Program-made: the position numbers and the translations under genes | From: an uncultured Flavobacteriaceae bacterium | GTDB taxonomy: Bacteria > Bacteroidota > Bacteroidia > Flavobacteriales > Flavobacteriaceae | Assembly: GCA_947489085.1 (NCBI GenBank) | Contig: CANLCJ010000029.1 | Span: 1-50,115, forward strand | Direction: 5' to 3' | Length of the DNA stretch: 50,115 nt | Shown: piece after piece, positions 1-50,115 of the stretch | Layout of the letters: the number at the start of each line of letters is the position of its first letter | Position numbering within the stretch: the first letter of the stretch is position 1 | The notes under the pieces: generated by a model | Told to the model about the DNA's origin: nothing | Database searches by the model: none | What the model saw: only the letters and a program-made list of their open reading frames with translations

Positions 1-11
1 TATTTGAAGAA

Positions 12-40
12 AGGGTTCAACTCTAAAAAAGTTAAACCCT
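12..40. terminator. Imperfect hairpin, possible terminator
   Basis: An 11-bp stem (12-22 with 30-40) has one C/A mismatch and a 7-nt loop. It begins with AGGGTT, and the sequence around it is AT-rich but has no strong T-run on either strand. It lies downstream of the minus-strand nuclease gene and may end that transcript or one entering from the left. The arm resembles the perfect hairpin at 329-363 bases past 38000 (GGGTTCAACT core). Confidence 0.45.
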
Positions 41-98
41 CGATAAATTTTATTTACACACTTTACGGGATAGTGTCTTTTCTTTTGGTAGGATGATA

Positions 99-1094
99 TT
101 ATTTTTCTTTGATGATTTTTTTCAATTCTTCTTTGCTTGGCAGTACTGTTTTATACTTACTTGCAAAAATTTGTTCATTGCCTTCAGGTAATGTATATTT
201 TACCACAGCTTCACTTTTATCTTGGCAAAGAATAACACCTATAGTCTTATTCTCATCATCTAAAAGCATTTCTCTATCATAATAATTCACGTACATCTGC
301 ATTTGCCCGATATCTTGATGCTTTAACTCCCCTATTTTTAGATCGATTAAAACAAAGCACTTTAGCATACGATTATAGAATACTAAATCTATTCTAAAGT
401 GTTTTTCATCAAACGTAATGCGCTTTTGCCTAGCTACAAATGTAAAGCCCGTGCCAAGTTCCAAAAGAAACTGCTCTAGTTTATCAATAATTTTATGTTC
501 TAGCTCATTTTCAGAATATATACTTTTTTCTGGTAAGCCTATAAACTCTAAAATATAAGGGTCTTTTATTGCATCTTTAGGTGTTTCTATAACTAGGCCC
601 TTGGCAGCCAATTTCTCAACACCTTCTTTATCTCTACTTAGTGCAAGCCTTGCATATAATGCCGTATTGTATTGCCTTTCTAGCTCTCTTACACTCCAAT
701 TATTTTTGTGTGCCTCTATCTCATAAAATTTGCGTTCGTTTTCATCATCAATACGCATTAGCTTTAAGTAATGAGACCAACTTAGTTTAAAAACGTCAGA
801 CAATGTCTGACGTTTTTGATAGCATATAAAAAAGCTTCTCATTTGCTTAATATTCGTTTTAGAAAAGCCCTTACCAAATTCTTTAGTTAACTTCTTAGAT
901 AGCTCACTAATAACTGCTTTACCATACTGGGCTTTGTTTTGCCCTTTTTGCTCTTCTTCTACAATAATTCTTCCTATTTCATAATAGGTAAGCACCATAG
1001 TTTGATTTACAGCGCGAACCACTGCACCACGAGCTTCTTTTAAAAGCGTTATGACCTTATTATAAATTTCTGAAGTCTCAGGGGTATTTGCCAT
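99..1094 (-). CDS. PDDEXK nuclease domain protein, DUF1016/YhcG family
   Basis: The protein is 331 residues long when started at the ATG at 1094. An upstream ATG at 1124 would add only a hydrophobic decapeptide that is not typical of the family. The N-terminal half is the DUF1016_N helical region (about residues 5-160). The C-terminal half is a PD-(D/E)xK nuclease fold with RIDLVFYN followed by a DLK triad, giving candidate residues Asp236, Asp251 and Lys253. Family members are common in defence and mobile regions and are related to the RpnC/YhcG group; the substrate is unknown. It stands alone, outside the repeat-bounded island that begins at 1254, so it may belong to a separate acquisition. 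The family call is firm; the biological role is not known. Confidence 0.85.
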   Translation of the reverse strand: MANTPETSEIYNKVITLLKEARGAVVRAVNQTMVLTYYEIGRIIVEEEQKGQNKAQYGKAVISELSKKLTKEFGKGFSKTNIKQMRSFFICYQKRQTLSDVFKLSWSHYLKLMRIDDENERKFYEIEAHKNNWSVRELERQYNTALYARLALSRDKEGVEKLAAKGLVIETPKDAIKDPYILEFIGLPEKSIYSENELEHKIIDKLEQFLLELGTGFTFVARQKRITFDEKHFRIDLVFYNRMLKCFVLIDLKIGELKHQDIGQMQMYVNYYDREMLLDDENKTIGVILCQDKSEAVVKYTLPEGNEQIFASKYKTVLPSKEELKKIIKEK

Positions 1095-1123
1095 GCATGC
1101 TGTCTTTAAAAACAAAAGTAACA

Positions 1124-1225
1124 AAAACCAAGTTAGCGAAATGAAACAAGCGGCAGCTTGGAGATAAGGGAGCGCAGCGGACTTAGTGAGAATTTTGCGC
1201 AGTTGAATCGGGTAAGCTTGGTTTT
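1124..1225. repeat. Structured element with 9-bp terminal inverted repeats
   Basis: AAAACCAAG (1124-1132) is the exact reverse complement of CTTGGTTTT (1217-1225). The 84 bp between them are much richer in G and C than the flanks (GCGGCAGCTTGG, GGGAGCGCAGCGG). On the minus strand the right-hand end runs into CTTGGTTTTTG, which resembles a terminator tail. It could be an extragenic palindromic repeat of the REP type or a small non-autonomous element. I could not fit integron attC core sites to it. Confidence 0.4.
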
Positions 1226-1253
1226 ATTAAAATAGAATATTTTTAAAATCTAT

Positions 1254-1268
1254 TTATTTCCCAATACA
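1254..1268. repeat. att-like direct repeat, distal copy
   Basis: TTATTTCCCAATACA is identical and in the same orientation as the last 15 bp of mnmE at 13129-13143. Read on the minus strand it is TGTATTGGGAAATAA. It marks the distal edge of the restriction-modification/HipBST island. A 15-bp perfect match to precisely the mnmE 3' terminus is very unlikely by chance. Confidence 0.75.
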
Positions 1269-1445
1269 ATATATTATACTGTAACGTTTACAAGAGGTAA
1301 TTGGGTTTGCGAAGTACATATGCCGTACACTTTACTTATATTTTAGCTGTTGCTTACTTGATATAAGTCAAATTACTATAAGAAAATAAAAAGAAGAATA
1401 TTATCTGTATTAGTTATTATTTAATTTGTTAGCTTAAGCTCGTTA

Positions 1446-2126
1446 TCATAAATCCATCCCAGCACCATTATGCTTTAACCAATTAACTTGCTCATCGTAA
1501 TTAGGTAGTATTTTGTCTATTTCATTCCAAAAAGCCTGAGTATGGTTATTATGAATTAAATGCGCTAATTCATGAATAATAATATAATGTAACACATCAA
1601 TTGGAGCCATGGCGCATTTCCAATGAAAATTAAGGTTTCCATTGGGCGTACAAGATGCCCAACGTTTTTGCAATTCCATTACTTTTATTTGATTAGGTTG
1701 TACGTCTAATTGATTTTTATAGCGTTCTATTATTGGGTGTATTTTTCTGTTCAATTTATCTTTATAAAACTTAACAAATAACTCCTTTGCTTTATACATC
1801 TCGGTTTTACTTAAGAAAAATGTATTTCTGTTAAACTGAACACCTTCTAATTTTTCATCTACTAATTTTAAACGATAATTTCGACCTAGATATAAAAACG
1901 ATTGCCCGTTTACATACTCTCTTTCTACAGCATTTGCATTCAACTGTTTCCACTCCGCTAAGTTTTTAAAGATTTGATATTCTTTAGCTTTTAGTATCTC
2001 GATTATTTCTTCATCTCCCAACTTTTCAGGAACACGAGCAGACACAGAACCATCTCTTTCTATAAAGATACTTACTGTTTTACGCTCGCTTTTTTGAATA
2101 ACTATGTCTACTCCTGATACTATCAT
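1446..2126 (-). CDS. YgjP-like zinc metallopeptidase (DUF45)
   Basis: The protein has 226 residues. It carries the HELAH zinc-binding motif (His185, Glu186, His189) and a third His at 195 in HNNHTQAFW. The conserved RWASCTPNGNLNFHWK segment precedes it, as in the YgjP/SprT-like DUF45 family. Family members are predicted metalloproteases and are frequently encoded beside type I restriction genes, where their role is unclear. Its start codon directly abuts the hsdR stop codon, so it is the last gene of the restriction operon and is probably translationally coupled. Family assignment is firm; participation in restriction is inferred from position only. Confidence 0.88.
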   Translation of the reverse strand: MIVSGVDIVIQKSERKTVSIFIERDGSVSARVPEKLGDEEIIEILKAKEYQIFKNLAEWKQLNANAVEREYVNGQSFLYLGRNYRLKLVDEKLEGVQFNRNTFFLSKTEMYKAKELFVKFYKDKLNRKIHPIIERYKNQLDVQPNQIKVMELQKRWASCTPNGNLNFHWKCAMAPIDVLHYIIIHELAHLIHNNHTQAFWNEIDKILPNYDEQVNWLKHNGAGMDL

Positions 2127-5100
2127 TTATTTGATTAATTCTTGATGTCTACGTTTCGCTAAATTCATAATTTCCACACTCAATTTAGCGTGTAATTTGG
2201 ATACTTTATCTACATCGTTAAAGGATATTAAGTCTTCTACTTCTCCTTGTAACTTTCTAATTTCGGCAGGTCTACCTCCCCAAAAATTAGGTTTATTTAT
2301 TGCGTCTTGTAAAAGAAGAACCAATTCGCTTGTTAATTCTTTTAAGACTTCTTTTTCCTCTTCTGTTATTTCTTCTTCTTTAAAGGCACTAAAAATAATA
2401 AAATCGTAAAATGGTAATTCTTGTGCATCTAAACCTTCCTCTTCATTTTCGCCTTGTCTTCCTTTGGCTAAATCTTCTCTTACTTTCTCGAATTCTTCTA
2501 CAATAGCATCCCAATTTCCTTGGTAACGCTCTAAAATTTCTTCCATACGTTTTAAAAAACGTTTGTACAAGGCTGGATCTTTATTAATATTCACTTTTAT
2601 ATGACGTCTAATCGCATGCTCCATTTCTGATGCCTTTGATTTTGAGTTTTTACCCAATTTATCTACTTCTTTTGCAAAATCTTTAGACAATAAACTTACA
2701 GGAGCAATACGACTGTCAATACCCAAGGTTTTCAGGTGCGCATCAATCATTTTACGAACTTTAGGTTTTGCCCATTTTAAGTCCATACTTGGGTCTTTAT
2801 AGCGGTTTTTAATACGCACCAATAAATATCCAAAACGTTTGGCAGGTATGTAATATTTCCTTGCAGCTTCTGAATTGAATAACAAATCTAAACTATCAAA
2901 AAAAGCTTTAATGTAGGTATCAAACTGTGCTCTAAACGGAATGGATTCTGCTAAAGCAATACAGTCTTCTGCCAGTTGAAACTCTGCATCTTTATCTGGC
3001 ATTCGCTGTTCTGCAAACTTTTGAAACTCTGAAATTCCTTTATCTGTAAATAGTTGTAGCATCCTATTGTAACGTGCTTCAAGTACAGGGATTTCTTTAT
3101 TTATATCTCTAAAATATGCCAATAATTCTTTAATATCTTCCTCATCTTCTGCGCCCCAAATATTTAAGGCATCTTTTAAGTGATTAGAAACGCCATAATA
3201 ATCTACTAGAATACCATGTGTTTTATCCTTTTTAGTTCGGTTTACACGTGCTATGGCTTGTAATAAATCATGCTCTCTAATGCTTTTATCTAAGTACATC
3301 ACTTGTGCTATTGGCGCATCAAAACCTGTTAATAGTTTATCACAAACACAAAGAAAAGCGACACCCGTTTCTGGTTTTAAGTAATTACCTTCTTCATCGG
3401 TACTATAATCAAAATCTTTTTTAAAGCTATCTACCGCTTTAATTTCTTTGGCATTTTTACGTGCTTCACTTATAAATGCTTGTTCATTATTATCTTGCTT
3501 GGTAACTACTGTACCTATTTTTATAAACTCAATTTTTTTAATTAAATCTATGTCTGGTTCTGGTTTGTTTCTTTCTAATGCTGCGCGTTCTTTTAATGCT
3601 TCTGTTATTAAAAACTGATAACGTGCTGCTGCCAAAACGGAACTTCCTACCACCATCGCTTTAAAACCATTTGGTAAAATATCATCTACATAATGTTTTA
3701 CTAAATCTTTAGCAATTTTTCGTAAACGCTCCATGTTTTCCAAATAGGCTTGCATGGTACCGTAACGTTTTTGTATTTCCTCTTTTTCTTCTTTGTTTTG
3801 TTTTTTAAAAACATCTTCAAATTCGGCATCAAAAGCTTCTTTAGATTTTATTTTGTCATTAGTCGTTTTTCCAATGTAAATAATATCTAAGGTAGCTCTA
3901 TCATCTACCGCTTCCCTAATTTTATAGGTGTCAATAAATTCACCCGTCCCACCGAAACGTTCGTGTGTTTTTTGCTTATGCCTATCGGTTAATAAGGGTG
4001 TTCCTGTAAAGGCTATTTTTGTAGCTTGCGGAAAAGCGGTAAATAAATTATCTCCCATATCGCCACCTTGTGTTCTATGGGCTTCATCAATTAGAATCAC
4101 AATTCTGTCTGATGTATTTACCACGTCAAAAGGCTTAAATTCTGGCACTTTTCCTTCTTCTACAAAGGCCTTCATTAAGGCTTTAGAGTGCTTTAATTCT
4201 TCTTGTACAAATTTATGTACCATAACCATGTTTAAGTTAGAGGCATTACCGCTTAACTTTGGCACAAGTTCTTTACGAGAACCTACAATATTAGCTTCTT
4301 TAAATTCATTAGTTAATCGTGCAGTGGCAGAGAGTTGTTTTTCTAAATCTTTACGGTCTACCATCATGATCACCTTATAATCTTTGAGGTCTTCTTGCGA
4401 ACGTAGTTTTCTAACTAAAAACACCATAGTTAAAGATTTACCAGAACCTTGTGTATGCCAAACCACACCAGAACGCGTTTTTCCCGACGTTTCATTACGC
4501 ATTCTGTCGAGTATTTTACCTACCGCTCTAAATTGCTGATAACGACAAACCACTTTAATTTCGATGCCTTCCTTTATTTCCATGAATAAAGTGAAGTGTT
4601 GTAAAATATCTAATAGAATTTCTTTATTTAAAATGCCTTTTATTAATACTTCTTGGCGTACTCTTGGGTCGTTTTGCAAGCCGTTGTTTTGATACCTAAG
4701 CGTTTCCTCTTCTACATAATTTACGGTATCTATGTTTTTATATACTTCTGGAAAAATATCTTTCCAATTTAAATAATATTCAAAATCGCCAGAGATAGAA
4801 CCCACTCGTGCTTCTTCGCCATGGGTAGCAATACTAAACAGATTGTAATGAAACAAACGCTCTTCGCCATCGGTAAAACCAAAATCATCGCCACGTGTGT
4901 TGGCATAACGCATAATTTGCTCTACCGCACTAGAAATTGGGTCTGCCACATCCACATCTTTACATTCTACAACAGAAAACGGCAAGCCATTTACAAACAA
5001 TACAATGTCTGGAATAATAGCATGTCTAGCAGTACCTGGTGTATCTACGCGAAACTGATTAATGGCTACAAAATGGTTGCTATCCCAGTTTTTAAAATCT

Positions 5101-5471
5101 ATGAGTTTTACTAATGGGTTTTCTTCTCCGGTAACTTCATTTTTTGCCACCGTGGTTTTGGTAACACCTATTAATTTCTCAAAGACTTGTTTGTTGGCTT
5201 CTAATAAAGATAGATTGGCTTTTTCGGCAGCAATGGTTTCGTTGTATAGGTCTTCTAATTGCTTATCGGTTAACCATGCAACCCCATCTACTACATTTAT
5301 TTTTTTAATTGCTTTTTTAAATTCTTGTTTAAGGGTAACTTCTTTAAAGCTGGCACGTAAACTTATAGCAGGATCTTGCGGAATACCAAAGCTACCTTGG
5401 TCTATAATGCGCCAATTAAGGTCTCTTAATTTCTCTAAAAAGGGTTTTTCTACGTTGGTATATTCTGCCAT
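2127..5471 (-). CDS. hsdR: Type I restriction endonuclease subunit R
   Basis: This is the ATP-dependent translocase and nuclease subunit of a type I restriction system. With the start at 5471 (MAEYTNVEKPFLEKL) it is 1114 residues long, a normal HsdR length. That start leaves 5 nt after the upstream gene; the longer start at 5504 would overlap it by 28 nt. The N-terminal nuclease shows PDIVLFVNGLPFSVVECK (Asp155, Glu169, Lys171) with a following QxxxY-like EQIMRY. The SF2 helicase core shows QGSGKS (342-346), DEAHR, FTGTP and QAIARVNR. A C-terminal helical region follows. All key motifs appear intact. It acts with the HsdM and HsdS proteins encoded upstream. Confidence 0.96.
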   Translation of the reverse strand: MAEYTNVEKPFLEKLRDLNWRIIDQGSFGIPQDPAISLRASFKEVTLKQEFKKAIKKINVVDGVAWLTDKQLEDLYNETIAAEKANLSLLEANKQVFEKLIGVTKTTVAKNEVTGEENPLVKLIDFKNWDSNHFVAINQFRVDTPGTARHAIIPDIVLFVNGLPFSVVECKDVDVADPISSAVEQIMRYANTRGDDFGFTDGEERLFHYNLFSIATHGEEARVGSISGDFEYYLNWKDIFPEVYKNIDTVNYVEEETLRYQNNGLQNDPRVRQEVLIKGILNKEILLDILQHFTLFMEIKEGIEIKVVCRYQQFRAVGKILDRMRNETSGKTRSGVVWHTQGSGKSLTMVFLVRKLRSQEDLKDYKVIMMVDRKDLEKQLSATARLTNEFKEANIVGSRKELVPKLSGNASNLNMVMVHKFVQEELKHSKALMKAFVEEGKVPEFKPFDVVNTSDRIVILIDEAHRTQGGDMGDNLFTAFPQATKIAFTGTPLLTDRHKQKTHERFGGTGEFIDTYKIREAVDDRATLDIIYIGKTTNDKIKSKEAFDAEFEDVFKKQNKEEKEEIQKRYGTMQAYLENMERLRKIAKDLVKHYVDDILPNGFKAMVVGSSVLAAARYQFLITEALKERAALERNKPEPDIDLIKKIEFIKIGTVVTKQDNNEQAFISEARKNAKEIKAVDSFKKDFDYSTDEEGNYLKPETGVAFLCVCDKLLTGFDAPIAQVMYLDKSIREHDLLQAIARVNRTKKDKTHGILVDYYGVSNHLKDALNIWGAEDEEDIKELLAYFRDINKEIPVLEARYNRMLQLFTDKGISEFQKFAEQRMPDKDAEFQLAEDCIALAESIPFRAQFDTYIKAFFDSLDLLFNSEAARKYYIPAKRFGYLLVRIKNRYKDPSMDLKWAKPKVRKMIDAHLKTLGIDSRIAPVSLLSKDFAKEVDKLGKNSKSKASEMEHAIRRHIKVNINKDPALYKRFLKRMEEILERYQGNWDAIVEEFEKVREDLAKGRQGENEEEGLDAQELPFYDFIIFSAFKEEEITEEEKEVLKELTSELVLLLQDAINKPNFWGGRPAEIRKLQGEVEDLISFNDVDKVSKLHAKLSVEIMNLAKRRHQELIK

Positions 5472-5476
5472 GTTGC

Positions 5477-7321
5477 TTAATCTTGTAAAGGTTCTATTTT
5501 CCAAATATCTGCTGCCAATTCTAATAACATGTTTTGCCTGTCATTAATTTGTTTAGCGGTCCATTCATTTCCAAAAGGTATTAATTTTGAGTTAATACGT
5601 GTAATAGAAGTATTTACACCAACTTGATTCAGTTCGCATAAACTACTTGTTAAGTAATATTTACTCATTTTATATTGCTCTTTTTTATCGTTGAAAAAGT
5701 CACGACCTGCAACAATATTTATTGGCTTTTCTAACAGTGTAAGGTTCCCTAGTTTTACTTTATATTGATGATAATCTTTATCCTGATTATCAATATGATT
5801 ATTAAATGCATGTAATAATTCGTCGTTAGGCGTATTTGGTAAAATATGCTCAATTTCTAAATTTGTGTAGTCGTTTAAATTATCTGCACTTGGTAATCCT
5901 TTGTAAGCCCTATTTACATGCTGTGTAAATTTGGCAAGAATATATCGTGTTCTATATTGTTGTAAAGAATAAAAATGATAACGCCTTAAAGCATCGGTAA
6001 ATTCTGGTTGTTTATTATTTGTACTCTTTTGAAAACGATTTATAATAAAATTGTTTAACTGCTCTTTTTGTGTATTGTAATCTGTGATATTAGAAATAGT
6101 ACGCAACTCATCTGCCCAGGCAGAAAAATTACGTTCTAAAACCTTTGTAGAGGTTCTTGTTACTATAAAGTAAAATAAAAAGGTTTCTAACTGTTTTAAT
6201 AAATAATCAAACAAATCTTTTGGTAAATTATAAGATGCTAAAAGCAAAATGTAATGCAAACTAAAACCACCACCAGTAAGCTTTCTTATATTATTCATGT
6301 AGACGTTATCTTCGCTATCATTTCCTTTTCCTCTAGTTAATTTTAGAAAATTATCAACCGTTTTAATAATTTTTCTAACAAATACAAAAGGTTCTTTTTG
6401 GTAGTTACTAGCCGTTATATTTTCTTTTTTAGAAAACCAATCGTAAATTTCGTCTTCTCTAACAATACCATCACTTCTATGGTTTGTTATATTGTAATTT
6501 GCCATTAAAAAATAACGTAAAAAACGCAATGGTTTTTCTTTATTTTCTTCTAACGGATTGGTTATTTTTTTCCATTCGTTTTTAAGTTTGGTAAACTCGT
6601 CTAGCTTCACGTTAGTAAACAATAGGTTTTTTAATAAATCCATAGGATTTAAACCTATACCACGCTCGTTAATGGTTTCAAAAATCTTTAACGCACTATT
6701 AACATCTGTTGATATTTGAATAAATACCACGTTGTTAGATAAATTACCCCAATATTTTTTAAGTGTTCCTGTTTCTTGATAATTAAATTTTAGGTACTGG
6801 TAAATAGTTGTGTAGGCATTTATAATATTTTCTAAAGCTCCAAATTGCGACACACCTGCTGCATTTAGCAATGCTTTAATAGTTTCTGGCTCATTACCCG
6901 ATTTTATAATGGCTATAATTACCTCTTCTGCATTTTCGTATTTAGGGTTTAACTTTAAACTGGTACTAATTTCGCCATCGCTATCTGTAAAGCTTGTACT
7001 TATTAAGTTGCTTAAAATTGCCTCTTGTGGCTCACCTTTAAACAAGGCTTTTAGTGCACAAAGCATTAAAAAAAATGTAGTTAAACGTTGTTGCCCATCT
7101 ATAACATCAAACTGTTTTTTATGTTGGGTTGGTGATACTAAAATAGTGCCAATAAAATACTCACTAGCAGAACCACTCTCTATTTCGTTATTTAAATCGT
7201 CTAGTAATTTATTTACTTCCTTATCACTCCATACATACTCGCGTTGGTAATCTGGAACGATATAGAAACAATCGTTAAAAGCTTCTTCTATGGTAAATTT
7301 ATGGTTTTCTATTTTAGACAT
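5477..7321 (-). CDS. DUF262/DUF1524 protein, GmrSD-like nuclease
   Basis: The protein is 614 residues long. The N-terminal DUF262 (ParB/Srx-like) domain has the VIDGQQRL motif (Asp75-Arg79), which in the GmrS-type half binds or hydrolyses NTP. The C-terminal DUF1524 domain has an HNH-type EIEHILP near residue 480 and the usual LGNLTLLEKPIN followed by FNDKKEQY. The combination is that of single-chain GmrSD type IV restriction enzymes that attack modified DNA. It sits between hsdS (26-nt gap) and hsdR (5-nt gap) on the same strand, so it is co-transcribed. Whether it targets modified phage DNA or serves the type I complex cannot be read from sequence. Confidence 0.9.
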   Translation of the reverse strand: MSKIENHKFTIEEAFNDCFYIVPDYQREYVWSDKEVNKLLDDLNNEIESGSASEYFIGTILVSPTQHKKQFDVIDGQQRLTTFFLMLCALKALFKGEPQEAILSNLISTSFTDSDGEISTSLKLNPKYENAEEVIIAIIKSGNEPETIKALLNAAGVSQFGALENIINAYTTIYQYLKFNYQETGTLKKYWGNLSNNVVFIQISTDVNSALKIFETINERGIGLNPMDLLKNLLFTNVKLDEFTKLKNEWKKITNPLEENKEKPLRFLRYFLMANYNITNHRSDGIVREDEIYDWFSKKENITASNYQKEPFVFVRKIIKTVDNFLKLTRGKGNDSEDNVYMNNIRKLTGGGFSLHYILLLASYNLPKDLFDYLLKQLETFLFYFIVTRTSTKVLERNFSAWADELRTISNITDYNTQKEQLNNFIINRFQKSTNNKQPEFTDALRRYHFYSLQQYRTRYILAKFTQHVNRAYKGLPSADNLNDYTNLEIEHILPNTPNDELLHAFNNHIDNQDKDYHQYKVKLGNLTLLEKPINIVAGRDFFNDKKEQYKMSKYYLTSSLCELNQVGVNTSITRINSKLIPFGNEWTAKQINDRQNMLLELAADIWKIEPLQD

Positions 7322-7347
7322 TTCAATATTCTATTTTACTTTATTTT

Positions 7348-8616
7348 CTAATCTACACTCACGGCAACCTTACCCGTTAACAAATCTTGCAGTAAACCTG
7401 CTTTTAGTTGTTGGTATTTGGCTAAGGCTTGTTGTTCGGTTTGGATTTTTGATTCAACAGCTTTCAACTTTTCAATAATTATCCTTTGTTCATCAATTTT
7501 AGGCAAAGTAATATTGAACCCTAAAACATCTGAACCAGGTAAATTACCAAGAGTTCCTTGTCTAACATATTTGTTAACCAATCGTTTTGCTTTATCAGTT
7601 TGCATAAAAAACTTAATGAAATATGGTTCAATTTCTTCATTAAATCTAAATTTCACAGAATATGCACTTGGTATAAATTGAAAGTCTTGTTCTTCAAAGA
7701 CCGCTGTTAAACCACAATCTGCTGTTGTAACCATTACAACATCACCTGTTTCTAATAAATGTGAATAAACTTTTGATTTAGGAAGTAACGCAATTGGTGC
7801 TTGACTATATAAAATTTCACCATCTTTTGAAAAATCCATTCCACGAATAGTCTTTACATTTCCTTCTGAATCATAATCATCACCACTAAATCTTGGTCCA
7901 TATAAGTTTTTGATTAGATGATTTTTGAATACAGAATCTTCCCACTCCCTAGGAATCAAACCCAAGGCACTTTCTTTATACAAGTCTGGTGCGTCTTGTG
8001 GTGTTGGGCGCAGTTTCCCTGTGTTTACATCGATACCACGTGTAAACAAATCGTGCATTAAGCCTTGTTTTATGGCTTGGTATTTGGCAATAGCGCTTTC
8101 GGTTTTTTCTATAACCGCATCTACTGTTGATAGGATTTTGGCTATTTTTTTTTGTGTTTTTAAATTACTAGGAAAGTTAATGTTAACTGAATTAATATCT
8201 TTTAAAGAAACTCCTTTTACAGTAGATCCAACAGATTTAGATTTAAACTTAGTATTCAAAAAACTTAATAGAATCAAAAAGAATGATAAATCAAGTTCAT
8301 TATTTGGATAGAAAGCTTTCAAATCCTGATTGATTGCGACAGCATAAGGGCTTACCGCCACTCTCCCAACAGCCATTCTCGTACACATTATAGGTATTCC
8401 AGAAGGAATAAGATTTGCTGAACTATTTCTTAATCCATCTTCCGAAATGTAATCTTGAGTTTCTTTTAAAATGTAATTATCATCCTCAAAATCCTTCACA
8501 CTTGCCCATGGGATTTTTCCATTCCAATATTTTTCAATCTTTTTAGAAGGAGTTCCTCCTCCAATAATTTTATCTAAAAAATCGGTTAGCTCACCTGATT
8601 TCCAACTACTTTCCAT
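7348..8616 (-). CDS. hsdS: Type I restriction specificity subunit S
   Basis: The protein is 422 residues long, with two target-recognition domains (about residues 5-160 and 220-375). Each is followed by a conserved helical repeat. The first repeat is [34 protein letters not shown] (about 160-195) and the second is [34 protein letters not shown] near the C-terminus. This two-half layout is that of a full-length HsdS recognising a bipartite site. It overlaps the end of hsdM by 11 nt, indicating coupled translation. No inverted second hsdS or recombinase is visible, so phase variation is not indicated. Confidence 0.95.
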
Positions 8617-11173
8617 AACCCAATTCCATTAAAAAGTTATTTAATTGGGAAGCTGCTTCTTCTCTACTATCTAAAATATTGACCAAAGTATTTTGGTATT
8701 TGGTATAGCGTGTTTCTAGTTCGGTAATTAAAGCATGTTCGTAACGGTTTACGTAATCCATTACGGTATGGTGCAACACGGCTTTAAAACGTGAAAGTAT
8801 TAAGGCTTTGGCTTCGTTTGGGGTTATTTTTTCGCGTGCTTTGGCGACTAAATCTTCTTTTTTGGCTTTTATTTCGGCAATGGTGGCTTTGCAGGTTTTT
8901 AGCTCGTTGGTGAGCGCTGTGTGTTTGGCTAGTTGTTGCTCTATAGTAGCCTTTTTGGTTTCGGCTTGGGTTTGGGTGTTTTGTTTTTGGTTTAGCTCTT
9001 GTGTTAATGCTGTGGCATCATCATTGGCTTTAATTCTAATTTTTAAGGCTTTTATGTCTTTTTTTAGCTCACGAATATCTGCATTGTAGGTTTTAATATT
9101 GTCTTTTAATTCTTTTAGTACTTCTTTTGGGAATACTTCGTAGTTCTCTTCGTCAAACTCGCCTTCCTCTAGTTCGTTGACTTCGTTAAAAAGGGCTTCT
9201 AACTCGTCGCGTCTGGCTTCGTTTGTAGCTAGTTCTTCTAATACTTCTGGGAATTGCGATTGTAGAATATCGTCTGCAGGAATTAATTCTGCATTCCAAC
9301 CACTAGCGGCTATTGATTTTAAATCGGTTTCTAAAACATCCCAATAGGCAGCAAATGCACCTCTACTTTTGTGTAGGTCTAATATCCCTAAGGCACTAAA
9401 ATCGTTAGCAATACTCACAGCGAAATCACGGTATAAGTCATACACATTTTTCTGTTCTGGTAAAGCTTCTAGTTTGGGTACATTGTGGGTCCACCAGTCG
9501 TTTACGCCATTTGTATATGCTTTGCGTTTATTATAAATATCTTCATGCGCTAAAACCAGCGTTTTTAAATCTTCTTTTGCGTCAATTAATTTTTTAAATT
9601 GATGATACCCTGCTTTTTTTGATTCCTCAAAAATTGAAGTTCTTAATGCTGTGTAGTTATTCCAGTATGGTTGTAACTCATCAACTTCTACCGTTGGGAT
9701 TCCACCATGCAAATGCGCATTTACATCTTGTGGTTCGGCAGGCGGACTGTTATCTACATATCTACGGATATTAAAATTGTAGTCTTCTTTTTCTAAATCG
9801 GCTTTAGAAATCTTTCTGGCATAGCCTTCTAAATTCTCTTTGTTTTTATAGATGTAGCTGATTTTGGCAATATCTTCTGGACGCAGTTTATTTTGGTTTT
9901 TGCCTTCTTTATACTCTCTATCGGCATTAATAAACAATACCTGGTTACGTTGCGCAGCACCTTTTTTATTGATGATTAATACAGAAGCAGGAATACCTGT
10001 ACCATAAAACAAACCAGATGGCAAACCAACCACAGCTTCTAATAAACCACGATCTACCAACCATTGGCGCATGCTTTTTTCTTCGCTACCTCTAAACAAC
10101 ACCCCATGTGGCATTACTACAGCCATACGACCATTATCTTTTAACACAGATACCATATGTTGCACAAACATAAAGTCGGCTTTTTTCTTTTTAGGCATCC
10201 AGTAATGGAAACGGTCACGAAAGTTTTTAATATCGCTATAATTGGCAGAAAACGGCGGATTGGCAATAACAATGTCGAAACGTTTTAACTCTCCGTTTTC
10301 TACGTGTAAAGGATTGGCAATGGTATCGCCTTGTAGAATTTCAGCATCAAAAATATCATGAAACAGCATATTCATTTTACACAAAGACCAAGTGGTGCCG
10401 CTTAATTCTTGACCAGCAAAACTTAAACGAGATGCATCGCCATAACGTGCTTCTACATAGTTTTTGTTTTCAATTAGCATACCACCAGAACCGCAGGTTG
10501 GGTCGTAAATAGACGATTCTTCTTCGGGTTCTAACAGCGTTACTAATAATTTTACCACTTCGTTAGGTGTATAGAATTCGCCACCTTTTTTACCCGCACT
10601 ATCAGCAAAATATTTTATTAAATATTCGTAGGCAGTACCTAAAAGGTCTGGAAACTCAAAACGGTCGTCGGTTAGCGTTACTTTATTAAAATGGGTGATG
10701 AACTCTATTAGTTTTTCATCACTTAAGGCGTTTTTGTTTTTACCAATGGTACGGTTAAAGTTTACATTGGTTAAAACTCCAGATAACTTATCTGGGTTTT
10801 CTTCTTCTAAGGCTTCTAAGGCTTTGTTCAAATGATCACCTACATCTTTTTTAAGATGAAGTATTCCATCGTTAACCTCTTGTCCTGCTTCGTTGGTCGT
10901 TTTGTAATTCCAACGTGCACGCTTTGGCACAAAATATTGGTAAGCGTTTGCACGCTCTAATGCTTGGTTTATTTTTTCTTCAGAAAGTCCTTTGTCTTGT
11001 AGTTCTTTCAAACGAGCTGCACGATCTTGCTCGTACTTATCGCTCAAACGTTTTAAGAATAACATTCCGAAAATGTATTCTTTAAACTCTGAGGCATCCA
11101 TGTTACCTCTTAGTATATCGCAGGCATCCATAAGGAAGCCTTCTAGCCATGACAGCGTTAGTTTTTTGTTCAT
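8606..11173 (-). CDS. hsdM: Type I DNA methyltransferase subunit M with long C-terminal extension
   Basis: This is the adenine-N6 methyltransferase subunit. The HsdM_N helical domain (about 8-170) is followed by the catalytic domain with SAM motif [10 protein letters not shown] (224-233) and catalytic NPPF (305-308). At 855 residues it is about 300 longer than common HsdM proteins. The extra C-terminal part (about 540-855) contains a long charged helical stretch likely to form a coiled coil (about 690-790, rich in Lys, Glu, Ala and Gln). It starts 55 nt after the hipT stop, with only a weak AT hairpin between, so read-through from the toxin-antitoxin operon is possible. Confidence 0.95.
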
Positions 11174-11228
11174 TATTTGATTTTAAACTTTTTAGTTTGT
11201 CTTGATATCATAAAAATATATCCAAAAA

Positions 11229-12185
11229 TTACAGCTTATTTTTAAGGTTTAATTGCTTTGCTCTATTTTCTATTAATACTTTTATTGTCTTTTTATGCTC
11301 ATTACTCAAAAAACTATTATCAATTAATGCTTCCCACTTTTCCATTCCTTTTTCAATACGTTTCCATAAATTTTCAATAGCTTTTTTTGGTATATGCCCT
11401 TTTAACATAGCTTCATTAAAATCTTCACGTTTCAGTTTTCGCTTTTTTCCATTGAGGTTTAATGCTAATTCTTCATTATCTTCTGGAATTAACAATTTTA
11501 CGGCGACCATATCATAAGCAGGAGTTAATGAATACTGTTTATTATCGTTTGCTATTATTGAAAAATTCTTTAAATGCATATCATTATTTCCAATTAAGAA
11601 AGATACAATCACTTGTTGATAAAACTTTACGGTTTCCAGTAAAGGGTTTTGAGCATATCTAAGAATCCCTTTTGCTATTTGTTCGTAAGAACCACGATAT
11701 TTATGTTCTGTTAGGCGTTCTGTAAATTGACAAGCATCTTCCATTGGAAATTTTTCGCCATTGGCATCACGATCTATACGTTTGGTTAAATAGGCCAACG
11801 AACCATCTTTTAAAGAAATTAATAAAAACGGTACTGTTACTATACCACAAGCTTGTGTTAATAGCATAGATAATGCCTCAATCTCTGGCATTTGTGGGTA
11901 TAATTGAAATGGTGGTTTTAAAATATATCGCCCATTTAACGCACCTACAATAGTTAATCTATTTTGACTATTTTCTTCTGTAAATCCTAATGATAGTTTG
12001 GGTTGTACACCTGTAACAATAATACGTTGCGCTACGTTTTCTTTAGCTAAATCTTCTATTTGAGATAATTCATAATCTAGTTCTAGTACAGGGATATCTT
12101 CTTGCCAAAAATCTGCAAGACATTTTTGGTGATAATTTATATCTCCTTTATTTAGTGCTTTATGGCAAGCTAAACAATATTTCAT
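11229..12185 (-). CDS. HipT-like serine/threonine kinase toxin (HipA C-terminal domain)
   Basis: The protein is 318 residues long and holds the kinase part of HipA without HipA's N-terminal subdomain. Visible kinase features are a Gly-loop segment VTGVQPKLSL (57-66), YILK (Lys90), the catalytic NDMHLKN (Asp202, Lys206, Asn207) and AYDMV (Asp225) at the metal-binding position. The N-terminus has CLAC and HQKC pairs (Cys4, Cys7, His19, Cys22) that could bind zinc. Gene order hipB-hipS-hipT and the separate N-terminal domain protein upstream match the HipBST systems of E. coli O127 and Legionella, in which HipT phosphorylates a tRNA synthetase. The start ATG overlaps the hipS stop (ATGA). The target here is unknown. 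Confidence 0.85.
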   Translation of the reverse strand: MKYCLACHKALNKGDINYHQKCLADFWQEDIPVLELDYELSQIEDLAKENVAQRIIVTGVQPKLSLGFTEENSQNRLTIVGALNGRYILKPPFQLYPQMPEIEALSMLLTQACGIVTVPFLLISLKDGSLAYLTKRIDRDANGEKFPMEDACQFTERLTEHKYRGSYEQIAKGILRYAQNPLLETVKFYQQVIVSFLIGNNDMHLKNFSIIANDNKQYSLTPAYDMVAVKLLIPEDNEELALNLNGKKRKLKREDFNEAMLKGHIPKKAIENLWKRIEKGMEKWEALIDNSFLSNEHKKTIKVLIENRAKQLNLKNKL

Positions 12186-12499
12186 ACTTTTTCTATAATA
12201 CTAATATTACCAATACAATCTTTGCAAGTGGTTAATAATAATCCCATACGATCCCTTGGGTTTATTTTCCAGTTTTTGTGTGCAATATCTAACAACCAGC
12301 CCTCTGGTATTAAACCATCGAAGAAAGGAAATAGTTGTTCTGATTTAAAAGCTTCTTTTTGTAGTGGCAACGTTACACTAACTTGTATGGCATTTTCTTT
12401 TTCTAAGTATGTTTTGTTATACTCAAAACTATAATCGTTGTCACCTTCAGTCAAGATACCTGCTAGTGAATTATTTACCCATATTTCGCCTTGTCTCAT
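12182..12499 (-). CDS. HipS-like antitoxin (HipA N-terminal domain alone)
   Basis: The protein has 105 residues and corresponds to the N-terminal subdomain 1 of HipA. It begins GEIWVNNSLAGILTE and contains the conserved LFPFFDGLIPEGWLLD and GLLLTTCKDCIGNI segments. In known HipBST systems the HipS protein is the antitoxin that inhibits HipT. It overlaps hipB by 29 nt upstream and hipT by 4 nt downstream, which fixes the three genes as one translationally coupled operon. Family assignment is strong; the antitoxin role is inferred from the arrangement. Confidence 0.85.
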   Translation of the reverse strand: MRQGEIWVNNSLAGILTEGDNDYSFEYNKTYLEKENAIQVSVTLPLQKEAFKSEQLFPFFDGLIPEGWLLDIAHKNWKINPRDRMGLLLTTCKDCIGNISIIEKV

Positions 12500-12713
12500 C
12501 GCTTATAGGTGTTGGAGTTAATGTATTTCCGAAAAACAAGAGTACTTGATTTACTTTATCTGTCATTAGATTTGGCTTGCCCTGTTCAAGTTCACGTACA
12601 AAACGCAATCCTACTCCTGTAAAGTCTGACAACTCTACCTGTGTTAGCTTTGCCTTTTTACGTCTATCTCTTACAAATTTAGCAATACTATTCTCTCTAT
12701 CCCAGTTGTTCAT
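12471..12713 (-). CDS. HipB-like helix-turn-helix regulator
   Basis: The protein has 80 residues and a single XRE-type helix-turn-helix (about residues 8-62): FVRDRRKKAKLTQVELSDFTGVGLRF, then ELEQGKPN. It is the first gene of the operon. Three evenly spaced TACC-N6-GGTA sites lie directly upstream, the nearest ending 5 nt before the start codon, as expected for an autorepressor. HipB homologues bind operators of the same general form (TATCC-N8-GGATA in E. coli). The start ATG at 12713 is the only sensible one. Confidence 0.88.
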   Translation of the reverse strand: MNNWDRENSIAKFVRDRRKKAKLTQVELSDFTGVGLRFVRELEQGKPNLMTDKVNQVLLFFGNTLTPTPISDETRRNMGK

Positions 12714-12717
12714 ACTA

Positions 12718-12731
12718 TACCTTTATGGGTA
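12718..12731 (-). promoter_or_regulatory. Putative HipB operator O1
   Basis: TACC-TTTATG-GGTA is a dyad with perfect 4-bp half sites. It ends 5 nt from the hipB start codon, so bound repressor would cover the ribosome-binding region and the expected transcription start. With O2 it forms the two arms of a 16-bp perfect inverted repeat (12716-12731 with 12758-12773). Confidence 0.7.
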
Positions 12732-12757
12732 CAATATAATAAAATACATTTAAATTA

Positions 12758-12771
12758 TACCCATAAAGGTA
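12758..12771 (-). promoter_or_regulatory. Putative HipB operator O2
   Basis: TACC-CATAAA-GGTA has perfect half sites and starts exactly 40 bp from O1. The 26 bp between the arms are AT-only apart from two bases and include a TATATTG stretch on the minus strand that could be the -7 element of the hipB promoter. Confidence 0.7.
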
Positions 12772-12797
12772 TATATTATGTTTTTGTGTGATTTTTA

Positions 12798-12811
12798 TAC
12801 CTTTTAAGGTG
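12798..12811 (-). promoter_or_regulatory. Putative HipB operator O3 (degenerate)
   Basis: TACC-TTTTAA-GGTG matches the operator pattern with one changed base in the last position. It starts exactly 40 bp from O2, continuing the same periodicity (12718, 12758, 12798). Confidence 0.55.
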
Positions 12812-12823
12812 TAGTTTTTAAAA

Positions 12824-13057
12824 TTAACTACAAAGCTTCCAACCAATATCTGTTTTACTGAACGTAACCGTTTTTGTTATTTCTTTAGGATTTCTCTTTT
12901 CGTGAGCATCTTGAAAGAAAGGTGTTTCATTAAAGCGTATAAACTTTACTTTGGCCTTTGCTTTATCACGTTTTAACCGATGAAAAATGACAACCCGAGA
13001 TACAAATACGATACAAACTTTAGCATAATAGAAGATAATAGAGGCTAAAAGGCACAA
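12824..13057 (-). CDS. Doubtful small ORF, hypothetical
   Basis: This is an open frame of 77 codons between the hipB operators and the mnmE terminator. The translation has a hydrophobic start (LLASIIFYYAKVCIVFV) followed by a basic, charged tail. I recognise no family. It could be chance, or the worn-down remnant of a gene such as an integrase at the mnmE edge of the island, but no recombinase motif is visible. Confidence 0.2.
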   Translation of the reverse strand: MCLLASIIFYYAKVCIVFVSRVVIFHRLKRDKAKAKVKFIRFNETPFFQDAHEKRNPKEITKTVTFSKTDIGWKLCS

Positions 13058-13084
13058 AAAAATGCCTCTAGGAGCCTAGAGACA
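13054..13084 (-). terminator. Terminator of mnmE
   Basis: On the minus strand a hairpin (CTCTAGG 13066-13072 with CCTAGAG 13075-13081) is followed by a run of seven T (complement of 13056-13062). It lies about 50 nt after the mnmE stop, on the island side of the att-like repeat, so the element appears to supply mnmE with its terminator. Confidence 0.75.
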
Positions 13085-13128
13085 TGGTAGGTCTTTGTTA
13101 GCTTTAATTTATTTTTATAGTATTTTTC

Positions 13129-13143
13129 TTATTTCCCAATACA
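13129..13143. repeat. att-like direct repeat inside the mnmE 3' end
   Basis: TTATTTCCCAATACA includes the mnmE stop codon and its last four codons and is repeated exactly at 1254-1268. On the minus strand the last 18 bp of mnmE read TTCTGTATTGGGAAATAA. From memory this differs by one base from the left direct repeat of Salmonella genomic island 1, which integrates at the same place in mnmE (trmE/thdF). Confidence 0.75.
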
Positions 13144-14544
13144 GAAATTAGCAAAAATATTACCTAGCAATTCATCATTAGTAACTTGCCCTGTAATTTC
13201 TCCAAAGTGGTATAACGCTTGACGAATGTCTATAGCTAAGAGGTCTCCAGACAAGCCTGTATCGAGTCCTTGTTGCACTTTAGTCGTTTCTTCGAAGGCT
13301 TTTAAAAGAGCATCGTAATGGCGGGTATTGGTTACGATGGTATCATTGTTTTTTAAACTACCTGTATTTACAAAGCTTAATAGAGTCGATTTTAACGCAT
13401 CTACACCTGTATTGGTCTTAGCAGACAATAACTGTGCTTGGACATTGTCGCGCTCTTTTGCAATAGCTGTAAGCTGCTGTTGCAATTGGTTTATGTCTGC
13501 TTCTGGAAGTTTATCAACTTTATTAGCTACAATAACGAGCGGTTTTTGTGGGTACTTATTTTTTACGCGCTCAATATCTACAATAAATTTAGTGCTTTCT
13601 TTTTTAAATTCTTGAGCATCAAATAAATAAACAACAACTTGTGCCTGCTCTATTTTTTCGAATGTTTTTTGAATGCCAATACTTTCTACTACATCTTTAG
13701 TATCTCGTATGCCAGCAGTATCTATAAAGCGAAACCCTATACCGCCTATGGTAATTTCATCTTCTATCGTATCTCTTGTTGTACCCGCAATATCAGAAAC
13801 AATAGCACGATCTTCGTTTAATAACGCATTTAAAAGCGTAGATTTCCCCACGTTAGGTTCGCCTACGATAGCCACAGGAATGCCATTTTTAATCACATTA
13901 CCTACAGCAAACGAATCTATTAAACGTTTCAGTACAAAAGTAATGCGCTCTACTAAAGCTTTAAACTGCGAGCGGTCTGCGAATTCTACATCTTCTTCTG
14001 CAAAATCTAATTCTAACTCTATAAGAGAGGCGAAATTGAGCAATTCTTCGCGAAGTTTAGCGATTTCTGAAGAGAACCCACCTCGCATTTGCTGCATCGC
14101 AATTTGGTGTGCCGCTGCATTATCACTGGCTATAACATCTGCAACGGCTTCTGCCTGACTGAGGTCTAATTTTCCATTAAGAAAAGCCCTTAAGGTAAAT
14201 TCTCCAGGATCGGCCATTCTACAACCTTTGCGCAAAAACAATTGTATAATTTCTTGTTGGATGTAACTAGATCCATGACATGATATTTCAACCACGTTCT
14301 CGCCGGTATATGAATTTGGGTTTTTAAATACAGAGACCAAAACCTCATCGTAAGTAATAGCATCGTCTACAATATGCCCTAAGTGTATGGTATGTGTCCT
14401 TTGAGCAGCTAATACCTTGCCAGACACAGATTTAAATTGATTATCCACATAAGTTATAGCGTTTTTTCCCGACAAACGAATAATAGCAATGGCGCCTGCG
14501 CCAGAAGGTGTTGCCAAGGCAACTATTGTATCTTGAGGTATCAT
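13129..14544 (-). CDS. mnmE: tRNA modification GTPase MnmE
   Basis: MnmE works with MnmG to install the carboxymethylaminomethyl group on wobble uridine of certain tRNAs. The 471-residue length is normal. The N-terminal folate-binding domain begins MIPQDTIVALATPSGAGAIAIIRLSG. The G domain has G1 GEPNVGKST (228-236), DTAG and NKVD. The C-terminus ends with the conserved FCIGK containing the essential Cys. The coding sequence is intact to its last codon although the island lies directly downstream, as expected when an integrating element regenerates the gene end. A TATTTTTG element sits only 4 nt before the ATG, so the mRNA may be nearly leaderless. Confidence 0.97.
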   Translation of the reverse strand: MIPQDTIVALATPSGAGAIAIIRLSGKNAITYVDNQFKSVSGKVLAAQRTHTIHLGHIVDDAITYDEVLVSVFKNPNSYTGENVVEISCHGSSYIQQEIIQLFLRKGCRMADPGEFTLRAFLNGKLDLSQAEAVADVIASDNAAAHQIAMQQMRGGFSSEIAKLREELLNFASLIELELDFAEEDVEFADRSQFKALVERITFVLKRLIDSFAVGNVIKNGIPVAIVGEPNVGKSTLLNALLNEDRAIVSDIAGTTRDTIEDEITIGGIGFRFIDTAGIRDTKDVVESIGIQKTFEKIEQAQVVVYLFDAQEFKKESTKFIVDIERVKNKYPQKPLVIVANKVDKLPEADINQLQQQLTAIAKERDNVQAQLLSAKTNTGVDALKSTLLSFVNTGSLKNNDTIVTNTRHYDALLKAFEETTKVQQGLDTGLSGDLLAIDIRQALYHFGEITGQVTNDELLGNIFANFCIGK

Positions 14545-14548
14545 AACA

Positions 14549-14556
14549 CAAAAATA
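14549..14556 (-). promoter_or_regulatory. Putative -7 element of mnmE
   Basis: TATTTTTG on the minus strand matches the Bacteroidota TAnnTTTG element. Only four bases separate it from the mnmE ATG, which would place the transcription start at or next to the start codon. Confidence 0.5.
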
Positions 14557-14801
14557 GGAATTTAAGGACGCATATACAGCGATATAAATCTCTAAATTAC
14601 ATTTTTGTTAATGGTAAAATGCAGTTGGTCTTTTATAAATTTAAGAAAGGTTTGAAAACCAATTAATATGCACATTTTAAAAAATATGCTTTTTAATTAC
14701 AATTTGTGACTTTTCATTTAAATGGGTGTCTTATTTATAAGTAGCCCCACCAATTTTAATTTTAATCCACCTAGTGCAACGAGGTAAAGATTTGCATAAA
14801 A

Positions 14802-15230
14802 ATGACAATAATTGAATCTGATTTCAAGGATCAAATTTTGGCATTTGTACAAAACAAATTAGCCAATATTTTCTTCTTTAACCACATTGCTGTGGTAGAA
14901 ATAAAGGAAGGTGTTCATTTAAACATTAAAAACGCCGAAGTAGTAATAGACGAAATTAAAACGTATTTTGGTACGTCTAAGCCTTATGGTATTGTAGCAA
15001 ATAGAATAAACTCTTATTCTGTAGATCTTTTGGACGCTCCTAAATACAAATCGAAATTTAAAAATCTAAAAGCCTACGGCGTGGTTGGTCATAACGAAGC
15101 AGCAAAAATGAATGCTAGAATGGAAAGCAGTTTTTGCGTGTGTGGTAAAGTAGACTACGATAGCGTTTATGATGCTGTTAACCAAGTGTACCACAGCGTA
15201 AAAAGCAGCAGACGGTTTTCTTTAAAGTAA
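14802..15230 (+). CDS. Conserved hypothetical protein, STAS/SpoIIAA-like appearance
   Basis: The 142-residue soluble protein has no signal peptide. The pattern VVEIKEGVHLNIKNAEVVIDEI followed by KPYGIVANRINSYSVDLLD resembles small flavobacterial proteins with a SpoIIAA/STAS-like alpha-beta fold. I cannot assign a reaction or partner. It is transcribed alone and converges with the CvfB-like gene, their 3' ends overlapping by 9 nt. The 257-bp region upstream contains no other gene. Confidence 0.7.
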   Translation: MTIIESDFKDQILAFVQNKLANIFFFNHIAVVEIKEGVHLNIKNAEVVIDEIKTYFGTSKPYGIVANRINSYSVDLLDAPKYKSKFKNLKAYGVVGHNEAAKMNARMESSFCVCGKVDYDSVYDAVNQVYHSVKSSRRFSLK

Positions 15231-16049
15231 ATAAATACCGTCGGTTTTTATCTCTATCTGGCGATTTTTATACAAACTGCCTATAGCTTTTTTAAAACTC
15301 TTCTTGCTCATTTGCAGGCTGTGTTTTATAGCTTCGGGATTAGATTTGTCTGTAAGTTTTATATAACCACTATTGTCTTCTAGCTCTTGTAATATACGCT
15401 GTGCATTAGGTTCTATATTTCTAAAACCTATTTTTTCTAGAGATATGTCTAATTTATTACCTGGTCTAATTTTCTTAACAATACCTTTTAGCTGGTCTCC
15501 TACACTAATGTCTTTAAATATGTTGTCTTTATAAATTAAGCCAATGTGTTTTTTGTTAACAATAACGTTCCAACCAATATCCGAAGGATGAGACACGATT
15601 ACATCTACTTCTTCAAACTGTTCTACGGTTAACACTTTATTGTCTAAAAACCTGTTAGTTTTGCTTGAAGCTACCAAACGTTCGGTCTTTTCATCTAAAT
15701 AACAGTGTACCAAATACCAACCTCCTGATTTTAAAGGAAACGCTTGTTCTTTAAACGGACAAAATAATTCTTTTACCAAGCCCCAATCTAGAAAAGCACC
15801 AAAATCGGTAACCTGATTGCAACGCAACAGTGCAAATTCTCCTTTTTTTATATATGGGATGTCTGTAGAGGCTACTGGACGCTCTTCATTATCTAAATAC
15901 ACAAAAACATCTATCTTATCCCAAATTTTAAAAGATTGAGGCACATAACGATTTGGTAATAACACCTCATTATCTTCTGCATCGATAAGGTATATACCGT
16001 GATCTGTTTCTCTTAAAATTTCTAATGTATTTACTTGTCCTAATTCCAT
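15222..16049 (-). CDS. S1-like RNA-binding protein, CvfB/YitL family
   Basis: The protein is 275 residues long. It shows the CvfB layout: successive S1-type OB folds (about 1-65, 68-130 and 140-210) and a C-terminal winged-helix segment (about 215-275) containing SLQMSKKSFKKAIGSLYKNRQIEIKTDGIYLL. GEFALLRCNQVTDFGAFLDWG is a characteristic S1 strand pattern. CvfB of Staphylococcus binds RNA and affects virulence gene expression; here it is presumably a general RNA-binding regulator. The gene is monocistronic, and its only neighbour overlap is the convergent one at its 3' end. Confidence 0.85.
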   Translation of the reverse strand: MELGQVNTLEILRETDHGIYLIDAEDNEVLLPNRYVPQSFKIWDKIDVFVYLDNEERPVASTDIPYIKKGEFALLRCNQVTDFGAFLDWGLVKELFCPFKEQAFPLKSGGWYLVHCYLDEKTERLVASSKTNRFLDNKVLTVEQFEEVDVIVSHPSDIGWNVIVNKKHIGLIYKDNIFKDISVGDQLKGIVKKIRPGNKLDISLEKIGFRNIEPNAQRILQELEDNSGYIKLTDKSNPEAIKHSLQMSKKSFKKAIGSLYKNRQIEIKTDGIYLL

Positions 16050-16092
16050 AGCAGCAAAGTTATAACTTTAGCTTTAACAAAAACGAATAGAC

Positions 16093-16123
16093 ACAAAAAA
16101 AGCGTTACAATTTTGTAACGCTT
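16093..16123 (-). terminator. Terminator after the DUF2853 gene
   Basis: A perfect 10-bp stem (AGCGTTACAA 16101-16110, TTGTAACGCT 16113-16122) is followed on the minus strand by a T-run complementary to 16095-16100. It separates the DUF2853 gene from the downstream CvfB-like gene. Confidence 0.85.
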
Positions 16124-16149
16124 CAGCTAAATATTATAAAATTTTCTAT

Positions 16150-16491
16150 TTATGAGTATATAGACTCCTTAGAAAAATGTTTCGTTAATAAATAATATAC
16201 TACAGCTCTGTATTTATTACGGTTAGATTTTCCGTATTTTTCTATAACGGCCGCTATAGCACCATCTAAATCATCGCTTTCGCTTAGACCCAACTTTTTA
16301 ATTAAAAAATTATTCTTTACAGTTGCTAATTCAGATTGATCTGATCCTGAAACTGTTGAAGCATCTGCATTATAAATTGATGGTCCACAACCAATAGTTA
16401 CTTTGGTTAATAAATCCATATCTACATCTACACCACATTTGTCTTTTAAATCTGTAGCATATTTTGCAATTAGGTCGTCGCGTTTACTCAT
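16150..16491 (-). CDS. DUF2853 family protein
   Basis: The 113-residue soluble helical protein begins MSKRDDLIAKYATDLKDKCG and ends with the conserved NRNKYRAVVYYLLTKHFSKESIY. These are typical of DUF2853, a Bacteroidota and Proteobacteria family of unknown function. It is followed by a strong terminator and separated from menD by about 94 nt, so it is probably a single-gene unit. Confidence 0.85.
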   Translation of the reverse strand: MSKRDDLIAKYATDLKDKCGVDVDMDLLTKVTIGCGPSIYNADASTVSGSDQSELATVKNNFLIKKLGLSESDDLDGAIAAVIEKYGKSNRNKYRAVVYYLLTKHFSKESIYS

Positions 16492-16585
16492 GATAAATAG
16501 TGTTTATTTTGTTTTTGATTAATAATTAATTTCCTAAATATAACTATTTTTTAGACACCTTTATTTCTGTAAAGTCACATTAGGG

Positions 16586-18346
16586 TTATTTAATAAATTC
16601 AAAGTAATTTAATAAAATACTATCGTTAAGATTTTTAGGTGTAAAAACCTCTAATAATTTAGGTTGTTTAGAACTTTCAAAGAACGCATTTAAAGAGCCT
16701 TCCAAGCTTTCGCTATCTCTAGCTGCATTATATTCTAAATTAAACATTTCACACAAATACTTTGCAGTAAGATGGTGGTGGGTTTCAAAATATGTATCGA
16801 AATTCTCTGTATTCTTATGGCCTGGTAATATTCTAAAAATACCACCGCCTTTATTATTTACAATTATAATTCTAAAGGTACTTGGTATGTAATTATTCCA
16901 CAATGCATTACTATCATAAAAAAAACTAAGATCTCCAGTAATAAAAGTGGTCTGCTTAGTTTTTGACACAGCGCAACCTATTGCTGTAGATGTGCTGCCA
17001 TCTATACCGCTAGTCCCTCTATTACAATACACTTCTAATGTTTTATCTACACCAAAAAGTTGCGTGTAACGTATGGCAGAACTATTGCCTACTTGCAGTA
17101 TTGTATGTTTTGGTATGCTTTTTAAAATGGTATTGAATGCTGTAAAATCGCTAAAGGGGATTTCTTTTAAATAAGCCTCATGCCTTAGCAAACGTTTTTT
17201 CTTAATTTCTAGTAAATTCCCTCTGTAATCTGCTTTTCTATAGTGGGTGATTAATGGTAGAAAAGATTTAAAGAACAAGTCTGGAGTGGTTTCGATATGG
17301 GATGTTAAACTAAAAAAAGTGTCATTAGCCTTTTTTTCGTCAACGTGCCAGTGGACTTTAGGTTTAAATTTTCTCAACAAGGCCTTTATTTTTTTGGATA
17401 CAATAAGACCTCCAAAAGTAAGTAGTACCTCTGGTTTGAGTGTTTTCTGCTCGTCTTCGGTAAAGGGAGCTATAAGCTGATCTATGCTTGGAAAAAACGA
17501 TTCGTGGTGTAAATTAGATGTGGTTTCTGTTAATACGATAACGCTTTCATCTCTAGCCAATTCATTTAGCCATTTCGCATCTATAGTGTGCGGTGCATTA
17601 ACGCCTACTAAAATCATTTTTTTAGAGGCCAAATTCCAATCTTCAAGACAATTTTTTAAAACTACAGTATCTATGCTTGTAGTTTTAGGGGGTAACGCAA
17701 TTACTTTAGGGCTTACACTCGGTTTTGTTACTGTATCGTATAAAGGCTCATCGAAAGGTATGTTTATGTGTATAGGGCCCTTACGCCTTAACGCTAGATT
17801 TAATGCTGTATTAATTTCTTCTTCATTATACCGTTGGATATCCTTTTGAAATCCTAAAAACCGTTCTAATTTGTCTTCTATATTTTTTAAAATAGGAAGT
17901 TCTTCATAAGAGGGAATCTGGTTTTCATCTTTTAAATCTAACTTTAAATTTGCTGAATATAAGATGTGATTTCCATATACGTTTTTTTGATTTATGGTTT
18001 GCCCGTCCCCTATTCCTACTAAATGCTTTGGCCTATCTGCTGAAAGTACCGCCAAAGGTATATCGCTATAGTAGGCTTCTGCAATGGCAGGATAGTAATT
18101 TAACAAAGCGCTTCCCGAGGTGCATACCAGAGCTGTAGGCACTTTTAATTGTTGGGCTATGCCCATAGCAAAGAAGGCGGCACAACGCTCGTCTACAATG
18201 CTATAGCATGTAAAATAGGGATCGTTAGTAAAACCAATGGTTAAGGGTGCACTTCGGCTACCTGGAGAGATGATAATATGTTTGATTTCCTTGGCTTTAC
18301 ATAACTGAATTACAGTTTGTGCCAAAGGAATTTTAGGATAGGTCAT
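16586..18346 (-). CDS. menD: 2-succinyl-5-enolpyruvyl-6-hydroxy-3-cyclohexene-1-carboxylate synthase
   Basis: MenD is a thiamine-diphosphate enzyme that joins isochorismate and 2-oxoglutarate in menaquinone synthesis. The protein has 586 residues. It shows IISPGSRSAPLTIGF near the N-terminus, CTSGSALLNYYPAIAEAYYS, RGTSGIDGSTSTAIGCAV and the ThDP-binding TGDLSFFYDSNALWNN. It lies 52 nt after the isochorismate synthase gene, which makes its substrate. A TATTTTTG element 20 nt upstream suggests it also has its own promoter. Confidence 0.96.
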   Translation of the reverse strand: MTYPKIPLAQTVIQLCKAKEIKHIIISPGSRSAPLTIGFTNDPYFTCYSIVDERCAAFFAMGIAQQLKVPTALVCTSGSALLNYYPAIAEAYYSDIPLAVLSADRPKHLVGIGDGQTINQKNVYGNHILYSANLKLDLKDENQIPSYEELPILKNIEDKLERFLGFQKDIQRYNEEEINTALNLALRRKGPIHINIPFDEPLYDTVTKPSVSPKVIALPPKTTSIDTVVLKNCLEDWNLASKKMILVGVNAPHTIDAKWLNELARDESVIVLTETTSNLHHESFFPSIDQLIAPFTEDEQKTLKPEVLLTFGGLIVSKKIKALLRKFKPKVHWHVDEKKANDTFFSLTSHIETTPDLFFKSFLPLITHYRKADYRGNLLEIKKKRLLRHEAYLKEIPFSDFTAFNTILKSIPKHTILQVGNSSAIRYTQLFGVDKTLEVYCNRGTSGIDGSTSTAIGCAVSKTKQTTFITGDLSFFYDSNALWNNYIPSTFRIIIVNNKGGGIFRILPGHKNTENFDTYFETHHHLTAKYLCEMFNLEYNAARDSESLEGSLNAFFESSKQPKLLEVFTPKNLNDSILLNYFEFIK

Positions 18347-18365
18347 GTAGCTTAAAATCTTACTG

Positions 18366-18373
18366 CAAAAATA
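18366..18373 (-). promoter_or_regulatory. Putative -7 element of menD
   Basis: TATTTTTG on the minus strand, in the context CGTATTTTTGC, is 20 nt before the menD ATG. The same CGTATTTTTGC string precedes the thioesterase gene at the head of the cluster. No clear -33 TTG is seen. Confidence 0.5.
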
Positions 18374-18398
18374 CGAAATACCCCTAATATTGCTTTGC

Positions 18399-19517
18399 TT
18401 ATAACACCTTTTTAACGACTAAAGATTTAGCAACGGTTTCTTCCCATTCGCGTTCTGGGTTTGAGGTTTCTGTTATGCCTCCTCCTATGTAAATATTAAT
18501 AGTGGCGTGTTCTAATTGCATGCATCTTAGATTTACATACAGTTGTGTTCTTTTTCTTTTTACTGCATAAGCCCTGTTTTCTACATTGCGTTGCCCTGTT
18601 CGGGGTTTTGTTACAACATTAAAATTAAGCTCGCCTAAAAACCCTGTGTAAAAGGCCCTGTTGTAATTCTCGTTTTCTAAAATAAAGGTTTTGGCATCTT
18701 GTTTTGGTAAACCACATACAGCAGGTGTAGGGTGTAAACTTTTTACCAAGTGTTCAAAATTAAGAGTGTTTAGGTTTAAATGGCCTTTAATTAAGGTTCT
18801 TAAATGCAGCAAATTTCCTGCTTTTACAGTTTCTAACTTAGATACTTTAATTGCACTTACTTGTGTCTCTATATTTTTTAGTATAAAATCTGTTACAAAC
18901 TGCTGCTCTTGTAGTTCTTTATCTTGCCATTCTACATCTAGACTTCCAGCGTAACTTTGCGTACCTGCCAAAGCCATAATAGAAAATTGATTGCCTTCTA
19001 TTTTTAGCAATGTTTCTGGTGTTGCTCCCAACCACAGCCCTACTTTGGGGTGGTACCAACAATATGCAAATGCGCCTTTGTAATGCGCTACCAGTTTTTT
19101 AAAAATTTGCAAAGCGTCTCTACCCTCTAATGGTAACGTTTCTTTTCTAGAGAGTACCACTTTTTTTAAAACTGATGTTTCTATTGCTGTAATGCCCTTT
19201 TCTACAAGTGTAATATGGTAAGCTTTGCCATTCAAATCGGGATTTGTGGAAAGCGGTTCGTTATTTCCCTTTTCGACATTCTCGATAAAGTCTACTGTAA
19301 ACTGTTTAGAATGTTCTAAAGGTAATAGAACACTATCCATTACATCATCAAAAGGTGAAAAAATGAAACCTGTCTCCTTAAACGCCTTAGAAACGTGTAA
19401 ATAGTCATCGTTTTGCAATATAGCTTGAATATTACTGCTGTTGGGTTTTCTATAAATTACAAAAGGTAGTTTAGCTTTATAGTGTGCCCTAATTTTTTCT
19501 AAAGAAATGTTGTCCAT
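18399..19517 (-). CDS. menF: Isochorismate synthase (chorismate-binding enzyme)
   Basis: The 372-residue chorismate-utilising enzyme converts chorismate to isochorismate, the first committed step to menaquinone. Family motifs are GATPETLLKIEGNQFSIMALAGT, LHPTPAVCGLPKQDA, AFYTGFLGEL and the terminal IYIGGGITETSNPEREWEET. The position directly before menD favours isochorismate synthase over anthranilate or aminodeoxychorismate synthase. It begins 7 nt after the thioesterase gene and is clearly in the same operon. Confidence 0.93.
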   Translation of the reverse strand: MDNISLEKIRAHYKAKLPFVIYRKPNSSNIQAILQNDDYLHVSKAFKETGFIFSPFDDVMDSVLLPLEHSKQFTVDFIENVEKGNNEPLSTNPDLNGKAYHITLVEKGITAIETSVLKKVVLSRKETLPLEGRDALQIFKKLVAHYKGAFAYCWYHPKVGLWLGATPETLLKIEGNQFSIMALAGTQSYAGSLDVEWQDKELQEQQFVTDFILKNIETQVSAIKVSKLETVKAGNLLHLRTLIKGHLNLNTLNFEHLVKSLHPTPAVCGLPKQDAKTFILENENYNRAFYTGFLGELNFNVVTKPRTGQRNVENRAYAVKRKRTQLYVNLRCMQLEHATINIYIGGGITETSNPEREWEETVAKSLVVKKVL

Positions 19518-19524
19518 ATATTAC

Positions 19525-19950
19525 CTATTTATTTTTAGGTAACGTAATGGTAGACAGTTTGCATATTGAAATTAAATGCCCATCGTCGTCTGTAACTTTA
19601 ATATCAAGCAATTGTGTGGTGCGGCCTTTATGTAAAAAAGTTGCTTTAGCATGTACATGTCCAGATCTTACACTTTTAATGTGGTTTGCAGAAATTTCTA
19701 TACCCCTAACAAAATAGGCTTCTAGGTTTGTAAATATTTGAGACGCTATACTCCCCACACTTTCTGCTAAAGCTACTGTAGCACCGCCATGCAAAACACC
19801 ATCTGGTTGATGTACTCTAGAATTTACGGGCATCTTGGCTATTAAATAGTCATCGCCTAAATCTGTAACTTCTATTTGTAACGTTTCCATTAGTGTGTTT
19901 TTACAAGTATTATTGGCTTGTTTTAACACTTCTGCTTTAGACATTTTCAT
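19525..19950 (-). CDS. Hotdog-fold thioesterase, possible DHNA-CoA hydrolase
   Basis: The 141-residue single hotdog domain of the PaaI/YdiI type has HQPDGVLHGGATVALAESVGS, with the catalytic Glu in the LAES helix after the HGG turn. It is the first gene of a unit with isochorismate synthase and menD, so the most economical role is hydrolysis of 1,4-dihydroxy-2-naphthoyl-CoA (MenI) in menaquinone synthesis. That role rests on context, since this fold has many substrates. The ATG at 19944 (MSKAEVL) is an equally possible start. Confidence 0.88.
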   Translation of the reverse strand: MKMSKAEVLKQANNTCKNTLMETLQIEVTDLGDDYLIAKMPVNSRVHQPDGVLHGGATVALAESVGSIASQIFTNLEAYFVRGIEISANHIKSVRSGHVHAKATFLHKGRTTQLLDIKVTDDDGHLISICKLSTITLPKNK

Positions 19951-20323
19951 AGAAAATTTTATCGTTTTTTGTTTTGCAAAAATACGAAATACATGAGGAA
20001 TAGCTTAACCTTTTAAGTTTGAATTCTACACGAGATAACGGAACGCGTAAGATATAAGCACAAGGTTTTTAATATTATGCACTTTAATTTGTTAGTAAAA
20101 CATAATGAAATTTAAACGTAATCAAAGTGCTAAAAATAGCTTTATCCAAAATAAACAATACAAGCAATGTACAATTGATGAGGCACTAAAGCCTCAGAAA
20201 ATTAACATAACTTGATAAAGGAAAGCGACCTACACTTTAAGTAGACTAAAAGCACTTTCCTTAAAATTTTGAATTTAATACTAGGAAGCTAAGCATTACT
20301 AAGCTTTAATGATAACTTTAACT
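19951..20323. other. Intergenic region
   Basis: This 373-bp gap separates two minus-strand genes. The part nearest the thioesterase gene holds its TATTTTTG promoter element. The rest is AT-rich with stops in all frames. I see no RNA gene or strong terminator. Confidence 0.6.
19977..19984 (-). promoter_or_regulatory. Putative -7 element of the menaquinone operon
   Basis: TATTTTTG on the minus strand (context CGTATTTTTGC) lies 26 nt before the thioesterase start codon and matches the Bacteroidota TAnnTTTG consensus. Confidence 0.55.
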
Positions 20324-20800
20324 TTAAGATGTCACTTTCTCTAAAGCTAACATGTGCGTTACTTGTAAGTGCATATCTCTTATAGGGAAAATTTCGATGG
20401 TGCATTTATAAGGTAAACCATTCTTTTTGTAATTTATAAGCGTTTCTTTTACATTTAACCCTAATTTAAGATGAGATTTTATCTTTTGAGTGGCCTTTAC
20501 CGATGTTGCTTCCCCTTGTAAAAACTTTGGCCGTTTACCTTTTGCGTAACTAGCGGGATACCCCGTCATTCTTGTAAAACCTTTATTTACCCAGCATATT
20601 TCTTGACTGTAGTCGGTCAAAACTAATGCATTATAAGTATTATCCGCTATAAGATCTTCTACATTTAAAGACCAATTAAATTCCTCTTTAAATGTATTTA
20701 GCACATTAACATCTGTTTTCTTTTCAAAGATTTTACTTTGATTGGCCAAGTGTGTGGCATAAATATCCCAGCATAATAGAGGACCTCTTTGTAATTTCAT
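20324..20800 (-). CDS. PAS domain protein, LOV-like without the photoactive cysteine
   Basis: The protein has 158 residues: a short N-terminal extension and one PAS domain (about 48-155). The stretch FTRMTGYPASYAKGKRPKFLQGEAT followed by NYKKNGLPYKCTIEIFPIRD closely follows the LOV subfamily, whose signature is GRNCRFLQG. The signature Cys that forms the flavin adduct is Pro91 here, in GKRPKFLQG. The protein lacks any output domain, so it may act by protein-protein contact or as a non-photochemical flavin or redox sensor. It is monocistronic. Confidence 0.82.
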   Translation of the reverse strand: MKLQRGPLLCWDIYATHLANQSKIFEKKTDVNVLNTFKEEFNWSLNVEDLIADNTYNALVLTDYSQEICWVNKGFTRMTGYPASYAKGKRPKFLQGEATSVKATQKIKSHLKLGLNVKETLINYKKNGLPYKCTIEIFPIRDMHLQVTHMLALEKVTS

Positions 20801-21351
20801 ATCAAATAGATTTTAGCACGATAAAAATACAGATGGTACTTAAAAAATTTACTTTATCAACCTGTTAACCACAGCAAGCTTAATTTTAGCTAATTAAAGG
20901 GGCATTATTATAAAACTTCAATGGTATTTGGCACTTAACAAATTCTTTTTTAAGCCCTAATTTTTAGTAAACTCGTATTTTGAAAACTCGTATAACAAAA
21001 ATAATTTGCTGTATTAGTTTTAATAATTGCAATATAGCAGTAATTTTCACAAATTTAATGCTTTATAATTGAGTTTGTACTGTGTTTTCCATTATTTATT
21101 TACTTTTCAACGGAATAACACGATTTACAAACAAAAATTTCGCCTAAGCGTAATTTATTTTGCTGCTATCCTTTAGTTTAAAAGCACTGATTCTCAAAAC
21201 ACATTTTTAGAGTTAAAACTTTATGTTTTTGAGTGCATAATTATCACCATTTATTTGTGGATAATCAAAAAAAAAAGGCGTTTCAACTAAAAAATAATTT
21301 CATATTACAGGTTACAGCTAAATTGGCAGCCCTAACCAATCTCTCTAAATT
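20801..21351. other. Intergenic region between divergent genes
   Basis: These 551 bp separate the divergent PAS and membrane-protein genes. A 10-bp direct repeat AAACTCGTAT occurs at 20969-20978 and 20984-20993 (15-bp period) and could be a regulator site. No ORF or RNA gene is convincing. Confidence 0.5.
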
Positions 21352-21711
21352 ATGCGATTAGTTGTCTTACTTTTTACGTTTAACATGTTATTTAATAACG
21401 TACAAGCACAAAACATAACGGCAGACGAAAAACTTCATATTGGTGCTGGTGCTGTTATTTCTGGCGTTAGCTATGCCTTTTTTAAGGTACAAACCAAAAG
21501 CTCTAAAAAAGCATTTTGGTACAGTTTAGGTACTGCTACCCTAGCAGGCTTGGCTAAGGAACTTTACGACGGCAACCGATTTGATACTAGCGAGTGGGTT
21601 GCTACTGCCGCTGGTGGTTTGGTTGTAAGCACCTCACTTTATCTAATAACAGGAAAACGCAAAGAAAAGCATAAAAAAAAGCGCGAAGCTAAAATAGCGC
21701 TCATAAATTAA
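21352..21711 (+). CDS. Small membrane or secreted protein, YfiM-like
   Basis: The 119-residue protein has an N-terminal signal peptide (MRLVVLLFTFNMLFNNVQAQ). Its body contains DEKLHIGAGAVISG, KELYDGNRFDTSEWVATAAGGLVVS and a lysine-rich tail (KRKEKHKKKREAK). The DEKLHxGAG and KELYD elements recall the YfiM/DUF2279 group of small envelope proteins with unknown role. Two or three hydrophobic stretches suggest membrane insertion. Its 3' end overlaps the convergent murA stop by 4 nt. Confidence 0.75.
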   Translation: MRLVVLLFTFNMLFNNVQAQNITADEKLHIGAGAVISGVSYAFFKVQTKSSKKAFWYSLGTATLAGLAKELYDGNRFDTSEWVATAAGGLVVSTSLYLITGKRKEKHKKKREAKIALIN

Positions 21712-23015
21712 ATACGTTCTATTTTAGCTCCTATAGCTTTAAGTCTTTCGTCTATATTTTCGTAACCACGATCTATCTGCTCGATATTTTGAATGGTAGA
21801 AGTGCCTTTTGCCGAAAGTGCGGCTATTAGCAAGGACACGCCTGCTCTAATATCTGGAGAGGTCATCGTTGTAGCTTTTAGGGTCGATTTAAAATCGTGA
21901 CCTATTACTGTGGCACGGTGCGGATCGCATAAAATAATTTTTGCGCCCATATCTATAAGTTTGTCCACAAAAAACAAACGACTTTCAAACATTTTTTGAT
22001 GTATCAATACACTGCCTCTGGCTTGCGTAGCTACAACAAGTATAATACTTAATAAATCTGGTGTAAACCCAGGCCAAGGTGCATCAGATATGGTTAAAAT
22101 AGACCCATCTATATAACTTTGTATTTCATAACCGTCTGTATGTTTTGGTATGTGGATATCGTCTCCTTGTTTTTCTACTGTAATACCTAACTTTCTAAAA
22201 ATATTTGGTATTACTCCCAAATCGTTCCAACTCACATTTTTAATAGTAAGTTCGCTTTTAGTCATTGCAGCTAAACCAATCCAACTCCCTATTTCTATCA
22301 TGTCTGGAAGCATTGTATGGCTTGTGCCTCCTAAAGCTTTCACACCTTCTATAATAAGCATATTAGAGCCTACACCACTTATTTTAGCGCCCATTCTATT
22401 AAGCATCTTACACAACTGTTGCAGGTAAGGTTCGCAGGCTGCATTGTATATTGTTGTTTTGCCTTCTGCCAATACGGCGGCCATTACAATATTAGCTGTT
22501 CCTGTTACAGATGCTTCTTCAAGCAGCATATAAGTACCCTTAAGTACTTTGGCTTCTACGCCATAAAACTGCTCTTCTTTACTGTATCCAAACTTAGCAC
22601 CAAGCTTAATTAAGCCTTCAAAATGCGTATCTAAACGCCTTCTTCCTATTTTATCTCCGCCTGGTTTAGGGATGTAACCTTTGCCAAAACGAGCTAATAG
22701 AGGGCCAACAATCATTATAGATCCTCTTAGGCCTCTACCGTCTATTTTAAATTGATCGGATTCTAAATAATTTAAATCTACAGCATCTGCTTGAAACGTA
22801 TATGTGCCATTATCTATTTTATTAACTTTAACGCCTAACTTTTCCAACAATTTAATAAGCTTATTTACATCTATAATATCTGGAATATTATGTATTGTAA
22901 CTAGCTCTGGAGTTAGCAAAACAGCACATAAAATTTGTAATGCTTCGTTTTTTGCGCCCTGAGGTTGTATGCTCCCTTTTAACTGGTGTCCGCCTTCTAT
23001 TCTAAATGTACCCAT
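21708..23015 (-). CDS. murA: UDP-N-acetylglucosamine 1-carboxyvinyltransferase
   Basis: MurA transfers enolpyruvate to UDP-GlcNAc, the first committed step of peptidoglycan synthesis. At 435 residues it is full length: IEGGHQLKGSIQPQGAKNEALQI at the start and PDIRAGVSLLIAALSAKGTSTI near the end. The loop that carries Cys115 in E. coli reads PKPGGDKIGRRRLDTH, with Asp121 in the Cys position. That substitution keeps enzyme activity but is known to prevent fosfomycin alkylation. It lies 9 nt after the DUF4290 gene in the same operon. Confidence 0.96.
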   Translation of the reverse strand: MGTFRIEGGHQLKGSIQPQGAKNEALQILCAVLLTPELVTIHNIPDIIDVNKLIKLLEKLGVKVNKIDNGTYTFQADAVDLNYLESDQFKIDGRGLRGSIMIVGPLLARFGKGYIPKPGGDKIGRRRLDTHFEGLIKLGAKFGYSKEEQFYGVEAKVLKGTYMLLEEASVTGTANIVMAAVLAEGKTTIYNAACEPYLQQLCKMLNRMGAKISGVGSNMLIIEGVKALGGTSHTMLPDMIEIGSWIGLAAMTKSELTIKNVSWNDLGVIPNIFRKLGITVEKQGDDIHIPKHTDGYEIQSYIDGSILTISDAPWPGFTPDLLSIILVVATQARGSVLIHQKMFESRLFFVDKLIDMGAKIILCDPHRATVIGHDFKSTLKATTMTSPDIRAGVSLLIAALSAKGTSTIQNIEQIDRGYENIDERLKAIGAKIERI

Positions 23016-23024
23016 AATAAAAAC

Positions 23025-23681
23025 TTAGTAACGTTTTCTTGAACGGTGATTTGTGTTTTTCTTCTTTTTACTATTATTATTAGTGTTGTTGCTATTATTG
23101 TACTTGCCTTTAGAGCGTAGTAAACTGCCTGAGTCTGAAAGGTCCTCTTTAGAGTTTCTTAAATCTATTTTTCCATTAGACAGCTCGAACAAATGGTCGT
23201 AAATAACGGCATCTTCTACAGTGTCTTTATTCCAATTTAAAAAACACTTTTTCATGTGGTTTGCTATTGTATATAACAAAGCCTCTTTTAGTTCTCCATC
23301 TTCCCAAGTATTAGCCACATCTATCATAGTTTTTATGTTATTGCCATAAAATCTATATTTTGGATGGTTTTGTGGGTATTTAAGTGGTGCAGGACGTTCA
23401 GACAGTAATTCTCTTGAAGGTTTTGGGTACGGGGATTCTACGTCTAATTCAAAATCAGACATTATAAATAATTGGTCCCAAAGTTTATGTTGAAAATCTG
23501 CAACGTCTCTAAGGTGGGGCTGTAAATTTCCCATCACCGCTATTATAGACTTTGCTAATTTTTCACGTTCTTCTTTTGTTTCTCTTGTTTTGGCATGGTT
23601 AATCATTTTTTGCAAATGTCTACCATATTCGGGAATAATAAGATGTTCTCGTTCTGTGTTGTACTCTAAATTATCTATCAA
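23025..23681 (-). CDS. DUF4290 domain protein
   Basis: The 218-residue protein begins LEYNTEREHLIIPEYGRHLQKMINHA and has the conserved FQHKLWDQLFIMSDF and YGNNIKTMIDVA segments of DUF4290, a Bacteroidota-only family. The C-terminus is a low-complexity tail of Asn, Lys, Ser and Arg (about 185-218), which may bind nucleic acid or be disordered. It sits directly upstream of murA (9-nt gap), an arrangement common in this phylum, suggesting a link to cell-wall or division functions that is not proven. Confidence 0.9.
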   Translation of the reverse strand: MIDNLEYNTEREHLIIPEYGRHLQKMINHAKTRETKEEREKLAKSIIAVMGNLQPHLRDVADFQHKLWDQLFIMSDFELDVESPYPKPSRELLSERPAPLKYPQNHPKYRFYGNNIKTMIDVANTWEDGELKEALLYTIANHMKKCFLNWNKDTVEDAVIYDHLFELSNGKIDLRNSKEDLSDSGSLLRSKGKYNNSNNTNNNSKKKKNTNHRSRKRY

Positions 23682-23736
23682 AATTTTTGTGTAGTATTAA
23701 AATGCTATAGAAGTGAATCGCAAAGTACAAAAAAAA

Positions 23737-24030
23737 TTATAGACTTATAACGCCTTCAACCTTTTCTGCAACTTCTTTGTATTTTGTAATAACAGCATCT
23801 GGATTTTTCATTCTTACATTTATAGAAATGCTGGTATACTTCCCATTTTTAGAGGTTACCGTATTTATAACAGCGCCCATATTATTAAATAACGATTCTA
23901 TAATTTTTATTTCGGAAGTATTTGTTTTAATAATAAATTTATACAAATATTCGCTTGGCCATAGCGTAGTATCATAAAGTTGTGCTCTTAACTTTTCATA
24001 AAACTCGTTTGGGTTTGGAGATGCGCTCAT
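23737..24030 (-). CDS. DUF493 family protein
   Basis: The 97-residue small ferredoxin-like alpha-beta protein has LWPSEYLYKFIIKTN, then GAVINTVTSKNGKYTSISINVRMKNPDAVI, typical of DUF493 (YbeD-like). The fold resembles regulatory ACT domains; its function is unknown. It is divergent from the ATPase gene that starts at 24087 and has a TATATTTG element 17 nt upstream of its start codon. Confidence 0.88.
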   Translation of the reverse strand: MSASPNPNEFYEKLRAQLYDTTLWPSEYLYKFIIKTNTSEIKIIESLFNNMGAVINTVTSKNGKYTSISINVRMKNPDAVITKYKEVAEKVEGVISL

Positions 24031-24047
24031 ATCTGCTTTTTAATCTG

Positions 24048-24055
24048 CAAATATA
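24048..24055 (-). promoter_or_regulatory. Putative -7 element of the DUF493 gene
   Basis: TATATTTG on the minus strand lies 17 nt before the start codon and is a perfect match to TAnnTTTG. Confidence 0.5.
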
Positions 24056-24086
24056 GTACTATTTTTACATTAAAATTAGAGTAGTA

Positions 24087-24626
24087 TTGAAGGTTAAAAA
24101 ACTTGTAATTACAGGAGGCCCCAGCACGGGAAAAACAACTTTGATTAATGCACTTGCCTTAAAAAACTATAATTGTTTAGAAGAGGTATCCAGAGCAATT
24201 ATTCAAGAAGCACAACAGCAAGGTATTGCCCAATTATTTTTAGAAGCACCATTAAGGTTTAGCGAGCGATTGTTAGAAGAACGTATGTTACAATACAATA
24301 TAGCTATAAACAGTACTTCTAAATATGTGTTTTTAGACAGAGGTATTCCAGACATTCTAGCCTATATGGATTATACCAAAACGGCCTACCCTGCAGCCTT
24401 TTGCAAAGCCGCAGCCTCAACACCTTACGATATGGTGTTTTTATTAGAACCTTGGCAGGCCATACATACTACAGATGGAGAACGTTACGAGAGTTTCGAG
24501 CAAGCTCAAGACATACACAAATGCATTTTAAACACCTATAAAACATACAATTATACGCCCATTATAGTGCCTTTTGGTACTGTGGAGGAGCGTGTTACTT
24601 TTATAACAAATACCTTAGCGCAATAG
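24087..24626 (+). CDS. AAA-type P-loop ATPase, NadR/AAA_28-like
   Basis: The 179-residue protein has a Walker A motif GGPSTGKTTLI near the N-terminus and YVFLDRGIPDILAYMDYT as the probable Walker B region. The layout is that of small NadR-kinase-like AAA_28 proteins, whose substrates are mostly unknown. The start is TTG at 24087; no better in-frame ATG keeps the P-loop strand intact. Its stop overlaps the GTG start of recQ by one base (TAGTG), so it heads a three-gene operon with recQ and fmt. Confidence 0.85.
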   Translation: MKVKKLVITGGPSTGKTTLINALALKNYNCLEEVSRAIIQEAQQQGIAQLFLEAPLRFSERLLEERMLQYNIAINSTSKYVFLDRGIPDILAYMDYTKTAYPAAFCKAAASTPYDMVFLLEPWQAIHTTDGERYESFEQAQDIHKCILNTYKTYNYTPIIVPFGTVEERVTFITNTLAQ

Positions 24627-26536
24627 TGAGCTTACACCCTATTAATATTTTAGAACGCTATTGGAAGTTTACTGCGTTTAGAGGACAGCAAGAAGCCGCT
24701 ATAGAAGCTGTTCTTTCTGGCGAGGATACCTTTGTACTTATGCCTACAGGTGGTGGTAAATCTATTTGCTACCAAGTGCCTGCGCTTATAAAAAAAGGCA
24801 TTTGCATTGTAGTTTCGCCACTAATAGCTTTAATGCAAGACCAAGTAGAACAACTTAACGCCAAAGGCATAAAAGCATTGGCCATTACCAGTGGAATTTC
24901 TGCCCATAGGTTGGATACTATTTTAGACAACTGCATCTATGGCAATTACAAATTTTTATATGTATCTCCAGAACGTTTACAACAAGAACTGGTACAAAAT
25001 CGTATACAGCAAATGGATGTAAGCATTATTGCTGTAGATGAGGCGCACTGTATTTCGCAGTGGGGAAACGACTTTAGGCCTGCTTATGCTACACTCTCTA
25101 AATTGCGAGAATTGCGCCCTACCGCAAGTGTAATTGCACTTACGGCCACAGCAAAACCTAAAGTTGTTGAAGATATTATAGAAAATTTAGATTTTATAAA
25201 CCCTAAAGTCTTTAAGCAATCCTTTAAAAGGGACAACTTGGGATATATGGTTTTACACGAAGAAGACAAATACTACCGTTTAGAAACGATTTTAAAAAAA
25301 TACAAACAACCTTCTGTAGTGTATGTTAGAAACAGACGGTCTACAACTCAGGTTGCCGCGCTTTTAAACTCAAAAGGTATAGGAGCAACGTTTTATCACG
25401 GCGGATTGAATACCACGGATAAAAAAGCCAACATGGCAGCTTGGATGCAAAACAAAAAACAAGTAATCGTTGCTACAAATGCTTTTGGGATGGGGATTGA
25501 TAAACCAGATGTAAAAACAGTTATACATTTAAATTTACCCGAAAGTATAGAAAGCTACTTCCAAGAAGCTGGACGTGCAGGTAGAAATGGCGAAAAAGCA
25601 TTTGCCATTATTCTAAAAAACAAAAACGACGAGGTTTTAGTTAAAAATCAATTTTTAAACGTATTGCCCTCTACCAAGTTAGTAAAACACGTGTTTCGTA
25701 AACTGTGTAGTTATTTTCAAATCCCCTATGGCGAGGGCACTTTTACAACTCACGATTTCGATTTTAATCACTTTTGCAAAACATACAAATTAAATAGTAT
25801 TTTGTGTTACAATGCTTTATTAGTATTAGACCGAAACAGTATTCTAACATTATCTAAACAATTTAAAAATAAAGTTTCATTACAATGTATCGTATCAAAC
25901 AAAACTATTTTTGGTTACATTGCGCAACATCCAGAAAATGCTTTAATTTTAAAAACTATTTTGAGATCGTACGGTGGAATATTTGATAACGACACCCCAA
26001 TTAACACACTAAAAATAGCCGATAAAGCCGCTGTAACAGAACAACAACTTTTAGAAGCTTTAAAACGTTTCGATAAAGACGAAATTGTAACACTTAATAG
26101 CACTAAAACAGATGCACAAATTACATTTGTTACGCCCAGAGAAGACGATAAAACTATAAATAGAATTGCGCCCATTATTCAACAACAAAATACTATTAAA
26201 ACCGCACAGGTAAATGCAGTACTTAATTATGTAAATAACGACGCTACCTGTAAAACCATTCAACTGTTGGATTATTTTGGAGAAAAAACAACAGTAGCAT
26301 GTGGCAACTGCTCAGTCTGTATCTCGCAACACCGCAAAAAAAAACCACCAGTTCCTATAGAAAATTTAAAGTCGAAAATTATAACGCTTTTAGAATCTGG
26401 CGCAAAGTCTTCGAGAACAATAGCAGACACATTACACTGCGAAAATACCCAGTTGCATACCGTATTAAAACACTTATTGGAACAAAAAATTATAACCATA
26501 ACACAAACAAACACATATAAACTAAGCCATTTATGA
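24626..26536 (+). CDS. recQ: ATP-dependent DNA helicase RecQ
   Basis: The 636-residue RecQ-family 3'-5' helicase has PTGGGKSICYQVPAL (motif I), VDEAHCISQWGNDFRP (motif II), a GMGIDKPDVKTVIH segment and QEAGRAGRNG (motif VI). The RQC zinc site is formed by a Cys in DATCKTIQL plus CGNCSVC. The C-terminal part (about 560-636) looks like a winged helix; a classical HRDC domain is not evident. The GTG start overlaps the upstream stop by 1 nt and its own end overlaps fmt by 4 nt. It acts in recombination and repair. Confidence 0.95.
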   Translation: MSLHPINILERYWKFTAFRGQQEAAIEAVLSGEDTFVLMPTGGGKSICYQVPALIKKGICIVVSPLIALMQDQVEQLNAKGIKALAITSGISAHRLDTILDNCIYGNYKFLYVSPERLQQELVQNRIQQMDVSIIAVDEAHCISQWGNDFRPAYATLSKLRELRPTASVIALTATAKPKVVEDIIENLDFINPKVFKQSFKRDNLGYMVLHEEDKYYRLETILKKYKQPSVVYVRNRRSTTQVAALLNSKGIGATFYHGGLNTTDKKANMAAWMQNKKQVIVATNAFGMGIDKPDVKTVIHLNLPESIESYFQEAGRAGRNGEKAFAIILKNKNDEVLVKNQFLNVLPSTKLVKHVFRKLCSYFQIPYGEGTFTTHDFDFNHFCKTYKLNSILCYNALLVLDRNSILTLSKQFKNKVSLQCIVSNKTIFGYIAQHPENALILKTILRSYGGIFDNDTPINTLKIADKAAVTEQQLLEALKRFDKDEIVTLNSTKTDAQITFVTPREDDKTINRIAPIIQQQNTIKTAQVNAVLNYVNNDATCKTIQLLDYFGEKTTVACGNCSVCISQHRKKKPPVPIENLKSKIITLLESGAKSSRTIADTLHCENTQLHTVLKHLLEQKIITITQTNTYKLSHL

Positions 26537-27480
26537 AAGATTTGAGAATTGTTTTTATGGGTACACCAGATTTTGCTGTAGCTACTCTAAAAACATTGGT
26601 AGAACATAATTATACTATTGTAGGGGTAATAACTGCCCCAGACAAACCAGCAGGCAGAGGCAGAAAACTAAATGAAAGTGCCGTTAAAAAATACGCTACA
26701 TCTAAAGGTTTAAACGTCTTACAACCCACAAATTTAAAAGACACTTCATTTTTAGACACCCTAAAAGCATTAAATGCCAACTTGCAAATTGTTGTGGCTT
26801 TTAGAATGCTACCAAAAGTTGTTTGGCAAATGCCTGCTTACGGCACGTTTAATTTACACGCCTCTTTACTCCCTAATTACCGTGGAGCAGCTCCTATAAA
26901 TTGGGCTATAATTAATGGTGAAACTAAAACAGGAGTCTCTACTTTTTTTATCGATGAAAAAATAGATACTGGTGCCATGATTTTACAAAAAGACATCGCT
27001 ATAACGCCAGAGGAAAATGTAGGCACGCTACACGATAAACTTATGCACTTAGGAAGTCATCTGGTTTTAGAAACTGTTAGTCTTATAGAAAAAGGAGAGG
27101 TTAACACCACACCACAAACACAAGAAGGCAACTTAAAAACGGCCTACAAGCTTAATAAAGACAATTGCAAAATAGACTGGAATGCTACACTAGAGGATAT
27201 ACACAATAAAATAAGAGGACTTAGCCCCTACCCAGCAGCTTGGAGCACCTTAGTTAATGGAGAAGATCTTAGTTCCGTAAAGGTATATGCTGCTGAAAAA
27301 GAGGTTGCAGAACACCCTTACAATACAGGTAAAATTATAACCTCCAAAAAAACATTAAAAGTGGCTGTAAAAGGCGGATATATTTCCATTTTAAAGCTAA
27401 AACTCGCCGGAAAAAAATTAATGGATGCACCTGCACTTTTAAATGGATATGGTTTTAACGAAAATGCCGAAATGCGCTAA
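26533..27480 (+). CDS. fmt: Methionyl-tRNA formyltransferase
   Basis: The 315-residue enzyme formylates initiator methionyl-tRNA. It has RIVFMGTPDFAVATLKTL at the start, the catalytic NLHASLLPNYRGAAPINWAI (Asn, His and the loop) and the C-terminal DNCKIDWNATLEDIHNKIRGLSPYPAAW segment. The length is standard. It overlaps the recQ stop by 4 nt (ATGA) and is the last gene of that operon. Confidence 0.97.
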   Translation: MKDLRIVFMGTPDFAVATLKTLVEHNYTIVGVITAPDKPAGRGRKLNESAVKKYATSKGLNVLQPTNLKDTSFLDTLKALNANLQIVVAFRMLPKVVWQMPAYGTFNLHASLLPNYRGAAPINWAIINGETKTGVSTFFIDEKIDTGAMILQKDIAITPEENVGTLHDKLMHLGSHLVLETVSLIEKGEVNTTPQTQEGNLKTAYKLNKDNCKIDWNATLEDIHNKIRGLSPYPAAWSTLVNGEDLSSVKVYAAEKEVAEHPYNTGKIITSKKTLKVAVKGGYISILKLKLAGKKLMDAPALLNGYGFNENAEMR

Positions 27481-27583
27481 ACCCACGTTATTACTAGTCT
27501 TACAAATTATCGGTAAAACACAGCATCTTTATTAACAAATGCCTTAAGTTATCAACAAATATTCGCTTTTCCCTTGCTACGGC

Positions 27584-27613
27584 TTGTGTGGCTACATAAT
27601 CCGTATAAATTTG
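27584..27613 (+). promoter_or_regulatory. Promoter of the HU gene
   Basis: TTG (27584-27586), a 19-bp spacer and TAAATTTG (27606-27613) match the Bacteroidota -33/-7 consensus. Transcription would start near 27618, giving a leader of about 50 nt. Confidence 0.65.
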
Positions 27614-27668
27614 TAGAGGATTTAACAAAAAACGTTTAACCAATTTATTAATTATTAAAATAAACATT

Positions 27669-27941
27669 ATGAACAAAACAGATTTAATTGATGCAATGGC
27701 AGAACACGCAGGAATAACTAAAGCTGCTGCTAAAAAAGCCTTAGAATGCGCGCTTATAGAAATAGAAGGTGCTTTACAAAAAGGTAACAGAGTTTCTTTA
27801 GTTGGTTTCGGTTCTTGGTCTGTTTCTAAAAGATCTGCTAGAGAAGGAAGAAATCCTCAAACAGGTGAAACTATCAAAATAAAAGCTAAAAACATCGTTA
27901 AGTTTAAAGCTGGATCAGATTTATCTAACGCTGTAAACTAA
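27669..27941 (+). CDS. HU family DNA-binding protein
   Basis: The 90-residue histone-like protein bends and compacts DNA as a dimer. It shows MNKTDLIDAMAEHAGITKAAAKKAL, the VSLVGFGSWSVSKRSAREGRNPQTGE beta-arm and a VKFKAGSDLSNAVN tail, all canonical. It has its own promoter and a strong terminator, so it is a monocistronic, probably highly expressed gene. Confidence 0.97.
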   Translation: MNKTDLIDAMAEHAGITKAAAKKALECALIEIEGALQKGNRVSLVGFGSWSVSKRSAREGRNPQTGETIKIKAKNIVKFKAGSDLSNAVN

Positions 27942-27965
27942 TTTTTTAGTTTAAAAATACATTAT

Positions 27966-27998
27966 AAAATGCCTTCTTTAATAGAGGGCATTTTTTTT
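27966..27998 (+). terminator. Terminator of the HU gene
   Basis: AAAATGCC (27966-27973) pairs with GGCATTTT (27987-27994) and is followed by more T (eight T from 27991). It lies 25 nt after the HU stop. Confidence 0.88.
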
Positions 27999-28003
27999 AT
28001 ACT

Positions 28004-28152
28004 GAAGTGATTTAGCCTTTTTTGATTCTAGCGAAAATTCTAGATTTTTTGTTCTGTTAAAGTTTATAATAGTACTACTGGCTGAGAAAAAGACAAAAAT
28101 TGCATTAAAAAGAAGATTTTTCTAGCAAATTGAAAAAAGTTTAAATCACTTC
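28004..28152. repeat. 149-bp element with long imperfect terminal inverted repeats
   Basis: GAAGTGATTTA (28004-28014) is the exact reverse complement of TAAATCACTTC (28142-28152). The similarity continues inward after a 3-nt difference with TTTTTT and then CTAG-containing segments, giving arms of roughly 40 nt. ATTCTAG is also directly repeated at the left side. There is no ORF inside and no clear target-site duplication. It could be a MITE-like element or a long hairpin RNA. Confidence 0.45.
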
Positions 28153-28216
28153 GCTGGTATTAAAAGTTGGATTTGTTATAAAATAACACTAAATTTAGTT
28201 AAAAATATGATGGATT

Positions 28217-28777
28217 ATGACCAGTATTACACCAATTAAAGGCGATTTGTTAATAGCAGAACCAGCTATAATTGGAGACGTGTCTTTTAACCGCTCCATA
28301 GTATTATTAGCAGACCATACCGAAGAGGGCTCTATAGGTTTTATTCTCAACAAACCCTTAGAGTATACCATAGGAGACTTAATACCAGACGTTAAGGCCT
28401 CCTTTAAAGTGTATAATGGTGGCCCTGTAGAACAAGATAATTTATATTTTATACATAAAGTTCCAGAACTCATTCCAGAAAGTATAGAAATTTCTTTAGG
28501 TATTTTTTGGGGAGGCGATTTTAATAAAGTAGCAGAACTTATTACCAATAACGTTATAAACGAAAAAGACATTCGTTTCTTTTTAGGCTATTCTGGCTGG
28601 AATTCTAACCAATTAGAGAACGAATTAAAAGCCAATTCTTGGCTGGTTTCTAAAAATGTCTACAAAAAAGACATTATAGAGAAAGACTACGCCTCGTTTT
28701 GGAAAGAAAAAATGTTAGAATTGGGTGGCGAATATAGCATATGGTCCAATGCACCAGAGGACCCCAACTACAATTAA
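28217..28777 (+). CDS. YqgE/AlgH family protein
   Basis: The 186-residue protein has KGDLLIAEPAIIGDVSFNRSIVLLADHTEEGSIGFILNKPL, YNGGPVEQDNLYFIH and FFLGYSGWNSNQLENEL, the standard YqgE/AlgH signature. The molecular function is not established; the family is often linked to regulation. It converges with the aminotransferase gene, and their stops overlap by 4 nt. Confidence 0.94.
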   Translation: MTSITPIKGDLLIAEPAIIGDVSFNRSIVLLADHTEEGSIGFILNKPLEYTIGDLIPDVKASFKVYNGGPVEQDNLYFIHKVPELIPESIEISLGIFWGGDFNKVAELITNNVINEKDIRFFLGYSGWNSNQLENELKANSWLVSKNVYKKDIIEKDYASFWKEKMLELGGEYSIWSNAPEDPNYN

Positions 28778-29619
28778 GATGTTAATCGAATCGCTGCATT
28801 TAATCGATTTAATAAAAGACGAGCTACCGTTGTTTCAAACGTTTTTTTCCTATATTTCGTTACAGGTTGTATGCCCGTTATAACATTTGTAATAAACAGT
28901 TCGTCTGCCTTTTGCAATTCGAAAGGAGAAATTGATGCCTCTTCAAGCTTATAACCTTCCAACTTTTCTATATGTTTTATTACCTGTGTACGCATTATCC
29001 CTTTTAAACAGCCATCTAATAATGGAGGTGTTTTAATAATTTTGTCCTTTACCAAAAACACATTACCATTTAAGGCCTCCACAATACTTTTATTGGTATT
29101 TAATAACAAACAGTTATGCAATCCGTTCTCTTTAGCAAAAATACTCCCTACAACATTAATAGCTTTATTATTTGTTTTTAAGGTAGACAATAGCGTAGGT
29201 GCTACCATATAATCTTTAAACAAATCCACCTCGTATGCAGTATCCTGTAAATGGTATACCGCGGCATCCAGCGGTTTTACGCTAATATTATAACCAATAG
29301 CATTTTGTGTAGGCAAATACAAGCCCCCCTCATTTCGATGCACACTCAGTTTTACTCTGGCATCGGCAGTGCTTAAACGATTTGCTTTAAGCGTTTTTTC
29401 TATTTCTGCTTCTAAATGCTCCATAGTAAACAGCATTGGTATTTCCATACGCATAATACGCATAGAGGCCATAAGTCTAAAATAATGGTCTTCCCAAAAT
29501 AAAATTTTGCCGTTAGCAATTTTTATAGTTTCGAAAAGTGCATCTCCATAAGCATAACCTCTATTGGTTATAGACATATAGTTTGTATCTTCTAAAATGG
29601 TACCGTTAAAATTAGTCAT
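28774..29619 (-). CDS. Class IV PLP-dependent aminotransferase
   Basis: The 281-residue fold-type IV PLP enzyme has RGYAYGDALFETIKIANGKILFWEDH, STLKTNNKAINV (the region bearing the PLP Lys) and ELFITNVITGIQPVTKY. The family includes branched-chain aminotransferase, D-amino-acid aminotransferase and 4-amino-4-deoxychorismate lyase. Its length and solitary position fit the lyase (PabC-like) or a generic aminotransferase, and I do not choose between them. A hairpin with seven T ends one base before its ATG, and a TATATTTG element lies just beyond. Confidence 0.88.
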   Translation of the reverse strand: MTNFNGTILEDTNYMSITNRGYAYGDALFETIKIANGKILFWEDHYFRLMASMRIMRMEIPMLFTMEHLEAEIEKTLKANRLSTADARVKLSVHRNEGGLYLPTQNAIGYNISVKPLDAAVYHLQDTAYEVDLFKDYMVAPTLLSTLKTNNKAINVVGSIFAKENGLHNCLLLNTNKSIVEALNGNVFLVKDKIIKTPPLLDGCLKGIMRTQVIKHIEKLEGYKLEEASISPFELQKADELFITNVITGIQPVTKYRKKTFETTVARLLLNRLNAAIRLTS

Positions 29620-29653
29620 AAAAAAATCCGCTATTAAAAAGTGTAATAGCGGA
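29620..29653 (-). terminator. Hairpin plus T-run abutting the aminotransferase start codon
   Basis: A perfect 10-bp stem (TCCGCTATTA 29627-29636, TAATAGCGGA 29644-29653) is followed on the minus strand by seven T that end one base before the aminotransferase ATG. It would terminate the upstream START-like gene. A TATATTTG at 29654-29661 would also start transcription within or just before this hairpin, making it the aminotransferase 5' leader. Confidence 0.75.
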
Positions 29654-29661
29654 CAAATATA
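29654..29661 (-). promoter_or_regulatory. Putative -7 element of the aminotransferase gene
   Basis: TATATTTG on the minus strand abuts the 5' side of the hairpin at 29627-29653. A start about 5 nt downstream would give a leader of roughly 30 nt consisting almost entirely of the hairpin. Confidence 0.45.
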
Positions 29662-29679
29662 AGGTTAAAAAGTGTTTTA

Positions 29680-30069
29680 TTAAACGGATCCTAAGACATG
29701 TTTTAAATCGGAAATTTGATTTTCCCACAACATCTTGGCCTCATCAATCTCATCATCTTCAGCAAAATCTGTTACCATTAGAGAGACATCTTTGGTAATC
29801 TCGTCCACTTGTATTCTTATTTCAAAAAATGAAGAGGTATCATCCTCATCTGCAAGCCATCTAAATTTTACACGCTCTCCTGCTTTTTTACTTAGTAATT
29901 TTGCTTGTTCCTCACTATCATCCCAAATAAAGGTAAATAACTCGCCTCGAGAATTTACATTGTCTGAAAACCATTCAGATAAACCGGAAGGTGTAGATAT
30001 ATATTGGTATAAGAGTTGCGGTGATGCCTGAATGGGAAATTCTATTTCAAACTTAACTTTATCGTCCAT
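29680..30069 (-). CDS. START-like (SRPBCC) domain protein
   Basis: The 129-residue protein is a single SRPBCC fold: KVKFEIEFPIQASPQLLYQYISTPSGLSEWFSDNV, then ERVKFRWLADEDD. It matches the START-like proteins found throughout Bacteroidota, which are predicted to bind a hydrophobic ligand. Its function is unknown. It is acidic overall and has no signal peptide. Confidence 0.85.
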   Translation of the reverse strand: MDDKVKFEIEFPIQASPQLLYQYISTPSGLSEWFSDNVNSRGELFTFIWDDSEEQAKLLSKKAGERVKFRWLADEDDTSSFFEIRIQVDEITKDVSLMVTDFAEDDEIDEAKMLWENQISDLKHVLGSV

Positions 30070-30157
30070 AAATATTATTGCTATTTTACGCTGTTCAATA
30101 TATACATTAATTGATAAGATAAATAATAAAATTAGATAATATTTTATCTAAGTTATA

Positions 30158-30188
30158 TTTGCAGGCTTTAATTTTGTTTTTATATTTG
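30158..30188 (+). promoter_or_regulatory. Promoter of tRNA-Met
   Basis: TTTG (30158-30161), a 19-bp spacer and TATATTTG (30181-30188) give a consensus Bacteroidota promoter whose start falls just before the tRNA. The TTTG is itself the end of a second TATATTTG at 30154-30161. Confidence 0.65.
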
Positions 30189-30200
30189 CAAACTCAAAAT

Positions 30201-30275
30201 GGCGAGGTAGCTCAGTTGGTTAGAGCGTCGGATTCATAACCCGGAGGTCACGAGTTCAAATCTCGTTCTCGCTAC
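30201..30275 (+). tRNA. tRNA-Met (anticodon CAT)
   Basis: The cloverleaf is complete: acceptor GGCGAGG with TCTCGCT, D-arm GCTCAGTTGGTTAGAGC, anticodon loop TTCATAA (CAT) and T-arm ACGAG-TTCAAAT-CTCGT. CCA is not encoded. The anticodon stem lacks the GGG/CCC pairs of initiator tRNA, so elongator Met is likely; a lysidine-modified Ile tRNA with CAT cannot be ruled out by eye. Confidence 0.95.
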
Positions 30276-30286
30276 AAAACAAGATC

Positions 30287-30318
30287 AAAAAAAAGCGGTT
30301 TTACACCGCTTTTTTTTG
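30287..30318. terminator. Bidirectional terminator
   Basis: AAGCGGT (30293-30299) pairs with ACCGCTT (30305-30311), flanked by A-run and T-run on the two sides. It serves tRNA-Met on the plus strand and the LodB-like gene on the minus strand. Confidence 0.88.
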
Positions 30319-30360
30319 GCTCCAAAACAAAAGACAATTCCTAGAATAACTTTTTTTGTT

Positions 30361-31524
30361 TCATATCTGTACCACTTCCACTCCAGCCCTATTCTTAATA
30401 TATTGTTTCCAATAAGGCTCACTCTGGTATCTCAATTCTCTTGTATAAAAATACTTTCTAGAATTTTGATTTGCTGTAAACACACGCTCTATTTTTTGTT
30501 GGTAATCTCGTTTAACGCGTTCGCGTTCTTCTTGAAAATTATTCGACAAACAATTGGAAATAGCTTCTGCCCCTCTTATGCCACTGTACAAACCAAAAAA
30601 CAATCCTTGAGAAGAAATAGGGTCTAACGACAAAGCTGCATCTCCTACTGCCAACCAAGATTGTCCAATAACTTGTTTGCTTAACGCCGTTTCTGCATTA
30701 CAAGCCTTTACCTCTGCTATAAGAAATTCGGTATTAACAGTATGTTTTAAAATTGCACTTAAGTTAATTGCAGAGATAAATTCATTGGGTACTTTTACCA
30801 TTTGTTTGATAACATCAGGCAGTCCGTAAAACGCAATGACCCTAGAATGATCTGGAAGTCTTGCTGTATACCACCAACCATTACGTACAGATTTTATGCG
30901 CGTAGTGTGCGCTGTATCTACTCTAACATTAGGTTTTAACCACGCTACAGCTGCAAGTTGTGTTTGAAACTTTTGGCGAGGTATTCGAAATTGTTTTAAC
31001 ACTGCAGTGGCGCGACCTGTAGCATCTACTACCCATTTGGTGTGTAAGACTCTGGGGAGATGGGGTGCTTTTGTCTTAAAACCAATTGTGTAATTGCCAT
31101 ACATTTCATTTTCAATAGTATTGGGCGTTATTTTTCCTATTTTACCTTTGTAAAACACAACACCTTGCTTCTGGGCTAAGTTTTGTAATGCGGCATCAAA
31201 CTTATGCCGTAAAATATGCCATCCTCCTGTTTCTGGATTTCTAATAGCATCGTTATACGTCCAATATTCTGTGCCCCAGGCTGAAACATTAGCAGTACAA
31301 GCACTATAGTCTACTACATCTAGCAAATCACTTAAGTTAGAAATACCTAAACGACGTAATAACCGTAAGCTGGCACCAGGTAGTGATTCTCCAACTTTGA
31401 GTGCGCTACCAGCTACTGTATCTATTAAACATACCGATAAATCAAGTTGCCGTAATCGAATAGCAGCTGCACAACCCGAAGGTCCTGCACCTGCTATAAC
31501 AACATCAAATATTGGCACTGCCAT
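30361..31524 (-). CDS. LodB-like FAD-dependent oxidoreductase
   Basis: The 387-residue flavoprotein has an N-terminal FAD-binding VVIAGAGPSGCAAAIRLRQ and a second FAD motif WLAVGDAALSLDPISSQGLFFGLYSG. LKVGESLPGASLRLLRRLG matches the VGESLP signature of LodB and tryptophan-halogenase-like monooxygenases. Its start overlaps the stop of the LodA-type gene by 1 nt (TAATG). In the known lodAB system LodB is required to make the cysteine tryptophylquinone of LodA in the cytoplasm, and that is the expected role here. No conserved Lys-rich halogenase WxWxIP motif is visible. Confidence 0.9.
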   Translation of the reverse strand: MAVPIFDVVIAGAGPSGCAAAIRLRQLDLSVCLIDTVAGSALKVGESLPGASLRLLRRLGISNLSDLLDVVDYSACTANVSAWGTEYWTYNDAIRNPETGGWHILRHKFDAALQNLAQKQGVVFYKGKIGKITPNTIENEMYGNYTIGFKTKAPHLPRVLHTKWVVDATGRATAVLKQFRIPRQKFQTQLAAVAWLKPNVRVDTAHTTRIKSVRNGWWYTARLPDHSRVIAFYGLPDVIKQMVKVPNEFISAINLSAILKHTVNTEFLIAEVKACNAETALSKQVIGQSWLAVGDAALSLDPISSQGLFFGLYSGIRGAEAISNCLSNNFQEERERVKRDYQQKIERVFTANQNSRKYFYTRELRYQSEPYWKQYIKNRAGVEVVQI

Positions 31525-34500
31525 TAGTTACCTCTACGCTTAATAGTAGCAAATTCGTTGCGTTGTTCTTCACTAAACCATCCTGCTTCTGTAAGAGCCT
31601 TATCGGTATCATTCATATCTCCATAATTTTCTAAGAATAACTTGTGTGCTTTATTCAATTCCGCAGCCTTTACTTCAGAAAGGTTTTCAACATATATATG
31701 TTCTGGCATCCATTCAAAACCTTTATCGTGTCGGGGAGATGGCATTGCTTCTACAATTCCCATATCTCCAAAATGTTCTATCATATAAATCATTTGTTCA
31801 GCTACAGGGTTTGCTCCTGGTAATTGTCGTAACCAACTCGGCCTGTTATGGAAAGCTGCTATACGTTCTTCGTAAGGTTTCGACTTGTCCATAAGCGTAT
31901 CGTAATCAATACGGGTTAATACTTGATTAGGCACACGTGCTGGCCAGAAAGTAGGCAAGTACGGGTCGTACTCCATATCGTATCCTGAGCGACAAAACGC
32001 TGTATCGCCTTGCCATGGCACAGCCATCCAACGGGTTAAATCTCCTGGGCCTTGATCGTATAAAGGGCCATTCATTGCCATAACCTGAGTTGTGGTAAGG
32101 TTAGAACCATATGTAGGATCGGTTTTTCCTTCTGCACGCATTCTAATACGGTAAGGTGCACGATACATGGAGGCATTACGCATTGGCCATGTTAACTCCG
32201 CTCCCGGATGGAAGGCATCTGCGATACAAAAATGCATATTGGCTGCATCTAAAGCTTGGGGTTGGTCTTGTAAATCGATCTTATCGAGTGTTGTTTGTAA
32301 TTCTTCCTCTGGTTTATAATCGCTAATAAAATTACCTTCTACCCAAGCAGATAAAATATAGTCGTAAAATGCTGGCAGTTGCAAATAGGTACTTGCAGAT
32401 GGTGCTACTGAGGGATCTGGATTGGTATACCCAAATGCATCTCCATAAATCCAAGGCCAAGCACCTTCTTCTACAGATTTTACATCCTTAGCTCTAAAAC
32501 TATTGTAAATAGTGCGTCTTAACTCTCCGTAAGGATCGGGATACGTCATACTAATTGGTGCTGTAGCTAATTTTTTAAGTAGTGCTTTATCTGTAAAATT
32601 CATTGGAGCTCCAGCACCAAACATAGATAAGAAGCCTTTATTAACCCATTGCAACTCACTTAATCGAGTTAAAATGGGCTGGACGTGTTTTTTAAACGAC
32701 ACGCGTTTTGGCAAGTCTTGCATACCAGATGTTATATATACGTTCTGCATTAAATCGTTCATACTACGCCAGCTTACAATATCTGGTGCATAATTGGGGG
32801 GTGCAGAGGCAACCCAAGCGGGGTCTGCAATAAAATCTTTTGTACCAATAGTTACTTTAGCCTTAACAGGTCCATCGGCAATATCGTCATACCACCCTGC
32901 TGGATTATTAAAAGTACTAGGGTTTTCTGGATCGAATACAGGTGTATTTGCAGGGCTTGCAGAAACTCCAAAGCCAGGTAAAAATAGTAAACGCCCAACA
33001 GCATCTGTACGCAGTTGCCCTAGCATTACGGGAGTACCTTGAAAATTACCCTTAAGGTTATAACTGGAATCGTTCATGTTAATACCCATAATTTTCTTTT
33101 CGCCAGGGTCTATGGCTAAAGCAGAACGGTCGCTTCCTTTTATGTCGGGGTTTCGTAATGGCACTTTTAAACTTACTGTAGCAGGAATATCCATTGCCGC
33201 ATCAAACTCATACCATGCCGATTTTTTATTGGCAACATGTACGGCCCATTCTACTTGTGTGTTCTTAGATTGCTGTATTTCTGCAACAATGTTGCCGTTT
33301 TTATCGTAACCGTACACTCTAAACCTAGCCGCTTGGCGCTTTATAGCTCCTGTTTTATCTCTTGTACTGCCAAATGCTGTGGGTTCTGGGTGAGATACTT
33401 CTGGGCCTATATAAAAATCTTTAGTACTGTTTCCTACTCGGGCAATACCTATGCCTGGATGTATTCGTACTTCTGTAATGGCATCTATTTGCGCTTGCGT
33501 TAAGGCTTTGGGTTGTTCTTCTTCTGGTCTAGGTACAACTCCACTAAAGGGACATTTAGGGTTTTTAATTACGGGGGTTCCTGGAGCTTGAGGTTCTTCA
33601 ACAGGTTGCTCGTTTTTGGCCCGTCTGTAATTTGCGCTTGCTTGATAAACTCGAACGCGTGCTTGAGCGACACTACTTTCTTTTGCTGGCTTATTGGCTT
33701 CTGGTGTTCGCCCAATGTTAAATGCCAACCAATCGCCATAAGTCTCCCGTTCTTTTTTTGTAATGTCTTGCTTTTTTAAATTTATGGTAGCTACTTTTAC
33801 AGGCACGGCCTCTTTTTCATCCCAAACCACTGTTGCTTTATCTAAAGGATAGCACTCATCTATATAAGCTTGGCTAAATCCATCTTTTGGTGTTGGACGT
33901 TTTTGGATATATATATCTAAAGTAGCAGCTCCTTTCGCCATACGTCCTGCTAAATCTTTAGCCAAAAAATTAGGATCATTAATATCTGGTTCTTCAAAAA
34001 AAGTAGAAGTTCCAGGACGTAATATGTATTTACAGAATCCATCACCTAATTTAAAAGGTACTACGCTCCATAAGGAGGTATCGAAAACCGAACGAATCGG
34101 TTTTGCCATACCATCTAACAACTGGTTTGTATTGGGCGCGTTTTCTTGTATCCATTCATTACTCCAACCTTCAAAACTGGCTTTGGTAAAGTTGCACATA
34201 TCTGCAGCTGTATCGACAAAAAAGTTCGGAACGTTTTGCAACAGAAGATCTGCTGTTTTAGACGATTTGGCTTTTTTTCCTTTGGCGTAAGGTTCTGTAC
34301 TATCTACGTTAAAAATTTTAATGCCAATGCCTATAGTGCTTTTCCAATCAGGTCTGCCATCAGCAAGATCAGACGAGTATCTTACATATACAGGATGCTT
34401 AGCAGGCTTTTCAAATAAGCCGTGTTTATAATCTTCGGGAACTTTATCCTCTAAAATACTAAGCTCTCCTTCTAATATACCATGTGTACGTAAAAACACA

Positions 34501-34691
34501 GGGCGTCTTGCTGGGCACTGCCCTTCCATTACAACACGACGCTCTTGCGTCATAATACAAAACATGTGTTCTAAGCATGCTATGGGGTCGTTACAACTGC
34601 AAGTTGAGTCATAATATTTGGCATCTTTTGGTGCGAGATCCGTCGCTTTTTTACCGTCTTTTCTTGGTTGGTCATTATAAAGACTTTTCAT
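31524..34691 (-). CDS. Catalase-like domain fused to LodA/GoxA-type quinoprotein oxidase
   Basis: The 1055-residue protein has two domains. Residues about 35-360 resemble catalase-family hemoproteins, with FLRTHGILEGELSI supplying the distal His70 and ARVRVYQASANYRRAKN supplying an RxxxY motif with the proximal Tyr349. A Pro/Glu-rich linker (about 361-400) follows. Residues about 401-1055 are a LodA/GoxA amino-acid oxidase domain: EVRIHPGIGIARVGNSTKDFYIGPE, FCIADAFHPGAELTWPMR with Cys822 and GDLTRWMAVPWQGD with Trp893, the candidate pair for cysteine tryptophylquinone. There is no signal peptide. LodA enzymes oxidise an amino acid and release H2O2, so the fused catalase-like domain may consume it. 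The substrate is unknown. Confidence 0.88.
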   Translation of the reverse strand: MKSLYNDQPRKDGKKATDLAPKDAKYYDSTCSCNDPIACLEHMFCIMTQERRVVMEGQCPARRPVFLRTHGILEGELSILEDKVPEDYKHGLFEKPAKHPVYVRYSSDLADGRPDWKSTIGIGIKIFNVDSTEPYAKGKKAKSSKTADLLLQNVPNFFVDTAADMCNFTKASFEGWSNEWIQENAPNTNQLLDGMAKPIRSVFDTSLWSVVPFKLGDGFCKYILRPGTSTFFEEPDINDPNFLAKDLAGRMAKGAATLDIYIQKRPTPKDGFSQAYIDECYPLDKATVVWDEKEAVPVKVATINLKKQDITKKERETYGDWLAFNIGRTPEANKPAKESSVAQARVRVYQASANYRRAKNEQPVEEPQAPGTPVIKNPKCPFSGVVPRPEEEQPKALTQAQIDAITEVRIHPGIGIARVGNSTKDFYIGPEVSHPEPTAFGSTRDKTGAIKRQAARFRVYGYDKNGNIVAEIQQSKNTQVEWAVHVANKKSAWYEFDAAMDIPATVSLKVPLRNPDIKGSDRSALAIDPGEKKIMGINMNDSSYNLKGNFQGTPVMLGQLRTDAVGRLLFLPGFGVSASPANTPVFDPENPSTFNNPAGWYDDIADGPVKAKVTIGTKDFIADPAWVASAPPNYAPDIVSWRSMNDLMQNVYITSGMQDLPKRVSFKKHVQPILTRLSELQWVNKGFLSMFGAGAPMNFTDKALLKKLATAPISMTYPDPYGELRRTIYNSFRAKDVKSVEEGAWPWIYGDAFGYTNPDPSVAPSASTYLQLPAFYDYILSAWVEGNFISDYKPEEELQTTLDKIDLQDQPQALDAANMHFCIADAFHPGAELTWPMRNASMYRAPYRIRMRAEGKTDPTYGSNLTTTQVMAMNGPLYDQGPGDLTRWMAVPWQGDTAFCRSGYDMEYDPYLPTFWPARVPNQVLTRIDYDTLMDKSKPYEERIAAFHNRPSWLRQLPGANPVAEQMIYMIEHFGDMGIVEAMPSPRHDKGFEWMPEHIYVENLSEVKAAELNKAHKLFLENYGDMNDTDKALTEAGWFSEEQRNEFATIKRRGN

Positions 34692-35620
34692 AAAATAATT
34701 TTTGTTAGGGTTGTATTTTCGCTTTTAAATGTAGTAATTTCACTTTATAAAACACGTTCATAAAAGTTATTTTTCTTACTAAAATGTAAAATTTCTAAAA
34801 CTATCTTTAAAGTCATATCGCTCTTGCTTTAAAATTATAACAAACTATTCCAGTAGCATATTCTAAAATCGAATAGTAAACGGTTACACTTTTAAAACTA
34901 AGATTTATGTAAAGTTCTCTAATATTTTACGCTTAAATGAAATAACATGCATTCGCGTTCCTTAATTTTTTGATATAAAAAACAAAGCTCAATTAGACAA
35001 AGCCCCAATAAAAATTCGTTTTCCGATTAATATATTCCAACTCTACGTCTTTGTTGTCCATTACAATTCATCAAATAATAGACAGTATTCTTTTAGCGAA
35101 ATATAATAGTAAAGAAGGGGGTTTCGTTATCGGTATGTTTGATCCAATTACAACTGTAATATTGGCTTTTGGTTTAATACTAATGGTTGGTAAAACGGCA
35201 CTATAGTAGGCAAAAATTTAAATAGAAACGAATTAAAAATGCCCTAAAATAAACATGTCTGTGACGTGTTGACAGGTCAACTCTAAAAATCTTGTTGATT
35301 AGGCAAACCGCTGCTGTAAAAGTAGTACCTGCACAGTTTTACACTTAAGATATTTTGAGTATTTAAACGGAGGCTTAACCACTTTTTAACTTAACATGTA
35401 GAGAGATCCATATATAAAAAATTTAAACCATAAGTATTTGGAGTATTTACTGTATCAACGTACACAAAAAATGAAAGTTATTAAACTACAGAAATTTACG
35501 CACACATAATAAAAAATCGTTTGTGTACTATAAAAAAGCTTTTAAATTTATAGTGTCGATAATATGTATTAATTTGTGTTATCCCGTTGTCGCGTATAAT
35601 TTAAATAGACCCCAAGAAAA
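34692..35620. other. Long intergenic region
   Basis: This gap of 929 bp separates divergent genes. It contains an open frame without a normal start (35012-35206, plus strand) that ends in a 23-codon ATG frame, MFDPITTVILAFGLILMVGK and three more residues, which looks like one membrane helix. A short perfect dyad GTTGAC-AG-GTCAAC lies at 35268-35281. I see no RNA family I can name and no clear promoter for the oxidase operon. Confidence 0.5.
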
Positions 35621-36046
35621 ATGAAAAAATATTTAGAGGCAAGCCCTGAATCTGGAAAGAAATTTTATATGGATTACCTTAATAAAGGGAAAATTATAAT
35701 GTTAAACTTATTAAAATTTCACTTAGAAGCAGATTATACAGATTTTGATGAATTAAAACCTAAATCGAAAATTTCAGGCGAAGAAGCTTATGAGTTATAT
35801 ATGGAAAATACATTACCCGAATTGAAAAATATTGGAAGTAAAATAATCTATTATGGCAAAAGTACAAACTTTTTAATTGGACCAGCTTATGAAAAATGGG
35901 ATGCTATTTTATTAGTGGAACACGAGTCTATTGAAAAATTTATGACGTTTTCGCAGAGTAAAGTGTATTTAAATAATGTGGGACATAGAATGGCTGGATT
36001 GGCAGATTCGAGACTTTTACCTACAACAGAAATACATAACAACTAA
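35621..36046 (+). CDS. DUF1330 domain protein
   Basis: The 141-residue soluble protein has a ferredoxin-like dimeric alpha-beta barrel pattern: KIIMLNLLKFH, then GEEAYELYMENTLPELKNIGSKIIYYGK, WDAILLVEHESIEKFMTF and HRMAGLADSRLLPT. The family is uncharacterised. It precedes the VOC protein gene by 7 nt, so the two form an operon. Confidence 0.85.
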   Translation: MKKYLEASPESGKKFYMDYLNKGKIIMLNLLKFHLEADYTDFDELKPKSKISGEEAYELYMENTLPELKNIGSKIIYYGKSTNFLIGPAYEKWDAILLVEHESIEKFMTFSQSKVYLNNVGHRMAGLADSRLLPTTEIHNN

Positions 36047-36053
36047 AATAATT

Positions 36054-36437
36054 ATGAGACTAAACGCTGGAATATTAACTAGAAAACTCTCTGAAACAAA
36101 ATCATTTTATAAAGAAAATTTAGGTTTTAAAATCAAATTTGAAAATGAATTCTACCTTCTTCTTGAAACACCTAATAAAAAAGATACATTGAGTTTTCTT
36201 TTACCAAATCACCCAACTCAACATCCTTTTTTTCATAAACCTTTTCTAGGAGAAGGCATGTACCTAACAATTGAGGTTGACAATGTCTATAAATTATATA
36301 AAGAAATAGAAAATAAGGGAGTTGAAATAAAGGTAGATATAAGGAATGAACCTTGGGGAGAAAGACATTTTGCCATTACAGATCCAAATGGAATTGGAAT
36401 TGATATTGTAAATTATACTCAACCACTAGGAAGTTAG
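36054..36437 (+). CDS. VOC (glyoxalase/bleomycin-resistance) family protein
   Basis: The 128-residue single-chain VOC protein has two beta-alpha-beta-beta-beta units: AGILTRKLSETKSFYKENLGFKI and GMYLTIEVDNVYKLYKEIENKGVEI, ending GERHFAITDPNGIGIDIVNY. The ATG at 36054 is chosen because the longer frame would run inside the DUF1330 gene. The fold covers many metal-dependent enzymes and binding proteins, so no substrate can be given. Confidence 0.87.
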   Translation: MRLNAGILTRKLSETKSFYKENLGFKIKFENEFYLLLETPNKKDTLSFLLPNHPTQHPFFHKPFLGEGMYLTIEVDNVYKLYKEIENKGVEIKVDIRNEPWGERHFAITDPNGIGIDIVNYTQPLGS

Positions 36438-36837
36438 AAAAACAACACACAATATTGGTAATCATTGCACAGAGCATTCATTCCCAGAAAGAGCTTTAAA
36501 TAAAGTGTTTGAGAATATTTTTTGTTTCATAAGCTTATTAAAAACTTATAGTTTAAGAGGTTTTAGTTTAACGCCAAAGGCTTTGAGTAAATTTAAGGGA
36601 TACTCTTCAAAGTTATAAGCAATCGCTGAGCGCTACATAGTTGTTTTGGCCTGTTTAATCACTATAATTTGTGTTTTTTGTAAATTCACAAATTGCATTA
36701 ACGTCTTAAAATATATAAGAATTCTTAATAGGCTTATTTTTCTTGTATTACTAAAGATAATTAATAGTATTATCTTTATAAACTCATATAACAAACTATA
36801 ATAAATAGGAGGTTACTTTGAAGTTAAAAACATCTGC
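36438..36837. other. Intergenic region
   Basis: These 400 bp lie between the VOC gene and the AraC-type regulator. On the minus strand about 30 codons (36546-36635) read like a degenerate protein end (AIAYNFEEYPLNLLKAFGVKLKPLKL), preceded by an in-frame stop. This may be a decayed gene or transposase remnant. No promoter of the usual form is evident for the regulator. Confidence 0.4.
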
Positions 36838-37677
36838 ATGCCAATAGAAAACATACCTGAGCTTTATATTAAAGATAGTGAGAAAAAAATTGATTTGTTC
36901 GTTTATGATTTTAAAATGACTAATGATGTCGTTAAAAGCAAGGTCAATTTAGGGATGAATATGTTTAGCTTTTTACAAGTAGGAAAAAAGCAGGTCCATT
37001 TTGCTGGAACAACAATTGCCGTAAACCAAGATCAATCTTTATTATTAAAAAAAGGAAATTGGCTTTGGACAGAATTACTAGATACAGAAACTATTTATTA
37101 TTGCAAACTCTTTTTCTTTTCAGAAAAAAAGCTGAAAGAATTTCTTGAAAAACACACAGAAAATGATAGAAAAGTAATAGAAAAAACACCTTATTTTATA
37201 ATTAAAAATGACGCCTACATCAGTTCATACCTAAATTCATTATCTGCAATTACTAAAGCGCCCATAATTCTTGCTGACAATTTACTTTCGGTTAAATTTG
37301 AGGAATTAATGCTTTATCTTTTGCAAAAATATGGTAGAAAATTTGAGCTGTATCTTCATTCTTTAATTATTAAAGAAACTTCGCCTTTTAAAAAAATTGT
37401 AGAAAGTAAAATACATTCAAACTTAAAGTTAGAAGAAATTGCCTTTTTATGTAACATGAGTCTATCTACTTTTAAACGCCATTTTATTAAAGAATACAAA
37501 ACATCTCCCGGGAAATGGCTTCAAGACAAGCGACTTCAAAAAGCAAAAGAAACTTTAGAGCAACATAATTTAAAACCTTCAGACATCTATCTCGATTTTG
37601 GTTACAACAATCTTTCAAACTTTAGCATAGCCTTTAAAAACAAATTTGGCTTTAACCCTAGCAAAATAACTTTATAA
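36838..37677 (+). CDS. AraC family transcriptional regulator
   Basis: The 279-residue protein has an N-terminal ligand-sensing half (about 1-175) without clear family motifs. The C-terminal AraC DNA-binding domain (about 180-279) has two helix-turn-helix units: LEEIAFLCNMSLSTFKRHFIKEYKTSPGKWLQDKRLQKA and PSDIYLDFGYNNLSNFSIAFKNKFGFNPSK. It lies 132 bp upstream of, and in the same direction as, the GlcG/HbpS gene, which is a plausible target. Its inducer is unknown. Confidence 0.92.
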   Translation: MPIENIPELYIKDSEKKIDLFVYDFKMTNDVVKSKVNLGMNMFSFLQVGKKQVHFAGTTIAVNQDQSLLLKKGNWLWTELLDTETIYYCKLFFFSEKKLKEFLEKHTENDRKVIEKTPYFIIKNDAYISSYLNSLSAITKAPIILADNLLSVKFEELMLYLLQKYGRKFELYLHSLIIKETSPFKKIVESKIHSNLKLEEIAFLCNMSLSTFKRHFIKEYKTSPGKWLQDKRLQKAKETLEQHNLKPSDIYLDFGYNNLSNFSIAFKNKFGFNPSKITL

Positions 37678-37766
37678 GTTTTGCTTTATCAGCTTCATTT
37701 CAAAATTTGACCTTTTTTCATAAGTTATTGAACTATTTCGATAATTCAATAGGACAACTTCTATTC

Positions 37767-37774
37767 TAAATTTG
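37767..37774 (+). promoter_or_regulatory. Putative -7 element of the GlcG/HbpS gene
   Basis: TAAATTTG lies 35 nt before the start codon and matches TAnnTTTG. No good -33 TTG is found at the usual distance, which would be consistent with activation by a regulator. Confidence 0.5.
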
Positions 37775-37809
37775 TACTAAAAACAATAACAATTTTAAAG
37801 TACAAAATT

Positions 37810-38208
37810 ATGAATATTACATTGGAACAAGCGGAAAAAGCTATCGCAGCTGCAAAAGAAAAATCTATAGCAATTGACACAAAAATGAATATTGCAATTG
37901 TAGACACAGGAGCAAATTTAGTGGCATTTGGAAGAATGGATGGCGCTTGGTTAGGCTCACTTGATATAGCAATAAAAAAAGCAAAAACAGCTAGTCTTTT
38001 TGATATGAATACTGGAGTTATTGGAGAACTGTCTCAACCAGGACAGCCTTTATTTAACATTGAGCATTCTAATAATGGATTGATTACTTTTCCAGGTGGT
38101 GTGCCAATAAAAGATGCAAGTGGCAAAATTATTGGAGCTATTGGAGTTAGTGGAAGCTCTGTTGAAAACGACCATACAGTTGCAGAAGCTGGAGCAACAG
38201 CGTTCTAA
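37810..38208 (+). CDS. GlcG/HbpS family heme-binding-like protein
   Basis: The 132-residue protein has [74 protein letters not shown] and an [20 protein letters not shown] loop, characteristic of GlcG/HbpS. Members bind heme or small ligands and act in sensing or as accessory proteins. There is no signal peptide, unlike secreted HbpS. It is transcribed alone and ends at a strong terminator. Confidence 0.9.
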
Positions 38209-38225
38209 TAAAACGCTGTTAATAT

Positions 38226-38260
38226 AAAAGAGGTAACTAAAATTAATTATTACCTCTTTT
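38226..38260 (+). terminator. Terminator of the GlcG/HbpS gene
   Basis: AAAAGAGGTAA (38226-38236) pairs perfectly with TTACCTCTTTT (38250-38260), and the right arm ends in four T. It lies 18 nt after the stop. Confidence 0.85.
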
Positions 38261-38326
38261 ATTAAATAACTATAAAAAACATGCTATAGAATTGTAGTAT
38301 TACTATTAACCTGTGTTGCTATGTAC

Positions 38327-38363
38327 AAAAAAAGGGTTCAACTTTTAAAGTTGAACCCTTTTT
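38327..38363. terminator. Second, bidirectional terminator hairpin
   Basis: A near-perfect palindrome, AAAAAGGGTTCAACTTT (38329-38345) with its complement (38347-38363), has T-runs on both strands. It probably ends the minus-strand YHS gene 100 nt away and backs up the terminator at 38226. Its GGGTTCAACT arm resembles the hairpin at 12-40. Confidence 0.85.
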
Positions 38364-38461
38364 ATTTTTTAATTACACTCTTTCTAAAGCAATGTTTATT
38401 ACTTTCTCTTTAGTATTAGTAAAAAAGATTACTATTAGATACATTAAGAGGTGTCTATTAA

Positions 38462-38935
38462 TTAGTTATGAGTTTTGCTCAATTTTTTCCAGTTCTTATC
38501 TGCTACGCTTTTTAATTTAGAATGGTTGTTTTCTGCTAACCAAAGTTGTTTTGCATCTAACTCAACATTAGTTAAGTATAAGTAGTATTTACCATCTTCT
38601 ACTATAAATTTATTTGGATTTACTCTAAATTTTGCTCCTGCATAACATCCAAATGCGCAATAGCCACCGTATTGAGGTACGTATTTTTCAGGGTTTTTAT
38701 CGAATGTTGCTTTTTGATCGGCAGATGTAAAATAGTAAACTACTTTCTTGTGCTCAGATTTATAAGCCTTATTTCCCATTTGTGCTAATTCTAAATCTAG
38801 ATAAGATACAGGACTGTATCCCTCTAAAGCAATATTACTGTTATCGATATTATTTGCCATTTTGTCTTGAGCAAATACTACTGAACTTACTGCTAATGCT
38901 AATCCTAAGATTGTTGTTTTAATTGAATTTTTCAT
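38462..38935 (-). CDS. Secreted YHS-domain protein
   Basis: The 157-residue protein starts at the ATG at 38935, which gives a normal signal peptide (MKNSIKTTILGLALAVSSVVFA). The longer frame to 39004 would add a polar leader. The mature part has a YHS-type domain: GYSPVSYLD, VVYYFTSADQKATFDKNPEKYVPQYGGYCAFGCYAG and FIVEDGKYYLYLTN. YHS domains are small metal-binding modules found with copper and heavy-metal proteins; Cys residues in YCAFGCYAG may bind a metal. Similar flavobacterial proteins occur as single genes, and this one has no metal-transport neighbour. Confidence 0.87.
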   Translation of the reverse strand: MKNSIKTTILGLALAVSSVVFAQDKMANNIDNSNIALEGYSPVSYLDLELAQMGNKAYKSEHKKVVYYFTSADQKATFDKNPEKYVPQYGGYCAFGCYAGAKFRVNPNKFIVEDGKYYLYLTNVELDAKQLWLAENNHSKLKSVADKNWKKLSKTHN

Positions 38936-39657
38936 TTTTTTACTGTTTGTGTTTGGATTTCTGTTTTTTTTATTTGTTTTATGTGTTGAAAAAATCTTTA
39001 CCAAATTATTTTCACTTCATTATTTTAAATTCTATAAATGATTTTTATGACGTGAATTATGTATTTTTTTTCACATAAAAAACATACTATAAAATCTTTA
39101 TTGCGTAAGTTTTTATTCTTAATAAAGTGATAAAAATTATCTCATTCACTTTGTCTAGCGAATTTTTAAAACCTTTCATTTCTTCAATTATTTTTCATTT
39201 TTTTTATTCCAGAAGTATCAAATTTGAACCTGTAAATCTAAAACTTAAAAACAAATGGACAGTAGATAATGAAAGCTAAAACTACTAAATAATAGCTGAA
39301 AAACAGTAGTTTAACAATCCATTGAAGAATGGAGAAACGTCACAAAAAATCATTACAAACTACCAAATAATAAAAAATAATAATAATTTATTTTTTTTAT
39401 TATTACGCATTTGAGTTTGGTCATATCGGAAATATGGAATTAAATTAACTTTGCCGTTTGGTTTTTATCCTTAAAAGGTATGTTATCTCACTATTTCGCT
39501 TATTTAACGGTTTGAATCTTTAATATTATATAGCATTCCAGAATAGATTTTAGATGTATCGCACTCGTTTACAACCTAACTACTTGTAAAATCATCAAAA
39601 CGAGTTATATTTATAACTAATAGCATTTATTTTAACACAGACAAACACAAGCACTAA
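38936..39657. other. Long intergenic region between divergent genes
   Basis: These 722 bp contain no supportable gene. There is a hairpin-capable pair (AAACTACT 39279-39286, AGTAGTTT 39305-39312), a long A/T-only tract around 39365-39403 and a TAACTTTG promoter-like element at 39446-39453, about 200 nt before the lipoprotein gene. Confidence 0.5.
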
Positions 39658-40680
39658 ATGAAACAGTTAATATTATTTTTTTTTAGCCTTTTTCTATTGT
39701 CTTGCTCTAATTTAGACAGAGAAAATAAATATTCGGCATTAATTAAAAAAGTACAGCATATTGAAGACAGTATTTTTGTTGGAGACATGGTTATCCACAA
39801 TGCATTTAAGCAGCAAATTTTAGCACACTCAGGAAACCAATTTGACAGCCTCGTTATTTTAGAAAAGGTATACAAACCCAATAAAAATACTTTTGACAAC
39901 TGCCTTGGGAGGATCTTTGGTAGTGAAAAAGGAAAAATGTTCAAATCCAAAGGCATTTGCAAATGGAATCGAACCTTACTAAAAAACCATGATAGTTTAA
40001 TAACTTCAATACTATCTGTTATTGAAACTTTAGATATTAACAAATTATTTACAAACCATTTGACTGCTGTTCAAGAAATAACAGGACAGAAAGGAAAAGG
40101 CCGATGGTTGGTTTATTTCGGCCCAATGGGTTTTAGTATATTTGGAGGATGTAATAACGATGCTATGATTCTTGATATGTTTGGCGAAAGTTGGAATATT
40201 GAAGATGTAGATGCCCTATTTGCTCATGAAATTGAACATTTAATTTATGGACCAATTCTCGAAAAGGATAAAAATGCCAATACTGGTTTGGGTGCAACTA
40301 TGGACGAAGGTTTAGCTCAGTTTTTCACCTATAAATATCTAAACCTAAGCGTAGAAGAAGGCTTATTTGGCGAACAAACTAGCCTTCTTTTGGAAAGGGA
40401 AAAGGAAATTTTTAACAAACTAGAACCTCTTCTCTTTAAAACTATTGAAGAAGACTGTACAATATTCAAACATTGTGAAAGAAATGATAGTTGCGAATAC
40501 ATTATTGATGGTTTACCAGACGAGTTATCTGGAAACATTTGTTATTTTCTCGGTTTTAGAATAATTCAGAAATACGAAGAGAACAATGGTAAAGACTCTT
40601 GGAAAGATATATACAACATGCCAATAATTGACTTTTATACCAAAAGTGGTTACAAAGCATTTATAGATTCTATAAATTAG
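39658..40680 (+). CDS. Lipoprotein with zinc-metallopeptidase signature
   Basis: The 340-residue protein has a lipoprotein signal (MKQLILFFFSLFLLSC, lipid-modified Cys16). It has a gluzincin-type active site: HEIEH (190-194) followed by MDEGLAQFF, with Glu217 as likely third zinc ligand. This spacing resembles the DUF2268 group of predicted Zn-dependent proteases, but overall I cannot name the family. Several Cys (81, 101, 165 and a later group in EEDCTIFKHCERNDSCEY) suggest disulfides outside the cytoplasm. It is monocistronic, and no inhibitor or substrate gene is adjacent. Confidence 0.75.
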   Translation: MKQLILFFFSLFLLSCSNLDRENKYSALIKKVQHIEDSIFVGDMVIHNAFKQQILAHSGNQFDSLVILEKVYKPNKNTFDNCLGRIFGSEKGKMFKSKGICKWNRTLLKNHDSLITSILSVIETLDINKLFTNHLTAVQEITGQKGKGRWLVYFGPMGFSIFGGCNNDAMILDMFGESWNIEDVDALFAHEIEHLIYGPILEKDKNANTGLGATMDEGLAQFFTYKYLNLSVEEGLFGEQTSLLLEREKEIFNKLEPLLFKTIEEDCTIFKHCERNDSCEYIIDGLPDELSGNICYFLGFRIIQKYEENNGKDSWKDIYNMPIIDFYTKSGYKAFIDSIN

Positions 40681-40852
40681 GAAAAGTTACTCATAAAATG
40701 ATTAAGTCACGTCAATAAACTTTTGCGCTTTTGTTTTACATAACACATAAGTATAACTGTCAATTTTATAGAAACTTATAAGCTTTCATTTAAAATATTG
40801 TAGTTTAATGGGGCTATAGATAGAATGTTTTTTTAAAGTCAAGTACAATAAA

Positions 40853-41551
40853 ATGAAAACTGTATTAATAACAGGAATCAACAAAGGTCTAGGAAAAGAG
40901 TTATTTGAACTTTTTATTTCGAAACACTACTATGTCTATGGCTTATTGAGAAACAAACTTGAAGCTGAAAAATTGAAAAATCAATTACCTAAAAATGGAA
41001 AAGTAATTCTAGCCGATTTATCGTCAGACGAATCAATGAACCATATTCAAACAGCAATTGGACAAAACCCAGTTGATTTATTAGTAAATAATGCTGGAAT
41101 TGGAGGCAGATCGAATTTAATTGATAAAATAGAATCAAATGAAATTTTGGAGCTCTTCAATGTGCATTGTCTTGGCGTTTTTAGGACAGTAAAAGCACTA
41201 AAAACAAATCTATTAAATGCCAATCAACCAGTTGTAATAAATATAAATAGTAGGTTAGGCTCGATAACTAGACAAAGTAATGGCACATATAAAAATATAC
41301 CTGTAAGTTACTCTTATAGAATTGGAAAAGCAGCTCAAAACATGTTAACCAATTGCTTAAGAACTGAATTTAAAGACAAAATTAAATTTCTAAGTATCCA
41401 TCCAGGCAAAATGAAAACAGATATTGCTCAAGTAGATGCAAATGTTGAACCTAAAATAATTGCCAATAGGATTCTCCAATACTATGAAAATAAAACCTTT
41501 GTAGAAGAAAACGGGATTGTAGAATTAGAAAGAGGATTAATTGAATGGTAA
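40853..41551 (+). CDS. SDR family oxidoreductase
   Basis: The 232-residue short-chain dehydrogenase has the cofactor motif TGINKGLG (7-14), NNAGIGG (79-85) and the catalytic triad Ser133, Tyr155 and Lys159 in YRIGK. It is slightly short at the C-terminus but complete. The substrate cannot be inferred. Upstream and downstream genes are not close enough to form an operon. Confidence 0.9.
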   Translation: MKTVLITGINKGLGKELFELFISKHYYVYGLLRNKLEAEKLKNQLPKNGKVILADLSSDESMNHIQTAIGQNPVDLLVNNAGIGGRSNLIDKIESNEILELFNVHCLGVFRTVKALKTNLLNANQPVVININSRLGSITRQSNGTYKNIPVSYSYRIGKAAQNMLTNCLRTEFKDKIKFLSIHPGKMKTDIAQVDANVEPKIIANRILQYYENKTFVEENGIVELERGLIEW

Positions 41552-41798
41552 AAAACACCACCATTACTTAGCAACTTGGTAAGCTAAAGGTTCAAGCTAT
41601 AAGCCTTGTTGTCTCATTTATTATAGCAATATAAGTTTCCTTTCCTATTTGGACTGTTTTATATGAGACACCACTAATTTCTCAAGGGATTGAATTTGAA
41701 TATAAAAATCCTTTAAGACATAGAGTAGCTGACAAAATAATTAAGCATCCGTAAACTAAACAGACTAAAAATAATCTTTGGCTGCATTTAGTGTAGAA

Positions 41799-41826
41799 AC
41801 AAAAAAAGCTGCTCTGGGCAGCTTCT
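41799..41826 (-). terminator. Terminator of the secreted NTF2-like gene
   Basis: AAGCTGC (41806-41812) pairs with GCAGCTT (41818-41824). On the minus strand it is followed by seven T. It lies 19 nt after the gene's stop. Confidence 0.85.
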
Positions 41827-41842
41827 TTTGTACTTGTAAATT

Positions 41843-42625
41843 TTAATTAAAATCTATTTTTACACAAGAATCTGCATAAACATAATTTAAAACTGTTTTT
41901 ACGGCCTCTTCGGGAGTACTTGCATTACCTACTTTAAGAGCACCTTCTAAAACGTCTCCGTTTTCAGACCATTCGTAATCTTTAATATTTCCTTTTATTA
42001 TGCGCTTACCGTCTCTGTTTATAACTCTAAACGATTGGAATTCGTTATTATATTCTACGCCACCAGGATAATACGTTTCTGCGCCAAAAAACGAAGCGCC
42101 TTTAGAAAACAAATAACTTACACAGTTACCTATATCTTTACCTTCTGATACTCTAATAGTATTGTTATGAATTATTTTCCATTCGCCTTTAATTAAGGAT
42201 CCCACTAGGTTCATTAAAATTGTTCCCGTTTCTGCAACCTTCCCGTCTACTTTAGATTCAAAATTAACCAAGGCAGATACAGTTCCAGCTCTTTCTTTTT
42301 GAGATTCGTGGACAATTTCTCTAACCGTGATTTTAAAATTATATTTTTTATTTTTAAGTGTTTGGTCTAATTGCGTAGACAATTGTTCGAAACCTGTAGT
42401 TGTTCTTTTAATAACACCAGACAAGCCCACATATGCTGTGTTATTTTTATACTTACTATCAAATAGAGATAGTACAGTGTTTATCTCTTTGGTATTACTT
42501 AAATTATTAAAAGCGTCTACATATTGGTTTAATAAATTTAGTACAGGTTTTTCTTGAGAAAACCCTACATAATTAGCTAGTAATAATACAGCTGTAACGA
42601 GATTAAATACCTTGGTTTTTTTCAT
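41843..42625 (-). CDS. Secreted protein with NTF2/SnoaL-like N-terminal part
   Basis: The 260-residue protein has a signal peptide (MKKTKVFNLVTAVLLLANYVGFSQ). Residues about 28-160 look like an NTF2/SnoaL-type cone fold: LLNQYVDAFNNLSNTKEINTVLSLFD and ERAGTVSALVNFESKV, then GEWKIIHNN. The remaining 100 residues include GNASTPEEAVKTVLNYVYADSC. I know no function. It is monocistronic with its own terminator. Confidence 0.7.
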   Translation of the reverse strand: MKKTKVFNLVTAVLLLANYVGFSQEKPVLNLLNQYVDAFNNLSNTKEINTVLSLFDSKYKNNTAYVGLSGVIKRTTTGFEQLSTQLDQTLKNKKYNFKITVREIVHESQKERAGTVSALVNFESKVDGKVAETGTILMNLVGSLIKGEWKIIHNNTIRVSEGKDIGNCVSYLFSKGASFFGAETYYPGGVEYNNEFQSFRVINRDGKRIIKGNIKDYEWSENGDVLEGALKVGNASTPEEAVKTVLNYVYADSCVKIDFN

Positions 42626-42828
42626 AATAGGTCTATTATTTGAGATTTGGTTATTTATATGTTAGCTAATATAATAAAAACGTAGTGTTTTTCTGTTATT
42701 AAAAAAACTTAGTCCGCAATTATCATGTTCTCAAAATAATAGGGGTTGTAATTCATCATCGAAAATAAAAACCATAGTTCTATGTCACTTGTGTAAAATG
42801 AAAACAAAACTAAGTACAGTATAAAACA

Positions 42829-42869
42829 AAAAAACCTTGCAAATTTATAACTAAATTTACAAGGTTTTT
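42829..42869 (-). terminator. Terminator of the tRNA-Ser/tRNA-Pro unit
   Basis: CCTTGCAAATTT (42835-42844 region) pairs with AAATTTACAAGG with one mismatch, flanked by A-run and T-run. On the minus strand it directly follows tRNA-Pro and ends in a run of T. Confidence 0.8.
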
Positions 42870-42870
42870 G

Positions 42871-42945
42871 TCGGGGTGGCAGGATTCGAACCTGCGACCT
42901 CCGCGTCCCAAACGCGGCGCGATAACCGGGCTACGCTACACCCCG
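42871..42945 (-). tRNA. tRNA-Pro (anticodon TGG)
   Basis: On the minus strand: acceptor CGGGGTG with CACCCCG, D-arm AGCCCGGTTATCGC region, anticodon loop TTTGGGA (TGG) between GCG and CGC, and T-arm with GGTTCGAATCC. CCA is not encoded. It follows tRNA-Ser by 19 nt on the same strand, so the two are co-transcribed. Confidence 0.95.
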
Positions 42946-42964
42946 AATTGGCTATCTTATTTTG

Positions 42965-43048
42965 CGGAGAGACCGGGATTCGAACCCGGGCAACACTTGC
43001 GCGTTGACAGATTAGCAATCTGCTCCATTACCACTCTGGCACCTCTCC
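42965..43048 (-). tRNA. tRNA-Ser (anticodon GCT)
   Basis: On the minus strand: acceptor GGAGAGG with TCTCTCC, anticodon stem-loop CAGATTGCTAATCTG (GCT), the extra variable arm typical of class II tRNAs and T-arm CCGGGTTCGAATCCCGG. The length of 84 nt suits tRNA-Ser. CCA is not encoded. Confidence 0.95.
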
Positions 43049-43094
43049 TATTATACAGTTTTTTTAAGAACTAAAGCAATTAAAATTGCGGTTG

Positions 43095-43126
43095 CAAATG
43101 TAGCAGAAACAAATGATATATCACAA
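43095..43126 (-). promoter_or_regulatory. Promoter of the tRNA-Ser/tRNA-Pro unit
   Basis: On the minus strand TTG (complement of 43124-43126), a 21-bp spacer and TACATTTG (complement of 43095-43102) match the Bacteroidota promoter. It would start about 40 nt before tRNA-Ser. Confidence 0.55.
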
Positions 43127-43151
43127 CTATTTATTCTTTTTTTTATAAAAA

Positions 43152-45200
43152 TTATTCTGGGTATTCAATACGCAAATGGTAAATGTTTGCTAGCTTGTGC
43201 TTTAAGATTTTTTTTATAGATTGAATTTCTTTGAAAGTTATATTAGCATTTAGAAATTGCCCCTGTTCAATCTGTTTATCGATTATATTCTCTACAAAAT
43301 TATCAATTTTGGTAGATGTAGGATCTTTTAAACTTTTAGAAGCTGCTTCTACACTATCGCACATCATTAATATTGCAGTTTCTTTACTAAAAGGTTTTGG
43401 TCCTGGATATTGAAAACTGCTTTTGTCTACTTCTAAATCTACCGCTTTAGCCTTACTATAAAAATAGTAAACCAAACTCGTACCGTGGTGTGTTCGAATA
43501 AAATCTATAACGCGATCTGGTAGGTTGTATTTTTTAGCAATTTCGACACCATCTATAACATGGTCTCTAATAATTTTAGCACTCTCTGTAGGCGATAGCT
43601 CATCATGTGGATTAATTCCCGTTGTTTGGTTTTCTGTAAAGTAATTAGAAATACGCATTTTACCAATATCGTGGTATAAAGCACCTACGCGAACCAACAT
43701 TGCATTAGCTCCTATTTCGTTAGCTGATGCTTCGGCAAGATTAGCTACATTTAAGGAGTGGTGAAATGTTCCTGGAGCTGTGTTTGCTAATTCTTTTAAC
43801 AATTTAGTGTTTGTGTCTGATAGTTCTAACAAAGACACGTCTGACACTAAACCAAACAGCTTTTCGTAAGCATAAATTAAGGGCTGTACAAAAAGCGTTG
43901 CCAAACCACAAAGTATAAATAACAAGAATGTTTTTAATTTTATAGCCTCTATACTTCCTTCCTGAATTACAAAAAACGCAAAATACGCTACAATATAAAT
44001 AAGCGTTATTTGCCCTACAGACACAAATAAATTAGCACGCTTGTAAAGTTCTGATACTGTAAGTATAGTTACAATACCTGCTATAATTTGTAAAAACATA
44101 TATTCGTAACTATTAGGCACTATAGACCCAAGCAATAGCACTGTAATTACGTGGGTAAACATTCCTAGACGCGCATCGAAAAAGGCCTTTAGTACAAGTG
44201 GTAATATGCATAAAGGCGCGACATACAAATACTCCGAATTGTAATTTACAACCATAGTTGTTATAAACACCATTAGCAACACGTTGAAAAAAATAAAGGT
44301 AACTTTGGTATTATTTTCAAAAACCTCTAATCTGTATTTTCTTAAAAACAGTAATAGCATAAGTAAGGCCAATGCTACCAACAGTGTGTACGCAAAAAGC
44401 ACCCAATTGTAATTCGATTTACTCCACACTTGAGATTCGTATTCTGATTGTAATGATTTTAGTTTCTGAAACTTATCGCCCTCTACAACTTCGCCTTTAG
44501 AAATAATTAATGTGCCCTTTTCTACGCTACCTCGAGTGTACGATATTTTATTAAGTTCGCTTTGTAATGCCTTTTCTGTAAACGATTTATTATAGGTAAC
44601 GTTAGGAGTAATAACATCAAAAAACAATGATGTAAAGCTAACGGTATGCGCTATAAGTTCTTTTTCTATCAGTTGGTTTTCAATGGTTCTTTTAACCTTA
44701 TTTTGAGCAATTAATTTATTGTACGCAGTACGTTGCGCAATAACATTGTTATTAAGAAGCTCTACCACCCTATCGGGTTCAAAATTATAAGTTTCGCTTA
44801 GTATCCCAAACTTGTATAAAACCTCTAGTATGCTTTGCCCACTTTGCCTTAACCGTTTTAATTCTGGTTGCGCTAACGAATCTGGAAAAACAGAACTAAA
44901 TTTCTCGTTGTAAGAGGCTATAGCTTTCATTTTAACGGCCTCATCAACATCAAAATACAATAGCGACTGTGCCATAATAGCTTCTCGCTCTTTGTTAATC
45001 TCTGCATCCGATTTTTTAATAGCAAAATTAAATGGTGCTAATAAGTTTTCAGACTGCCAAGGCTTCCCCTTCTCGAAACTATACCTAAACTTTCCGCTTT
45101 TAGGAAATAAATACACGATTAAGACTGTGGTAGTTACAAATAATAACGCCTTGTATATTAAAGAATGGTTTCGATACAAGGTATTTATAAGGTCTTTCAT
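43152..45200 (-). CDS. 7TM-HD family phosphohydrolase, PgpH-like c-di-AMP phosphodiesterase
   Basis: The 682-residue membrane protein has an N-terminal membrane helix (about 15-33), an extracytoplasmic 7TMR-HDED domain (about 35-265) and a block of seven membrane helices (about 270-460). The cytoplasmic C-terminal HD domain (about 480-645) has TFHHSLNVANLAE and GALYHDIGKM as metal ligands, plus RTHHGTS. This is the architecture of PgpH, which hydrolyses the second messenger c-di-AMP in Listeria. The activity is inferred from the family. A TACTTTTG element 20 nt upstream is its probable promoter. Confidence 0.92.
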   Translation of the reverse strand: MKDLINTLYRNHSLIYKALLFVTTTVLIVYLFPKSGKFRYSFEKGKPWQSENLLAPFNFAIKKSDAEINKEREAIMAQSLLYFDVDEAVKMKAIASYNEKFSSVFPDSLAQPELKRLRQSGQSILEVLYKFGILSETYNFEPDRVVELLNNNVIAQRTAYNKLIAQNKVKRTIENQLIEKELIAHTVSFTSLFFDVITPNVTYNKSFTEKALQSELNKISYTRGSVEKGTLIISKGEVVEGDKFQKLKSLQSEYESQVWSKSNYNWVLFAYTLLVALALLMLLLFLRKYRLEVFENNTKVTFIFFNVLLMVFITTMVVNYNSEYLYVAPLCILPLVLKAFFDARLGMFTHVITVLLLGSIVPNSYEYMFLQIIAGIVTILTVSELYKRANLFVSVGQITLIYIVAYFAFFVIQEGSIEAIKLKTFLLFILCGLATLFVQPLIYAYEKLFGLVSDVSLLELSDTNTKLLKELANTAPGTFHHSLNVANLAEASANEIGANAMLVRVGALYHDIGKMRISNYFTENQTTGINPHDELSPTESAKIIRDHVIDGVEIAKKYNLPDRVIDFIRTHHGTSLVYYFYSKAKAVDLEVDKSSFQYPGPKPFSKETAILMMCDSVEAASKSLKDPTSTKIDNFVENIIDKQIEQGQFLNANITFKEIQSIKKILKHKLANIYHLRIEYPE

Positions 45201-45219
45201 AAAGAGAAGATAATAGATT

Positions 45220-45227
45220 CAAAAGTA
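45220..45227 (-). promoter_or_regulatory. Putative -7 element of the PgpH-like gene
   Basis: TACTTTTG on the minus strand, 19 nt before the ATG, matches TAnnTTTG. Confidence 0.45.
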
Positions 45228-45315
45228 ATAAATTTTAAATACTGTAGCACATTTTATAATTATTGAGATCGCATTAATATCGGTAAAAAATCATTATTTT
45301 CGCTTTAATTATAGG

Positions 45316-46503
45316 ATGAAAATTATGAATTCTGAAGTTGTTATTGTTTCTGCTGCAAGAACACCCATTGGCAGCTTTTTAGGTGCTTTATCTACAGTTC
45401 CTGCAACGCAATTAGGAGCTATAGCTATAAAAGGTGCTTTAGAAAAAATTGGTTTAAAACCAGATTTGGTTGATGAAGTTTTTATGGGTAATGTGCTTCA
45501 AGCAGGAAACGGACAAGCACCTGCCAGACAAGCTAGCATTAACGCTGGTATACCTAATACCGTACCTTGTACTACGGTAAATAAGGTATGTGCTTCTGGT
45601 ATGAAAGCTGTAATGTTAGGTGCGCAAGCCATTGCTTTAGGCAATGCTGAAATTGTTGTTGCTGGTGGTATGGAAAACATGAGTTTAGTACCGCATTATG
45701 TAAATATGAGAACAGGGACTAAATTTGGAAGCGCTCCGTTAATTGATGGTTTACAAAAAGATGGTTTAGCAGATGCTTATAACAACGATGCTATGGGCGT
45801 ATGTGCAGATGCCTGTGCGTCTAAATACCAATTCTCTAGAAAAGCGCAAGACGCCTATGCTATAAAATCTTATCAACGTGCTGAAGAAGCCTGGAATGCT
45901 GGCAAATTTAATTCTGAAATTGTTCCCGTAGACGTACCCCAACGAAAAGGGGACGCCTTACGTGTTGATACAGATGAAGAGTATACAAAGGTTAATCTAG
46001 AAAAAATACCGCTTTTAAAACCTGCATTTACCAAAGAAGGTACAGTTACAGCTGCAAATGCATCTACACTAAACGATGGTGCAGGTGCCGTAGTTTTAAT
46101 GCAAAAAGCAAAAGCTAAAGCTTTAGGTTTAGAAATCTTAGCTACAATAAAAAGTTATGCAGATGCTGCACATGAGCCTGAGTGGTTTACAACAGCTCCT
46201 GCTAAAGCTTTACCAAAAGCACTTGCCAAAGCAGGACTGTCTCAAACCGATGTTGACTTTTTCGAACTTAATGAAGCTTTTTCTGTAGTAGCATTGGCTA
46301 ATATGAAAATTTTAAACTTACCCGAAACCAAAGTAAATGTAAATGGTGGAGCTGTATCTCTTGGCCACCCGCTTGGATGTTCTGGGGTTAGAATACTAAT
46401 TACTTTATTAAACGTTTTAGAACAAAACAATGCCAAAATTGGTGCTGCCGCTATTTGTAATGGTGGTGGTGGTGCTTCTGCAATAGTTATTGAACGCAAC
46501 TAA
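45316..46503 (+). CDS. Acetyl-CoA C-acyltransferase (thiolase)
   Basis: The 395-residue thiolase has the acyl-accepting Cys92 in TTVNKVCASGMKAV, FELNEAFSVV, GGAVSLGHPLGCSGVR and CNGGGGASA at the end. The length and the GHPLGCSG/CNGGG motifs fit biosynthetic acetyl-CoA acetyltransferase. It may act in acetoacetyl-CoA formation or in fatty- or amino-acid breakdown. The ATG at 45325 (MNSEVVIV) is an alternative start. The NlpC/P60 gene follows after 9 nt, so they are probably co-transcribed. Confidence 0.94.
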   Translation: MKIMNSEVVIVSAARTPIGSFLGALSTVPATQLGAIAIKGALEKIGLKPDLVDEVFMGNVLQAGNGQAPARQASINAGIPNTVPCTTVNKVCASGMKAVMLGAQAIALGNAEIVVAGGMENMSLVPHYVNMRTGTKFGSAPLIDGLQKDGLADAYNNDAMGVCADACASKYQFSRKAQDAYAIKSYQRAEEAWNAGKFNSEIVPVDVPQRKGDALRVDTDEEYTKVNLEKIPLLKPAFTKEGTVTAANASTLNDGAGAVVLMQKAKAKALGLEILATIKSYADAAHEPEWFTTAPAKALPKALAKAGLSQTDVDFFELNEAFSVVALANMKILNLPETKVNVNGGAVSLGHPLGCSGVRILITLLNVLEQNNAKIGAAAICNGGGGASAIVIERN

Positions 46504-46512
46504 TACCTCGTC

Positions 46513-47262
46513 ATGCAATACGGAATTTGTAATTTAAGTATAGTACCTTTAAGAGGAGAGCCTACCGATAAAAGCGAGCTAGTATCTCAGGTGCTTTATG
46601 GCGACTTTTTTAAAGTTATAGAGCAACGAAAAAATTGGAGTAAAATACGTTTGGCTTTTGATGCTTATGAGGGTTGGATAGACAATAAGCAATACTTGGA
46701 AATTAACGGAGAAGCTTACAACCAATTAAATGCTGAAACGCCAAAACTTTCTTTAGATTTGGTAGAATTTGTGCAAGATAGCAATGCGCAATTGTACCCT
46801 ATACAATTAGGCGCAACTTTAAATGGGTTATCGCTTTTAGGGCATACGTTCGATGGTAGTATTACAGGGCATAATTCTAATAAATCTAATTTGATTGCTA
46901 CTGCTTTTCTATACTTAAACAGCCCCTACTTATGGGGAGGTAAAACGCCTTTTGGTATAGATTGCTCTGGATTTACGCAAATGGTCTATAAGCTAAATGG
47001 CTACAAGTTATTACGAGATGCATCCCAACAAGCCACACAAGGAGAGCCTTTAAGTTTTATAGAAGAAAGTGAACCTGGAGATTTAGCCTTTTTCGACAAT
47101 AATGAAGGGGCTATTATTCATGTTGGCATAATTATGAAAGACAATTACATTATACATGCGCATGGTAAAGTACGAATAGACAGACTAGATCATTCTGGAA
47201 TTTATAATGCAGATAAACGTGCCCACACCCACAAATTACGAGTTATAAAAAAGATTATTTAA
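46513..47262 (+). CDS. NlpC/P60 family cell-wall peptidase with SH3 domains
   Basis: The 249-residue protein has an N-terminal bacterial SH3-like region (about 1-110, VPLRGEPTDKSELVSQVLYGD) and a C-terminal NlpC/P60 cysteine peptidase domain. The catalytic Cys151 is in GIDCSGF, His203 in IIHVGI and a further His215 in HAHG. The layout is that of gamma-D-glutamyl-diamino-acid endopeptidases (YkfC type) acting on peptidoglycan peptides. No classical signal peptide is seen, so recycling of wall peptides in the cytoplasm is possible. It converges with the NADH dehydrogenase gene with a 4-nt overlap. Confidence 0.92.
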   Translation: MQYGICNLSIVPLRGEPTDKSELVSQVLYGDFFKVIEQRKNWSKIRLAFDAYEGWIDNKQYLEINGEAYNQLNAETPKLSLDLVEFVQDSNAQLYPIQLGATLNGLSLLGHTFDGSITGHNSNKSNLIATAFLYLNSPYLWGGKTPFGIDCSGFTQMVYKLNGYKLLRDASQQATQGEPLSFIEESEPGDLAFFDNNEGAIIHVGIIMKDNYIIHAHGKVRIDRLDHSGIYNADKRAHTHKLRVIKKII

Positions 47263-48545
47263 CTCGCTTTATGGTTGCTCTTGTAAGGTCTTATAATTAA
47301 ACGTGCCTCTCTATCGAAACGCACATAGTTATATACCCAATTTACAAATACCACCATACGATTTCTAAAACCTATTAAAAAAAACAAGTGCACAAACATC
47401 CATACAAACCAAGCGAAAACGCCTTGAAATTTATAATGCTCTAAATCTACAACAGCTTTATTCCTTCCAATAGTTGCCATCGTGCCTTTATCTTTATATT
47501 TAAAAGGTTTAAGAGGTTTATTCTCTATTAAATTTAACAAATTATCGCCCAGTTGTTCCCCTTGTTGTATAGCTGGCTGTGCCATCATAGGCAAACCATT
47601 AGGATGTTCGTCTGTAGTCATCGCCGCTATATCACCAATAGCAAAAATATGTTTAAAGCCATTTACTTGGTTAAACGCATTAACAATAACGCGATTGCCT
47701 CTGGTAACAAAATCTTCAGCATCTAAACCTTTAATAGTAGCACCTTTAACTCCAGCTGCCCAAACCACAGTTCGTGCTTGAAATGTAACATCGGTATTAG
47801 TAGTTACCGTTTTACCATCGTAATTTGTAACACGTGTATTTTTCCATATATGAACCCCTAATTTTTCTAGAAAATCTTCAGCTTTCTGTGAGGCCTGCGG
47901 ACTCATACCCTTTAATATACAGTCGCCAGACTGTACAATATGTATTTGTGCCAGTCTGGTATCCAAATCGGGATAATCTTTTGGTAAAATGCCTTTTTTA
48001 ATTTCTGCTAAAGCTCCTGCTAATTCTACACCTGTAGGACCGCCACCAACAATAACAAAATTCATCAACGCATTACGCTCGTTCAAATCTTGAGTTAGCA
48101 AGGCATCTTCAAAATTTTCTAAAATTAAACTTCTCAAGTTTAAAGATTGCGGCACCGTTTTCATGGTCATACTATGCGTTTCCACAGCCTTATTTCCAAA
48201 AAAATTGGTTGTAGAACCTGTGGCCACTACCAAATAATCAAATTTAAGAGCTCCAATGTTCGTTTCCACAATATCCTTTTCTGTATTTATACTCTGTACT
48301 GTGGCCAACCTAAAATAAAAATTGGGGAAATCTTGCAGTATTTTACGGATAGGGTAAGCAATAGAGTCTGGCTCTAAACCTCCTGTAGATACTTGGTACA
48401 ACAATGGTTGGAATGTGTGGTAATTGTGCTTATCTATAAGTACAACTTGCAGCTCTTGTTTGGATAGTTTTTTAGCCAATGCTACTCCGGCAAAACCACC
48501 TCCAATTATAACTACTCTTGGAAAACTTGTTCTTGGTATATTCAT
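47259..48545 (-). CDS. Type II NADH dehydrogenase (NDH-2)
   Basis: The 428-residue membrane-associated flavoprotein has an FAD motif VVIIGGGFAGVALAKKL at the start and the NADH motif FVIVGGGPTGVELAGALAE in the middle. HIFAIGDIA and MAQPAIQQGEQLGDNL are also present, as in NDH-2. A hydrophobic C-terminal stretch (WFVWMFVHLFFLIGF and VVFVNWVYNYV) anchors it to the membrane. It transfers electrons from NADH to menaquinone without proton pumping. It is monocistronic and divergent from lpd. Confidence 0.93.
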   Translation of the reverse strand: MNIPRTSFPRVVIIGGGFAGVALAKKLSKQELQVVLIDKHNYHTFQPLLYQVSTGGLEPDSIAYPIRKILQDFPNFYFRLATVQSINTEKDIVETNIGALKFDYLVVATGSTTNFFGNKAVETHSMTMKTVPQSLNLRSLILENFEDALLTQDLNERNALMNFVIVGGGPTGVELAGALAEIKKGILPKDYPDLDTRLAQIHIVQSGDCILKGMSPQASQKAEDFLEKLGVHIWKNTRVTNYDGKTVTTNTDVTFQARTVVWAAGVKGATIKGLDAEDFVTRGNRVIVNAFNQVNGFKHIFAIGDIAAMTTDEHPNGLPMMAQPAIQQGEQLGDNLLNLIENKPLKPFKYKDKGTMATIGRNKAVVDLEHYKFQGVFAWFVWMFVHLFFLIGFRNRMVVFVNWVYNYVRFDREARLIIRPYKSNHKAS

Positions 48546-48624
48546 ACACTTAAAATTCTTGGTAAAGGTAGTAATAAGATGTAAATTAATAAGGTTGTAA
48601 ATTCTTTATTAGAATACGATTTTG

Positions 48625-48632
48625 TAAATTTG
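48625..48632 (+). promoter_or_regulatory. Putative -7 element of lpd
   Basis: TAAATTTG lies 18 nt before the start codon and matches TAnnTTTG exactly. The nearest TTG upstream (48595-48597) is at an unusually long spacing of 27 bp. Confidence 0.5.
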
Positions 48633-48650
48633 CAGCCTAAAATTTAACAC

Positions 48651-50027
48651 ATGAGTAAATACGATATTATAGTTCTTGGAAGTGGTCCTGGTGGTTATGT
48701 AACTGCTATTAGAGCATCACAATTAGGTTTTAAAACGGCAATAGTTGAAAAAGAAAGTCTTGGAGGCGTTTGTTTAAATTGGGGGTGTATTCCAACAAAA
48801 GCGTTATTAAAATCTGCTCAAGTATTTGAATATCTGAAACATGCTGAAGATTACGGCTTAAAGGTAAAAGATGCAGAACACGATTTTGATGCTGTTGTAA
48901 AGCGTAGCCGTGGTGTAGCAGATGGCATGAGCAAAGGTGTTCAATTTTTAATGAAAAAGAATAAAATTGACGTTATAGAAGGTTATGGAAAACTAAAACC
49001 TGGTAAAAAAGTAGACGTTGATGGTACAGAATATAGTGCTGATAATATTATAATTGCTACAGGAGCACGCTCTCGTGAGTTGCCTAGTTTACCTCAAGAT
49101 GGCGAAAAAGTTATTGGTTACAGACAGGCAATGACTTTAAAAGAGCAACCTAAGAAAATGATTGTTGTTGGTTCTGGTGCTATTGGCGTAGAATTTGCTT
49201 ACTTCTATAATTCTATGGGTACAGAGGTTACTATTGTTGAGTATTTACCTGGTATAGTTCCTGTAGAAGATGAGGATGTTTCTAAACAATTAGAACGCTC
49301 TTTCAAAAAATCTGGAATTAATATTATGACTTCTGCTGAAGTAACTTCTGTAGATACTTCTGGAAAAGGTGTTAAAGCTACAGTTAAAACTAAAAAAGGT
49401 GAAGAAGTTTTAGAAGCTGATATTATTTTATCTGCTGTTGGAATTAAAACTAACATAGAAAATATAGGTTTAGAAGATGTTGGTATTGTTGTAGATAGAG
49501 ATAAGATTTTGGTAAACGATTTCTACCAAACTAATATTCCTGGTTATTATGCTATTGGAGATGTAACACCTGGACAAGCTTTAGCACATGTTGCTTCTGC
49601 TGAAGGCATCTTATGTGTTGAAAAATTAGCTGGACATACCGTAGAGCCTATAGATTACAGTAATATTCCTGGTTGTACCTATTGTTCTCCAGAAATTGCT
49701 AGTGTAGGATTAACAGAAAAACAGGCTAAAGATAAGGGCTTAGATATTAAAGTTGGTAAATTTCCATTTTCTGCATCTGGAAAAGCTAGTGCAGGAGGAA
49801 ATAAAGAAGGTTTCGTAAAAGTAATCTTCGATGCTAAATATGGTGAGTGGTTAGGTTGCCATATGATTGGAGCTGGCGTTACAGATATGATTGCTGAAGC
49901 TGTGTTAGGTAGAAAATTAGAAACTACTGGACATGAAGTTTTAAAAACTGTACATCCTCACCCAACCATGAGTGAAGCTGTAATGGAAGCTGTAGCAGAT
50001 GCTTACGATGAAGTTATCCATTTGTAA
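48651..50027 (+). CDS. lpd: Dihydrolipoyl dehydrogenase (E3)
   Basis: The 458-residue flavin disulfide reductase reoxidises dihydrolipoamide in 2-oxoacid dehydrogenase complexes. It has the FAD motif VLGSGPGGYVTAIRA, the redox pair Cys41 and Cys46 in GGVCLNWGCIPTK, the NAD motif VVGSGAIGVEFA and the C-terminal HPHPTMSEAVMEAV with the catalytic His. It is monocistronic with its own promoter and terminator; no E1 or E2 gene lies nearby in the window. Confidence 0.96.
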   Translation: MSKYDIIVLGSGPGGYVTAIRASQLGFKTAIVEKESLGGVCLNWGCIPTKALLKSAQVFEYLKHAEDYGLKVKDAEHDFDAVVKRSRGVADGMSKGVQFLMKKNKIDVIEGYGKLKPGKKVDVDGTEYSADNIIIATGARSRELPSLPQDGEKVIGYRQAMTLKEQPKKMIVVGSGAIGVEFAYFYNSMGTEVTIVEYLPGIVPVEDEDVSKQLERSFKKSGINIMTSAEVTSVDTSGKGVKATVKTKKGEEVLEADIILSAVGIKTNIENIGLEDVGIVVDRDKILVNDFYQTNIPGYYAIGDVTPGQALAHVASAEGILCVEKLAGHTVEPIDYSNIPGCTYCSPEIASVGLTEKQAKDKGLDIKVGKFPFSASGKASAGGNKEGFVKVIFDAKYGEWLGCHMIGAGVTDMIAEAVLGRKLETTGHEVLKTVHPHPTMSEAVMEAVADAYDEVIHL

Positions 50028-50078
50028 ATAATATATTCTGTCTTGTCCTAAAATAGCGATACAAGATTTATAAGTTAT

Positions 50079-50115
50079 AAGGTAGTGATATTTATATTGC
50101 TACCTTTTGTTTTTT
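50079..50115 (+). terminator. Terminator of lpd
   Basis: AAGGTAG (50079-50085) pairs with CTACCTT (50100-50106), with further A/T pairs in the loop and a T-rich tail to the end of the window. Confidence 0.75.

Follow-up and report, generated by a model that had tools for sequence, protein, structure and literature searches.

A catalase-fold domain fused to a LodA/GoxA-type quinoprotein, with Phe and Gln in the columns of the catalase distal dyad

Described relatives and the architecture of the fusion

Proteins in which a LodA-like quinoprotein carries a catalase-like domain (pfam00199/cd08152) at its N-terminus have been described before. Table 3 of the survey by Campillo-Brocal (2015; PMC4417212) gives 21 of them, from 963 to 1072 amino acids long and all belonging to group III; neither these fusions nor the group III LodA-like proteins in general were characterised in that survey. 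The fusion encoded in the window (the whole stretch of DNA analysed, 50 115 nucleotides) has the same architecture and falls within the same range of length: the architecture is already in print, and the window protein adds another member. One protein of Table 3, from Tenacibaculum ovolyticum DSM 18103 (1061 amino acids), corresponds by strain, scaffold name and length to L084 of our set (1061 amino acids, with a LodB-like gene). The window protein is homologous to it, and the clade of the window protein is ∼39% identical to the T. ovolyticum/Table 3 branch. What the survey says of the group III fusions includes no mention of the lost distal His described below.

In the window, the fusion gene is one uninterrupted ORF of 1055 residues (31524-34691, minus strand; Table 1), as a first reading made from the sequence alone had stated, and the overlap of 1 nt with the downstream ORF (30361-31524, 387 amino acids) is as stated there too. 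That reading had raised the case of a frameshift separating two proteins; none is present, and the fusion is real.

Table 1. Features of the fusion locus in the window
Feature	Positions	Strand	Basis
tRNA-Met (CAT)	30201..30275	+	synteny with nine genus relatives ends here
Terminator-like hairpin, 14 pairs, T-rich tail, directly 3′ of lodB	30286..30318	-	hairpin scan
LodB-like flavoprotein maturase, 387 aa, 1-nt overlap with fusion gene	30361..31524	-	NCBIfam match
Fusion gene, 1055 aa: catalase-fold domain + LodA/GoxA-type quinoprotein	31524..34691	-	ORF, domain matches, fold
Trp916 codon, likely CTQ tryptophan	31944..31946	-	alignment with GoxA Trp; W in 80/80 with column
LodA_C domain (PF18417), residues 767-916	31944..32393	-	E 1.4e-36
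Cys900 codon, CTQ cysteine by alignment with LodA Cys516	31992..31994	-	C in 80/80 with column
LodA_N domain (PF17990), residues 411-627	32811..33461	-	E 3.7e-74
Pro/Glu-rich linker, residues 366-405; pLDDT <50 at 379-390	33477..33596	-	sequence and model
Catalase-fold (y4iL-type) heme-binding-like domain, about residues 28-365	33597..34610	-	AlphaFold2 model, Foldseek, PDB profile search, tblastn
Tyr349 codon, proximal heme-ligand column, in RxxxY	33645..33647	-	column counts
His70 codon, second His typical of y4iL-type proteins, outside distal His column	34482..34484	-	column counts
Phe66 codon, column of catalase distal His	34494..34496	-	alignments; F in 81/81 fusions with column

The N-terminal segment had been assigned to the catalase family, and as a fold this assignment stands. 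With the AlphaFold2 model of the N-terminal part (pLDDT 86.8, pTM 0.87), Foldseek gave 3e4y as best match (E 1.8e-13, probability 1.00) and many catalases near 1e-12, while a profile of the domain run against the PDB retrieved 3e4w (1.8e-8), the catalase 4qol (4.4e-6) and the coral AOS 1u5u (1.6e-4). The best structural and profile match, 3e4w/3e4y, is the 33-kDa catalase-related protein of M. avium paratuberculosis, which differs in that the solved entry is unfused and 320 residues long; the alignments to it cover a region other than that of the distal His. As a single sequence, the window protein gives no match to Pfam PF00199, and searching Pfam and the PDB directly with the N-domain sequence alone found nothing; PF00199 is matched by 48 of 75 relatives at E 0.01. 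By tblastn, the N-domain matches a gene of plasmid pNGR234a annotated ‘catalase’ (E 8e-16, 26% identity), which we take to be y4iL. In phmmer searches of the PDB, the pNGR234a protein had no match, and a separate catalase-like protein of Leucothrix retrieved 1u5u alone (E 0.022). The y4iL protein of Sinorhizobium fredii NGR234, one of the ‘catalase family proteins’, is homologous to the N-domain and has in common with it the motifs R..(H/F).K.HG and RxxxY..R. Sequence and predicted structure together show the N-terminal third to be a y4iL-type domain with a catalase fold.

Residues of the heme pocket

Fusion loci were collected with peptide patterns taken from fused proteins and, because of this, the figure of 80 fused out of 80 is no frequency; a viral scan by the same kind of patterns likewise detects solely contigs containing them. 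A less biased sample consisted of 398 genomes from the phylum to which G703, the genome of L102, belongs; 53 of them had a match at E 0.001. Among the 31 loci read from it, 28 are unfused to LodA, one is fused (L162) and one is split (L163); L159 was set aside, its best frame being the neighbouring fusion gene. Neither L155, which is the fusion of the centre genome itself (that of L102), nor L162, whose contig is as long as the record of L076 and whose branch length to L076 is 0 in a quick tree, is independent of the earlier set. Residue counts retained seven fusions out of 82 that are broken or cut (L051, L059, L060, L063, L074, L120 and L121) and that were excluded from alignments A3 and A4. 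All 11 catalase loci over the cut-off have the His and Asn pair, as judged by motif, and six of them (L125, L127, L129, L130, L131 and L134) entered the column counts.

Catalase activity requires the distal His, which is His75 in bovine numbering; our literature searches on catalase distal residues found no paper on this requirement. In the column of this residue the fusions have Phe (Phe66; 81 of 81 with the column), whereas His is kept in 36 of 39 relatives unfused to LodA, the other three likewise being without it, and in the six aligned catalases. The column of the distal Asn is occupied by Gln152, with Gln again in 81 of 81 fusions. The Asn change by itself says little, because 38 of the 39 unfused relatives are not Asn there either. 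Both F66 and Q152 are fusion-specific in the column table and, by alignment, the classical catalase dyad is gone from the fusions.

The sequence-only reading had pointed to His70 and Tyr349 as the catalase residues, and the two fared differently. Tyr349 proves to be in the heme-ligand column, its RxxxY motif being invariant in fusions (81/81), unfused relatives (39/39) and aligned catalases (6/6). His70 as the distal His had to be given up: a HMMER profile against solved catalases, hhalign and MAFFT L-INS-i all put the catalase His on Phe66. A phmmer alignment between 1si8 and one relative unfused to LodA, weak at E 0.68, places the catalase His on the first His of that relative. The His70 column is invariant in the fusions, is His in 34 of the 39 unfused relatives and is T, S or W in the aligned catalases. 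Lying four residues from Phe66, His70 might nevertheless extend into the pocket and replace the His that is missing.

Five positions, R63, R104, R345, Y349 and R356, are kept in every row with the column, whether fusion, unfused relative or catalase. Since Tyr349 and the four arginines are invariant, the N-domain has probably retained its heme. S107, D108, Q152, M165, F168 and T169 are fusion-specific and nearly invariant, and are near the pocket columns in sequence; a heme sensor might have equal need of them. As candidates for a role in the pocket, Phe66 and Gln152 would now take the place of His70. The passages on EasC in the literature consulted name no pocket residues.

Quinone site, maturase and surroundings

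The LodA/GoxA-type domain comprises residues 406-1055 and scores above the Pfam cut-offs, with 249.8 bits for LodA_N (cut-off 26.3) and 125.9 bits for LodA_C (cut-off 25). Foldseek with the C-terminal part retrieved 6uc1 (E 6e-27) and 3weu (E 3.6e-24). The fold and the Cys, Asp and His positions are shared with GoxA (glycine oxidase, 6byw) and LodA (L-lysine epsilon-oxidase, 3weu/2ymw), but the fusion is 19-24% identical to them over the Foldseek alignments and reaches neither NCBIfam equivalog cut-off, with 398.6 of 750 bits for GoxA (glycine oxidase) and 180.4 of 600 bits for LodA (lysine 6-oxidase). To our knowledge, LodA and GoxA carry no catalase-fold domain, solved structures included; the PDB-alignment matches to them span the LodA part of the fusion only.

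Cys822 and Trp893 had been proposed as the pair forming the CTQ cofactor, and the alignments with LodA and GoxA exclude them. By alignment to these solved proteins, the CTQ cysteine is Cys900, which falls on LodA Cys516 and on the GoxA Cys located four residues past the mutated Asp678. The tryptophan is probably Trp916, an assignment less certain than that of Cys900: it aligns with a GoxA Trp, 15 residues past the Cys matching Cys900, that we take to be the CTQ tryptophan of GoxA. Candidate residues of the quinone site would then be Cys900 and Trp916 together with Asp896 and His828. In the full-length model the CTQ region is of low confidence (pLDDT <50 at residues 824-832 and 900-922). Domain matches, alignments and the predicted fold together show that the C-terminal two thirds belong to the LodA/GoxA family of quinoproteins and have the Cys, Trp, Asp and His conserved there.

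The downstream gene matches NCBIfam LodB (E 1.4e-61) with 208.6 bits against an equivalog cut-off of 400, and because it falls short of this cut-off, ‘LodB-like’, the label given at first, is the right wording. The initial identification of a LodA/GoxA-type oxidase with a LodB-like maturase is thus well supported by sequence and fold. Of the 80 loci from genome_contigs, 78 have a lodB-like gene adjoining the fusion, and the remaining two stop at a contig end. Hairpins are no more frequent in the region 30000-36000 than in shuffled sequence (3 found versus a mean of 4.3), the stem following lodB being the longest of the three. A conserved third gene beside the pair was rejected: most neighbour families that recur over several loci either stay inside a single genus or are generic, such as two-component regulators (7 loci) and an ABC ATPase (6 loci). 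The exception is one unnamed family, which occurs in 8 loci from two genera. A link to VioB-type ferritin-like proteins was also dismissed, as a lone case (L064) among the 82 loci compared. A self-contained two-gene cassette of fusion and maturase is the best explanation.

How tightly are the two domains bound together? Over 72 proteins, catalase-domain and LodA-domain distances correlate with r = 0.98, and inside two clades with 0.86 and 0.93; left out of this comparison were ten fusions, the seven broken or cut ones and L061, L092 and L122. Fused and split domains group together against the other relatives with an SH-aLRT of 99 in the quick tree, in which several branches are long and the other relatives do not form a supported group (23). 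In one genome of the 398-genome scan, the catalase-like, LodA and LodB parts are separate neighbouring genes, which supports a coupling of the parts: since such a split set exists, the partnership is more than an accident of fusion. The 28 loci of that scan unfused to LodA, as well as the plasmid loci L124 and L140-L147, have no LodA or LodB match.

Possible roles of the heme domain

Our favoured reading, to which we would give a little short of an even chance, is that the fusion is an amine or amino-acid oxidase whose heme domain is likelier to carry out a peroxide-dependent step than to work as a catalase. The LodB-like maturase would build the CTQ cofactor, and the C-domain would then oxidise an amine or amino acid; H2O2 and ammonia would be released together with an imine, aldehyde or keto product. 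The N-domain, with heme b bound, would be a poor catalase and would more likely use up the peroxide in the manner of a peroxidase or peroxygenase, acting on the product of the oxidase or on another substrate, with O-O cleavage aided by the organic substrate instead of a distal His. A more specific form of it, rather doubtful as it stands, sees the N-domain as a substrate-gated heme peroxygenase or peroxidase: with Phe and Gln instead of the distal His and Asn, it would no longer lose H2O2 to dismutation, and in order to react it would need the product of the quinoprotein domain, which bears a carboxylate or an imine, in its heme pocket.

Another possibility, on the unlikely side, is that the N-domain catalyses nothing itself and, as a heme domain, regulates the oxidase or holds it in position; it could be structural, could oligomerise or could sense a ligand (O2, NO or peroxide). 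The fusions have lost both distal catalytic residues and retained the heme-binding columns, which would fit such a role. So would the existence of LodA-like relatives without the N-domain, of which L022 is one and others appear in section 11 of PMC4417212; because L022 exists, the oxidase must be able to do without a heme domain. However, the six nearly invariant, fusion-specific residues suggest a specific rather than a relaxed active site.

Unlikely as well is the proposal of the sequence-only reading in its simplest form, in which a catalase or peroxidase merely removes, for self-protection, the H2O2 coming from the oxidase. It agrees with the catalase fold and the retained heme-binding columns, with the nearest fold being the catalase-related protein of M. 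avium, and with the window genome, in which PF00199 has no match at E 1, despite one peroxidase-family protein. But the distal His is Phe and the distal Asn Gln in all 81 fusions with the columns, and with this the idea of peroxide disposal loses force. Since the key catalytic histidine is replaced, an ordinary catalase is unlikely. That reading had left room for either disposal or channelling of the enzyme's own peroxide; the former is weakened and a hypothetical peroxide-dependent second reaction now seems the better version.

It is quite improbable that the N-domain assists in building CTQ, as the di-heme protein MauG does for tryptophan tryptophylquinone (PMC7876137), for although MauG sets a precedent for heme proteins in tryptophylquinone biogenesis, LodA and GoxA require LodB or GoxB for CTQ according to the same source, and 78 of 80 fusion loci have a LodB-like gene alongside. 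The chance of an assembly or gene-calling artefact is negligible, given the uninterrupted ORF and the recurrence of the same kind of fusion in all 80 pattern-found loci, in one annotated plasmid record and in the 21 published examples of Table 3 of PMC4417212.

The obvious assumption, that a catalase domain attached to an oxidase serves for peroxide removal, is therefore probably wrong, because the distal dyad is replaced in every fusion examined that has the columns while the heme-binding columns are invariant. A vague question, why a catalase should be fused to an oxidase, becomes a sharp one: how a Tyr-ligated heme whose distal pocket has Phe and Gln deals with peroxide produced next to it. 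If the peroxygenase reading is true, a single polypeptide would join a protein-derived quinone to a heme for the two-step oxidation of amines or amino acids, in several phyla. We found no record of such a quinone-heme relay for amine or amino-acid metabolism in the literature searched. The phrase ‘CTQ-dependent oxidase’ occurs in 0 papers.

Two other known systems offer parallels to the fusion. In coral AOS-LOX (PMC5617202), as in the fusion, a catalase-fold heme domain precedes an oxidase domain, and it consumes the peroxide product of its partner. Unlike the fusion, it keeps its own distal residues (H67 and N137), its partner is a lipoxygenase and the peroxide is an organic hydroperoxide; one enzyme of this type is described there as degrading H2O2, with a kcat of 303 per second. 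RebO/RebD and StaO/StaD (PMC10851217) are analogous by function: an amino-acid oxidase passes an imine to a heme-containing chromopyrrolic acid synthase, but the two are separate proteins and the oxidase is a flavin enzyme.

The cassette and its genomic setting

The fusion gene is indeed followed, in a 1-nt overlap, by a LodB-like gene, as the sequence-only reading had it: the 387-aa ORF reaches 208.6 bits against the NCBIfam LodB model (cut-off 400). The two parts of the quinoprotein domain are recognized at high significance (see table), but because the NCBIfam scores of the whole protein fall under the cut-off for both GoxA (398.6 bits, cut-off 750) and LodA (180.4 bits, cut-off 600), we consider it a member of the family that is neither GoxA nor LodA proper. 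The window genome contains one LodA_C match.

Features of the cassette
Feature	Position	Strand or remark
Fusion ORF, 1055 aa	31524-34691	minus
LodB-like ORF, 387 aa	30361-31524	minus; 1-base overlap with the fusion ORF
Terminator-like hairpin, 14 pairs, T-rich tail	30318-30286	after the LodB-like ORF; the region shows no excess of terminator-like sites over shuffled sequence
LodA_N	residues 411-627 of the fusion	E 3.7e-74
LodA_C	residues 767-916 of the fusion	E 1.4e-36

The cassette occurs in only one of 12 genomes of the genus. Nine relatives within the genus are syntenic with the window up to a tRNA-Met gene (30201-30275) and share nothing past about 30301, over the 10 to 16 kb of their sequence lying beyond the break point, the exception being a second tRNA-like match in locus L208; the stretch to the right of the tRNA gene, cassette included, thus gives the picture of a variable site. 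Elsewhere in the window, a Type I restriction-modification set spans 2127-11173, its HsdR-like (1125 aa) and HsdM-like (855 aa) genes flanking one for a GmrSD-type nuclease. No PF00199 catalase was found in the window genome at E 1; a frame of 756 aa (G000:C47:8146-9999), which matches the peroxidase family (PF00141) twice, is in our reading KatG-like.

A catalase fold with an altered distal pocket

Searched as a single sequence, the N-terminal domain had no notable Pfam match, and its one PDB match was 3e4w (E 0.14). When 75 relatives were combined into a profile, this matched 3e4w (1.8e-8), catalase 4qol (4.4e-6) and the allene oxide synthase of coral, 1u5u (1.6e-4); 48 of the 75 match PF00199 at E 0.01, and the window protein does not. 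With an AlphaFold2 model of residues 1-375 (mean pLDDT 86.8, pTM 0.87), Foldseek returned 3e4y on top (E 1.8e-13), catalases near it and chanoclavine synthase 9jdc (1.8e-11). An hhalign comparison with catalases gave a probability of 96.3 (E 1.5e-9), the template having 11 rows of which two are short wrong frames. The catalase-family segment proposed earlier is thereby upheld. The domain is also homologous (E 8e-16) to a pNGR234a gene annotated 'catalase', taken to be y4iL, namesake of cd08152, the model named for these fusions in the 2015 survey (PMC4417212).

The pocket histidine had been misplaced, for it is not His70 but Phe66 that holds the column of the catalase histidine. The motif is R-V-V-H-A-K-G in catalases and R-x-x-H-x-K-x-H-G in most y4iL-type relatives not fused to LodA ('unfused' below); aligned with both, the fusions read R63-x-V-F66-x-R/K-x-H70-G. 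HMMER and hhalign place Phe66 in the same way, and in a weak match (phmmer, E 0.68) between one relative and 1si8 the catalase His lies on that relative's first His. Columns carry the residue numbers of the window protein; the distal His is His75 in bovine catalase. All 81 fusions that have column 66 (one of 82 is gapped there) show Phe. His stands at this column in 36 of 39 unfused relatives, the other three having Asn (two) or Gln (one), and in 6/6 aligned catalases, or by motif in all 11 compared. Unfused y4iL-type proteins with Asn or Gln at this column (L169, L176, L179) may be independent losses. His70 falls in the column of a further His that typifies y4iL-type proteins and is present in 34/39 unfused relatives; aligned catalases have T, S or W. 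At column 152, which we take to be the catalytic Asn of catalases (Asn in 6/6 aligned), the fusions have Gln (81/81) and the 39 unfused relatives Phe (13), Val (11), Ile (7) or others (8, one of them Asn). Since R63, R345, Y349 and R356 (81/81 fusions) and R104 (82/82) are invariant, as all five are in the 39 unfused relatives and the six catalases, and columns 66 and 152 are changed, the heme-binding columns have been kept and the catalytic dyad lost. Catalases as a rule need the distal His, and a domain with Phe and Gln at these distal positions is unlikely to act as a catalase.

The quinone site, and the distribution of the parts

LodA builds its CTQ from Cys516 and Trp581 (PMC4417212). In a phmmer alignment to 3weu, residue 900 of the window protein falls on residue 516, where the alignment ends. 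Asp896 pairs with GoxA Asp678, the residue altered in 6ubr and 6ufq; Cys900 pairs with the GoxA Cys four residues on, and His828 with GoxA His583 (H583C in 6vl7). The GoxA Trp 15 residues past that Cys, presumably its CTQ Trp, aligns with Trp916. Cys900, Trp916 and Asp896 are invariant in all 80 fusions with the column, and His828 in 81/81. The pair Cys822 and Trp893, first suggested as the CTQ residues, thus gives way to Cys900 and, probably, Trp916: in the GoxA alignment no Cys stands opposite Cys822, which is nonetheless invariant in the fusions (81/81), and Trp893 (invariant in 80/80) aligns with a GoxA Trp ahead of the Asp. The full-length model (mean pLDDT 78.2, pTM 0.63) matches GoxA (6uc1, 6e-27) and LodA (3weu, 3.6e-24), but gives no evidence of a Cys-Trp contact because residues 824-832 and 900-922 are below pLDDT 50.

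In a scan of genome_contigs, every one of the best 80 of 99 loci joins a catalase-fold and a LodA part in a single ORF, intact or broken into pieces, which is not a frequency since the patterns were derived from fused proteins; 78 of the 80 include the LodB-like gene, and the other two (L120, L121) run out at the end of their contig. A viral collection scanned in like manner gave one contig (IMG/VR, 38 kb; L122), where the whole cassette (4920-9974) lies beside phage-lysis-like genes (glucosaminidase-type endolysin and Rz-like protein, from translations) and is either prophage cargo or a host stretch. Among 72,556 plasmids, 58 records match the N-terminal domain. Of 12 compared closely, one (H1, L123) bears a LodA/GoxA-family oxidase annotation that spans the fused gene, two have broken fusion copies (H2 and H3; L148, L149) and nine have the domain not fused to LodA (H8, H9, H11-H13, H16, H18, H21, H27), the H27 gene continuing into a 'peroxidase family protein'. 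In a 299-genome sample of the window's family, 12 genomes have LodA_C (3/14 matches in frames of at least 1055 aa), and in an overlapping 395-genome sample of its phylum 10 have it (8/12 in such frames).

In another phylum, the N-terminal profile matches 53 of 398 sampled genomes; among 31 loci examined, with L159 set aside, 28 are not fused to LodA, L162 (the same record as L076) is fused and L163 is split. The split case (L191 3566-9108, G1044) encodes on one strand, within 5.6 kb, a LodA-like protein (796 aa), a LodB-like protein (367 aa) and, as a gene of its own, a 635-aa protein that has a Phe-type catalase-fold domain and a further C-terminal part; from their spacing, the three genes would form one operon. 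In a quick tree of 81 sequences, a branch with SH-aLRT 99 separates the 38 fused and split domains from the other relatives, and over 72 proteins the distances of the catalase-fold and LodA domains correlate at r 0.98, those of LodA and LodB at 0.93. The oxidase can also occur without the N-terminal domain: L022 (650 aa, 38% identical) has no match to the N-terminal profile in 19 kb. The nearly identical catalase-fold domains of a Limnohabitans MAG (L056) and Flavobacterium sp. H122 (L050; branches 0.024 and 0.027) likely reflect a binning error in the MAG.

LodB aside, no cassette neighbour was seen to recur across distant taxa, save an unnamed two-genus family, generic regulators and transporters. 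That family, with the motif FHQWSWQKFLW, is near the cassette in six Tenacibaculum and two Pseudoalteromonas loci (including L118 6467-7867, without Pfam match, and L084 12472-13980). A 133-aa, probably secreted protein precedes the cassette in two Bizionia and one other Flavobacteriaceae (L042 6775-7176, without Pfam match; L063 6674-7075; L043 7498-7899). In Spirosoma oryzae (L064 4334-7456), a ferritin-like protein (PF12902, E 3.2e-66), which we assume to be VioB-type, and a 663-aa protein without Pfam match lie directly upstream of the fusion, the only ferritin-like neighbour among 82 compared loci. In Flavobacterium branchiicola (L062 12350-16980), the cassette has as neighbours a radical SAM protein, a tryptophan-halogenase-like flavoprotein and a second, divergent protein whose weak LodA_C match (E 5.9e-5) falls just short of the cut-off; together these may be another set for quinone maturation.

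Possible use of the peroxide

LodA-type enzymes release H2O2 and require LodB for CTQ (PMC4417212 and PMC4699246), from which we infer that the window protein is a CTQ oxidase with a heme-binding N-terminal domain. The most economical use of this domain is a peroxide-dependent reaction: it would employ the H2O2, with an organic substrate aiding O-O cleavage. A sensing or structural role is possible, as are simple removal of peroxide via another residue and assistance in cofactor assembly.

Since Table 3 of PMC4417212 already lists 21 such proteins, all of group III and uncharacterized, the window gene adds to a known architecture; what is new here is another fusion of this kind, with its active-site residues reassigned. 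The literature searched, in which coverage of subscription papers was limited, yielded no biochemical work on a fusion of this type, and the lost distal His is absent from the parts of PMC4417212 covered here. There are precedents for the logic of the peroxide-dependent reaction: in the coral AOS-LOX, the catalase-fold domain consumes the peroxide from the domain fused to it (PMC5617202), and RebO/RebD provides a second case (PMC10851217).
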